From assembly GCA_024232855.1 (NCBI GenBank), contig JAAEPH010000011.1, positions 1 through 47,472 on the forward strand: a stretch of DNA of 47,472 nucleotides. The letters are read 5' to 3'. The DNA is from Gammaproteobacteria bacterium. GTDB taxonomy: Bacteria > Pseudomonadota > Gammaproteobacteria > GCA-001735895. A program made the position numbers and the translations under genes. Shown here piece after piece: positions 1 through 47,472 of the stretch. Positions within the stretch are counted from its first letter, which is position 1. Each line of letters begins with the position of its first letter. The notes below the pieces were generated by a model that was not told the origin of the DNA, made no database searches, and was given only the letters and a program-made list of their open reading frames with translations.

Positions 1-51
1 CATGGGTACCGTTTTCCACCCGAAAACATCAGTCGCGCGGTCTGGCTGAAA
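1..51 (+). pseudogene. possible relic of an IS6-family transposase N-terminus
   Basis: The frame starting at base 1 reads HGYRFPPENISRAVWL, which resembles the N-terminal HGYRFPPEIIxHAVWLY signature I associate with IS6/IS240-type transposases. After about 16 codons the resemblance stops and the frame runs into sequence antisense to the isocitrate dehydrogenase gene. There is no DDE domain downstream, so at most this is a fragment cut off at the window edge. The match is short and could be coincidental. Confidence 0.45.
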
Positions 52-108
52 ATCGAGCGGTCGATTGAACTATCTGAATCAATAACGGGCAGGGTAAATT
101 TCAGTCGA

Positions 109-2340
109 TCAGGCAAGCGACGCCAGCGCGCTGTTGAAAGTTTCGCTGGGGCGCATGGCCCGCTTGGTTTTTTCCGGGTCGGCAAGGAAATAACCACCGA
201 TGTCGACGGCACGACCTTGAACCGTGATCATTTCTTCGACGATCTTTTGTTCGTTCTCGGTAAGCGTCTTTGCCAGCGGCTGGAAGTGCGCCTGCAGCTC
301 GGCATCTTCGCTTTGCCCGGCGAGCGCCTGCGCCCAGTACATCGCCAGGTAAAAATGACTGCCGCGGTTGTCCAGCTCGCCGGTGCGGCGCGAGGGTGAT
401 TTGTTGTTTTCCAGCAACTGGCCGGTCGCCTGGTCGAGGGTGTCGGCCAGAATCTTCGCCTTGCTGTTACCGGCCTTGATGGCCACATCTTCCAGCGAAA
501 CTGCCAACGCCAGAAATTCGCCCAGCGAGTCCCAGCGCAGGTGATTTTCCTCCACCAGTTGCTTGACGTGCTTGGGTGCCGACCCGCCGGCACCGGTCTC
601 GAACAGTCCGCCGCCCGGCATCAGCGGGACGATCGACAGCATCTTGGCACTGGTGCCGAGCTCCATGATCGGAAACAGATCGGTCAGGTAGTCGCGCAGA
701 ATATTACCGGTAACCGAAATGGTATCCTTGCCGCGAATGATGCGTTCCAGCGTGTAGCGCATCGCGCGCTGCTGCGACATGATCTGGATATCGAGGCCCT
801 CGGTGTCGTGGTCTTTCAGGTAGCGATTTACCTTGTGAATCAACTGCACTTCGTGCGGGCGGTAATCGTCGAGCCAGAATACCGCCGGCATGCCGGAGTG
901 GCGGCATCGCGTTACCGCCAGCTTGATCCAGTCACGGATCGGCGCATCCTTGACCAGGCACATGCGCCAGATGTCGCCTACTTCGACGTTTTGTTCGCAC
1001 AGCACTTTACCGTCGTCACGGACGAAGCGTACCACGCCCGCCTGTGGAATCTCGAAAGTCTTGTCGTGTGAACCGTATTCCTCGGCTTTCTTCGCCATCA
1101 GCCCGACGTTCGGGCAGGTTCCCATGGTCGTTGGATCGAAGGCGCCGTGCGTCTTGCAGAAATTGATCATTTCCTGGTAGATGCGCGCAAAAGTACTTTC
1201 CGGAATTACCGCCTTGGTATCCTTGGGCTTGCCGTCCGCGCCCCACATCTTGCCGCCGTTGCGGATCATCGCGGGCATCGAGGCGTCGACGATGACGTCG
1301 TTCGGGGCGTGCAGGTTGGAAATGCCCTTGGCCGAATCCACCATCGCCAGGTCCGGGCGATTTTCGTGGCAGGCGTGCAGGTCTTCCTCGATTTCTTCGC
1401 GCAGGGTCCCGGGCAGGTTGGCAATTTTTTCGTAAACACTGCTGAGACCGTTGTTCACGTTGACGCCCAGGCGCTCGAACAACTCGGCATATTTTTCGAA
1501 GGCTTCCTTGTAATACACCTTGACCGCGTGGCCGAACACGATAGGGTGCGACACCTTCATCATCGTCGCTTTTACGTGCAGTGACAGCATGACACCGGCT
1601 TCGCGCGCGTCTTCCATCTGTTCTTCGTAAAAATCGCACAGCGCCTTTTTACTCATATACATGCTGTCGACGATTTCGTCCTTTTGCAGCGGCACTTTTT
1701 CCTTGAGCACGATAGTCTCACCCGATTCGGTAACCAGGTCCATGCGCACCACGCAATCCTGCTCCATGGTCATGGAGATTTCGTTGGAGTAAAAATCGCC
1801 CCCGTGCATGTGCGACACATGGGTGCGCGATGCCTGGCTCCACCTTGCCATCGAATGGGGATTGCTCATCGCGTAGCGCTTGACCGTGGGCGGTGCGCGG
1901 CGGTCGGAGTTGCCTTCGCGCAACACCGGGTTGACCGCGCTGCCGAGGACTCCTGAGTAGCGCCCGGCGATGTCCTGTTCCTCGTCGGTTTGCGGGTCTT
2001 CGGGGAAATCGGGCACGGCGTAACCGCCTGCCTGCAATTCGGCGATGGCGGCGTTCAACTGCGGCACGGATGCACTGATGTTGGGCAATTTGATGATATT
2101 GGTGTCGGGTTCCTGGGTCAGGCGGCCCAGTTCCGCGAGGTTATCGTCAACCTTCTGTTCATCGGACAGGCGGTCCGGAAAGGCGGCCAGAATTCGCGCG
2201 GCCAGGGAAATATCGCTGTTTACAACCTGGATGCCGGCCGCTGAGGTGAAGCGGCGGATGACCGGCAGCAGGGAGCAGGTCGCCAGCAGCGGCGCCTCGT
2301 CGGTCAATGTGTAGATAATTTTCGATTGCTTGTCAGCCAT
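109..2340 (-). CDS. icd: NADP-dependent isocitrate dehydrogenase, monomeric type
   Basis: Oxidatively decarboxylates isocitrate to 2-oxoglutarate with NADP in the TCA cycle (cytosolic). The 743-residue length and whole-sequence character are those of the roughly 740-residue monomeric IDH family, not the 400-residue dimeric enzyme. Recognisable blocks include [11 protein letters not shown] (about residue 178), the [19 protein letters not shown] region, the [24 protein letters not shown] stretch in two parts, and [25 protein letters not shown] near residue 545. The start ATG at 2340 gives [17 protein letters not shown], as usual for the family. The gene stands alone, with a 200-base spacer to the divergent thioredoxin-fold gene. 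A frame on the opposite strand (541-1071) is a shadow. Confidence 0.95.
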
Positions 2341-2380
2341 GGATGTCCTGGTGGTTGTGTCGTCAAATCGGGGTCAAATC

Positions 2381-2395
2381 GGGGGACAGTATACC
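2381..2395 (+). repeat. REP-A half site (GGGGACAGTATACC)
   Basis: A single copy of the GGGGACAGTATACC sequence that forms a full hairpin at 16784-16856. A shorter relative (GGTCTGTCCCC, opposite orientation) lies at 5304-5314, and GGGGACAGACC lies at 46977-46987. Such sequences are common around REP-associated tyrosine transposases in gammaproteobacteria, but no such transposase is in this window. The rest of the 2341-2540 spacer shows no gene. Confidence 0.5.
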
Positions 2396-2540
2396 GATTA
2401 AAACGATTATCGGCGAAGATTCGATGCCGTATAAATCGACGATTACTACCCGCCAGGGAGATCCAGGGCCACCCACCCGCCCCAACCTGGTCGCATCCGC
2501 GCACTGAAAAACTGTGGTTCGCGACTATACTTGAACGATT

Positions 2541-3204
2541 ATGCGCAAATTGATTCTGATAGTCGCCATAGCCGCTGGCGTCTGGTACTGGGACAAGGGT
2601 GGATTGCCCTTTGTTGACGAAGCCGGTGCCTTCGATGAGAACAGGAATCCCCTGGTGTGGATATTTACGGTGGATATTTACGGTGGATAACTGCGGTAAA
2701 CCCTGCAAGTCGGGGCGCAATGACCTGAAACGGCGACGCGTAGCCTTCGAGGAAAAGCGCATTGATATCAGTAACGACAGCGATGAAAACGTAAACATGT
2801 GGAAGAGTTTGCGCAGGGACAACCGCTTTCCCCTGATCGTGGCGGGCTCTGAAAAGATGGTCGGCAGCAACCGTCCCGAAATAGCCGGTATCCTCGGAAT
2901 AAATTTTGGTGACAAGTACCTGAGCAGGACGGAGAAGCGCTATTTCAAGCGGCACTTCTACGCGGACGGGTCACCCAGGATCGTTATGTATGGCGCCGAC
3001 TGGTGCGGCTACTGTAAAAAGTTGCGCGATGAGTTCAAGGCGAACAATACTGATTACATCGAGATCGATGTCGAGAAAAGCGGTGAAAAACAAAGGATGT
3101 CCGAAACCATGGGTGTCTATGGTTACCCGACCACCTGGGTGGGATACTCGCGGGTCAATGGCAGCAATTTCAGGGCGGTTAACGCGGCGCTGAAAAGCTA
3201 CTGA
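2541..3204 (+). pseudogene. double thioredoxin/glutaredoxin-fold protein, frameshifted by a 13-bp tandem duplication
   Basis: ATG at 2541 opens MRKLILIVAIAAGVWYWDK, a hydrophobic N-terminus that looks like a signal anchor. This frame hits TAA at 2688-2690. Just before it, TGGATATTTACGG is present twice in exact tandem (2658-2670 and 2671-2683). Removing one copy joins the frame to the downstream open frame: WIFTVDNCGKPCKSG, continuing to the TGA at 3202. The restored protein is 216 residues with two redox-like motifs, CGKPC near residue 47 and WCGYC near residue 150, the latter followed by a glutaredoxin-like PTTW cis-proline segment. The probable ancestral role is a periplasm-facing thiol-disulfide exchange protein. 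An alternative start at GTG 2599 would make a 201-residue protein lacking the membrane anchor. The duplication could also be an assembly error. Confidence 0.75.
2658..2683 (+). repeat. 13-bp exact tandem duplication inside a coding region
   Basis: Two consecutive copies of TGGATATTTACGG, followed by a partial third copy (TGGATAACTGCGG). Thirteen is not a multiple of three, so the extra copy shifts the frame of the thioredoxin-fold gene. Slipped-strand loss of one unit would restore it. Confidence 0.9.
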
Positions 3205-3307
3205 CAAGATATTCATGCCATGAATTTGTTGTCGAAGCTCGAGAATGCATCTGCCTCGATTACCCCCCAGTCGGTGTCGACGCCGAGTCCGGGACGTTTC
3301 GACACGC

Positions 3308-4333
3308 TCACTTCGCCTTCAGCATTGCGTTTTCTAGGTTAAAGTGCTCCCGTGGAGTGGGGTGCTCATGCCATCGGGTGCCACCGAGGCCAAGCCCCAG
3401 GTGTAGATTGGCATGTTGCGCCGGTTGAAAGCCAAAGGCCTGCAACTCGACTTCGACGCCGTAGCCGTGGGCGAGCGCCATGGCTTTGGCGACGGTGGTA
3501 ATGCCCCCCGCGTTCGCCGCATCGCATCGCAGCCGTGACCAGGCACCGCTTTGCAGTCCGTCGCACCAGTGCTGTAAACCGACCAGGCTATTACCTGCCG
3601 GCAGGATGTCGATGGCGACGGCTTTGTTGAGCTCCGCATAGGCAGCGAGATCTTCATCGGGCAATGGCGCTTCCATCCATTCGAAAGGCAGCTTATCGAG
3701 AGCGTCGCCAAGCCGTAGCGCCTCATCGAAGCTGTATTGCTGCTCCAGGCCGACCATGAAACGCAGGCCGCTACCCTCGGTTTCCCTGGCGGCGGCGTGG
3801 ACCAGTTCCAGATCGAAATCGGGTTGGGTGTTCATATGGAATTTGATGCCTCGATACCCATTGGCAGCGCACTGTCGTGTTTCTTCGAGGTACTCCTCAA
3901 CCGTCAGGAAGGCGCGAGTGCTGGCATATGCCGCTATCCGCGATTGCCTGCCGCCGAGCAGTTGGTACACCGGTACACCAGCACTTCGTCCATACGCGTC
4001 CCACATCGCGCAGTCGAGCATCGAAAGGCCCTCCCAAGGTCCCTCCCCGGCAGTCGCGAGCAACGTCTCGGTAAGTCGCTCACGATGTTCGACGCTTTCG
4101 CCCAACACTGCACTACTGAACCCTCGAATCTGATTCTCCACCTTGCCAACCTCAAACCCGGCCAAACCACTGTAAAAGGATGCCTCGCCCTCAACACCGT
4201 TTTCGAGCGTGATCCGCACGATTTCCAGATTCATCTGCACCGGCTCTTCTCGGCCTGTATAGCGAGCCGGTCGACACTGTGCGGGGGCCACCGTGTACGA
4301 ACGAATGCGAGAGATGTTGAAGTCGTTGCGCAT
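3308..4333 (-). CDS. mandelate racemase/muconate lactonizing enzyme family protein (enolase superfamily)
   Basis: 341 residues from ATG 4333 (MRNDFNISRIRSYTVAP). The open frame continues upstream to an ATG at 4423 that lies inside a MITE terminal repeat. I prefer 4333 because its N-terminus matches the start of the family's N-terminal domain, although no strong ribosome binding site is visible for either. Features of the superfamily barrel: KFH (K164, H166) at the KxK position, WMEAP with E221 as a metal ligand, D271 and H307 in the positions of the mandelate racemase Asp-His dyad. Two of the three usual acidic Mg ligands seem replaced: G195 in MVGLEQ, where the family has D, and N248 in PAGNS, where it has E. 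Substrate unknown. These assignments are by eye. Confidence 0.8.
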   Translation of the reverse strand: MRNDFNISRIRSYTVAPAQCRPARYTGREEPVQMNLEIVRITLENGVEGEASFYSGLAGFEVGKVENQIRGFSSAVLGESVEHRERLTETLLATAGEGPWEGLSMLDCAMWDAYGRSAGVPVYQLLGGRQSRIAAYASTRAFLTVEEYLEETRQCAANGYRGIKFHMNTQPDFDLELVHAAARETEGSGLRFMVGLEQQYSFDEALRLGDALDKLPFEWMEAPLPDEDLAAYAELNKAVAIDILPAGNSLVGLQHWCDGLQSGAWSRLRCDAANAGGITTVAKAMALAHGYGVEVELQAFGFQPAQHANLHLGLGLGGTRWHEHPTPREHFNLENAMLKAK

Positions 4334-4412
4334 GATTTGAGCCTGTACGTTATGTCGAATGAGTAGAAGGATACACCGTAGCGGTGGGCGCCAGTAAGTC
4401 GTTAGCCGCAGG

Positions 4413-4470
4413 CTAGCCCGCATATCTCACCAATTGCCGAGCAGGAAATCGGTGAGATATTGCGAATAGC
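4413..4470. repeat. MITE-1 family remnant (short internal-deletion form)
   Basis: CTAGCCCGCATATCTCACC on the left and GGTGAGATATTGCGAATAG on the right face each other around about 20 bases. The inner 30 bases (CAATTGCCGAGC...GAGATAT) are the exact reverse complement of the left end of the full copy at 38099-38327, so this looks like a deletion derivative of that subtype. The 4334-4542 spacer otherwise holds no gene. Confidence 0.75.
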
Positions 4471-4542
4471 CCACCTCATTGACGATGGCGGCAAAGATAA
4501 CGTGATAAGCTGCTGCGCTCGATTAATCATGCCGGCCGATAA

Positions 4543-5283
4543 ATGCCCGCTACCCTGGTGATTCAGTCTCATCGCAGTCCGCTGCCTTTTAGCTGGCTTA
4601 AGCCTTGTCTCGACTCGGTTAGAGGCTGGGCGCGAGCGAACCTCTACGATTACCGGTTTGTCGGCGATGAACTATTTAACCAGGTCGATCAATCGCTGCG
4701 CGCAAAAATCCACGATCAGGTGGTTGTCGGCAGTGATCTCGCACGACTGAAGAGCTTGCAACAGGGACTGGTTGACGGTTACCGCCGGGTGGTCTGGTGC
4801 GATGCCGATTTCCTGATATTCAAACCGGAAAACTTTGTGTTGCCCCAGGTGGATTTCGCGCTTGGCCGTGAAGTCTGGGTGCAATCTGACGGGCAGGGGA
4901 AATTGCGTTCATACGTTAAGGTTCACAATGCTTTCCTGATGTTCCGGCGCGGCAATCATTTTCTCGATTTCTACGCCGATACCGCCGAGCGCCTGTTGCA
5001 CCTGAACCAGGGCAGCATGCCGCCGCAATTTATTGGACCGAAACTTTTGACGGCACTGCACAATATCGCGCAGTGTCCCGTAATGGAAACCGCGGCCATG
5101 CTCAGCCCCCCGGTGATGCGCGATCTGCTCGCCGGAACGGGTGATGCACTCGAGTTGTTTCGCGACAAATCCCCGCTGGCCCCGACCGGCGCCAACCTCA
5201 GCAGTTCTCTGACGAAGCGCGAAGGATTGACAGATGCGGAAATGGGCACCCTGATCCGGCAGTTGCTGGCCAACGGAATCTAG
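4543..5283 (+). CDS. glycosyltransferase-like protein with a DxD motif
   Basis: 246 residues, start ATG 4543. VVWCDADFLIFKP (about residue 85) is a DxD-type nucleotide-sugar/metal motif preceded by hydrophobic residues, as in GT-A fold enzymes. The N-terminus (LVIQSHRSPLPFSWLKPCLDSVRGWA) and a segment DYRFVGDELF are consistent with the first Rossmann-like strands. There is no signal peptide, so it is probably cytosolic. Donor and acceptor cannot be inferred and there are no sugar-pathway neighbours. Hypothetical by strict standards. Confidence 0.65.
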   Translation: MPATLVIQSHRSPLPFSWLKPCLDSVRGWARANLYDYRFVGDELFNQVDQSLRAKIHDQVVVGSDLARLKSLQQGLVDGYRRVVWCDADFLIFKPENFVLPQVDFALGREVWVQSDGQGKLRSYVKVHNAFLMFRRGNHFLDFYADTAERLLHLNQGSMPPQFIGPKLLTALHNIAQCPVMETAAMLSPPVMRDLLAGTGDALELFRDKSPLAPTGANLSSSLTKREGLTDAEMGTLIRQLLANGI

Positions 5284-5440
5284 CCTGATTTACAAATAAT
5301 CGTGGTCTGTCCCCTGTTTTGAATCCAGCCCGATGCCGTTTGTACCATTAACCAATACAACCAAGGTCATTGCAAACAGGTGGTAATTCTTTTTATACTC
5401 ACGCTCGATTTACTCACAACTTTTAACAGAAGGCGATAAT

Positions 5441-5749
5441 ATGAAAAAAACACTGATCCTGGCGGCGCTTGCCGCATTCAGCTTTAATGTCTCAACCGTA
5501 GCCGCCGGCGATGCCGCGGCAGGCAAGATAAAATCCGCAACCTGTGTTGCCTGCCACGGTGCCAATGGCATCAGCACCAACGATTTGTGGCCAAACCTGG
5601 CCGGGCAAAAGGAAGGTTACCTGGTGGCCCAGATAAAAGCTTTCCGCGATGGCCAGCGCGTAAACCCGATGATGGCGCCAATGACCGCCGGGCTTTCCGA
5701 CGATGATGTTGCTAATCTTGCCGCCTACTTCTCGAGCCTCGGCCAGTAA
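5441..5749 (+). CDS. small class I cytochrome c, exported
   Basis: 102 residues. A clear signal peptide ([22 protein letters not shown]) is followed by a single haem-binding CVACH motif, with a probable axial methionine in the MMAPM segment. The spacing and the [14 protein letters not shown]-terminal helix are typical of cytochrome c553/c4-like domains, which shuttle electrons in the periplasm. AGAAGG precedes the ATG by about six bases. A second cytochrome of the same size and layout is at 16470-16775. Redox partner unknown. Confidence 0.9.
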
Positions 5750-5763
5750 TTAACCTGTTGATC

Positions 5764-5789
5764 GACGGGCGCGGCTACCGCGCCCCGTC
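5764..5789 (+). terminator. GC-rich hairpin after the cytochrome c gene
   Basis: GACGGGCGCGG and CCGCGCCCCGTC form a strong stem with a CTA loop and one bulged C, 15 bases after the stop codon. There is no T tract, so it may stabilise a 3' end rather than act as an intrinsic terminator. Confidence 0.5.
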
Positions 5790-5801
5790 ATCCTGGTGGG
5801 G

Positions 5802-5850
5802 ATTAAGGTGACAATTAACTTATCTCATCAGGAGTAACGAGTTAAGTTAA
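5802..5850. repeat. REP-B doublet, interrupted by the IS1380-type element
   Basis: ATTAAGGTGACAATTAACTT (5802-5821) is one arm. The opposite arm starts with GTTAAGTTAA at 5841-5850 and resumes as CTGTCACC at 7490, after the insertion sequence. Restoring the site with one copy of TTAA gives AAGTTAACTGTCACC, the same arm sequence as in the intact doublet at 10711-10824. Confidence 0.8.
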
Positions 5851-7485
5851 CCCAATCATTGCATAAATTCTGTCGAAATCGAATTCATGCTGCCTGATTG
5901 AGTGCATTCAGGTAATGCAACAATTCAGATTTCACGGCTGGGTTTGCGCTCATCGTCAACGTGAGATTTCGCTGAGGCCGGGTCAACCGACCAGCGCGTT
6001 GAATCAGGTTACGCCGAATCGTACCGAGTTGGGCGAATTTCCACAGTGGCGCGCGTTTCTCGTTCGTACCACGCTGCTGGATATTTGCCAGCATCTGCAT
6101 TTCCCGGCTGAGGTTATGCGCCAGCATGGCTGCGAGCATGTATACCTGATTACCCGCCTGGCGGCGGGTAGGGATGTAATCCATCTGCGCGTGTGATTTC
6201 AATTCAGCGAAAATACCTTCCTGGCTACCTCGACCATTGTGAAAGGCCAGCGCCTTTTTGGCGCTGAGGCCTTTGTTGGTGACGATGACCTTGAAGTCAT
6301 AGCCATATTCGTAAGGAATGAACATATCCAGTTGGAGTGGTCCCTTGTGTTGTTTACGATTGCAGCTGCGAATGAAAATGAAACGCTGTTTCTTTTGCCA
6401 ACTATCGGGCTTCCATTGCTTGTCGAAAAAACTGCGCCGCTGATCCAGATGGCGCCAACGTTTACGTCCCTCTACGATGCCCTTCAGTTTGGCGAATCGC
6501 TCGAAAGGCACGCTGATGGTGAACTCAACCCCCCTCACTTTCCAATCGGCTCACGATGGCATCCGAAAAGAAAGCGCTATCCATCCGCACTTCGATGGTG
6601 GCCCGCGGCGCTATCGCCCGGACTTCGCGGATACAAGCCAGGATAAATGCCTCAGCCCCATTAGAATCATGCACGTTGCCCGGTCGATGCCAGACATCAA
6701 GCGCCTGGCCGGTCTGGGCGACGGTGCAAAACAACGGATAATAGCTGCGTTGCCCTTTCTTCCTGCGATTGAATCCGACCGCCGTACCCTCGGCGAAGCG
6801 ACAGGTTGAGAGCACCGAGCTATCTAAAGTCCAGTGTAATCCGGGCCAATCCCATTTCTTCCATGCGCTGCAATACCTGTTGCCGATTGAGTTGGCGCAG
6901 CTTTTCCACGCTACATGTATCCATCCCCGCCAGGGTTCGACTGAGCGTTGCAACATCGGGCAGGCGCTTGACACCCAGCAGACGATGCACCACCGGGTCA
7001 TCCCGGTAGTAACGCAGGTCTTGAAGTTGACGATAGCCCAGCAGCAGATGAACGATCAACAGCATGACCGTGAAACCATGACCATAAATCGGGTTGGCCT
7101 TCAAATGTCGGAAGCAGTTCGAGAGTTTTAGCTTCAATCCAATACGTGTGAACAATGATTGAAACAGAATCAATCCGGCGAACGAGGTCAGGCGTTGATC
7201 CTCAAAACGAATCTCTGGAATACGATGGGTTTTGCGATGCAGGCTGGTTTTGCTACACTTCATGCGAACGGTTTCCGTTGGTTTATTGAAAGGCTGTAGT
7301 AACCTCCAATTTTACCATTTCGGGGACCGTTTTTTATTGCCGGGAACCTTCAAATCCTGGTTTATTTTGGCACCTGCTGGACTTCACCTGGGGTGAATTC
7401 CAGCTACCACTGGGTATTTGGCTTTAAAGCCTTTTGAAACAACGAGTTGCAGGTTTTTCGTCGTGATATTTATGCAACTGTAGGG
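5851..7485 (-). mobile_element. insertion sequence, IS1380 family, degenerate
   Basis: 1635 bp. The ends are related inverted repeats: the left end (5851-) reads CCCAATCATTGCATAAAT and the right end (7485 downwards) reads CCCTACAGTTGCATAAAT. TTAA flanks both sides (5847-5850 and 7486-7489), consistent with a 4-bp target duplication. IS1380 elements are about this size, begin with CC and make 4-5 bp duplications. The single transposase gene is broken by two frameshifts. The right end from 7264 to 7485 is non-coding. Confidence 0.8.
5885..7263 (-). pseudogene. IS1380-family transposase, two frameshifts
   Basis: Three overlapping frames together give a 458-residue DDE transposase: residues from MKCSKTSLHRKTHRIPE (start 7263), then SSVLSTCRFAEGTAVGF, then RGVEFTISVPFERF to the TGA at 5885. 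The first shift is at the AAA at 6826-6828, where removing one base yields LDLDSSVLS with the first catalytic Asp. The second is at the six Cs at 6529-6534, where removing one base yields ESEGVEFTIS. The other catalytic residues are visible as RMDSAFFSD and the Glu in IFAELKSHAQMDYIPTRR. Both shifts are single-base gains in homopolymers, so either decay or sequencing error would explain them. Not active as written. Confidence 0.85.
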
Positions 7486-7706
7486 TTAACTGTCACCCTG
7501 GCTCACCCTGGCTGAATCTTAATAAAGATCGATTTCCCGAGCAACGTCGGCTCAGGGCACTTACTACGCATTCGATATTCAATTTACAATGCCGGATTCC
7601 AGGAAGCCGCCAGTAAAACAGGGAAAGGATTTCTGGGGTCAGAGTAAAAAATCCCGCCCTATTTGGGTGATTATATTCAGTGACGTTAAGCGGAGCTCTC
7701 AATTTC

Positions 7707-8120
7707 CTATTTAAACAACCAGAAATTCACCATTCCACCCAGATGGGTGAAACACCATAGCAATACAAACACTCGACCGTAATAGCGGTGATAGCAGTTG
7801 AAATGGCTCTCTTTCCTCGAAATCAGCCTGGCCAATATCAGGCAAGTGGCGCCGAACAGGGGAACGAGGGCGATGGTACCGTGAATGGCGATCCAGGGAA
7901 TATATTGTGGCGCTATTTCGGGAATGGCGCCGGGAATTTTGTAACGTAACAAATAGGCGGCAATAAATACCCAGGCCATGACAGCCAGAAAGATCATCAG
8001 TCGCTTGTGAAGCTGGACATTTCCCTGTGTTACTGCACGCCATGCCAGCAGCAGTAACCCCAGGGAAATAAATGCCCATACTATTCCAACATAAAGAAAT
8101 ACATCCCCGTAACTGCTCAT
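7707..8120 (-). CDS. DUF420-like integral membrane protein
   Basis: 137 residues with four hydrophobic segments. The QLHKRLMIFLAVMAW motif and paired histidines (IAIHGTIAL, FNCYHRYYGR, CFTHLGG) are characteristic of the DUF420/YozB/CtaM family, some of whose members assist haem-copper oxidase assembly. No oxidase genes are nearby, so the role here is not clear. A frame on the same strand at 7711-8079 is a shadow. The spacer 7486-7706 contains GGGGTCAGAGTAAAAAATCCC-like repeat sequence at 7636 but no gene. Confidence 0.7.
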   Translation of the reverse strand: MSSYGDVFLYVGIVWAFISLGLLLLAWRAVTQGNVQLHKRLMIFLAVMAWVFIAAYLLRYKIPGAIPEIAPQYIPWIAIHGTIALVPLFGATCLILARLISRKESHFNCYHRYYGRVFVLLWCFTHLGGMVNFWLFK

Positions 8121-8317
8121 GATCTGATTTTCAATCGAAACACTTAGCTTAACCTGATTCCCCGATACAAGCCGAGCCTAATTAGATGCAGACCAGGGTT
8201 TATGCTTCTGGATGCGAGGAACACAATCGCCGTTGTGATAAAAATGTGGTTTACCTACCAGCAAGCGATATACTGCGCTGAATCGTATTGGCCACCGCGA
8301 AACTCAGATATCATCCC

Positions 8318-8548
8318 ATGAATCGAGCCACCGCCTGTATTATTCTCTGTGGCATCTCGCTGATGTATTCCCCTAGCGGGCTGGCTTACATGGGGCCCAC
8401 GTTTGGTCTGGGCATTGTCGGGACCGTCATCGCCATAATCGCGGTGTCGTTGCTATCCATAACCGCCTTCGTGGTTATTCCGATTCGCAAAATGCTCAAA
8501 AAATCGAGGAGCAAACCCGGTAACAAAGACTCCGATTTGCAGCGCTAA
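8318..8548 (+). CDS. small membrane protein of unknown function
   Basis: 76 residues from ATG 8318 (the frame opens at 8288, but MNRATACIILCGISLMYSPSGLAY is a clean signal-peptide-like start). It has a hydrophobic N-terminus, then a single long transmembrane segment GIVGTVIAIIAVSLLSITAFVVIP, then a basic tail IRKMLKKSRSK. I do not recognise the family. It is the first gene of a tight run (8318-10755) with small gaps or overlaps that leads into sulfotransferase-like genes. Confidence 0.5.
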   Translation: MNRATACIILCGISLMYSPSGLAYMGPTFGLGIVGTVIAIIAVSLLSITAFVVIPIRKMLKKSRSKPGNKDSDLQR

Positions 8549-8574
8549 CGGGCAAGGGGGTCGTTGGCAGACAG

Positions 8575-8940
8575 ATGTTGATATCCATGCTGTTATTCCT
8601 TTGTATCGCGCTGAATACCAGCCTGATCGGGTTCTACCTGTTGCCGCCGGTGCTCACCGGTATTTCCGATCTGAACACTGGGTTCCAGCGCAGTTGGCGA
8701 TACCTGACCTGCCATCTCACCGAAACACGCGAAAAGGCATTTCGCCAAAGAACATTGATACTGCTGCACAAGCTCACCGTCGTCGTGGGTTATCTGGTAG
8801 CCATTGCGCTCTGTTATAGCCCCTCGATGTTGTTCGCGCATTTTCATTCGAGTCTGTCAGACGCGTTTTTCTCAAGCGAAGCCGTTAGCGGGATGTTGGT
8901 TGCCGCGGTAGTATTTGGCCTGGGTAAACGTAAGCCATGA
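8575..8940 (+). CDS. membrane protein of unknown function
   Basis: 121 residues with about three hydrophobic helices (LISMLLFLCIALNTSLIGFYLL; LLHKLTVVVGYLVAIAL; SGMLVAAVVFGLG) and a charged loop TETREKAFRQRT. Its stop overlaps the next start as ATGA (8937-8940), indicating translational coupling to the sulfotransferase remnant. No family recognised. Confidence 0.5.
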   Translation: MLISMLLFLCIALNTSLIGFYLLPPVLTGISDLNTGFQRSWRYLTCHLTETREKAFRQRTLILLHKLTVVVGYLVAIALCYSPSMLFAHFHSSLSDAFFSSEAVSGMLVAAVVFGLGKRKP

Positions 8941-9664
8941 CACGCCATACCATCCTCGATCAGGTTTTACATCGTTTTACTCTCGAAAGCCGCAAATTCA
9001 GAAAGTTCTGTTTTACCCGGGATGACCACCGCTTACAACCGCGCGAGGTGGATCCGCAAACGCTTCACCAATACGCGATGTTTATCGAAAACCTACTGAT
9101 TCATTCCGGCAAAAGTCGATACCTGTCGAAAATGAACCAGGGCATTGAATGGGTCGCAAGCATCGCCGGCTACTTCGATCGCTCGGTTTTCCTGGTGCCG
9201 TTCAGAGAACCGCGGCAGCAGGCCGCGAGCCTGTTAAGTCAACACAATAATTTTTCCCGCCTGTCCCGCTATGAAAGTAAATACCTGGGCTGGATCGAGC
9301 ATCACGAGTTCGGTGCAACACACCTCGGATTTTTCGAGAATCAGGAACAGGTGCGCCCGGCTTTCTCACCGGAAAATTTCAACTATTGGCTCGAGCAATG
9401 GAAAACGGTTACAGCTACCTGTCGCAGCTGGCGGACTTGCACCCGAACATCCTTCCGTTAGGCTATGAACACATGGCCGCATCGAAGCCTATCTGGAACC
9501 GCCTGTCAAACCGGTTAGGCACGGACGTCTCGGGCAAGCTATTCGCCAATCACAACGATGAAAAAGTAAAACCGGCCTCGGAGATCGATCATTCGTTACA
9601 CGAGGCTTGCCAATCGCTTTACGAACGACTGTCAGAGCAGACCAGGACCCGGCTATGCTCGTAA
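8937..9664 (+). pseudogene. sulfotransferase-like gene, lacking the P-loop end and frameshifted
   Basis: The first frame (8937 to 9461) carries SRYLSKMNQGIEWVASIAGYF and SVFLVPFREPRQQAASLL, matching the middle of PAPS-dependent sulfotransferases, where the 3'-phosphate-binding Arg and Ser sit. At about 9400 the reading frame breaks. Adding one G to the GG there would connect YWLEQW to ENGYSYLSQLADLHPNILP and continue to the TAA at 9662. The N-terminal PxSGTT-type loop expected for 5'-phosphosulfate binding is absent from all frames upstream. The repaired protein would be about 242 residues. I infer a decaying gene. Confidence 0.65.
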
Positions 9665-10755
9665 ATCCAGGTCGTCGAATCCTGCTGGTTGTTCTGATCT
9701 TCGTGCTCGGCGTGTCACTCGGCGCCCTGTACAAACCGGTCCGCGTGTTCCTGAACCAGCAGCTGGAAAATACAAGGGGATTTATTGCCGGTCATCCCCT
9801 TGAGCAGGAAACCACGGTCTGGCAAAAGATTCAAAATGACCTCGGCCTGGCGCCGTGGAGATCTACCCGTAACCCGTCGTTTTCTGACGATTTTCATTAT
9901 CAGATCGTAACCCTGGCACCGGACCTGAAGAAAATCCTGCCTGAGTCTGCGCTCGATCTATACCTGGACGCGGACGCGCCGGCCGTCACCAAATATGCAG
10001 GCATGCTGATCAAAACCCCGGTCGAAACCGGCCGGGGTTATTCTCCTCGACTCTTGTTGATCGGCTTTGACGGACATTTGCACAAGCTGATACCGTTGGC
10101 GCCGGACGCCAGCTGCGATTGCAGCAGCAACAGACCGCTCAATTATTTTCACGTTGCCGGGAATCCCGCCGAGATCAGCGTGCTGGGCAATTCGCTGGTC
10201 AACCTGAACAGTTGCGGCCACGGCGACTGTTCGGTGGATAGTAAATATACCTTTCATCATTACCTGAACAACGATGGCGACCATCGGCAGGCCTCATTCT
10301 GGATTCTCGATGCCACCGACCTGGTGCGGATCGAAACCGTGACGGGCCGGATTCTGGATCGTATTTCACTCAGCGAGATTATCAATGCCAACCCGGATCT
10401 ACCGGTGTTTGAATCCCGGCTCAAGGGAACAAAACAGGAGCGCTGGCTATATGGCGACACCGATTTCGTGCCGGTCGACCGCACCCATACCGACGTGGAA
10501 AACGCCGATCCGGATCCGTTTCACACCAACGATATCGACGAGTACCTTGGTGACGCCACGGGGTTATTTGAAAAAGGTGACCTGGTGTTAAGTTTCAGAA
10601 GCCTGAACCTGTTGCTGGTGGTTCGACCGGCTTCGCGCAGGATTGTCTGGTATGCCTATGGTCTCACCAGCCGGCAACACGATGCCGATTTCGTGTCATC
10701 CGACTCGAGAATTAAGGTGACAGTTAACTTAATTCCCCCGGCCTGGAAGCACTGA
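9655..10755 (+). pseudogene. arylsulfotransferase (ASST)-like protein, 3' end lost at a repeat
   Basis: 366 residues from ATG 9655, overlapping the upstream stop. A membrane anchor (RILLVVLIFVLGVSLGALY) is followed by a beta-propeller-like domain. VWYAYGLTSRQHDADF near the C-terminus matches the conserved GxxxRQHDpdf segment of the ASST family (PF14269-like). In that family this is followed by further blades (typically a DN-containing strand), but here the frame passes directly into the REP-B arm (codons for IKVTVNLI) and ends. I infer that the 3' end was replaced by the repeat. Four cysteines (CDCSS, SCGHGDC) suggest an extracytoplasmic domain. Confidence 0.65.
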
Positions 10756-10824
10756 TCGATCGCCCCATAAGAAAACAAAAGCCCGGACCAAAAATGGGTC
10801 AATTAAGTTAACTGTCACCTTAAT
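10711..10824. repeat. REP-B doublet with 24-bp perfect inverted arms
   Basis: Arm 1 at 10711-10734 (ATTAAGGTGACAGTTAACTT...) and arm 2 at 10801-10824 are perfect reverse complements over 24 bases, separated by 66 bases. The same arm occurs at 5802-5821 and, split by the IS, at 5841-5850/7490-7496. Arm 1 forms the last codons of the ASST-like gene; arm 2 ends in the TTAAT duplicated by the adjacent MITE-2 copy. Confidence 0.9.
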
Positions 10825-10999
10825 CCTAAAATCCTCAGTTGAATCGTAGCGAGGGCGTCTAATGTGCTGAATATCAGGTATTTCTTTCGTTATTTCAGGC
10901 GATCGCGTAGTCACCCTACGGGTGAGCTTAAAATAATGAAAAAATGCATGAGAATCAGTGCAGTAGACGACCGCAGTAGATTCAACTGAGGATTTTAGG
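10825..10999. mobile_element. MITE-2 copy a (175 bp, TTAAT target duplication)
   Basis: The ends are 21-bp perfect inverted repeats beginning CCTAAAATCCTCAGTTG. TTAAT is present on both flanks (10820-10824 and 11000-11004). A second copy in opposite orientation is at 36969-37144, with its own duplication TTTAC. There is no coding capacity; short frames through it are shadows. A terminal CC and 5-bp duplications fit mobilisation by an IS1380-type transposase, which is inference. Confidence 0.9.
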
Positions 11000-11011
11000 T
11001 TAATTCACCGA

Positions 11012-11998
11012 TCAGGGTCGCAACACCGCGGCGCCGGTCAAATTGCCGCTGCGCAGCGCCTGCAGGGCTTCGTTAGCCTGTTCCAGTGGAAACTCTTCGA
11101 TAGTGGTTTGCACCGGAATCGTCGGCGCCAATGCGAGGAAGTCGAGCGCGTCCTGGCGTGTCAGGTTGGCGACCGAGCGCAACACCCGCTCGCCCCAGAG
11201 GATGGTGTAGGGGAAGCCCGGAATCTCCGACATGTGTATGCCGCCGCAGACGACAATGCCGCCCTTGCGCACCGCGCGCAACGCGGCCGGAATCAATTTC
11301 CCGACCGGGGCGAAAATGATGGCGGCATCGAGTTCACAGGGGGCGCTCTGGTCGGAGTCACCGGCCCAGACGGCGCCCATGTCCAGCGCGAAGGCCTGTG
11401 CCGTAGTATCGCCCGGGCTGGTGAAGGCATAGACTTCGCGCTGTTGAAAGCGGGCTATCTGCGCGACGATGTGCGCGGCCGCGCCGAAACCGTAAATACC
11501 CAGCCGCCTCGAATTCGCGCCCGCCATCACCAGCGAGCGGTAACCGATCAATCCGGCGCACAGCCAGGGCGCCACCTCGGTGTCGCGCTGTTCGCCGGGC
11601 AGGGGAAAGCAGAAGCGCGCATCGGCTACGGTTTTGTCGGCGAAACCGCCATCGATCTGATAGCCGGTAAATCCCGGCTCGTCGCAGAGGTTTTCGGCGC
11701 CGGACTCGCAGTAGCTGCAACAGCCGCAGGTATGCCCCAGCCACGGAATGCCGACGCGATCGCCGACTGCAAATGCGTCCACGCCCGCGCCGAGCGCGCT
11801 GACGGTGCCGACTATCTCGTGCCCCGGAATGATCGGCAGCCGCGGCTCGGTCAAATCACCATCCACCACGTGCAGGTCCGTACGGCACACGCCGCAGGCG
11901 GATATCGTCACCTGCACCTGGCCCGGGCCCGGTTGCGGGTCGGGGCGCTGTACCAGCTTCAGGAGCTGTCCCGGTTTTTCGAGAAGCATCGCTCTCAT
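11012..11998 (-). CDS. zinc-dependent alcohol dehydrogenase (AdhA/propanol-preferring type)
   Basis: 328 residues. Catalytic zinc ligands: Cys in ACGVCRTDLH and His-Glu in PGHEIVG. Structural zinc: four cysteines in CGCCSYCESGAENLC. Nucleotide-binding turn: GIYGFGAAAHIVAQ. It oxidises alcohols or reduces aldehydes with NAD(P); physiological substrate unknown. The start ATG overlaps the stop of the DUF502 gene as ATGA, so the two are co-translated. The 3' end is 8 bases from the right TTAAT of MITE-2a. Confidence 0.9.
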   Translation of the reverse strand: MRAMLLEKPGQLLKLVQRPDPQPGPGQVQVTISACGVCRTDLHVVDGDLTEPRLPIIPGHEIVGTVSALGAGVDAFAVGDRVGIPWLGHTCGCCSYCESGAENLCDEPGFTGYQIDGGFADKTVADARFCFPLPGEQRDTEVAPWLCAGLIGYRSLVMAGANSRRLGIYGFGAAAHIVAQIARFQQREVYAFTSPGDTTAQAFALDMGAVWAGDSDQSAPCELDAAIIFAPVGKLIPAALRAVRKGGIVVCGGIHMSEIPGFPYTILWGERVLRSVANLTRQDALDFLALAPTIPVQTTIEEFPLEQANEALQALRSGNLTGAAVLRP

Positions 11999-12609
11999 GC
12001 GGTTTTGGTCCGTCGTTTCGGAGTTTCGCTATTGCTGCCGGTGATGCCCGCGGTAAGTACGAAGCGCATCGCCTCGTCCATGCTCATTTTGCAGGGCCGG
12101 GTATCCCGTTTCGGTATCAGCAGCGTAAAGCCGCCGATCATGTAACTCATCGGTATGTAGACCAGCACGCTGTCGGCATTACGCAACGATTCCGGCAACC
12201 GCCGCGGATCTTCCTGGGTGATGAAACCGATCATGTCCATGTTGTTGACTGTGACGATAACGACGCGGCCGAAGTGTTCCTTCTTCGGCGAAAAGAAATC
12301 AAACAGATCCCGAATCGCGCGATAAACCGACTTGATGATCGGTAACCGGTAGAGGATGCCTTCGCCCAGCGAGAACACATGCCGCACCAGCACGGCTTTC
12401 ATCAGCAAGCCGACCAGGAAGACGATGACCAGCCCGGCGATGGTGCCGAGCCCCGGAAAGTAGACGACCTTCGGCAGCGCCCAGCGCAGTGCTTCGCCCA
12501 GCACCTGTTCAGAGGAAACCACCAGCCAGTACATCAGGTAAATCGTCAGTACGATTGGCAGCACGGTAATAATGCCGGTGATGAGTGTGGTGCCGATAGA
12601 CTTGAACAT
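11995..12609 (-). CDS. DUF502 family membrane protein
   Basis: 204 residues with two N-terminal transmembrane segments (TTLITGIITVLPIVLTIYLMYWL and LGTIAGLVIVFLVGLLM) and the family segment GEGILYRLPIIKSVYRAIRDL, then a soluble domain with VVIVTVNNMDMIGFIT and VYIPMSYMIGGFTLLIPK. DUF502 proteins are widespread inner-membrane proteins without firm function. The basic C-terminal tail ends KRRTKTA. First gene of an operon with the alcohol dehydrogenase. Confidence 0.85.
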   Translation of the reverse strand: MFKSIGTTLITGIITVLPIVLTIYLMYWLVVSSEQVLGEALRWALPKVVYFPGLGTIAGLVIVFLVGLLMKAVLVRHVFSLGEGILYRLPIIKSVYRAIRDLFDFFSPKKEHFGRVVIVTVNNMDMIGFITQEDPRRLPESLRNADSVLVYIPMSYMIGGFTLLIPKRDTRPCKMSMDEAMRFVLTAGITGSNSETPKRRTKTA

Positions 12610-12704
12610 TGGCCAGCCTCTGAATCCGAAGGCCTGTATTCTACCAGTTTTTTAGCGAATTCCCGCGCGCCAGGGCGATACTCGCGGCCGCATTCGAGAC
12701 GACG

Positions 12705-13589
12705 TCAGCCCAGCAAGATATCACGAACCTGCTGATATTTCTGTTGCGAGCGAGCGACGATGTCGGCCGGGAGTGGCGGCGCCGGCGGGGTTTTGTCCCA
12801 GTCCAGGGTTTCCAGGTAGTCGCGCACGAACTGTTTGTCGAAGCTAGGCGGGCTGATGCCGACGCGATACTCCTCGGCGGGCCAGTAGCGCGACGAATCC
12901 GGCGTCAGAATCTCGTCGATGAGCACGAGTTCGTCATTGTCGTCGACGCCGAATTCAAACTTGGTGTCGGCGATGATGATGCCGCGTTCACGCGCGTAAT
13001 CGGCGGCTTGCCGATAAAGCTGAATGCTCTTGTTCCTGATCTGCCCGGCCTTGTCGGCGCCGATCTTGTCGACGATGTCCGCGAATCTCACGTTGATATC
13101 GTGATCGCCCACTTCGGCCTTGCTCGAGGGGGTGAAAACAGGCTCTGGTAACCGCTCGGCCTGTTGCAGACCGGGCGGCAGTTCGATGCCGCAGATTTCG
13201 CCGCTCGCCTGGTAATCCTTCCAGCCCGAGCCGATGACGTAGCCGCGCACGATGGCTTCCAGCGGCAGGGTCTTGAGACGTTTCACGATAATCGAGCGCC
13301 GCTTCAGCAACTCGTAGTCGGCTTCGTCGACGTAGTCGCGTAGATCCAGCGTCGTCAAATGATTGGCGATGGTATCCGCGGTTCGCGCAAACCAGAAATT
13401 CGATACCTCGGTGAGGAGTTCGCCCTTGTGTGGAATCGGTTCCGCGAAGACGACGTCGAAGGCGGAAAAGCGGTCGGTCGTCACGATCAGCATATGCGCA
13501 TCGTCGATGGCGTATATGTCGCGTACCTTGCCGCGCGCGAGCAATTCGAGCCGATCCAGGCTGGTTTCGAAAATGGCGGTGTCGTTCAT
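12705..13589 (-). CDS. purC: phosphoribosylaminoimidazole-succinocarboxamide synthase
   Basis: Ligates aspartate to CAIR using ATP in de novo purine synthesis. 294 residues, the longer SAICAR synthetase form. Markers: ARGKVRDIY at the N-terminus, [25 protein letters not shown] and the [10 protein letters not shown] metal-binding block. Divergent from purE-purK across a 127-base intergenic region, so three purine genes share one regulatory region. Confidence 0.95.
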
Positions 13590-13677
13590 TGCGTTTCCCG
13601 ATCGTCAGGCGGTGCATAATAACACCGCTGTTGCGGGATTTTTTAGATCAGGCCTGATTTTTTCAGGCATTTCGAGT

Positions 13678-13683
13678 TATAAT
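13678..13683 (+). promoter_or_regulatory. probable -10 box for purE-purK (TATAAT)
   Basis: A perfect TATAAT lies 34 bases upstream of the purE ATG. The -35 region is poor (T-rich GATTTT around 13655). I looked for the PurR-type ACGCAAACGTTTGCGT palindrome between purC and purE and did not see it. An inverted pair AGGCCTGA...TCAGGC (13650-13669) overlaps the -35 area and could be an operator. Confidence 0.5.
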
Positions 13684-13716
13684 CGCCCGCTTTTTTGGGA
13701 TAACCCGGAGCAAGCC

Positions 13717-14211
13717 ATGGCGGATCCAGTAGTGGCGGTAGTTATGGGCAGCACCAGTGACTGGCCGGTCATGCTGCACGCGGTCGAATGCCTGCAGGAA
13801 TTCGGTATCGAGTATCAGGCGCAAGTGGTTTCCGCGCATCGTACCCCCGACCTGCTCACAGACTTTGCTAAGCAGGCCCGCGCAAACGGCTTGGCCTGCA
13901 TTATCGCGGGCGCCGGCGGCGGCGCCCACCTGCCGGGTATGCTCGCCGCGAACACGAGCGTGCCGGTGCTCGGTGTGCCGGTACCGAGTGAGCATCTGCG
14001 TGGCCTGGATTCACTTTACTCGATCGTGCAAATGCCGAAGGGCGTGCCGGTGGCGACTTTTGCCATCGGTAAGGCGGGCGCGGCCAATGCCGCGCTGTTC
14101 GCCGTGTCCCTGCTGGCCAACGCCGACGCCGCGATCGCGAGCAAGCTCGAGGATTTCCGAAACCGGCAACGCGATGCAGTACTCGAAATGACGTTGCCGC
14201 CCGCTGAGTAG
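13717..14211 (+). CDS. purE: N5-carboxyaminoimidazole ribonucleotide mutase
   Basis: 164 residues. Converts N5-CAIR to CAIR. Markers: [20 protein letters not shown] and the glycine-rich [18 protein letters not shown] 13717 has CCCGGAGCAAGCC upstream; the frame is open further 5' (to 13363) but that part is antisense to purC. The stop TAG abuts the purK ATG (TAGATG), so the two are co-translated. Confidence 0.97.
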
Positions 14212-15342
14212 ATGGCGATTCTCCCCGGCAGTACCCTCGGAATGCTCGGTGGCGGGCAACTGGGGCGCATGTTTGTCACCGCGGCGAGAACCATGGGTTA
14301 CGACGTCATCGTGCTCGATCCCGATCCCGGGAGCCCCGCGGGTGGCCTCGCCAGCGAGCACCTCGCGCGCGCCTACGATGATCCCGAAGCGCTCGACTAC
14401 CTGGCGCGGCACTGTGCGGTGGTGACCACGGAATTTGAAAATATACCTGCCGAAACCCTTGCCTACCTGGCCAGGTCGGTGGCGGTACATCCCTCGGCGG
14501 ATGCCCTGCGTATCGCGCAGCATCGGCGCCTGGAGAAAGAGTTTTTTCGCGCCCAGGGGCTCGATACGGCCAATTTCCTGGCTATTGAATCCAGCGCCGA
14601 TGTTGATGACGCGAGCGATTTCGCGTTTCCCGCAATCCTCAAAACCTCGACACTCGGTTACGACGGCAAGGGGCAGGTGGTTTGCGATCGTTTTACCGAC
14701 CTGGCGGCGGCATTCGAACAGCTTGGCAGCAAGCCTTGCGTGCTCGAACAGCGCATCGACCTCGCCTGCGAGATTTCGGTGGTGTTGTGCCGGTCGCTGG
14801 ACGGCGAAGTGAGCTGCTTCCCGATCGCCGAAAACAGCCATGCCAATGGCATTCTCGATGTGACCCGGGTGCCGGCATCGATTTCACGAGCGCTCGCCGA
14901 CAAGGCCATTGATGCGGCGAGCCGTATCGCCGACGGCCTCGACTACTGTGGCGTGCTCGCCATCGAGTTTTTCATCTCCACCAATAACCGCGCACTGGTC
15001 AACGAGATGGCGCCGCGTCCGCATAACTCGGGGCATTACACCCTGGACGCCTGCGTTACCTCCCAGTTCGAGCAACAGGTGCGCATGGTCTGCGGCCTGC
15101 CCGCCGGATCCTGTCGCCTGCACGGACCGGTGGCGATGTTGAACCTGCTCGGTGACCTGTGGCCGCGCGGCGACATCCCCGCCTGGGATGACATCCTCGA
15201 ACTCGGGCAGGCGAAACTGCACCTCTACGGAAAATCAGAGGCGCGCCCCGGCCGCAAGATGGGGCACATCAATTGCCTCGGCGCAACCCTCGAAGACGCC
15301 ATCGTCCTCCTCGAAAAGGTACGCAGCCGCCTTTCTCCCTAG
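14212..15342 (+). CDS. purK: 5-(carboxyamino)imidazole ribonucleotide synthase
   Basis: 376 residues. ATP-grasp enzyme that carboxylates AIR to N5-CAIR, the substrate of PurE. Markers: GMLGGGQLGRMF at the N-terminus, TEFENIPAETL, ILKTSTLGYDGKGQ as the ATP-grasp glycine loop, and NEMAPRPHNSGHYT near residue 265. Directly behind purE without a gap. Confidence 0.96.
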   Translation: MAILPGSTLGMLGGGQLGRMFVTAARTMGYDVIVLDPDPGSPAGGLASEHLARAYDDPEALDYLARHCAVVTTEFENIPAETLAYLARSVAVHPSADALRIAQHRRLEKEFFRAQGLDTANFLAIESSADVDDASDFAFPAILKTSTLGYDGKGQVVCDRFTDLAAAFEQLGSKPCVLEQRIDLACEISVVLCRSLDGEVSCFPIAENSHANGILDVTRVPASISRALADKAIDAASRIADGLDYCGVLAIEFFISTNNRALVNEMAPRPHNSGHYTLDACVTSQFEQQVRMVCGLPAGSCRLHGPVAMLNLLGDLWPRGDIPAWDDILELGQAKLHLYGKSEARPGRKMGHINCLGATLEDAIVLLEKVRSRLSP

Positions 15343-15542
15343 CAGGTTGTCCCCGTGAAAACACGGACCTCACAACGACCCATTTTGTTAGTATCCCTGT
15401 AACGGCGGGGTTGCCGGGGGTTCTTTTGCGGGAAGCCGCAGGCCAACCGGTCCGTCGTGAGGAGATTCTTCGGTTGCCTCGGATCGAAGGCATTTTTTCG
15501 AAACTCTGAGATCAATATTACCTCGCCTGTGCAACACCCCTA

Positions 15543-15725
15543 CTAACCCGCATATCTCACCACCCTCCTGCTGCGGCCGCCGATAAGCTCACTGTGGCGG
15601 GGCGTACTCCCGCCGGCCGGCTTAACGTAGTGTAAACTACGCCGGCGCCGGCCTCTGGTCCGTGCGTCCCGCCACAGCGGCTTCTCGACGCCCTCGCGAC
15701 GGACGGTGGTGAGATATGCGGCTAA
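15543..15725. mobile_element. MITE-1 copy, core type A
   Basis: CTAACCCGCATATCTCACC at the left and GGTGAGATATGCGGCTAA at the right. The core has further nested palindromes: CACTGTGGCGGG/CCCGCCACAGCG and ACGTAGTGTAAACTACG. The same core, diverged, is in the copy at 38099-38327. TA borders both ends, although the right end has lost one base. No coding capacity. The rest of the 15343-15756 spacer holds only a small hairpin (CCGTGAAAACACGG near 15355). Confidence 0.85.
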
Positions 15726-15756
15726 GTGGGACGCACGCGGGCGGGGGGGGCGGGGA

Positions 15757-16338
15757 TCAGGGTTTGATGCCGCGGGCGACGGTGTAGGTCTTGCCCTGCT
15801 TGATTTTTTCGTAGTGGCCGAAGACTTCGCTGAAGCCGCGTTTGAAAAACTGGCGCAGCCCGGTAATGGTGACGATGTAGAACGATCCTCCCGGTTTCAG
15901 ATACCTGAGCGCATCGAACAGGTAGATATAGAGCATTTCCTTGCCTACCTTGGCCGGAATGTTGGAAACGATAGTATCGAATTGCTGGGCCGGGATCTGG
16001 TCGAAGCCGTTGCTCAACAAGCTACTCGCGTTATCGATTCGGTTGTGGCGCCGGTTCTTTTCGGCATAGTCGACGGCGACGAAGTCCTTGTCGATCATCA
16101 GCGTGTGACCCTGTGGCGCCATTTTCGCCATGCACAGCCCGAGCACGCCGTAGCCGCAACCCAGGTCGAGGCAGTTATCGCTGGCGGCGAGTTGCAGGTG
16201 ATCGAGCAGCAGGCGTGATCCGTCGTCGATTGCCCGCGGGGAGAATAACCCCCAGGTGGTGTGAAATATAAGACCCTGGTACTCCACCTCCAGGTCCTGG
16301 CGGATTTTTCGGTCGTATTGTTTCAGGTCATTAAGCAC
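15757..16338 (-). CDS. class I SAM-dependent methyltransferase, RsmC/small-methyltransferase type
   Basis: 193 residues. SAM motif I NCLDLGCGYGVLGLCMAK; acidic loop MIDKDFVAVDYAEKN; motif IV reads IVSNIPAKVGKE, where RsmC-type nucleic-acid N-methyltransferases usually have NPP(F/Y). That change makes an RNA-base target less certain. Begins HTTWGLFSPRAIDDGSRLLLDHL, which matches the RsmC-type lead-in. Single gene, 31 bases from a MITE-1 copy at its 3' end. Confidence 0.75.
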   Translation of the reverse strand: MLNDLKQYDRKIRQDLEVEYQGLIFHTTWGLFSPRAIDDGSRLLLDHLQLAASDNCLDLGCGYGVLGLCMAKMAPQGHTLMIDKDFVAVDYAEKNRRHNRIDNASSLLSNGFDQIPAQQFDTIVSNIPAKVGKEMLYIYLFDALRYLKPGGSFYIVTITGLRQFFKRGFSEVFGHYEKIKQGKTYTVARGIKP

Positions 16339-16469
16339 GGATTCAGCCCTGGTTGCTATGCTTTACATCGAGATTTGGCTTTGTAACAATGGCGCGGTTT
16401 TTAGGCGCCATTATCCATTGGCCCATTATCTATAGGCGTGGCTAGATTACTACCTGGGAGCCCGGTTTT

Positions 16470-16775
16470 ATGAGATTTGTTTCAGCTTTGTGCTTTACCA
16501 TGACACTGTTTGTCAGCGGCGTGGCACAGGCGGACGTGGCGGCGGGTAAATCGACTTATGCCGCAAGGGGTTGTATCGGTTGTCACGGTGCGGGCGGCGT
16601 CAGCACGGTTACCACCAACCCCTCACTGAAAGGTCGAGGCGGAGATTTCATTCGCAAGAACCTGACCGATTTTCGCAGCGGCGCGCGCCCAAGCCCGGTC
16701 ATGAACGCGATGGCCGCGGGACTCAAGGATGCGGATATTGAAAACCTGGCCGATTATATCGATAGCCTGAAATAA
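16470..16775 (+). CDS. small class I cytochrome c, exported
   Basis: 101 residues with signal peptide (MRFVSALCFTMTLFVSGVAQA), haem motif CIGCH and probable axial Met in SPVMNAM. Paralogous in plan to the protein at 5441-5749 (same length, same DVAAGK start after the signal, same ADIENLADYIDSL end). Periplasmic electron carrier; partner unknown. A REP-A hairpin starts 8 bases after the stop and may serve as its 3' end. Confidence 0.9.
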   Translation: MRFVSALCFTMTLFVSGVAQADVAAGKSTYAARGCIGCHGAGGVSTVTTNPSLKGRGGDFIRKNLTDFRSGARPSPVMNAMAAGLKDADIENLADYIDSLK

Positions 16776-16783
16776 ACGTTTTC

Positions 16784-16856
16784 CGGGGACAGTATACCTA
16801 TTTCGTGAAGTTGTCCCGATCGTTTAGCCTTTCATGAAATAGGTATACTGTCCCCG
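16784..16856. repeat. REP-A hairpin (GGGGACAGTATACCTATTTC arms)
   Basis: Nearly perfect inverted arms of over 20 bases: CGGGGACAGTATACCTATTT at the left, its reverse complement ending in CTGTCCCCG at the right, with a loop of about 25 bases. It sits exactly between the cytochrome stop and the truncated EamA stop (16860). Followed on the plus strand by TTTTT, so it could terminate transcription. Confidence 0.9.
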
Positions 16857-16859
16857 TTT

Positions 16860-17240
16860 TTACTTGTCGTGAAACCACAGCCAGCCGATAAGGAGCGTGA
16901 ATACCGGGTAGGTCATGTAGAGTACCCCGACCGTCGATACCGGAACGGTCTTCAGCGCGCTAACGTAACCGACCCAGCCGAGCCCGACCGCGGCGCCCGA
17001 GGCAACGCCCCATGCAACCGTTTTCAACCGCGACGCCGGAAGGCGCAGCAGTATCGGAAACAAAATCAGCGCCGACAATCCGTAGCGGTAAAACGCCACC
17101 GCGTAGGAATCCATACCGGAGTCGGTCAGCGTTCTCGCGAAGTAGGGGATGGTGCCGAAACAAAAACAGGACAGCAGCACCAGGCAGGTCGGCAGTAGCA
17201 CGCCGGGTTCGCGGGTAATACTGTGGGTGTATCCGGTCAT
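16860..17240 (-). pseudogene. DMT/EamA-family transporter, N-terminal half only
   Basis: 126 residues with about four transmembrane helices, ending STVGVLYMTYPVFTLLIGWLWFHDK in two hydrophobic runs and then TAA. EamA transporters have two such repeats (about 280-300 residues in total). This copy stops right where the first EamA repeat ends, and the stop is 4 bases from the REP-A hairpin. No second half is visible in any frame beyond the hairpin. I infer that the 3' half was lost through the repeat. A single-domain transporter is possible but less likely. Confidence 0.7.
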
Positions 17241-17336
17241 TCAGCCTCGACTCGCTTGCCAGGGATTCCGCCAGTATGCGCCCGTATCGCCCCAAGGCCA
17301 GATAATTTTTCCGATACCCGGGGTGAAGAATCTCGA

Positions 17337-17924
17337 TTAGGCAGCGCCCGGCGCCCGATTGCTCAGGATTTTGCGGATATGCGATTCGATTGCAAACACG
17401 TGATCATCCTGTTGCCCGAGTTCGCGCAGGGACTTCGCCAGATCGAGCAGGTAATCGCTATTGGCGCCGCTGGCGCCCTCGGCGCTACAAATATGGCGTG
17501 CAATTTGGTACTCGCTTGCCTCGCCGAGATAAGCCTCGTTATCCGGGGTGGCGATGTAGGTCAGCCCGATCGCCGTCGTCCCATCGGCAAAGGTCAACTC
17601 GGTGGCGAAGCGCAGGTAGCCATTTTTTTCACGCTCATCGAGTTGCTCGAAAACCGATGCTTCGACACGAAACGCGAGGCCGCCGCAGAGCGCCTGCGGT
17701 AGCTCGATGAGGGTGACGACGCGACCCGGGTTGGTCCTGGTGCCGCGGTGATCGTGCGAACCCTGCCAGAAGCGCCGGCTCCAGCCACGAATGGAGGCGG
17801 GCTTCGCTTCCAGGTAAGGAAAATCGACCAGGTAGATCAGCGAGCCATAGCCAAACAGCCAGACTTCGTCGTGATCGCCGAACAGGTTGCGACTTCGATT
17901 CGCTTCGATGGTATTGACCGACAT
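17337..17924 (-). CDS. chaC: ChaC-like gamma-glutamylcyclotransferase
   Basis: 195 residues. WLFGYGSLIYLVDFPYLE is the YGSL substrate-binding motif of the cyclotransferase fold; WSRRFWQGSHDHRGT and PGRVVTLIE follow as in ChaC proteins, which cleave glutathione to 5-oxoproline and Cys-Gly. A later Glu in ATELTFADGT is near the usual catalytic region but I cannot fix its position by eye. Cytosolic. Single gene. Confidence 0.85.
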   Translation of the reverse strand: MSVNTIEANRSRNLFGDHDEVWLFGYGSLIYLVDFPYLEAKPASIRGWSRRFWQGSHDHRGTRTNPGRVVTLIELPQALCGGLAFRVEASVFEQLDEREKNGYLRFATELTFADGTTAIGLTYIATPDNEAYLGEASEYQIARHICSAEGASGANSDYLLDLAKSLRELGQQDDHVFAIESHIRKILSNRAPGAA

Positions 17925-17951
17925 GGCTGGATGTTAAGCCCTGTCCCGGGC

Positions 17952-18146
17952 CTATTGCAATGCCGACGAGTGCTGTTCTAGATCGCGTTCACACAATGCG
18001 ATATTTTCGCAAAGCTGGCGCTCGCGTTGCTCCAGTTCATGCGTGCGATTGCGTTCAAGACCGTCGCGCACCCGCCGCAGCTCGTGCTGCAGAGCCGCCA
18101 GCTCCTGCCTGAGCGGCTGTTCAATTTTCACGACATTGATCACCAT
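17952..18146 (-). CDS. small coiled-coil protein, hypothetical
   Basis: 64 residues from ATG 18146 (the frame is open to 18275 but the upstream part overlaps the rpe promoter). MVINVVKIEQPLRQELAALQ is followed by a heptad-rich, highly charged helix with RRVRDGLERN and LEQRERQLCENIALCERDLEQ. There is no clear ribosome binding site and no family recognised. Composition is protein-like, but short antisense frames can look the same. Confidence 0.35.
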   Translation of the reverse strand: MVINVVKIEQPLRQELAALQHELRRVRDGLERNRTHELEQRERQLCENIALCERDLEQHSSALQ

Positions 18147-18273
18147 GGCCTGAAGACAGCGACAGTTTAACAGCCTTGACGCAAACGGGGCAGGGGCGGC
18201 TATCCAATTAGACCAGGCTGAAATCATGCGCGAATTGGTGTAAATTGCCCGCCACAAGCAACCAGGAACCACC

Positions 18274-18969
18274 ATGCCCGATTACCAGATAGCGCCCTCG
18301 ATACTGTCAGCTGATTTCGCGCGGCTCGGCGAAGAAGTCGATCATGTCCTCGCGGCCGGTGCCGACATCGTTCATTTCGACGTCATGGACAACCATTACG
18401 TGCCCAACCTGACCATCGGTCCGCTGGTTTGCGAAGCCTTGCGCAAACACGGTGTAGTGGCTCCGATCGACGTGCACCTGATGGTTAAGCCGGTCGATCG
18501 GATCATTCCGGATTTTGCCAGCGCCGGCGCCAGTTACATCACTTTTCATCCCGAGGCCTCCGAGCATATCGATCGCAGCCTGGGCCTGATCCGCGAACAC
18601 GGCTGCCGCGCGGGCCTGGTATTCAACCCGGCGACGCCGCTGTCTTATCTCGACTACGTGCTCGACAAAGTCGATATGATTTTGCTGATGTCGGTCAACC
18701 CCGGTTTTGGCGGGCAGAGCTTTATTCCGGCGACACTCGACAAGTTGCGCGCCGCACGGCGAATTATCGACGAGTCGGGTTACGAAATTCGCATGGAGGT
18801 CGACGGCGGGGTCAAGGACGACAACATCGCCGAAATCGCGGCTGCCGGCGCCGATACCTTTGTTTCCGGTTCCGGCATATTCGGTTGCGCGCGGAATGAC
18901 GATCCGAATCGCTACGACAGTATTTTGCAGCAGATGCGTGCCGAACTGGAGCGGGCCCAATCAATCTGA
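18274..18969 (+). CDS. rpe: ribulose-phosphate 3-epimerase
   Basis: 231 residues. Interconverts ribulose 5-phosphate and xylulose 5-phosphate in the pentose phosphate pathway. Markers: [35 protein letters not shown] with metal-binding His and Asp, [15 protein letters not shown], and [11 protein letters not shown] with the second catalytic Asp. Immediately upstream of the trp leader; in several gammaproteobacteria rpe, gph and trpE are neighbours, but gph is absent here. Confidence 0.97.
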
Positions 18970-19046
18970 AGCCGCAATAAATTAGTCATAGCCTTGCCCG
19001 GAATGCTGTGTTAGATTCTGAATTCTGAACGACAATACGGTTCGAA

Positions 19047-19100
19047 ATGACTCAAAAACGCATACAGAAAATTGAAGGTGTCTCAAGCTGGCGATGGTGA
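19047..19100 (+). CDS. trpL: trp operon leader peptide (MTQKRIQKIEGVSSWRW)
   Basis: A 17-codon frame, ATG 19047 to TGA 19098, with Trp codons at positions 15 and 17 (TGG at 19089 and 19095) directly before the stop. It lies 56 bases before trpE and overlaps the terminator hairpin. The arrangement is that of an attenuation leader peptide: slow decoding of Trp codons reports tryptophan starvation. AATACGG precedes the ATG; the ribosome binding site is weak. Confidence 0.75.
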   Translation: MTQKRIQKIEGVSSWRW

Positions 19101-19130
19101 TCGCGAGCAGCTGTTCACTTTTTTCTTTTT
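19097..19130 (+). terminator. trp attenuator terminator
   Basis: GTGATCGC pairs with GCTGTTCAC (T-T mismatch, one G-U pair, one bulge) around GAGCA, directly followed by TTTTTTCTTTTT. The 5' arm begins at the last base of the second Trp codon and contains the leader stop codon. A competing hairpin, AGCTGGCGAT with ATCGC and CAGCT (19086-19112), shares bases with it. A ribosome stalled at either Trp codon would cover the 5' arm and prevent termination. Confidence 0.65.
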
Positions 19131-19155
19131 CTGTATAGTTTTTTAAGAGTCATTC

Positions 19156-20664
19156 ATGAATCTCAAGCAATTCAATCAAATCAGGCGTGATTACAACCGC
19201 ATTCCGCTGGTTCGCGAAGTTTTTGCTGACCTCGAAACGCCGCTAAGCACCTATCTCAAACTGGCCGATGAGCCTTACACCTATTTATTCGAATCGGTGC
19301 AGGGCGGTGAAAAATGGGGGCGCTACTCGATTATCGGCATGGCCTGTGACACGCGTCTCACGGTGCGGGGAAAACAGGCCCGGATCGAGGTTGGCGGTGA
19401 AATCGTGCGCGAAGAAACCAGCGATGATCCTTTGGCCTTTATCGAGGATTACCTGGCTGGTTTCAAGGTGGCGGAAGCCGATTGCCTGCCCAAGTTTCAC
19501 GGTGGGCTGGTCGGATATTTCGGCTACGACACGATACGCTACATCGAGCCGAAACTCGCACAGTGCCCCAATCCGGATAAACATCAGACTCCCGATATCC
19601 TGTTGATGTTGAGTGACCGGCTGGTGGTGTTCGATAACCTGTCTTCGCGCATGTTTTTGATCGTGCACGTCGAACCTTCGGGTGAGGAAGCCTGGCATCA
19701 CGGCCAGCGCCAGCTCGACGAGCTCGAACAGAAGCTGACCAGCGTGCGTGTCGATACTCGCCGGGATACCTTGAATCACACGGTCAACGAGCAGGATTTC
19801 AACTCCGAGTTCAGCCAGCAGGGGTTCGAGGCGGCGGTGGAAAAGGCGCGCCAGTACATTATCGATGGCGATGCCATGCAGATCGTACTGTCACAACGCC
19901 TTTCGATTCCCTACAAGTCGGCGCCGATCGATCTCTATCGTGCGTTGCGCAGCCTCAACCCGTCTCCGTATCTGTATTACCTCAACCTTGGCGATCATCA
20001 CGTGGTGGGTTCGTCGCCTGAAATTCTGGTGCGGCTCGAAGACGAGACCGTCACGGTGCGGCCGATCGCCGGTACGCGCCCGCGCGGGGGCACCGCCGCG
20101 CGCGATCTCGAACTCGAGCAGGAATTGCTCAATGATCCCAAGGAACTGGCCGAGCACCTGATGCTGATCGATCTCGGGCGCAATGACGCCGGTCGTGTCA
20201 GCCAGGTGGGCAGCGTCAGCCTGACGGAGAAAATGATTGTCGAGCGTTACTCGCACGTGATGCACATCGTCTCCAATGTCGAGGGTCGCATCAGGCCCGA
20301 AATGTCTGCTTTCGACGTGCTGCGCGCGACCTTCCCGGCGGGGACGGTATCGGGGGCGCCGAAGATCAGGGCGATGGAAATTATCGATGAGCTGGAGCCG
20401 GTCAAGCGCGGCATTTATTCCGGCGCCGTGGGCTATATTTCCTGGAGCGGAAACATGGACACCGCGATCGCTATACGCACCGCCGTAATCAAGGATGAGC
20501 AGCTCTATATCCAGGCCGGTGCGGGAATCGTATATGATTCGATTCCACGAAACGAGTGGGCCGAGACCATGAACAAGGGGCGCGCGATCTTTCGCGCCGT
20601 GGCGCTGGCTGAAGCCGGCCTGCCGTCACGCGATCCCTGCGCCGATGATGCGGAGGAGGCGTAG
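19156..20664 (+). CDS. trpE: anthranilate synthase component I
   Basis: 502 residues. Makes anthranilate from chorismate with ammonia supplied by TrpG. N-terminal LLES-like tryptophan-binding segment reads [18 protein letters not shown]. The chorismate-binding domain shows [38 protein letters not shown] and [16 protein letters not shown]. First structural gene of trpE-G-D-C; stop and trpG start are two bases apart. Confidence 0.98.
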
Positions 20665-20666
20665 TC

Positions 20667-21302
20667 ATGAAGATTCTGATGATCGACAACTACGATTCCT
20701 TTACCTATAACCTGGTGCAATATCTCGGTGAGCTGGGGGCAGAGGTTGAGGTAGTGCGCAACGACCAGGTAAGCGTCGATGAAGTCGCCGGCACGGATGC
20801 GAGTCACGTCATGGTATCGCCTGGACCCGGTACTCCGGATCAGGCGGGGGTTTCGATGGTTGCCATCGAGGCGCTGGCCGGAGTCAGGCCGATCCTCGGC
20901 GTTTGCCTTGGGCACCAGAGCATCGGCCAGGTGTATGGCGGCAAAATCAGGCATGCGCGCGAAATCATGCACGGCAAGACTTCCGCGGTCCTGCACAACG
21001 GCGTCGGCGTGTTTGCCGGTATCGATAACCCGTTTACTGCGACGCGCTACCACTCGCTGGTGATCGACAGGAACAGTCTTCCCGACTGTCTCGAAGTCAC
21101 CGCCTGGACCGAGGATGAACAGGGTGAGCTGGATGAAATCATGGGCGTACGTCACCGCTACTTCGCCATCGAAGGCGTGCAATTTCACCCTGAGTCCATC
21201 CTCACCGAAAATGGGCACGCCTTGTTGCAAAACTTTCTTGATCAAAAGAGCGCCAGCCATAGGCTAGCCAGGGGGGATAATGGAAATACAAGCCGCGATT
21301 AA
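20667..21302 (+). CDS. trpG: anthranilate synthase component II, glutamine amidotransferase
   Basis: 211 residues. Class I glutamine amidotransferase that feeds ammonia to TrpE. Catalytic Cys in [11 protein letters not shown], His-Glu in GVQFHPESI, oxyanion loop [11 protein letters not shown]. The GGAGGAGG ahead of the ATG overlaps the end of trpE. Its 3' end overlaps trpD by 23 bases. The same protein may also serve as PabA, as is common when only one copy exists; that cannot be decided here. Confidence 0.97.
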
Positions 21303-22296
21303 ATCGGTAATGGGCCGGCAGGATCTGAGCGTTGACGAGATGGCTTCGGTAATGCAGCAGATCATGACCGGCGAGTGTACGCCTTCACAGATCGGTGGAT
21401 TTCTGGTCGGTTTGCGTATGAAGGGTGAAACCGTGGATGAATTATCGGCCGCGGCGCGGGTCATGCGTGAACTCTCCACGCGCGTCGAGGTGGGCTGCGA
21501 TTACCTTGTGGACACGGCTGGTACGGGAGGGGATTCATCCGGCAGTTTCAACATCTCGACCGCCAGCGCCATCGTCGCCGCCGCCGCCGGCGCGCACGTG
21601 GCCAAGCACGGTAATCGCTCGATGACCAGCAATTCAGGTAGCGCGGACGTACTCGAGGCCGCCGGCGTCAAGCTTGACATCAGCCCCGCGCAGATCGGCG
21701 AATGCATCGAGCAGGTCGGCGTCGGTTTTATGTTTGCCCCGGCGCATCACGGTGCGATGAAACACGCGATCGGACCACGCCGGGAGATGGCGGTACGCAC
21801 CGTGTTCAATGTACTCGGGCCTTTGACCAACCCGGCGGGTGCGCCGAACCAGTTGATCGGAGTGTTCGATGACGAACTGGTCGAGCCCATGGCGCAAGTG
21901 CTGCAACAGCTGGGTAGTCGCCACGTCATGGTGGTGCACGCCGAGGATGGCATGGACGAGGTCAGCATTTCGTCGCCGACCCACGTCGCTGAGCTTAAAA
22001 ATGGCGAGGTCAGCAGCTACACCATTACAGCGGCCGACTTCGGCATGGAAACGGCTTCGCTGGATGAGCTCAGGGTCGATTCGGCTGAGCAAAGCCTCGC
22101 CACGATTGAGGCGGTGCTGGCGGGCCAGGCCGGCGCGGCACGCGATATCGTCTGTCTCAATGCCGGCGCCGCGATCTACGTGTCCGGCTGTGCCGACTCG
22201 CTCGCCTTGGGCATCGAAGCCGCGCGCAACGCGATCAGCAGCGGCAAGGCCGCCACGGCATTGCAGGAGCTGGTTGCCCGAACCAATGCCGAATGA
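21280..22296 (+). CDS. trpD: anthranilate phosphoribosyltransferase
   Basis: 338 residues. Transfers phosphoribose from PRPP to anthranilate. Markers: [36 protein letters not shown] and [19 protein letters not shown] 21280 is preceded by AGGGGGGATA, a strong ribosome binding site lying inside the trpG coding end. Stop overlaps the trpC start as ATGA. Confidence 0.98.
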
Positions 22297-23096
22297 GTAA
22301 TGCGCGACCCGATATTCTGAACCGGATCCTCGCCACCAAGCAGCGCGAAATTGCCGAGCGCCGTAAAGTCCGGTCCATCGAAGATCTGCGGCAACAGGCG
22401 CATCACGTGTCGCCGCCGCGCGGCTTCGTGGCGGCCCTGAAGCGCCGCGTCGAACAGGGTGATGCCGCGGTGATCGCCGAAATCAAGAAGGCGTCCCCGA
22501 GCAAGGGCGTAATCCGCAGAGATTTTGACGCCGTCGAAATAGCAAAATCCTACCAGGCCGGTGGCGCAAGCTGCCTGTCGGTACTAACCGACCTGGAGTA
22601 CTTCCAGGGGCATGAAAGCTATCTCACGGCGGCGCGCGGCGCCTGCAGTCTGCCGGTGATTCGCAAGGATTTTATCGTCGACCCCTACCAGGTAGTGGAA
22701 GCGCGCGCGATCGGCGCCGATTGCATTCTGTTGATCGTTGCCGCCCTCGACGACGATACGCTAGCGACGCTGCACGCCCAGGCGCTGGAGCTGGGGATGG
22801 ATGTGTTGGTCGAGGTGCACGATCGTGCCGAACTCGAGCGGGCTTTACGACTCGACCTCGAGCTGATAGGGATCAACAACCGTAATCTGCGCAGCTTCGA
22901 TACCAGCCTCGATACCACCATCGAACTGCTGTCGCTAGTTGCCGATGGCTGCCTGGTGGTCACCGAAAGTGGCATTCATACACGCGAGGACGTGGTTTTG
23001 ATGCGAGATCACAACGTGCACGCCTTTCTCGTCGGCGAGGCCTTCATGCGCGTCCCCGATCCCGGCCAGGGTCTCAGGAAACTGTTCGCCGATTAG
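22293..23096 (+). CDS. trpC: indole-3-glycerol phosphate synthase
   Basis: 267 residues, monofunctional (no TrpF domain). TIM barrel that closes the indole ring from CdRP. Markers: [16 protein letters not shown] with catalytic Lys, [24 protein letters not shown] and [11 protein letters not shown]. Last gene of the operon here; trpF, trpB and trpA are not in the window. The 135-base spacer to crp has no gene. Confidence 0.98.
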
Positions 23097-23231
23097 CCCT
23101 CCTTTTACTGCCCTGGTACCACAAGAAAGGGGGAAAGGGGTCGGAAGGGGGGCACCCATTGGCACATTGGCATTGGTGGTGCGAGATAGGCCGAGGTTGA
23201 TCATACCCCGAGAATCCGCGCTCCCGAGGAT

Positions 23232-23897
23232 TCAGAACTTTACAGACTCCTGGCGGGTGCCGAAGACGACGATGGTCTTGCCGTGCGCTGTGATCAGGCC
23301 CTCTTCTTCGAGGGTTTTCATCACGCGCCCGGCCATTTCACGTGAACAGCCGACGATTTTGGCAATTTCCTGGCGGGTGATCTTGATTTGCATACCGTCG
23401 GGATGAGTGATCGCGTCCGGTTCGCGGGCCAGGTCGAGCAGGGTGCGCGCGACTCGCCCGGTGACGTCCATGAAAGCGAGATTGCTGACCTTGCGACTGG
23501 TGTTGCGCAGGCGACTGGCCAGTTGTGATGACAGCTGGAACAGAATTTCGGGTGTTTCCTTGGCCAGTTGCATGAACTGGTGGTAGTGAATTTCAGCGAC
23601 CTCGCAGGCGGTGCGGGTAATAACCCAGGCGCTGCGCTTGGTGTGTTCTTCGAAGAGGCCCATTTCGCCGAAAAAATCGCCCGGATTGAGGTAGGCGAGA
23701 ACGATTTCGTTACAATCTTCGTCTTCGATGACTACGCTCACCGAACCGTCGATGATATAGTACAGCGTCTCCGATTCGTCGCCCGCATGAATAATATTGC
23801 TGCGCTGCGCGTACTTCTTTGTGTGGCAATGGTGCAGAAAATTATCCAGCGCCGGATTCAGGTGCGGCACCATTTTTGTGATTGGGTTAACTGACAT
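23232..23897 (-). CDS. crp: cAMP receptor protein (Crp/Vfr-type transcription regulator)
   Basis: 221 residues from ATG 23897 ([21 protein letters not shown]); the frame is open to 23960 but 23897 matches the family start. The cAMP pocket [17 protein letters not shown] has the Glu and Arg-Ser pair, and the helix C Thr is in [14 protein letters not shown]. The HTH recognition helix [14 protein letters not shown] keeps the Arg-Glu...Arg DNA contacts of E. coli CRP. Closely similar to E. coli CRP throughout. Divergent from the yhfA-type gene, an arrangement conserved in enterobacteria. I saw no TGTGA-N6-TCACA site between the two genes. Confidence 0.95.
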
Positions 23898-23968
23898 AAG
23901 TAGTGATTTTCTGAGTGGACTAATGGTAAACATACCACAAAAAGAGCGTTTCAGCAGCATGCGGTTTA

Positions 23969-24394
23969 ATGATGAAGTGTAGAGTAAAGTGGCTCAATCA
24001 CATGTCCTTTGTCGGTGAATCCGGCAGCGGTCATTCGATCGTGATGGACAGTGGACCCGATACCGGCGGTCGCGACCTCGGGGTGCGGCCGTTGGAGATG
24101 CTGTTGCTTGGACTGGGAGGCTGTACCTCCATCGATGTGGTGTCGATACTGCATAAATCACGTCAGCAGATCAGCGGTTGCGAAGTCACAATCGAGGCCG
24201 AACGCGCCGCGAATGTCCCCAGGGTGTTCACCAAAATTCATGTTCACTTCATCGTTAGCGGACGAGAACTGAATCCTGTCAAGATCGCCAGGGCGGTGGA
24301 CCTGTCCGCCACCAAATACTGCTCGGCCTCGATCATGCTGGGAAAGGCCGCCGAAATCACGCACGATTTCGAAATTGTCGAACTCGACCACTAG
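23969..24394 (+). CDS. yhfA: OsmC-like protein, YhfA type
   Basis: 141 residues. OsmC/Ohr fold with both characteristic cysteines: [14 protein letters not shown] and [11 protein letters not shown]. Sequence details ([34 protein letters not shown]) match the YhfA group, and the location beside crp matches too. YhfA itself has no established role; related OsmC/Ohr proteins reduce organic hydroperoxides. Downstream 24395-24547 carries a copy of the CTCGC-GAGGCGC repeat. Confidence 0.9.
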
Positions 24395-24411
24395 GCCGCA
24401 TCCCTGATCTG

Positions 24412-24450
24412 TTTCTCGCAGAGGCGCTGAGAATGCAGAGAGCGCCGAGG
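24412..24450. repeat. CTCGC-GAGGCGC dispersed repeat (short copy)
   Basis: TTTCTCGCAGAGGCGCTGAG and following bases resemble the ends of the elements at 26301-26395 and 36923-37227. It lies in the convergent spacer between yhfA and coq7, which shows no gene. Confidence 0.5.
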
Positions 24451-24547
24451 TTTTATGGGGTGGCATTACCCGATCAAAACTCCGCGCCTCCGGCGTTCCA
24501 TGCGCCTTTGCGTGATCCCGGGGTTGCTATTCTGACCGGGCAGTCGG

Positions 24548-25186
24548 TTAGACGCGGTAGGCGGTGAAAGTCATGACCTTGCTGACCAGCTTCATGGCGG
24601 TCTTGACAAGCACTGGCAGTTCCGCCGCACCGGCGTTTGCGGCGCTTTCGGCATGACGCGACTCATCCTCGCGCATGGCGCCGATTATCGCGCGGCTGCG
24701 TTTATCCTGTGGCGGCAGGCGTTCGAGATGACGGTCAAGGTGGGCACAGACCTGTTGTTCGGTTTCCTTGACGAAGCCGAGGCTCCACCTGTCGCCCGCG
24801 GCGCCGGCGAGCGCTCCAATCGAGAAGGAGCCCCAGTACCAGATACCGTCCAGCAGGCTGCGGCGCCGATTGAGTTCGTCCAGGCGTCGCTGGCACCAGT
24901 TCAAGTGTTCGTTTTCCTCTTGCGCCGCCTGTTGCATATTTGCGCCGAGCGCCTCGGCGCGCGCGCCCAGCGCCTGGCCACGATACAGGCCCTGCGCCGC
25001 GACTTCACCGGTATTGTTGACTCGCATCAGGCCGGCGATGTGCGCAATCTCGTGTTCGTCGAGTTCGCCATCGGTAATGTCATTTGCCGGGTAGTCGCGC
25101 GCGCGCGCGGCGGGGTGTACATGACTGGTGTTCAGGCCATGCTGTATTTCGTCCAGAAGACGGTCGCTCAAGCTCAAATTGCGCAC
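24548..25186 (-). CDS. coq7: demethoxyubiquinone hydroxylase
   Basis: 212 residues. Di-iron monooxygenase of ubiquinone biosynthesis (Coq7/CAT5 type, used instead of UbiF in many proteobacteria). Iron ligands are visible as Glu in NNTGEVAAQGLYRGQ, EENEH, Glu in KETEQQV and EDESRH. It supports an aerobic respiratory life style. Divergent from rplM. A plausible minus-strand promoter (TTGGAT - 18 - GATAAT) is at about 25228-25257. Confidence 0.95.
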   Translation of the reverse strand: MRNLSLSDRLLDEIQHGLNTSHVHPAARARDYPANDITDGELDEHEIAHIAGLMRVNNTGEVAAQGLYRGQALGARAEALGANMQQAAQEENEHLNWCQRRLDELNRRRSLLDGIWYWGSFSIGALAGAAGDRWSLGFVKETEQQVCAHLDRHLERLPPQDKRSRAIIGAMREDESRHAESAANAGAAELPVLVKTAMKLVSKVMTFTAYRV

Positions 25187-25267
25187 TGATTTTCCTGTAA
25201 CTCGTTTCTAAAAACGCTGCCGGGGCGTATATTATCGGCTAATTCGAAATATTAATCCAAGACCTGA

Positions 25268-25293
25268 AAAAGCGCCTGAAAACAGGCGCTTTT
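25268..25293. terminator. terminator-like perfect palindrome between coq7 and rplM
   Basis: AAAAGCGCCTG and CAGGCGCTTTT form a perfect 11-bp stem with an AAAA loop. It is symmetrical, so it could terminate transcription on either strand. It lies upstream of both divergent promoters and therefore ends neither neighbouring gene. Confidence 0.7.
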
Positions 25294-25297
25294 CGGC

Positions 25298-25326
25298 TTG
25301 TCAAGCGTTCGCTAATCCGTTAGTAT
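25298..25326 (+). promoter_or_regulatory. sigma-70-type promoter for rplM-rpsI
   Basis: TTGTCA, a 17-base spacer, and TAGTAT. Predicted start near 25333, giving a leader of about 50 bases before the rplM ATG at 25384. Confidence 0.65.
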
Positions 25327-25383
25327 TCGCGCCCTTTGTGATTGAAGTCAACGCCCTCGAAAGGCAGTTTATCAGGAATTAGT

Positions 25384-25812
25384 ATGAAAACCTTCAGTGC
25401 TAAACCCGAGTCGGTAAAACGCGACTGGTATGTAGTCGATGCCACCGACAAGGTGCTGGGTCGCCTGTCGACCGAAGTTGCGCGTCGTTTACGCGGCAAG
25501 CACAAGCCGGAGTACACTCCGCACGTTGATACCGGCGACTACGTAATCGTCATTAACGCGGAAAAAATTCGGGTTACCGGCAACAAGGAAAACGACAAGA
25601 TGTACCACCACCACACGGGTTACATCGGTAGCCTGAAATCCACCAACCTGTCGCAGCTGCGCAAGGATCACCCCGAGCGAATCATCCAGCATTCCGTCAA
25701 AGGTATGCTGCCCAAGAATTCCCTGGGGCGGGCAATGTTTAAAAAGTTGAAGGTGTACGCGGGCGAATCACACAATCACGGCGCACAACAACCCCAGCCC
25801 CTCGAAATCTAA
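25384..25812 (+). CDS. rplM: 50S ribosomal protein L13
   Basis: 142 residues. Binds 23S rRNA early in large-subunit assembly. Markers: [39 protein letters not shown] and [24 protein letters not shown] 25384 follows AGGAATTAGT. Eleven bases separate it from rpsI; the pair is a universal operon. In E. coli L13 represses its own operon through the leader; the short leader here shows no obvious structure. Confidence 0.98.
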
Positions 25813-25823
25813 CAGGTCAAATT

Positions 25824-26216
25824 ATGGCAGTCGAACAATATTACGGTACCGGTCGTCGCAAGAGTTCATCGGCGCGCGTGTATTTGAAGTCAGGTAGCGG
25901 TGCGATTACCGTTAACGACAAGAACATCGAAGACTATTTCGGTCGTGAAACATCGCGTATGGTCGTGCGCCAGCCGTTGCAAACCGTCGACCTGGTCGAC
26001 AAGCTCGATATCAGTGTCAATGTTTCCGGCGGCGGTCCCAGTGGTCAGGCCGGTGCGATTCGCCTGGGTATTACCCGTGCCCTGCTGAAGTACGACGAGA
26101 CATTTCGTGAAGCCTTACGCAAGGAAGGCTTTGTCACCCGCGATGCGCGTGAAGTCGAACGCAAGAAAGTCGGGCTGCGCAAAGCTCGCCGCGGTGTTCA
26201 GTTCTCGAAGCGTTAA
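25824..26216 (+). CDS. rpsI: 30S ribosomal protein S9
   Basis: 130 residues. [17 protein letters not shown] at the start and the conserved basic tail ending VQFSKR, whose last Arg reaches the P-site tRNA in the ribosome. Followed by an intrinsic terminator 20 bases after the stop. Confidence 0.98.
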
Positions 26217-26236
26217 AAGAGAAACCAGCCAGATCG

Positions 26237-26265
26237 AAAAAGCCCGCAGTCGCGGGCTTTTTTTT
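26237..26265 (+). terminator. intrinsic terminator of rplM-rpsI
   Basis: AGCCCGC and GCGGGCT form a stem with an AGTC loop, preceded by AAAA and followed by eight Ts. Confidence 0.92.
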
Positions 26266-26300
26266 GACCGCCCCATTTCCGGGTGGTATCCCACGAAAAT

Positions 26301-26395
26301 TTCTCGCGGAGGCGCAGGGTTCGCCGAGGTCGCTGAGATTTTGGCCGGCAATACCATTCCATATATTCTCCGCGAACCCCGCGCCTCCGCGAGAA
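26301..26395. repeat. CTCGCGGAGGCGC inverted-repeat element
   Basis: TTCTCGCGGAGGCGCAGGGT at the left, and the right end at 26377-26395 is its near reverse complement, ending in CCGCGAGAA. About 95 bp in the convergent spacer between rpsI and rpiA. Same family as 24412-24450 and 36923-37227. Confidence 0.75.
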
Positions 26396-26411
26396 CCAGC
26401 CCCGCGAGCAC

Positions 26412-27077
26412 TCAGTCGGCGGTATAGGTCCGGACGCCGGCGTCGCCGCCGAGGATGAGGACATCCGCGGGTCGATGGGCGAAGAGACCGACGCAGACGG
26501 CGCCGGTGAGCTGGTTGATGGCGGTTTCGAGGGCCAGAGCATCGTCGATTTCGAGGCCGTGGACGTCGAGTATCTGGTTGCCATTATCGGTAGTGAAACC
26601 TTCGCGCAGACGCGGTTCTCCTCCGAGTTCGCTCAACGCGTCGGTAACCAGTTCGCGCGCCATCGGAATCACTTCCACCGGCAACGGAAAAGCGCCTAGC
26701 GTCTCCACCAGCTTGCTGTCGTCGGCGATGCAGACGAATTTGCGGCTTGCCGCGGCGACGATTTTCTCGCGCGTGAGTGCGCCGCCACCGCCCTTGATCA
26801 GTTGCAGCCTGGTGTTTGATTCGTCGGCGCCGTCGACGTAGAGGTCAAGCTTACGCACCTCGTTGAGGTCGACCACGCGGATACCATGGGCGAGCAGACG
26901 CTCACTGGAAGCCTCCGAACTGGAAACCGCCGCGGTGATGCGATCGCCCATTCTGGCGGCCAGCAAATCGATAAAATGATTCACCGTGGAACCGGTGCCA
27001 ACACCGATTATCGAGTCGGGTTCCACATAATCGACCGCGGCTTGAGCCGCGGCGCGTTTTTTATCTTCGGCTGTCAT
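26412..27077 (-). CDS. rpiA: ribose-5-phosphate isomerase A
   Basis: 221 residues. Interconverts ribose 5-phosphate and ribulose 5-phosphate. Markers: [23 protein letters not shown] with the catalytic Asp residues, and [16 protein letters not shown] with the Lys. Divergent from ilvA, as in several gammaproteobacteria. Confidence 0.97.
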
Positions 27078-27185
27078 GGATTTACCGGTTGCTTAGCAGT
27101 CGATCAATTATGATAATCCCCTGCAGTCCGCGCAAGCTATTGAGCGCTTTTAGCGGCAATATCCAGGTGAATTCAGAATCGGGCC

Positions 27186-28709
27186 ATGCGAAAGGAAAAA
27201 TTCTTAGAAAAAGTGTTAACCGCGCGCGTTTACGATGTCGCCCGTGAAACTCCACTGGATTACATGCCGAGGATGTCCAGGCGCCTGGACAACCAGGCTT
27301 ATATCAAGCGCGAAGACCTGCAGCCGGTGTTCTCGTTCAAATGCCGCGGCGCCTTCAACAAGATTTACCAGGAGCTGCAGGCTAATCCCGAGCTGAAAGG
27401 GGTGATCACCGCCTCGGCCGGCAACCACGCCCAGGGCGTGGCGCTGGCGGCGAAAAAACTGCATCTCAAGGCGACCATCGTCATGCCGACGACCACGCCC
27501 GACATCAAGATCACGGCGGTCAGGGCTTATGGCGCAAAGGTGGTGTTGTACGGTGAAAACTTCGATGCCGCCCGCGACCACTCGCTTAAACTCGCCAAAA
27601 AAGAGCGTCTCGCCTTCATACATCCGTTTGATGACTTCGACGTCATGGCGGGGCAGGGCACGATCGCCCATGAAATAATCCGTCAGCATCCGGGTAAAAT
27701 CGACGTCATATTCGTCGCCGTCGGCGGTGGCGGATTGATCGCCGGGATCGCCGGGTTTATCAAGGCGGTCAAGCCGGAAACACGGATCATCGGTGTGGAG
27801 CCTGACGATGCCGGCTCTTTACACGCTGCGCGCAAGGCGGGACGCCGCGTCAAGCTGAAGGAGGTCGGCATCTTTGCCGACGGCGTCGCCGTGAAACAAA
27901 TCGGTAAGCATACCTGGTCGATGATCAGGAACCTGGTCGATGACGTCATCCTCGTGAGCACGGACCAGATTTGCGCCGCAATCAAGGATACCTTCGAGGA
28001 TACGCGTGCAATTTGCGAACCGGCCGGTGCGCTGTCGCTGGCGGGGATGAAGAAGTACGTTGAACGGAACAAGGTTAAGGGACAGACGCTGGTTGCGGTC
28101 AATACCGGGGCGAACATGAACTTCGATCGCTTACGGCACGTTTCCGAACGCGCCGAGCTCGGTGAAAAACGAGAAGCCCTGATCGCGGTCGAGATCCCGG
28201 AGCGTCCGGGCAGTTTCAAGAGACTCTGCCAGTTGATTGGAAATCGCTCGATCACCGAGTTTAATTATCGCTATGCCGACGCGACCACCGCGCACGTGTT
28301 CGCAGGCATCCAGCTATCCCACGGGCTGGAAGAAAAGAACAAGCTGATCGCCCGTCTGAATGAAAAAGGCTACCGCGTGGTCGATATGACCGGCAACGAG
28401 GTCGCCAAGCTGCATACCCGTTACATGATTGGCGGCCAGCCCGGCGACAGTGTCGCGAACGAGCTTCTGTATCGCTTCCAGTTCCCGGAGAAACCGGGCG
28501 CGTTATTAAATTTTTTGATGAAAGTGGGTACTCGCTGGAACATCAGCCTGTTTCATTACCGCAATCACGGTTCTAATTTCGGCCGCATCCTGATGGGATT
28601 CCAGGTCGAAAAAAATGATACTCGTGCATTCAACGCCTTTCTCAAAAGCATCGATATCCCGTACTGGGAGGAGACCGACAACGAAGCCTACCGCCTGTTC
28701 CTCAAGTAA
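27186..28709 (+). CDS. ilvA: threonine ammonia-lyase, biosynthetic
   Basis: 507 residues. PLP enzyme making 2-oxobutanoate for isoleucine synthesis. The catalytic domain carries FSFKCRGAFNK with the PLP Lys, SAGNHAQGVA and the phosphate loop VGGGGLIAGIA. The C-terminal third has two ACT-like repeats beginning ALIAVEIPERPGSFKRL and YRFQFPEKPGALLNFL, the isoleucine/valine-sensing domains of the feedback-controlled biosynthetic enzyme. Convergent with the 6S RNA gene. Confidence 0.97.
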   Translation: MRKEKFLEKVLTARVYDVARETPLDYMPRMSRRLDNQAYIKREDLQPVFSFKCRGAFNKIYQELQANPELKGVITASAGNHAQGVALAAKKLHLKATIVMPTTTPDIKITAVRAYGAKVVLYGENFDAARDHSLKLAKKERLAFIHPFDDFDVMAGQGTIAHEIIRQHPGKIDVIFVAVGGGGLIAGIAGFIKAVKPETRIIGVEPDDAGSLHAARKAGRRVKLKEVGIFADGVAVKQIGKHTWSMIRNLVDDVILVSTDQICAAIKDTFEDTRAICEPAGALSLAGMKKYVERNKVKGQTLVAVNTGANMNFDRLRHVSERAELGEKREALIAVEIPERPGSFKRLCQLIGNRSITEFNYRYADATTAHVFAGIQLSHGLEEKNKLIARLNEKGYRVVDMTGNEVAKLHTRYMIGGQPGDSVANELLYRFQFPEKPGALLNFLMKVGTRWNISLFHYRNHGSNFGRILMGFQVEKNDTRAFNAFLKSIDIPYWEETDNEAYRLFLK

Positions 28710-28777
28710 TAGCCGCTTCATGTGATTTGACAGCGAGTTCGCTTAAGTCACGCGGCCGCAAGGAAAAAAGGGGGAGG

Positions 28778-28959
28778 ATACCAACCACGGTGTCGTCGCA
28801 CTCTATCAACCTTGAACCAAAGGTTCAGGTGGGGTTATTGGCAACTCATCAGGCTTCCTGACGGATCAGGCATGCACACCAGGGTTACACGGAAGTCCCC
28901 GAGATTGATAAATAGGCTCAAGGATTATGATGGCTGCTAACGATCACCGTAGTTGGTAT
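28778..28959 (-). ncRNA. ssrS: 6S RNA
   Basis: 182 nt on the minus strand, directly downstream of zapA as in other gammaproteobacteria. The ends form a 15-bp closing stem: ATACCAACTACGGTG (28959 down to 28945) with CACCGTGGTTGGTAT (28792 down to 28778), all pairs allowed and one G-U. Inside, CCTTGAGCC pairs with GGTTCAAGG. The GTGTGCATGCCTGATCCGTC and GGAAGCC segments and TGCGACGACAC match blocks I recall from enteric and Pseudomonas 6S RNAs. It mimics an open promoter and binds sigma-70 RNA polymerase. A T6 run follows the 3' end on the minus strand. The 28993-29031 stretch is upstream leader only. Confidence 0.9.
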
Positions 28960-28966
28960 GAAGCTA

Positions 28967-28996
28967 ACTATGGCTCGATTTCAGCCAAAAGTACAA
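28967..28996 (-). promoter_or_regulatory. probable 6S RNA promoter
   Basis: On the minus strand: TTGTAC, 18-base spacer, CATAGT, then seven bases to the predicted 6S 5' end at 28959. Boxes are moderate matches to the sigma-70 consensus. Confidence 0.5.
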
Positions 28997-29031
28997 TTTA
29001 AATTTCTAATAAGAGCTAACAGTTCTCAAAA

Positions 29032-29358
29032 CTAGATTTCCAGTTGCCGCGCCTGTTCAAGGACACGCGTGATCTTCGATTCGAGGTCTTTCAGGCGGGG
29101 TGGCAATTCCTGGCCAACGTCCTTGTCGAGGTTGCTGGTTCTGAGCAGGTCGTTTGCCATGTTGAGCGCGGTGATGACGGCGATGCGCTCGGAGCCCATG
29201 ATATTACCGGCGTCGCGAATTTCCCGCATCTTGCTATCGAGGAACCTGGCGGACTCGAGCAGCGCGGATTGCTCGCCGGGGGGGCAGGAAATCTTGTAAT
29301 CCTTGTCAAGTATCGAAATGTTGATGGGTTGAGCGTCAGTCATAAGCCGAGTCGTCAT
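29032..29358 (-). CDS. zapA: cell division protein ZapA
   Basis: 108 residues. Cross-links FtsZ filaments at the division ring. NISILDKDYKISCPPGEQ is the N-terminal beta segment; MGSERIAVITALNMANDLL and the C-terminal coiled coil follow. Start 29358 overlaps the stop of the upstream gene as TAATG, so I keep it; Met-6 (29343) is an alternative closer to the usual length. Confidence 0.93.
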   Translation of the reverse strand: MTTRLMTDAQPINISILDKDYKISCPPGEQSALLESARFLDSKMREIRDAGNIMGSERIAVITALNMANDLLRTSNLDKDVGQELPPRLKDLESKITRVLEQARQLEI

Positions 29359-29585
29359 TAGCCGAGTTCTAGTGAGCGCAAGCGGGAAATCATCGCCTCA
29401 AGCCGGCTGCGCGCCATTTCGGTCTTCTCGATAAGTTGAGAGCGTTCGGTGACCAGCTTGTCCTTTTTCTGGCGCAGGCTGGTATTTTCGTTTTTAAGTA
29501 AACCCACGGTGTCGATGAGCTCGTCGATTCGCTGCTCAAGTAGCCTTAGGTCATCTTCGGTGTAAACGTTTTTATCTGAGTCCAT
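29358..29585 (-). CDS. ZapB-like coiled-coil protein (TIGR02449 type)
   Basis: 75 residues from ATG 29585 (MDSDKNVYTEDDLRLLEQ). Almost entirely heptad helix: LEQRIDELIDTVGLLKNEN, LRQKKDKLVTERSQLIEK. Small proteins of this kind precede zapA in many gammaproteobacteria and are thought to act with ZapA, as ZapB does in E. coli. Translationally coupled to zapA (TAATG). Confidence 0.85.
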   Translation of the reverse strand: MDSDKNVYTEDDLRLLEQRIDELIDTVGLLKNENTSLRQKKDKLVTERSQLIEKTEMARSRLEAMISRLRSLELG

Positions 29586-29692
29586 GGCGTAATCATCGGT
29601 CCTTAGGCTGCGCAGGTCAACATGCAGTTGTTCTTTGCTGTCTACTGCTAGTGCTAGAATGCAAAAATTATACGCTATGCAGGTATTCCACA

Positions 29693-30235
29693 ATGCTCGA
29701 TTTCGACAGCGTGCAGACGGCGCTGGAAGGCCTTGGCGCCAACGTCGATGCCGCCGAGGCGCACGGTACATTGTGTGCCTTGCTGCTTGATAATTGCGAC
29801 CTGCCGCTGTGGCTGGGTCATACTCTCGATGAATTGCCTGATGGCGCCGACGTGTTGGCCGAAGAGCGGCTTGACGTGCTCGGGGAGTTGTACGAGCTGA
29901 CCCGAGAGCAGCTAGGGAGCGAAGACCTGGGTTTCGGGCTGCTGCTGCCTGACGATGTCGATGATTTCGGCCTGCGCCTGCTCGGGTTATCGAGCTGGTG
30001 CCAGGGTTTCCTGTATGGTTTCGGCGTCAACGACCGTTTCGATGAATCGACCCTGGATGATGAGGCGCGCGAGTGTTTGTCAGACCTGCTTGAAATTAGT
30101 AAGCTCAGCCACGACGAAGAAGGCAGCGAAGCGGCGGAGCAGCAACTTGCCGAAATAGTCGAGCATGTGCGTATCGTCACGCTGATATTGAACGAATCGT
30201 TGAACCCGCTAAAATCCTCGTCGACAGTTCACTAG
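29693..30235 (+). CDS. ygfB: UPF0149/YgfB family protein
   Basis: 180 residues from ATG 29693 (MLDFDSVQTALEGLGANVDAAEAHGTLCALLL). The acidic composition and the SSWCQGFLYGFGV motif are typical of the YecA/YgfB family. It precedes pepP and is divergent from zapB-zapA, the same order as the E. coli ygfB-pepP-ubiH locus. In Pseudomonas a YgfB has been linked to regulation of beta-lactam resistance; no function is implied here. Confidence 0.9.
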   Translation: MLDFDSVQTALEGLGANVDAAEAHGTLCALLLDNCDLPLWLGHTLDELPDGADVLAEERLDVLGELYELTREQLGSEDLGFGLLLPDDVDDFGLRLLGLSSWCQGFLYGFGVNDRFDESTLDDEARECLSDLLEISKLSHDEEGSEAAEQQLAEIVEHVRIVTLILNESLNPLKSSSTVH

Positions 30236-30319
30236 TGAGGGAAAGTCGAGACAGTATCGGAAACAGGTAAACTGTTCACGGTCTCGTCCTGTGCCCTGGT
30301 ACTGAAATATTTGAAGGTC

Positions 30320-31624
30320 ATGAAAGCAACCGAATTTAAACGACGTCGTAGCCAGCTAATGAAGATGATGGGCAAGAATACGATCGCTATTCTGCCCTCG
30401 GCCTCCGAGCTGGTGCGCAATCGAGATGCGCATTTCCCATTTCGCCAGGATAGCGACTTCCTCTATCTGACCGGGTTTAACGAACCCGATGCGGTGATGG
30501 TGCTGAAGCCGGGTCGCAAGCACGGGGAGTACGTTCTTTTTTGCCGGGAAAAGGATGCGGAGCAGGAGACCTGGAATGGCCGGCGCGCGGGCCAGGAAGG
30601 CGCCGTCGAACTGTTCGGGGCGGATGACTCTTTCCCGATCGATGATATCGACGATATCCTGCCCGGCCTGCTCGAGGGTACTGACAGTATTTTCAATATA
30701 ATGGGGCGCCATTCGGGCTTCGACAAGCGCCTGATCGGCTGGGTAACGCATATCCGCAAACAATCGCGCAGCGGTAAGCATGTACCGTCCGAATTCGTTG
30801 CCCTCGACTATTTGCTGCATGACATGCGCCTTTACAAGAGCCGTGAAGAATTACGCATGATGCGCCGCGCGGCGGCTATCAATGTGCGCGCCCATGAACG
30901 CGCGATGAAACTCTGCGCCCCCGGAAAACACGAGTACCAGCTGCACGCCGAGTTTGACCACGAGTATCGCAGCCACAATGCCGAGCACGCTTATCCGGCG
31001 ATCATCGGTGGCGGCGCCAACAGTTGTATTTTGCATTACACCGATAACAACGATGAGTTGCAGGACGGTGATCTGCTGCTGATCGATGCCGGCTGCGAGA
31101 TTGAAGGCTACGCCTCCGACGTCAGCCGCACCTTCCCGGTAAACGGCAAGTATTCCAGTGCCCAGCGCGATCTGTATGACATCGTACTGGCCGCACACCA
31201 GGCGGCGGTCAAAAAGGTTAAGCCCGGCAACCACTGGAACGATCCGCACAATGCCGCAGTTCGCGTCATTACCCGAGGGCTGATTGAACTGAAGCTGTTA
31301 AAGGGCACTGTCGCCAAGCTGATCAAGGAACAGGCCTATCGTAAATTTTATATGCACCGCACCGGTCACTGGCTGGGTCTGGACGTTCACGATGTCGGCG
31401 ATTACAGGGTCGGAGATCAATGGCGATTACTCGAACCCGGCATGGTGATGACGATTGAACCCGGGGTCTATATTCCGGCCCATACCAGGGGTGTTCACCA
31501 CAAGTGGTGGAATATTGGAATTCGTATCGAGGACGATGTGCTGGTCACCCCCCAGGGAAATGAAATTCTGACCGATGCCCTGCCGCGCAAGGCGAATGAG
31601 ATCGAAGCGATCATGGCGGGGTAG
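30320..31624 (+). CDS. pepP: Xaa-Pro aminopeptidase
   Basis: 434 residues from ATG 30320 with AAGG upstream (a TTG at 30311 extends the frame by three codons). Removes the N-terminal residue before proline. Pita-bread fold; di-Mn ligands are visible as Asp in LLIDAGCEIEGYASDVSR (two Asp), His in HRTGHWLGLDVHD, Glu in TIEPGVYI and Glu in IRIEDDVLVT. ubiH, the usual next gene, is replaced here by gcvT. Confidence 0.95.
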   Translation: MKATEFKRRRSQLMKMMGKNTIAILPSASELVRNRDAHFPFRQDSDFLYLTGFNEPDAVMVLKPGRKHGEYVLFCREKDAEQETWNGRRAGQEGAVELFGADDSFPIDDIDDILPGLLEGTDSIFNIMGRHSGFDKRLIGWVTHIRKQSRSGKHVPSEFVALDYLLHDMRLYKSREELRMMRRAAAINVRAHERAMKLCAPGKHEYQLHAEFDHEYRSHNAEHAYPAIIGGGANSCILHYTDNNDELQDGDLLLIDAGCEIEGYASDVSRTFPVNGKYSSAQRDLYDIVLAAHQAAVKKVKPGNHWNDPHNAAVRVITRGLIELKLLKGTVAKLIKEQAYRKFYMHRTGHWLGLDVHDVGDYRVGDQWRLLEPGMVMTIEPGVYIPAHTRGVHHKWWNIGIRIEDDVLVTPQGNEILTDALPRKANEIEAIMAG

Positions 31625-31719
31625 ATGCGCAATCTCACCTGAAAGCGGCAGGGTAAAACCGGGGGCGGCATCCCGCCAATGGCAATGACGAGGAGGAAAG
31701 ATATTCGGGGGAGCTCGAA

Positions 31720-31824
31720 GTGGCCGATGCAGATCGCAATAAACGCTTTGAATTCACACTGTCAGGCTCTATCCTTGGCCAGGTATGGGGGTTTACGGAC
31801 CGTCCTTATCTAAGGGGGAATTAA
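31720..31824 (+). CDS. possible upstream ORF of gcvT (34 codons)
   Basis: GTG 31720 preceded by GGGGAG opens MADADRNKRFEFTLSGSILG and ends in RPYLRGN, TAA at 31822, four bases before the gcvT ATG. The gcvT ribosome binding site (AAGGGGGA) lies inside its last codons, so the two could be coupled. No homology recognised; it may be chance. Confidence 0.25.
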   Translation: MADADRNKRFEFTLSGSILGQVWGFTDRPYLRGN

Positions 31825-31828
31825 TACG

Positions 31829-32923
31829 ATGGGAAATAAAACGCCGCTGTACCAGTGCCATCTCGACGCCGGCGCCAGGATCGTCGATTTTGCCGGTTGG
31901 GACATGCCGATCAACTATGGCTCGCAACTTACCGAACACGAAGTAGTACGCAGCGACGCCGGTATGTTCGATGTTTCGCACATGACGGTGGTTGATGTCA
32001 GCGGCAACAATGCCATGGCCTATCTGCAATATCTGCTCGCCAACGACGTGGCGCGACTGGGCACCCGCGGCAAGGCGCTTTACAGTTGCATGCTCAACGA
32101 GCAGGGCGGTGTCATCGATGATCTTATCGTCTATTACCTGCGCGATAATTTCTATCGCGTGGTGATCAACTCGGCGACACGCGAAAAGGACCTGGCCTGG
32201 CTGGCGCAGCAGGGGCAGAATTTCACCGATATCAATATCAGGTTTCGCGATGATGTTGCCATGATCGCGGTACAGGGCCCCCGTGCTATCGAAAAATCGC
32301 TGGCCTTGTTCGACGAGCATCAGCAGCAGGCCCTGTCGCAGCTGGCGCGTTTTCAGGGCGCCGAATTTGATGATTGCTTCGTCGCGCGCACCGGCTATAC
32401 CGGTGAGGACGGGTTTGAAATCCTGATGCTGAGCGATCGCATCGCCGATCTCTGGGATCGATTACTGGCCGCCGGCGTAGCGGCCTGCGGGCTCGGTGCG
32501 CGCGATACCTTGCGGCTCGAGGCCGGTATGAATCTTTACGGGTCCGACATGGACGAAACCACCAGTCCGCTGATTTCGGGACTGAGCTGGACCGTGGCGA
32601 TGAAGGATGAGCGTGATTTCATCGGCAGGCAGGCGCTGCAGGCGCAAAAGGATGAAGGCCTGCAACAAAGTTTTGTCGGTCTGTTATTATTGGACAAGGG
32701 CGTGCTGCGTAACCACTTGAAAGTAGTCACCGCAATTGGAGACGGTGAAATTACGTCGGGAAGTTATTCGCCGACCCTGCAGCAATCGATTGCAATGGCG
32801 AGAGTACCGACTGGCGCCTCTGGCGAGGTCGAGGTCGAGGTTCGCAACCGGTTGTTGAAGGCTAAAATTGTAAAACTCCCCTTTGTGCGCGAGGGGAAAT
32901 CCATGTTAACTAACGAGGGATAA
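31829..32923 (+). CDS. gcvT: glycine cleavage system T protein (aminomethyltransferase)
   Basis: 364 residues. Transfers the methylene group from aminomethyl-lipoyl-GcvH to tetrahydrofolate and releases ammonia. Markers: LDAGARIVDFAGWDMPINYG, FDVSHMTVVDV, YTGEDGFEIL and RLEAGMNLYGSDMDE. AAGGGGGA precedes the ATG. gcvH follows after five bases; gcvP is not in the window. Confidence 0.96.
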   Translation: MGNKTPLYQCHLDAGARIVDFAGWDMPINYGSQLTEHEVVRSDAGMFDVSHMTVVDVSGNNAMAYLQYLLANDVARLGTRGKALYSCMLNEQGGVIDDLIVYYLRDNFYRVVINSATREKDLAWLAQQGQNFTDINIRFRDDVAMIAVQGPRAIEKSLALFDEHQQQALSQLARFQGAEFDDCFVARTGYTGEDGFEILMLSDRIADLWDRLLAAGVAACGLGARDTLRLEAGMNLYGSDMDETTSPLISGLSWTVAMKDERDFIGRQALQAQKDEGLQQSFVGLLLLDKGVLRNHLKVVTAIGDGEITSGSYSPTLQQSIAMARVPTGASGEVEVEVRNRLLKAKIVKLPFVREGKSMLTNEG

Positions 32924-32928
32924 AACGT

Positions 32929-33318
32929 ATGAGTGAAGTGCCTACAGAGCTGAAGTTTTTGTCTTCGCACGAATGGGTCCTGGTTGAGGATAATGTCGCA
33001 ACTGTCGGGGTTTCAGATCACGCGCAGGAACTGCTGGGTGATCTGGTTTACATCGAATTGCCCGAAACAGGCAGTGTTGTCGCCGCCGGCGACTCGGTCG
33101 GCGTCATCGAGTCGGTTAAAGCCGCCTCCGACACTTACGCGCCGATTTCAGGAGAGGTAATCGAGGTCAACGAGGATCTCGAGGATGCGCCGGATCGAAT
33201 CAACGTTGATCCCTATGGTGACGGCTGGATGTACAAGATGTCGATCGAGGATCCCGAAGAACTCGAGAATCTGCTGAATGCTGAAGCCTACACCGAATCC
33301 ATAGCCGACGACGAGTAG
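32929..33318 (+). CDS. gcvH: glycine cleavage system H protein
   Basis: 129 residues. Lipoyl carrier; the lipoylated Lys is in GVIESVKAASDTYAP (about residue 63). The LKFLSSHEWVLVEDNVATVG start and the acidic surface are standard. Second gene of the gcvTH operon. Confidence 0.97.
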   Translation: MSEVPTELKFLSSHEWVLVEDNVATVGVSDHAQELLGDLVYIELPETGSVVAAGDSVGVIESVKAASDTYAPISGEVIEVNEDLEDAPDRINVDPYGDGWMYKMSIEDPEELENLLNAEAYTESIADDE

Positions 33319-33494
33319 CCTTCAGTATTGCACCATGAGCAGTGCGCGGCGGCCGCGCCCCCGTGCGCTGTGAAATCGAAGTCGTCCACCCGTGCGAATG
33401 GCATGGTCGGCCCTGTACGGTCGAACCTGTCACCGGGTTCGGCATCGATACGCTGCTTTGGGCTTGTCGCTGACGGATAAATTTGAGAAACGAC

Positions 33495-33860
33495 ATGGCC
33501 GATCGCGGCAACAAGGGTATCATTCGCATCATCAAGGCAAGCGGTTATAGCTGGCAAGGCCTGTGTGCGGCCTGGCGTCACGAGGCCGCGTTTCGACAGG
33601 AAGTCTGGCTGGCGGTGGTGATGATTCCACTGGGACTGTACCTGGGTGGCAACGGCGTTGAGAAAGCGCTGTTGATCGGCAGCGTGTTGTTAGTCCTGGT
33701 GGTTGAAATACTCAATTCGGCAATCGAGGTGGTTGTCGACCGCTTTGGCGACGAACAGCATGAACTCTCGGGCCGCGCCAAGGACATGGCTTCGGCGGCG
33801 GTCGCGCTGGCGCTCGCGTTAGTGGTCGCAGTCTGGGTTCTGGTGCTGTTCGCCGGGTGA
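33495..33860 (+). CDS. dgkA: diacylglycerol kinase
   Basis: 121 residues from ATG 33495 (a TTG four codons upstream is also in frame). Small inner-membrane enzyme with three transmembrane helices that recycles diacylglycerol. Markers: FRQEVWLAVVMIPLGL, VEILNSAIEVVVDR (catalytic Glu and Asn) and KDMASAAVALAL. The 33319-33494 spacer shows only a GC-rich imperfect hairpin near 33340. Confidence 0.95.
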   Translation: MADRGNKGIIRIIKASGYSWQGLCAAWRHEAAFRQEVWLAVVMIPLGLYLGGNGVEKALLIGSVLLVLVVEILNSAIEVVVDRFGDEQHELSGRAKDMASAAVALALALVVAVWVLVLFAG

Positions 33861-33947
33861 GCGCGGGCGCTTTGTTGACGGCCTGTGCCGGGCCTTTGCG
33901 TGGCCGCGCAGCGGTTCCGGAAGAGAACTCGGTGCCTTCACCTGTTG

Positions 33948-33977
33948 TTACATTCCGCCTGGTATACGTGCGATAAT
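33948..33977 (+). promoter_or_regulatory. possible promoter of lgt-thyA-apaG-apaH
   Basis: TTACAT, 18-base spacer, GATAAT, about 48 bases before the lgt start. The four genes downstream have gaps of 33 bases or less. Confidence 0.45.
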
Positions 33978-34025
33978 AGCGCCCTGATCAGGCATACTCA
34001 TGAGTTTGAATCAGATAATTCCGCA

Positions 34026-34868
34026 ATGATTGCTTATCCGTCGATAGACCCCGTCGCGCTCGCTCTAGGGCCTGTGAAAATCCACTGGTATGGATTGATG
34101 TACCTGTTCGCATTCGGCAGTGCCTGGTGGCTTGGCAAGCAGCGCGCCCGGCAGGAGCACGCATTGGTCAAGCCCGGGCAGATTGATGACCTCGTGTTTT
34201 ATGGAGCTCTCGGAGCGGTACTGGGGGGGCGCGTCGGCTCGGTGATTTTTTACAATTTCGACAGCTTTCTGCATAACCCGCTGTACCTGTTCAAGATCTG
34301 GGAAGGCGGCATGTCTTTTCACGGTGGATTTATCGGCGTCTTGCTGGCGATGGAGGTATATCGGCGCAAGCTCGGATCCCGCTTTTTCGAACTCACCGAT
34401 TTCATCGCACCCCTTGTGCCGCTGGGGTTGGCCGCGGGTCGCCTTGGCAACTTTATCAATGCCGAACTCTGGGGCGCCCCCACCAATTTGCCCTGGGCGA
34501 TGAAGTTGTCCTGTGAACAGTTTCCAGCGGACCGTTACATCGATTTTGCCGGGCCGCTTTGCTTCAGCGCGCGCCATCCCTCGCAGCTCTATGAAATGCT
34601 GTTGGAGGGTATTCTATTGTTTATCGTATTGTGGTTGATATCGGCCAGGCCGCGCCCGTATATGACGGTTTCGGGCTACTTCCTGCTGCTCTACGGACTC
34701 GCCCGTAGCGGTGTCGAATTCATTCGCTTGCCCGATGCGCATATCGGATACTTGTTGAATACCGACTGGCTGACGCGAGGCATTGTATTATCGCTGCCGA
34801 TGATTATAGTTGGCCTTATCTTGCTGGTACTGGCGAAAAGGGGTGCAGACAATGCAGCAATATCTTGA
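34026..34868 (+). CDS. lgt: prolipoprotein diacylglyceryl transferase
   Basis: 280 residues from ATG 34026 (the frame is open to 33885, but [26 protein letters not shown] is the family start). Adds diacylglycerol to the lipobox Cys of lipoprotein precursors in the inner membrane. Markers: SFHGGFIG and the signature [17 protein letters not shown]. About seven transmembrane helices. The 3' end overlaps thyA by 17 bases, as is common. Confidence 0.97.
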
Positions 34869-35646
34869 TCTGATGCGACAGGTGCTCGAAAACGGCAGCG
34901 AAAAAACAGATCGCACCGGCACTGGAACGCTGTCGTTGTTCGGATACCAGATGCGCTTCGATCTAAGCCAGGGATTTCCACTGATTACCACCAAGAAGCT
35001 GCATCTGCACTCGATCGTTCACGAATTACTGTGGTTTTTGCAGGGTGATACCAATATTCGTTACCTGCGCGAGAACAAGGTTCGAATCTGGGACGAATGG
35101 GCCGATAAAAATGGCGACCTGGGGCCGGTTTACGGTGCGCAATGGCGTTCCTGGCGCGCCGCCGACGGACAAGTGATCGACCAGATTCAGCAGCTTGTCA
35201 GCGACATCGAGTCTAACCCGGATTCGCGCCGCCTCATTGTCAGCGCCTGGAATGTCGGTGAAATCGAGAATATGGCGTTGCCGCCATGTCACGCTTTTTT
35301 CCAGTTTTACGTGGCGGGGGGACGCCTTTCCTGCCAGTTGTATCAGCGCAGCGCGGACATTTTTCTGGGGGTCCCGTTTAATATCGCATCCTATGCGCTG
35401 TTGCTGATGATGGTCGCGCACGTAACCGGGCTCGAGCCGGGTGATTTCGTGCACACGCTAGGCGATGCTCATCTGTATACCAATCACCTGTCGCAGGCTC
35501 GCCTGCAACTCGAGCGTGAGCCTTATGCCTTACCCGAAATGGTGCTGAACCCGGATGTGACAGATCTGTTCGCATTTCGCTTCGAGGATTTCGAGCTAAA
35601 TAATTACGTTTGCCACGAACACATCAAGGCCGCCGTCGCGGTATAA
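34852..35646 (+). CDS. thyA: thymidylate synthase
   Basis: 264 residues. Methylates dUMP with methylene-tetrahydrofolate, producing dihydrofolate for FolA (encoded 2 kb away). Catalytic Cys in [14 protein letters not shown], dUMP-phosphate Arg in [12 protein letters not shown], and [19 protein letters not shown]. Translationally coupled to lgt. Confidence 0.98.
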
Positions 35647-35679
35647 TTCGAAACGCAATAACACGGGATACCAGATTAG

Positions 35680-36063
35680 ATGAATGAAGTAGATCTAAAT
35701 AAAATAAAGGTCGATGTGGAAACCCGGTATATCGAGGATCAGTCGAATCCCGAGCAAAACTATTACGTCTTTGCTTACACCATTACGATACTAAACAAGG
35801 GCAGGCAAAGCGCGCAGCTGCTGGCTCGCCACTGGGTCATCACCGATTCCAATCAAAAAGTTCAGGAAGTGCGTGGTGACGGTGTCGTCGGCGAGCAACC
35901 CCTGCTCAAGCCCGGCGAACAGTTTGTCTACACCTCCGGCACCATGCTGGAAACCGAGATTGGTACCATGAAGGGTAGTTGCCAGATGCTGGCGGACGAT
36001 GGCTCGCATTTTAATGCCACTATCGACGAATTTGTGCTATCTACACCTCGGGTACTGCATTAA
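35680..36063 (+). CDS. apaG: ApaG protein
   Basis: 127 residues. Fibronectin-like beta-sandwich of unclear function (DUF525). Markers: VFAYTITILNKG, LLARHWVITD and GEQPLLKPGEQFVYTSG. In E. coli apaG lies behind ksgA and before apaH; here it follows thyA instead and still precedes apaH. Confidence 0.95.
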   Translation: MNEVDLNKIKVDVETRYIEDQSNPEQNYYVFAYTITILNKGRQSAQLLARHWVITDSNQKVQEVRGDGVVGEQPLLKPGEQFVYTSGTMLETEIGTMKGSCQMLADDGSHFNATIDEFVLSTPRVLH

Positions 36064-36075
36064 AAAGTAAAGCTT

Positions 36076-36918
36076 GTGGCAATTTACGCAATAGGTGATG
36101 TGCAGGGTTGCTATTCGGAACTCTGTCGTTTACTCGAGAAAATCGAATTCGATTCGGCTCACGACACGCTCTGGTTTTGCGGGGATCTGGTCAACCGAGG
36201 ACCGGAGTCGCTGCAGACCCTGAAATTTGCCAAGTCGCTGGGAGACAGCGCTGTCTGCGTGCTCGGCAATCATGATTTACATTTACTCGCCCTGCATCAC
36301 GGTATCCATAAGGTGCGCGATACCAGTCATCTGCAACAGGTTCTCGATAGCCCTGAGCGCGATGAGTTGATGGCCTGGCTGCAGGGATTGCCGCTATTGC
36401 ATTATGACGAGATCCACAAATCCCTGCTGGTGCATGCCGGCATTCACCCCGGCTGGGGATTGAGCAAGGCGCAAAAATTCGCGGCCGAAGCGGAGGCGGC
36501 GTTGCATGGCGAGAAGGCTGTAAAGTACCTGACTAATATGTACGGCAACACGCCCAAGAAATGGTCCGACGACCTCTCCGGCAGCCAGCGCTTGCGACTG
36601 ATCACCAATATTTTTACCCGCATGCGATACTTTACAGCAGGCGGGAGTCTGGAATTCGGCGTCGCCGGTAGTCCACGGCAAAACCTGCGTAACGGCTTGA
36701 CGCCCTGGTTTCAGATGGAGGCAACTCTGCGAGAAGATGTGCGCGTGTTATTCGGGCACTGGTCGACCTTGCCGGTGGGTTGCTACGGACGTTGTTTCGC
36801 CCTCGACGGGGGTTGTGTCTGGGGTGGGCACATGGTCGCATTGCGCATTGATTTTGAGGCCGAAGACTGGTTTTTTGTCGATTCATATACCAGGAGACCG
36901 GTAGACACCGCGTCCTAA
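36076..36918 (+). CDS. apaH: bis(5'-nucleosyl)-tetraphosphatase, symmetrical
   Basis: 280 residues from GTG 36076. Metallophosphoesterase that hydrolyses Ap4A (and deprotects Ap4A-capped RNA) to two ADP. Metal site: AIGDVQGCYSEL, FCGDLVNRGPESL and CVLGNHDLHLLAL; later His in LLVHAGIHPGW and FGHWSTL. Twelve bases behind apaG. Confidence 0.96.
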   Translation: MAIYAIGDVQGCYSELCRLLEKIEFDSAHDTLWFCGDLVNRGPESLQTLKFAKSLGDSAVCVLGNHDLHLLALHHGIHKVRDTSHLQQVLDSPERDELMAWLQGLPLLHYDEIHKSLLVHAGIHPGWGLSKAQKFAAEAEAALHGEKAVKYLTNMYGNTPKKWSDDLSGSQRLRLITNIFTRMRYFTAGGSLEFGVAGSPRQNLRNGLTPWFQMEATLREDVRVLFGHWSTLPVGCYGRCFALDGGCVWGGHMVALRIDFEAEDWFFVDSYTRRPVDTAS

Positions 36919-36922
36919 AAGG

Positions 36923-37227
36923 TTCTCGCGGAGGCGCAGAGGTGCGGGGACCGCGGAGGGCATTTTACCCTAAAATCCTCAGTTGAATCTACTGCGGTCG
37001 TCTACTGCACTGAATCTCATGCATTTTTTCATTATTTTTTAGCTCACCCGTAGAGTGACTACGCGATCGCCTAAAATAACGAAAGAAATACCTGATATTC
37101 AGCACATTAGACGCCCTCGCTACGATTCAACTGAGGATTTCAGGTTTACAGAGTGGGTGCCTGGGCATCTCTATTTCAACTACGATAACCTCTTTATCTC
37201 TCAGCGCTCTCCGCGCCTCCGCGAGAA
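36923..37227. repeat. CTCGCGGAGGCGC element split by MITE-2b
   Basis: TTCTCGCGGAGGCGCAGAGG starts at 36923 and the opposite arm ending CGCGAGAA is at 37208-37227, with MITE-2b (36969-37144) inserted between. The stretch 36919-37249 contains nothing else. Confidence 0.75.
36969..37144. mobile_element. MITE-2 copy b (176 bp, TTTAC target duplication)
   Basis: Inverted ends CCTAAAATCCTCAGTTG and (reverse) CCTGAAATCCTCAGTTG, with TTTAC on both flanks (36964-36968 and 37145-37149). The sequence is the reverse complement of copy a with few differences. The interior includes a GTAGAGTGACTAC hairpin region. Confidence 0.9.
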
Positions 37228-37234
37228 TCTTTAC

Positions 37235-37252
37235 GGTGAGATATGCGTGCTA
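37235..37252. repeat. solo MITE-1 end
   Basis: GGTGAGATATGCGTGCTA, one terminal repeat with no partner nearby. It overlaps the stop codon (TAG) of the FHA gene, so the end of that gene may derive from the repeat. Confidence 0.65.
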
Positions 37253-37564
37253 CTCTTCGTACTGTGCAGCAAAGGCGCCGGCAATCTCCAGCAGGCTATG
37301 GATGGTGTACTGGCGGTTGCCGACTACGATCGGCTGATGTAACTGCACATAACCTTCGTTGAATGGGACCAGGCGATTGTTCTTGATCAGGAAGGTGCCA
37401 TTGGTAGAACCCAGGTCGCGAAGATAGATCTCACCGTTGATGACCTGGATTTCGGCGTGCTGTTTGCTTATGGCCGGGTCGTTGATATAGATATGACCTT
37501 CCCTTCCGATAATGTAAGTTCGGCTCTCCATATGTTGCACTTCACCCCTCGTACTGCTGCCCAT
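37250..37564 (-). CDS. FHA-domain protein
   Basis: 104 residues, a stand-alone forkhead-associated domain that binds phosphothreonine peptides. Core residues: YIIGREGHIYI (Gly-Arg), ISKQHAEIQV (Ser, His) and DLGSTNGTFL (Asn-Gly). There is no fused effector. The start is uncertain: ATG 37564, GTG 37540 with GAGGGGTGAA directly upstream, or ATG 37531. GTG 37540 has the best ribosome binding site. The last residues (YEE) run into a solo MITE-1 end, so a longer ancestral C-terminus is possible. Partner unknown; no kinase in the window. Confidence 0.8.
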   Translation of the reverse strand: MGSSTRGEVQHMESRTYIIGREGHIYINDPAISKQHAEIQVINGEIYLRDLGSTNGTFLIKNNRLVPFNEGYVQLHQPIVVGNRQYTIHSLLEIAGAFAAQYEE

Positions 37565-37613
37565 TCTGGCAAATTCTCTACTTCAAAGATAAATCAGTCT
37601 ACTCTAATAGAAA

Positions 37614-38108
37614 CTAAATTTCTCGGACAAATTTAACAAAACTGTAGGCAAAGGTATTGCCTTGATCTGCGTCAAAATCCTCCCGGGTCTCGACTTTCCA
37701 GTCATTGCATTCGAACGCGGGAAACCAGGTGTCTCCGTCGAAGCTATGGTGGATTCGAGTAATGTACATTCGTGTTGCCTGGCCGATGGTTTGCTGATAA
37801 AGGCTTGCGCCACCGATTAGCATGACTTCTTCGTCACCGGCACAGCACGACAGCGCCGCGTCGATACTGTTGACAATCTCGCAGCCGTTGGCGCTGAAAG
37901 CGGGATCGCGGGTTATGACGATGTTGCGCCGCCCGGGCAGTGGTTTGCCAATCGACTCGAAAGTCTTGCGCCCCATGATGATCGGCTTCCCCATCGTGGT
38001 GCGTTTAAAAAACGCGAGATCGGCCGGCAAATGCCAGGGTAGCTGGTTGTCGCGGCCGATCAGGCGGTTTTCGTCCATGGCGACGATCAACGAGATATTA
38101 GTCCGCAT
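37614..38108 (-). CDS. folA: dihydrofolate reductase
   Basis: 164 residues as read. Reduces dihydrofolate to tetrahydrofolate with NADPH. Markers: ISLIVAMDENRLIGRDNQLPWHLP, GRKTFESIGKPLPGR and VMLIGGASLY. The start ATG (38108) lies within the terminal repeat of the MITE-1 copy, giving MRTNIS. Without the MITE and with one TA, the sequence would read ATGACTAATATCTCG, giving MTNIS with the start overlapping the ksgA stop. Residues after Asn are therefore ancestral and the first ones come from the mobile element. GGTGA precedes the new ATG by three bases. Confidence 0.95.
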   Translation of the reverse strand: MRTNISLIVAMDENRLIGRDNQLPWHLPADLAFFKRTTMGKPIIMGRKTFESIGKPLPGRRNIVITRDPAFSANGCEIVNSIDAALSCCAGDEEVMLIGGASLYQQTIGQATRMYITRIHHSFDGDTWFPAFECNDWKVETREDFDADQGNTFAYSFVKFVREI

Positions 38109-38327
38109 ATCTCACCGATTTCCTGCTCGGCAATTGCTCCTGCATTGCTCTACCTCCTGCGTCCATGCAGTCGTGCGGGCGCCGCAAAGCGCACTGTGGC
38201 ACGCCGTACTCCCGACGGCCCGTTAAACGTAGTGAAAACTACGCCGGCGCGGACCTCTGGTCCGTGCGGCGCGCCACAGCGTCTTTGCGACGCCCTCGCG
38301 ACGTAAAACGGTGAGATATGCGGACTA
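38099..38327. mobile_element. MITE-1 copy, core type A, inserted at the ksgA-folA junction
   Basis: 229 bp counted with both TA borders. TAGTCCGCATATCTCACC at the left and GGTGAGATATGCGGACTA at the right, an 18-bp perfect inverted repeat. The core contains GCACTGTGGC/GCCACAGCG arms and ACGTAGTGAAAACTACG, shared with the copy at 15543-15725. No coding frame of its own. Confidence 0.9.
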
Positions 38328-38328
38328 G

Positions 38329-39099
38329 TCATGTGCAGGCCCTGCTTAGCCTGGCAAAATCACCGATGGAGAGATTTTCGGCGCGCAGGGTCGGATCGAT
38401 ATCACAGGCGATAATCTTTTCCCGGTCCAGCATCGATTTAAGCGAATTTGATATGGTTTTACGCCGCTGGCCGAAGGCCGCCTGAACGATTGCGGAGAAA
38501 TTTGCGTGATCGCCGATATCGTATTCGGGAACGGCCAGGGGAGTCAATCGAATGACGGCCGAATTGACCTTCGGCGGAGGCCTGAAGCTGCCGGGCGCCA
38601 CGTCGAACAGGTACTGACATGCGCACCGATACTGCAACATCACCGAGAGTCGACCATAATTGGCGTCCCCGGGACCGGCAGCAATGCGTAAAGCCACCTC
38701 TTTTTGCACCATGAAGTGCATGTCCTGAATCTGCTTTACCGACTCCAGCAAGTGGAACATGAGCGGGGTCGATATGTTGTAGGGAAGATTGCCGACCAGG
38801 CGGTAATATTTCTGCGAACCCAGGCTTGCCAGCTCAAACTCGAGGATGTCCGCATTGATCACTTCGAGGTTGCCATAGCGCTTTGATCGACGGCTTAGAA
38901 CCGGTACCAGGTCGCGGTCGAGCTCGACCGCGATCAGGTTTTCACAGGCCTTCAGCAGGGGGTAGGTCAGCGCTCCCTGGCCCGGACCGATCTCGATCAG
39001 GTTTTCGCCCGGTTGCGGATTAATCGATCGCAGGATACGGTCGATTATGGTCTGGTCATGCAGAAAATGCTGACCAAAGCGTTTACGCGCCTGGTGCAT
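38329..39099 (-). CDS. ksgA: 16S rRNA dimethyladenosine transferase (RsmA)
   Basis: 256 residues from ATG 39099 (MHQARKRFGQHFLHD); the longer upstream frame is antisense/overlapping pdxA. Dimethylates two adenines in 16S helix 45. Markers: IGPGQGALT (SAM motif I) and VGNLPYNISTP (motif IV). Start overlaps the pdxA end by 17 bases. The MITE-1 copy begins one base after the stop. Confidence 0.97.
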   Translation of the reverse strand: MHQARKRFGQHFLHDQTIIDRILRSINPQPGENLIEIGPGQGALTYPLLKACENLIAVELDRDLVPVLSRRSKRYGNLEVINADILEFELASLGSQKYYRLVGNLPYNISTPLMFHLLESVKQIQDMHFMVQKEVALRIAAGPGDANYGRLSVMLQYRCACQYLFDVAPGSFRPPPKVNSAVIRLTPLAVPEYDIGDHANFSAIVQAAFGQRRKTISNSLKSMLDREKIIACDIDPTLRAENLSIGDFARLSRACT

Positions 39100-40075
39100 G
39101 CAGCCGTTTTTGTTGTGCTTGAAAAATTGCCGAACGGATTGCCGCGAACAGGCTATCCGGCCTCGCCAGTGCACTACCGGCGAGGTCGAGAGCGGTGCCG
39201 TGGTCAACCGAACTTCGGATAACTGGCAGCCCCAGGGTGGTGTTAACGGCATTGTGAAAGCCGACGTGCTTAAGTACCGGCAAACCCTGGTCGTGATACA
39301 TCGCCACCACCGCATCGGCGTCGGCGAGCATGCCCGGGGTGAACAGCGTATCGGCCGGATAAGGTCCGCTCAGCTTGATTCCAGACTCTTTCAGCGCGTC
39401 GAGGGCAGGGGCGATAACCTCTATTTCCTCGCGCCCGAGATAACCGTTTTCGCCCGCATGCGGATTGAGCCCGCAGACCTTGATATGTGGACTGGAGAGG
39501 CCGAAGCGGTCTTGTAAATCACGAGCGAGAATTTCGATGACTTCACGGATAGCGGTGGGTGTGATGGCGTCGGCTACATCACGCAGGGGCAGGTGGGTTG
39601 TGATCAGCGCGACCCTGAGTTGGTCCGCGATCAGCAGCATTACCGGCCTCGGCGCCTGGCAGATTTCAGCCAGGAACTCGGTATGCCCGGAAAAGGGTAT
39701 ACCGGCGCGATTGATAGTTTCCTTTTGCACCGGTGCGGTAACCATGGCGTCGAATTCGCCACCGAGACAGGCCCTGCAGGCTCTCTCCAGGATAGCGAGG
39801 ACATAGTCTGCATTGGCGCTATCGAGTTGGCCGGGTGTACAGGTTTTCGACAGCGGAAGGTCGATCACTTCGATCGCGGCGGTGTTAGCGGACCTGTCAG
39901 CGTAGGTGATGAATTTCGTGGTTGTTCCTAGCGCTTCGGCGCGTGCGCGCAGCATGCCGTGGTCGCCGATGACAACGAGGCGTGCATCGAAGTCGCCCGG
40001 ATCGATTCTGGCGATGATATCCGGACCGATGCCTGCCGGCTCACCTGAGGTAATGACGATGCGCGCCTCAGGCAT
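39083..40075 (-). CDS. pdxA: 4-hydroxythreonine-4-phosphate dehydrogenase
   Basis: 330 residues. Pyridoxal phosphate biosynthesis. Markers: ITSGEPAGIGPDI, FSGHTEFLAE, NPHAGENG and AMYHDQGLPVLK (His metal ligands). Overlaps surA by 8 bases upstream and ksgA downstream; compact operon lptD-surA-pdxA-ksgA. Confidence 0.97.
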   Translation of the reverse strand: MPEARIVITSGEPAGIGPDIIARIDPGDFDARLVVIGDHGMLRARAEALGTTTKFITYADRSANTAAIEVIDLPLSKTCTPGQLDSANADYVLAILERACRACLGGEFDAMVTAPVQKETINRAGIPFSGHTEFLAEICQAPRPVMLLIADQLRVALITTHLPLRDVADAITPTAIREVIEILARDLQDRFGLSSPHIKVCGLNPHAGENGYLGREEIEVIAPALDALKESGIKLSGPYPADTLFTPGMLADADAVVAMYHDQGLPVLKHVGFHNAVNTTLGLPVIRSSVDHGTALDLAGSALARPDSLFAAIRSAIFQAQQKRLHAPGA

Positions 40076-41357
40076 CGGGTTTGTTGGGGAAAACGACGTA
40101 GGCTTCGTCGCGCAGCCGTCGTCTCCACAGGTCGAAGACTTCGCGCTGCTTTTGTTGTAACAATTGGGAATAAATTTTGTTGCGCTTGTTTTGTTCGGTT
40201 TCGTCGATCGTGCGTCGTCCGGTGACCTGGATCAGATGCCAGCCGTACCGGGTGTGAACCGGCTGGCTGAGTTCGCCTTCCTCGAGCAGACTGGTTGCCT
40301 CTTCGTATTCGCTGACGGTAACACCGGGATCCAACCAGCCCATGTCTCCGCCGTCGACACCAGTACTGTAGTCGACCGAGTAGAGTCGCGCCAGGCGCGT
40401 AAAATCCTCTCCGGCCTCGATTCTTTCGCGGAATTCAAGCAAGCGCAGGCGCACGTCGTCTTCCGAAACCAGCTCATTCGGTTTGAGCAGTATGTGGCGA
40501 CTTTTTGTTTGCTTGCGCATGGTCTTTTCCAGGTCGCGCCGCTCCCTGAGGAATATGATGTGGAAACCACTTGGGCTGCGGATCGGTCCGGCATGCTCAC
40601 CGGGCTCCATGGCGATGATCTGGGAAGTGAACAGGCTTGGAATTTCGGCCCGTTTGCGCCAACCGAGGTCGCCGCCCCTGAGCGCGGTGTCGCCGGTCGA
40701 AAAGGTATTGGCGAGTTCATCGAACTGGGCGCCCTGATCGAGTCGTGACAGGATATCCGTGGCGGTGCCCTGTGTCTTCTCGATCTGCTCAGGAGTGGCA
40801 GCGTCGGGTAACGCGATCAGTATGTGTGACAGCCGATATTCGTAGTTACTGTTGTCACCGCCGCTGAGTTTGATGAATTCGTCCACTTCGGCATCGCTGA
40901 TGGTTGCATGGCGCTGGCCGTACTGATTTCTCAGGTTGCCAAAGGTGAGTTCGCGGCGAACGGCTTCGCGATACTGGTCGTATTCCACGCCCTCGTTGAT
41001 CAACGATTGACGAAATTCGGACAGGCTCATGTCGTTTTGCCGGGCGACTCGCTGCATGGTCTGGTTGAGTTGGCCGTCGGTAATATTGATGCCGCGGCGA
41101 TTCGATTCCTGCTGCAGCAAGGAATCGCTGATGAGCGCCTCCAGCACCTGGCGTTTGAGCACGGCTTCGCCGGGCAGGCGTCGATTGGTTTTAGCAAAAT
41201 CGATTTTGATCAACTGAGTTCGATCATTCAGGTCGCGTTCAGTGATAACGCTTTCATCAACGATGGCGACGATCTTGTCGAGCGACATCTGCGCAGCGTT
41301 CGCCGCCTGCGGTATCAGCATTGAACAGATCAGGAATAAAAAGCGATGCATCTTCAT
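40068..41357 (-). CDS. surA: periplasmic chaperone and peptidyl-prolyl isomerase SurA
   Basis: 429 residues with signal peptide (MKMHRFLFLICSMLIPQAANA). Escorts outer-membrane proteins to the BAM complex. N-terminal chaperone domain, then two parvulin domains starting about YRLSHILIALPDAATPEQ and SRHILLKPNELVSEDD, and a C-terminal helix. Located between lptD and pdxA; LptD is a known client. Confidence 0.96.
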   Translation of the reverse strand: MKMHRFLFLICSMLIPQAANAAQMSLDKIVAIVDESVITERDLNDRTQLIKIDFAKTNRRLPGEAVLKRQVLEALISDSLLQQESNRRGINITDGQLNQTMQRVARQNDMSLSEFRQSLINEGVEYDQYREAVRRELTFGNLRNQYGQRHATISDAEVDEFIKLSGGDNSNYEYRLSHILIALPDAATPEQIEKTQGTATDILSRLDQGAQFDELANTFSTGDTALRGGDLGWRKRAEIPSLFTSQIIAMEPGEHAGPIRSPSGFHIIFLRERRDLEKTMRKQTKSRHILLKPNELVSEDDVRLRLLEFRERIEAGEDFTRLARLYSVDYSTGVDGGDMGWLDPGVTVSEYEEATSLLEEGELSQPVHTRYGWHLIQVTGRRTIDETEQNKRNKIYSQLLQQKQREVFDLWRRRLRDEAYVVFPNKPDA

Positions 41358-41373
41358 TTAATATCTTCGATCA

Positions 41374-43557
41374 TCAGAAACCCGGGGTATAACCAGGTAT
41401 GGCTTCAAACAGCCGGGCGTCGATGTCCTGGCCGGCCTGGCTCAGACCCTTGAAGGTAAACTCAAAATAAATGCTGTTTTCGGTTTCAGCAAAGTCATTC
41501 TTGTTGTCTCCGGTCTGGCCGGCCAGTATTTTAAGTCCCCAACAGCAGGATTCATAGTTAATCCCCAATAAATTCTCCACCGGTTCATCGAATTTCAGTG
41601 AATGGTGGACCTTCGTTACTATCGCCCAACGCTCATCGATGGGATAGGCCATGGATACCAGCGCCTGCTCGAGTTTGTTCTCGGTAAAGTAGTAAGCAAA
41701 GTTGGTGGCGAATCCCCTGTCGCTGTAGTTAACCGAAAAATTGCGGTCGGTGACGTTACTCTCATCGGGATCGTACACCAGGCGAGTTGCCAGGGTCAGG
41801 GTCGGAAGCGGCCAGAAATCGACCTCGGCGATGACGTCTGAACGTGTCTCCTCGTCGCTCTTGCCGTTCAGGCTGACGAGGCGGTCCTCGAAGTAAAAAA
41901 TCTGTCCGGCGCGCGCGTTCAGCAATTCGTTTCCGCTTTCGGTATCGAATATACGGCTGGACAGTCCGAAAGTGACCTGTTTGGCGTCGCCGATTCGATC
42001 GGCCCCGTTAAAGCGATTGTTTTTAAACAGATTTCTATAGGTACTGGGGGCGAGCGAGGTGTCGAAGTCGGGGATATCGTCCTGGTTCTCATACGGCGTA
42101 AACAGAAAATAAAGTCGCGGTTCGAGGGTTTGCCTCCATTGCCCGGTGGAACCGGTGAAACGTTCGAAGATCAGCCCCGTATCGACTCCGAGCGTGGGCA
42201 GGGCGCGATCGATCGAATTGCCCTCCGGGTTGTTATCGAGCTGGTAGTCGGTGAAGGCGAGTTGTAATTCGGGATTGAAGAAGTACCAGCTGTCCTGTGA
42301 ATTCAGACGCAACTGGGTGACAAAATTGCTGCGCTTGCCGGTAATGCTGTCATCTCGGTCGAAGCTGACCAACTCGAGATGAACCGGTGTCTGTATATCT
42401 TCATGCCAGGATTCGGGGTCGGCCTCCAGGGTAAAACGCGGTAACCGACTGTACGGGCGACTGTTCAGACTGGTGGTTTCGTCCAGGGTCTGGTAGTCCT
42501 GCCACATCAACTCGCTCCGCCAGAATTCACCGTCACGATTGAAACGGACAAAGCGTTCAAGGTGCTTGGTATCGTTATACTGTGGCGCAACCAGTAAGTA
42601 GTCGTCAAAAAAATCCCCATCAGACGTCTCGGCCAGTAACAGGCCAGCTTTAACCTCGTAAGGCAGCGCGATTGTGTGCTGCCACTGCTTGAGCCAGCGT
42701 AAATCGTCGTACTCCCTGTCATCGATATAGGAAAGATCGACCTGCCCGCGGTGGTTTTCGAAGAGGTAGCGATTTTCCGTGTTGAGCTGTAAGCCGAGAT
42801 TACCATACCAGGCCGGCGTGATGGTCATGTCGTAGTTCGGCGCCATGTTCCAGTAAATCGGTACGATTACACTGGCGCCGTCGCGCTCGGCATAACCGAC
42901 CCTGGGCGCGAGGATGCCCGACATGCGCCGATCGTCCACCGGGAACTGGAAATAGGGCAGGTAAAGGAAGGGCACTTCCTGGAAATACATCGTCGTATGC
43001 GTCGCGGTGCCCAGGCCGCTTTCATTGTCGATCTCGAGTTCCGCCGCTCGCAGGTGCCAGGCTTTGTCGTCGGGATCGCAGGTGGTGTAGTAAAGGTCGC
43101 TGTAGCGGCTGCGATACGCATCCAGCTTCTCAATTTTTTCGGCATTCCCGCGTGCGTGATTGTTATTTATCTCGAATGCGGCCTGATCGAATTCGGCGCG
43201 ATCGTTAAGGTTGTCGATATGTATGCTGGGACTTTTCAGGCGGTAATTCTGATCGGTAAAAAGGACGTTGCCGCTAGCCCTGATTTCTTCGCTGGAGCGG
43301 GTGATAAAAATGTCATCGGCATCGACTCTCTGATCCGTGCCGACAAGGCTGGCATCACCGGTCAGGTGGACTCGCTCGCTGTTTTCAGTGATCAGGGAGA
43401 ATGCTTCGGCCTGAACCTCGTCACCTGCCCGGTCTTCGGCTACGAGATATTCAAACGATGGAAAGCGACACAGGCTCCAGTCCTCCGCTGCCAGCGAGGG
43501 GCGGAATAGGGTCGTAGATACCAGACCTGCCAGCAGTATGTTGCGCGGGTGTAACAA
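41374..43557 (-). CDS. lptD: LPS-assembly protein LptD
   Basis: 727 residues. Outer-membrane beta-barrel that inserts LPS at the cell surface with LptE. Signal peptide up to about SLAA (residue 24). The four cysteines that form the nested disulfides in E. coli LptD are represented: C30 (DWSLCRF), one in YYTTCDPDDKAWHL, and the adjacent pair in YESCCWGLKI. First gene of the operon; 16 bases precede surA. Confidence 0.96.
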   Translation of the reverse strand: MLHPRNILLAGLVSTTLFRPSLAAEDWSLCRFPSFEYLVAEDRAGDEVQAEAFSLITENSERVHLTGDASLVGTDQRVDADDIFITRSSEEIRASGNVLFTDQNYRLKSPSIHIDNLNDRAEFDQAAFEINNNHARGNAEKIEKLDAYRSRYSDLYYTTCDPDDKAWHLRAAELEIDNESGLGTATHTTMYFQEVPFLYLPYFQFPVDDRRMSGILAPRVGYAERDGASVIVPIYWNMAPNYDMTITPAWYGNLGLQLNTENRYLFENHRGQVDLSYIDDREYDDLRWLKQWQHTIALPYEVKAGLLLAETSDGDFFDDYLLVAPQYNDTKHLERFVRFNRDGEFWRSELMWQDYQTLDETTSLNSRPYSRLPRFTLEADPESWHEDIQTPVHLELVSFDRDDSITGKRSNFVTQLRLNSQDSWYFFNPELQLAFTDYQLDNNPEGNSIDRALPTLGVDTGLIFERFTGSTGQWRQTLEPRLYFLFTPYENQDDIPDFDTSLAPSTYRNLFKNNRFNGADRIGDAKQVTFGLSSRIFDTESGNELLNARAGQIFYFEDRLVSLNGKSDEETRSDVIAEVDFWPLPTLTLATRLVYDPDESNVTDRNFSVNYSDRGFATNFAYYFTENKLEQALVSMAYPIDERWAIVTKVHHSLKFDEPVENLLGINYESCCWGLKILAGQTGDNKNDFAETENSIYFEFTFKGLSQAGQDIDARLFEAIPGYTPGF

Positions 43558-43657
43558 GGCGAACCAGAAAATAATTACATTCTGTCACATTATCCTGCCC
43601 CGGTTAATCCCGGCTTAACAAAAATGGGCTCGAAAGAAGGTATCTCCCGCGCCGGTC

Positions 43658-44626
43658 TCAGGAACCTGTTGCCTTGAACACTTCGGTATCCGGGTGAAAC
43701 GCAAACCATGCAAACCAGAATCCCTGGACGCCCGCTACCGGTTGGCCTTCGGTGTCGGTAACCGTAATACTGCGATTTTCAGTATCCCATTCAAAATTGA
43801 AGCGGGTGCCATTGACGGAGTCGCTGAAGCGCGTTTTGTCCTGCTTGTCGAGTTCGATGAAGGGGTATGCCCTGTAGACGCCATCGATACCCAGTCCGAG
43901 CACGACTTCCTTGGGGTGGTAGTTGTCGGGCGCCTCGTTGTTGACCGCGAAATAGGTATAACGCGATTGCTCGTAACCGGCGTAGGGGTCTCGCTGGTAA
44001 TCACGAAAATGCCCGGTGTCGTCGGATAACACCAGGGTGTCGGGGTGCGTATCAAGCCAGTCGCGCCAGCTGGTGTGACTGATCGGCAACGGCGTCAATT
44101 GCTTGCCGACGCGCTCACCGGCGATCGATTTGCTCAGAATTTGCGACCACAACGACTCGGTTTCACGGTCGTACAGCAGGACATCGCTGTTGTACAGCAA
44201 GCCGGAAACCCCGAAGTCGGTCGAGCGCCCGTCGATGGTCGCGTCGAATGCGACCGCGGTGCCGCACAGCGGGCAATAGGTTACCGCAAAACCCTGGCCC
44301 TCGATTTCGTCGTTGACGATCTCATGCCAGTTCAGAATCGGGATCGGGTAAGCACGGGCCTCGCCGTTGAGGACGATGCCGACGATACGGTCGTCGGGTT
44401 TGAGGTACCCGGCCTGTGCCGCCACGACAAGCTTCGGATCGAACAGGGCCGGTATGCCGTCACGTGGGGGCCCACCGTGGAGAATCTGTTCGACCGGTAG
44501 AATCGAATTGGAGAGATCGAAGCCGTTGGTTGGCCCGGCGGAGGATGCATACTTGTAGACGATGACACCAAGCAGAATCCCAACTAATGCCAGTATTCTG
44601 GTTTTCTTCGATGGCAACAGGCGCAT
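43658..44626 (-). CDS. DUF3179 domain-containing protein, membrane-anchored
   Basis: 322 residues from ATG 44626 (MRLLPSKKTRILALVGILLGVIVY is split here as an N-terminal anchor); GAGGAG lies 6 bases upstream, which decides against the longer frame from 44716. DUF3179 core: ARAYPIPILNWHEIVND, VTYCPLCGTAVAFDA, GLLYNSDVLLYDRETESLWSQ (in parts) and HPKEVVLGL. The paired cysteines in YCPLC may bind a metal. Function unknown; extracytoplasmic by topology. Confidence 0.85.
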   Translation of the reverse strand: MRLLPSKKTRILALVGILLGVIVYKYASSAGPTNGFDLSNSILPVEQILHGGPPRDGIPALFDPKLVVAAQAGYLKPDDRIVGIVLNGEARAYPIPILNWHEIVNDEIEGQGFAVTYCPLCGTAVAFDATIDGRSTDFGVSGLLYNSDVLLYDRETESLWSQILSKSIAGERVGKQLTPLPISHTSWRDWLDTHPDTLVLSDDTGHFRDYQRDPYAGYEQSRYTYFAVNNEAPDNYHPKEVVLGLGIDGVYRAYPFIELDKQDKTRFSDSVNGTRFNFEWDTENRSITVTDTEGQPVAGVQGFWFAWFAFHPDTEVFKATGS

Positions 44627-44901
44627 TTCGAACTCCTCGCAGGCTAGCCCGGAAATTTCATAAATTTGCGCAAATATCGCGCAGGCCATTGTTTTCAAAA
44701 AGAAATGGGTTTTCACAAGGAAATTTCCGAAGAAGCCTGGTATCAGTGATTACCAGCGACTGAGGGAATATTTCTTGTGGAATCAATAGACAAGCGAGGT
44801 TGTGCATAATTTGTGAATTTTCCGGGCAAGATGGGTGTTTGAGTCGATAATACGTAAAAAATTCAATATTTTCAGCCGCGCTCGCGGACTCCCGCAGCCG
44901 C

Positions 44902-44930
44902 TTGACTCGGTTGTCTAATCTAATTAATCT
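44902..44930 (+). promoter_or_regulatory. probable adhC promoter
   Basis: TTGACT, 17-base spacer, TAATCT. The -10 lies in the first unit of a 19-bp tandem duplication; the second unit carries another TAATCT 19 bases downstream. No regulator gene (FrmR or LysR type) is in the window. Confidence 0.55.
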
Positions 44931-44960
44931 GCGTGCTAGAAATTAATCTGCGTGCTAGAA
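44923..44960 (+). repeat. 19-bp exact tandem duplication in the adhC promoter
   Basis: ATTAATCTGCGTGCTAGAA occurs twice head to tail (44923-44941 and 44942-44960), overlapping the -10 box and the likely transcription start. Confidence 0.92.
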
Positions 44961-44989
44961 ATAATTCTACAAAATCTCAAGGAGTAGTC

Positions 44990-46105
44990 ATGAAATCCAG
45001 AGCCGCGATTGCGTGGGAACCGAAGAAGCCCCTGCAAATTGAAGAAGTCGAGGTCGAAGGCCCGCGAGAAGGTGAAGTCCTGTTGAAAGTGCACGCCAGC
45101 GGGGTATGTCACACCGATGCGTTCACGCTCTCTGGCGAAGATCCGGAAGGCGCGTTTCCGGCTATCCTCGGTCACGAGGGGGGGTGCGAGGTTGTCGAGT
45201 GCGGACCCGGGATCAATAACCTGGCGGTGGGCGACCATGTCATCCCGTTATATATCCCCGAATGCGGCGAACCCGGTTGCAGCTTCTGTAGCTCTACTGA
45301 AACCAACCTGTGCCAGTCGATTGCCGATACCGTGTGGACTGGCTATATGCCCGACGGCAGTCGTCGCTTCTCGCAGGCCGGCAAGGATATCTACCATTAC
45401 ATGGGTTGTTCGACCTTTTCCGAATACACCGTGGTACCCGAGATTGCGTTGGCCAAAATCAACAAGGCGGCGCCGCTGGACAAGGCCTGCCTGCTGGGTT
45501 GCGGTGTCACTACCGGCATCGGCGCCGTTCTCAACACCGCCAGGGTCAAACCCGGCTCCTCGGTTGCCGTTTTCGGTCTGGGAACCGTGGGCCTGTCAGC
45601 AGTGCAGGGCGCGGTGATGGCAAAGGCCGAACGCATACTCGCCGTCGACATCAATCCCGGCAAATGGGAAATGGCGAAAGCGCTGGGAGCAACGGATTTC
45701 ATCAACCCGAAAGAAGTCGATGGCTCACTGCCCGAATACATCCAGGAAATGACCGGCGGTGGCGTCGACTATTCCTTCGAATGCATCGGCAACGTCAACG
45801 TCATGCGCGACGCGCTGGAATGTACCCACATGGGCTGGGGCACCTCGACTATCATCGGCGTGGCCGGTGCCGGCGAAGAAATCAGGACGCGCCCCTTCAA
45901 CCTGGTGGTCGGTCGCCGCTGGATCGGTACCGCCTTTGGCGGGGTCAAGGGACGCACCGAGCTGCCCGGTCTGGTCGATCAGTACATGGACGGCACCATC
46001 GAACTCGACAGCCTGGTTACGCATACGATGCCGCTGGAAGAGATCAACACGGCCTTCGACCTGATGCATGAAGGCAAGAGCATCAAGTCCGTCGTCCTGT
46101 TCTAG
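44990..46105 (+). CDS. adhC: S-(hydroxymethyl)glutathione dehydrogenase (class III alcohol dehydrogenase)
   Basis: 371 residues from ATG 44990, with AAGGAG upstream. Oxidises the formaldehyde-glutathione adduct to S-formylglutathione with NAD. Catalytic zinc: Cys in [10 protein letters not shown], His-Glu in [10 protein letters not shown], Cys in [12 protein letters not shown]; structural zinc Cys in [18 protein letters not shown]. Coenzyme loop [13 protein letters not shown]. Nine bases before fghA, the next enzyme of the pathway. Confidence 0.97.
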
Positions 46106-46114
46106 GCTCGTTCC

Positions 46115-46951
46115 ATGAAAGAAATTGAAAGCGTCAAGGAAAGCGACGGCTACCTGAATCGTTACCAGCACCTGTCGAGCTGTTGCGATTGCGAGATGAC
46201 TTTCTCGGTGTACCTGCCGCCGCAGGCGCGCGACACGAAAGTGCCGGTACTGTACTGGCTATCGGGCCTGACCTGCAGCGATGACAACGCGCGCACCAAG
46301 GGCGGTTTTCAACGCTTCGCCGCCAAACACGGTATTGCCATCGTCTTCCCGGACACCAGTCCCCGCGGCGATAACGTTGCCGATGAACCCGAGCGTTACG
46401 ATCTGGGCCAGGGGGCAGGGTTCTATGTCAACTCGACACAAGATCCATGGCGTCCGCATTACCAGATGTTCGATTATGTCACCGCCGAGCTGCCGGCGTT
46501 GCTGGAAGCGAATTTGCCGCTGATTCCCGGGCTCAAGTCGGTTAGCGGGCACTCGATGGGAGGTCACGGAGCATTGATATGCGCGTTGAAATTGCCCGGT
46601 GAGTATCGCTCGGTATCGGCGTTTGCGCCGATCACCAACCCGATCAACTGCGGTTGGGGCAAGGGTTGCTTCGGTGCTTATCTCGGCGACCACGAGGCTG
46701 TCTGGGAAGCCTACGATGCCAGTTGCCTGGTAGAGGGCGGCGCGCGTGTCGGCGATATCCTCATCGACCAGGGCGAAGCCGACGAGTTTCTGCACGAGGG
46801 ACAGTTGTTGCCGGATAACTTTCAGGCAGCCTGCGATGCCGCCGGCCAGTCGCTCCGTATTCGCATGCAGCCGGGCTACGATCACAGCTATCACTTCATC
46901 GCCAGCTTCATCGAAGACCACTTCGACTACCACGCCCGTTTCCTGAAGTAA
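46115..46951 (+). CDS. fghA: S-formylglutathione hydrolase
   Basis: 278 residues. Alpha/beta hydrolase that releases formate and glutathione. Nucleophile elbow SGHSMGGHGAL, oxyanion segment LSGLTCSDDN, the NVADEPERYDLGQGAGFYV loop, and catalytic Asp/His expected near DQGEADEF and PGYDHSYHF. Completes formaldehyde detoxification with AdhC. Confidence 0.97.
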   Translation: MKEIESVKESDGYLNRYQHLSSCCDCEMTFSVYLPPQARDTKVPVLYWLSGLTCSDDNARTKGGFQRFAAKHGIAIVFPDTSPRGDNVADEPERYDLGQGAGFYVNSTQDPWRPHYQMFDYVTAELPALLEANLPLIPGLKSVSGHSMGGHGALICALKLPGEYRSVSAFAPITNPINCGWGKGCFGAYLGDHEAVWEAYDASCLVEGGARVGDILIDQGEADEFLHEGQLLPDNFQAACDAAGQSLRIRMQPGYDHSYHFIASFIEDHFDYHARFLK

Positions 46952-46989
46952 CCACCGTCCCACGGGCCTAACTCTCGGGGACAGACCTT

Positions 46990-47201
46990 TAGCCCGCATA
47001 TCTCACCAGGATGGCGGGCCCTCGCTTGTTCTTTGAATCCATAAGGAATTTTCTTCAGCGGGTTACGCACTGTTATTCCGCTCCTTCAGAAAATCCCTTG
47101 TGAATTCAAAGCCCTGCGCGATGATGTGCAAGGAAGCACGAATGCGGTGGAGGCAGGCGCCGAGAACCGCCATCCCGCCCCCTGGTGAGATATGCGGGCT
47201 A
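46990..47201. mobile_element. MITE-1 copy, core type B
   Basis: TAGCCCGCATATCTCACC and GGTGAGATATGCGGGCTA, perfect inverted ends with TA borders, 212 bp. The core differs entirely from type A and is itself a long imperfect palindrome: CTTTGAATCCATAAGGAATT near 47031 and, opposite, the reverse complement of CTTTGAATTCACAAGGGATT near 47110. Inserted 3 bases after a REP-A half site (GGGGACAGACC, 46977-46987). Confidence 0.88.
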
Positions 47202-47343
47202 GTGTTCCGGGATTGCCGCGGCTACTGATGACTGTGATTAATTTCGGTAGTTAACAATTCATGAAGACAGGTTGTGGACGATAGGCCCGCTTAGAGCGGA
47301 CACTCGGATCCTGCTGCCGAGCTTCCGAGATGTGCCCTTTTCA

Positions 47344-47415
47344 GTCATTGCGAGGAGCGTAGCGACGAAGCAATCTCCAGGTAATGGCGCGATGTTGAGA
47401 GATTGCTTCGCTGCA
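47344..47415. repeat. GTCATTGCGAGGAGCGTAGC-type dispersed repeat
   Basis: GTCATTGCGAGGAGCGTAGC leads into AAGCAATCTC, which faces GAGATTGCTTCGC at 47398-47411, forming an imperfect hairpin. I recognise this sequence type as a repeat found in many unrelated bacterial genomes. The remaining sequence from 47202 to 47472 shows no gene. Confidence 0.7.
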
Positions 47416-47472
47416 GCCAAAGCATTCGCTGCGCTCATGGGCTGGGCCCCGCTCGAGGGCAGGACGCCCGAG

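Follow-up and report, generated by a model that had tools for sequence, protein, structure and literature searches.

A trpE leader in a gammaproteobacterium that most likely acts as a leader-peptide attenuator of translation

Attenuation of tryptophan (Trp) synthesis genes is the textbook case of transcription control driven by a ribosome. In translational attenuators of the erm and cat type, a ribosome stalled on a leader open reading frame (ORF) frees the hidden ribosome-binding site of the next gene. A related arrangement is the LEU element of actinobacterial leuA, in which Leu codons of the leader pair with the leuA Shine-Dalgarno sequence and a pseudoknot forms (PMC1262725). The LEU element is the nearest published idea that we found. 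Another report (PMC4833913) mentions, with credit to earlier work, a variant of attenuation overlapping the ribosome-binding site, and attenuation of trpE and trpGDC has been published for Pseudomonas putida (Olekhnovich and Gussin 2001, as cited in PMC8297930).

We analysed a stretch of 47,472 nucleotides (the window; positions 1 to 47,472 of the forward strand of contig JAAEPH010000011.1, assembly GCA_024232855.1) from a member of the Gammaproteobacteria, in which a short Trp-codon leader precedes trpE. A preliminary description had read this leader as a compact attenuator whose Trp codons abut a terminator. We find that it is most likely a leader-peptide attenuator acting on translation. 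The leader has no match in Rfam even at E 10, RF00513 (Trp_leader) included, while the E. coli control (L206) matches RF00513 with 93.1 bits; the Rfam models of the T-box and of known riboswitches likewise give no match at the leader. We recognised no description of the window's trpE leader in the open-licence literature, a weak negative that covers open-licence papers only.

The leader in the window and in other genomes

The host genome assembly comprises 4.15 Mb in 546 contigs, and the gene order at the locus is rpe, leader, trpE, trpG, trpD, trpC and then a Crp-family gene on the opposite strand. Downstream of rpe (18274-18969) and of the leader, the plus strand carries the regulated gene trpE (19156-20664, with Anth_synt_I_N and Chorismate_bind domains), trpG (20667-21302, GATase domain), trpD (21280-22296, Glycos_transf_3 domains) and trpC (22293-23096, IGPS domain), with trpG and trpD named by gene order. 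The likely Shine-Dalgarno sequence of trpE is AAGAG at 19145-19149 on the same strand, 6 nt 5' of the ATG at 19156. Elsewhere in the window, a 6S RNA (RF00013, 86.3 bits) lies on the minus strand at 28778-28958.

The leader ORF, MTQKRIQKIEGVSSWRW, occupies 19047-19100 of the plus strand and has 17 codons and a TGA stop (M-T-Q-K-R-I-Q-K-I-E-G-V-S-S-W-R-W-stop; ATG at 19047, TGA at 19098-19100). Its proposed regulatory codons TGG-CGA-TGG (Trp-Arg-Trp, or WRW) lie at 19089-19097, with the Trp codons at 19089-19091 and 19095-19097 and CGA ahead of the second, so that the Trp-Arg-Trp-stop ending given in the preliminary description is confirmed. In the window's family, TrpE was found at E 1e-100 in 37 of 41 genomes, of which 36 were examined (G039 was left out), and 32 leaders with at least 126 nt upstream were used after the exclusion of L007, L023, L027 and L028 for contig ends or partial matches. 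A genome search at the level of the order with 90% completeness gave 28 genomes, all of them in this family. The layout is the same in all 32 usable leaders, which end in WRW (29), WRWW (2) or WRRW (1), and WRW in the leader frame is therefore conserved among relatives in 31 of 32. The Arg codon following the first Trp is CGA in every one of them and stands immediately 5' of TGG in 31, the exception being L036 with CGA-AGG-TGG.

Measured from the start, the first Trp codon comes after 42 nt in 30 of the family leaders (one with a GTG start) and after 39 nt in the other 2, and the stop codons vary (TGA in 22, TAA in 8, TAG in 2). This combination of varied stops and fixed 42-nt spacing indicates that the leader is translated. 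By eye, no Shine-Dalgarno sequence can be made out ahead of the leader ATG, either in the window (19030-19046) or in many relatives, and initiation at the leader could therefore be poor. With trpEGDC downstream, the leader resembles an attenuator of trpE that works through a Trp leader peptide. TrpR was not matched in any of the 41 genomes of the family, some of which are incomplete, while the E. coli and B. subtilis controls were detected, and the leader attenuator may thus be the main Trp control.

Upstream of the leader, TG at 19009-19010, a T and TAGATT at 19012-19017 (plus strand) form a possible extended -10 element, and transcription may start about 20-25 nt upstream of the leader ATG. 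Many relatives carry the stretch TGTG.TAGATTC between -147 and -168 relative to trpE, and it is perhaps because it holds the -10 region of a promoter that it is kept some 150 nt upstream of trpE in the window and most close relatives. A sigma-70 scan found no promoter-like site. In some relatives (L018-L020, L022, L025, L026 and L031-L033) the gene preceding trpE carries gph-like motifs (YGYNHG, DAVIDS), which are not seen at 18970-19046 of the window or in its close relatives.

Beyond the family, an evenly drawn set of 377 genomes of the class was searched, and 299 of these have TrpE at E 1e-100. We compared 85 regions from 40 other families, 25 of them L041-L065 and 60 (L146-L205) chosen by hand from the top of the TrpE list, a choice that left out some, such as those with a stop inside the frame; since they were taken from the nearest TrpEs, the 85 are not a random sample. 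The hexamer CGATGG occurs within 160 nt of trpE in 57 of these regions, representing 31 of the 40 families (6.5% in a Markov control; the next hexamer occurs in 37). In 50 of the 57 it reads as in-frame Arg(CGA)-Trp within a short ORF that begins with ATG and reaches a stop within 12 codons; the other two frames qualify in 2 and 0. The AUG within CGATGG was also considered as the start of another short ORF and rejected, as that frame is open in 2 of 57 compared with 50 of 57 for Arg-Trp. Among the 50 leaders selected by CGATGG, with the farthest ATG within 22 codons taken as the start, 22 have one Trp codon.

A count that does not depend on CGA, in which every in-frame TGG of short ATG ORFs at -45 to -105 of trpE was taken from the 85 regions, gives the preceding codon as CGA 51 times, TGG 12, CGC 5 and CGT 5, and never CGG, AGA or AGG; the Markov expectation for CGA before TGG is 0.3. 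In 80 named loci, CGATGG is found near the trpE start in 33 (3 from the window's family), including Marinobacter (3/3), Microbulbifer (4/4) and records titled Betaproteobacteria (2/2). It was not found in the Pseudomonas (0/25) or Methylomonas (0/2) loci, and in all 25 Pseudomonas loci an Arg-Trp-Arg-Trp stretch with other Arg codons stands ahead of trpE. The 28 regions without CGATGG include some with CGC or CGT before Trp (L052, L055, L153, L155, L167, L184), of which we would not call L184 a leader, and others in which gph is close to trpE and no leader is seen (e.g. L050, L057, L058).

Several further observations concern individual leaders. One family (f35; L055, L155, L167) has leaders with a single Trp codon and CGT replacing CGA before it, that of L055 being, by eye, MVITDGQKLRKLQTNTRW followed by a stop. 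Repeats resembling ACGCAAAGACGCAAAGGCGC, with their complement, are seen between gph and trpE in L042, and the leader hairpin of L175 has arms made of similar repeats, as though a repeat element had been their source (both by eye). In L048, L063, L064, L170 and L183 the leader frame runs 26-37 codons from CGA to the stop, reaching or passing the trpE start, which would allow translational coupling. In the window's own genome, TGGCGATGGTRA occurs at 5 sites including this leader, and the reversed control pattern at 2; as further leaders the four other sites were rejected and judged to be chance, three ending frames open for 33-64 codons and one (L210) lying one codon after a stop.

Pairing of the leader with the trpE start

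Positions 19040-19155 fold into a single long hairpin spanning 19046-19154 (-42.6 kcal/mol, z -5.83), and none of 200 shuffles folds as well. On the plus strand its 5' arm is 19046-19080 (segments 19046-19059, 19062-19071 and 19074-19080) and its 3' arm 19116-19154 (19116-19122, 19127-19136, 19138-19143 and 19147-19154). The segment 19046-19059 pairs with 19138-19143 and 19147-19154, 19062-19071 with 19127-19136, and 19074-19080 with 19116-19122. The competing hairpin that the preliminary description placed at 19086-19112 is recovered at 19087-19108 of the plus strand (-13.6 kcal/mol) as the head of this larger hairpin, with the Trp codons inside it; 99.2% of its cells are paired in 16 close leaders. 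We also agree that the E. coli set of hairpins has no room here. In the predicted fold, the leader start and first codons pair with bases just 5' of trpE, over its ribosome-binding region, the likely Shine-Dalgarno sequence lying partly within and partly beside the 3' arm. Positions -16 to -1 of trpE pair with the leader start region in the folds of 31 of the 32 family leaders (9-16 of the 16 bases; L025 is the exception), all folds being of the RNA alone and leaving aside proteins and co-transcriptional timing. A conserved stem joining the leader start region and the trpE ribosome-binding region points to translational control.

Among the 17 closest leaders, 16 were compared (L021 excluded): of their 400 cells 98.3% are paired, a share that falls to 40-50% once the partners are slid; no pair is changed on both sides and shuffles are no worse, so that these leaders are too alike for proof and covariation rests on the wider comparisons. 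In a second genus, 6 of 7 leaders (L035 excluded) have 6 pairs changed on both sides against 2.9 in shuffles, with 4 of 500 shuffles as high, the pair structure being derived from the same alignment in which the changes were counted. RNAalifold gave no structure for all 32 family leaders, in our view probably because that alignment mixes clades with shifted arms, and clade-level alignments were used in its place.

Arms were also exchanged between leaders. In three clades (n = 17, 7 and 7) pairing with the own arm has means of -28.3, -26.8 and -23.1 kcal/mol, compared with -19.0, -15.2 and -14.4 kcal/mol for arms of other clades, and the single leader of a third genus has -33.8 against -16.5 kcal/mol. 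The own arm is better than every arm from another clade in 23 of 32 family leaders. For the 57 leaders of 31 other families, own arms average -26.7 kcal/mol and swaps between families -19.6 kcal/mol, with none of 20,000 permutations as low; the own arm ranks first or second among the partners for only 16 of these 57. Own arms no better than many swapped ones occur in both sets (e.g. L047, L192, L195 and L196 among the 57; L038, L034 and L029 in the clade swaps). The wider comparisons indicate that the pairing over trpE is conserved by compensating change, which is not seen within the closest 16.

From the computed folds and comparisons, we consider it probable that the long hairpin and the leader together form a ribosome-controlled translational attenuator of trpE. 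The control could also work at both levels, the fold repressing trpE translation and the untranslated message then being shortened by Rho or degraded. Untranslated message is commonly a Rho substrate, which speaks for this extension, but we regard it as unlikely.

Unlikely, too, is a classical transcription attenuator, in which a hairpin at 19097-19119 followed by the T tract terminates unless a ribosome stalled at Trp covers its arm. A leader peptide with two Trp codons ahead of trpE is what such a system would have, and 11 of the 12 bases at 19119-19130 are T, but the T-rich stretch is explained as the pairing partner of A-rich leader codons. The proposed terminator (19097-19130, plus strand) folds at -5.7 kcal/mol (z -0.73), with 49 of 200 shuffles equal or better, and loses out to the competing hairpin. 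Neither a consensus terminator scan of 18800-19400 nor a relaxed scan of the window found a terminator, and the relaxed scan did detect the E. coli trp terminator used as a control. Terminator-like sites, mostly with poor T tracts, appear in the relaxed scan in 9 of 32 family leaders and 9 of 57 leaders of other families; the site in L031 has eight T, but L037 has at most 3 T within any 8 bases. Among the 16 close leaders, the window included, the second of the four pairs of the GTGA/TCAC stem is present in 2 and the third in 9, and 65.6% of the cells of the proposed stem pair, against 41-80% with the partners slid. On the grounds of folding, the two scans and these pair counts we rejected the terminator as the main reading. 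Of the preliminary description, the Trp leader-peptide attenuator and its conserved frame stand, whereas the terminator arm abutting the Trp codons, a weak hairpin whose central pairs are broken in relatives, and the idea that a stalled ribosome acts by covering that arm do not.

Ribosome occupancy and the CGA codon

To open positions -16 to +3 of trpE, with a ribosome footprint assumed to be 30 nt, a mean of 13.6 kcal/mol is computed for the free RNA of the 32 family leaders, 11.1 with a ribosome stalled with the first Trp codon in the A site, 12.7 at the second Trp and 13.3 at the stop. The cost falls to 5.5 kcal/mol with a stalled and a queued ribosome, 5.1 with a ribosome at the leader ATG and 5.7 with the 5' arm blocked. 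The 57 leaders of other families behave similarly (12.8 kcal/mol for the free RNA, 10.2 with a stall, 11.9 at the stop, 5.7 with a stalled and a queued ribosome and 5.5 with the arm blocked), and a gain of at least 3 kcal/mol is reached by the stall alone in 25 of them and by stall plus queue in 45. In the model of the window, a single ribosome at the first Trp, the second Trp or the stop leaves the outer stem closed; the stem opens when a stalled ribosome is joined by a queued one, or when a ribosome occupies the leader ATG. Folding with ribosome-covered bases thus predicts that one stalled ribosome is insufficient to free trpE, whereas a stalled ribosome with another behind it would suffice. 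Since a single stalled ribosome is not enough at equilibrium, the simple model fails and a queue must be assumed; the 42-nt spacing has room for a stalled ribosome and one behind it, which makes a chain of stall and queue likely.

From these computed energies we infer the following order of events. In the closed state, as folding and comparison indicate, the leader start region and first codons are paired with the bases before trpE, and the trpE initiation site is shut. When Trp is sufficient, ribosomes would clear WRW and exit at the stop, and the hairpin would reclose over the leader start and the trpE start. When Trp-tRNA is short, a ribosome would stall on the Trp codons in the hairpin head, breaking the inner stem, and a second ribosome would load on the exposed leader start or queue. 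Together they would cover the 5' arm completely and leave the trpE site free. That the switch would be on when Trp is short is expected from the pathway. The slow CGA codon before Trp probably sharpens the sensitivity of the Trp step.

In trpE of L041-L065, 4.5% of the Arg codons are CGA; elsewhere in the same leaders CGA accounts for 12 of 85 Arg codons, and in ten window genes its share is 6.9%. Base pairing was considered as the cause of its conservation and rejected: of the 57 leaders of other families, 32 have the wobble A unpaired or mixed, and the distance to its partner varies, so that no shared base pair explains CGA. In the window's family, where this A is paired in 29 of 32 leaders, pairing may add to the conservation. 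In yeast CGA pairs, decoding of the following codon is disturbed when inosine faces adenine in the P site. Decoding of Arg codons has been assayed in a his leader in Salmonella. In that bacterial assay, CGA seemed to be translated significantly more slowly than CGU and CGC (PMC4046918). CGA may serve as a slow step before Trp. Pseudomonas, judged by its codons, shows that CGA is not required everywhere.

We tentatively propose, as a possibility that falls short of an even chance, that many non-enteric Gammaproteobacteria and some Betaproteobacteria carry an old translational attenuator of trpE that senses CGA-UGG. In it, an Arg codon that is poorly decoded would, from the P site, render a single Trp codon unusually sensitive to Trp-tRNA, so that one such codon suffices, and a queue of two ribosomes, not one stalled ribosome, would open the hairpin closing the leader and trpE. 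If true, the conservation of CGA-UGG, even where the leader has a single Trp codon, would be a natural example of selection for a slow codon in an amino-acid sensor. The hairpin as a constitutive damper or stability element, with a leader ORF that is no Trp sensor, is very improbable. A strong structure would by itself reduce trpE translation, but the in-frame Trp codons are conserved, the stops vary and the length is fixed, ahead of a Trp-synthesis gene and in many families.

Comparison with known systems

The translational attenuator that we favour shares with E. coli trpL (RF00513) a short Trp-codon leader peptide before trpE and a ribosome whose position would decide the RNA fold. The E. 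coli terminator (L206) has eight T, whereas in the window no terminator is supported and the stem extends to the initiation site of trpE. Attenuation of trpE outside the enterics is also a point of likeness to Pseudomonas, with Arg-Trp-Arg-Trp ahead of trpE in the 25 loci, but these lack CGATGG and those inspected carry CGC or CGT before Trp. In Pseudomonas and Stutzerimonas leaders ending ARWRWRA-stop (L099, L108, L111, L112, L139), a separate small CCTC..GAGG hairpin seems, by eye, to lie on the trpE Shine-Dalgarno sequence, which suggests translational control by another layout.

The LEU element is alike in that a leader peptide containing codons for the amino acid made by the pathway is combined with pairing between the leader and the Shine-Dalgarno sequence of the structural gene; it differs in that the Leu codons themselves pair, whereas in the trpE leader it is the start region that does so, the Trp codons being placed in the hairpin head, and it belongs to another phylum and another gene (PMC1262725). 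Systems of the erm and cat type sense an antibiotic on the ribosome, whereas the trpE leader would sense Trp-tRNA. The trpE leader also differs from them in that the leader hides the trpE site with its own start region, and the closed state would therefore shut the leader too. While Trp attenuation is known as control of transcription, many non-enteric relatives seem to direct a sensor of this kind at translation, by means of a hairpin that would also close its own leader start.
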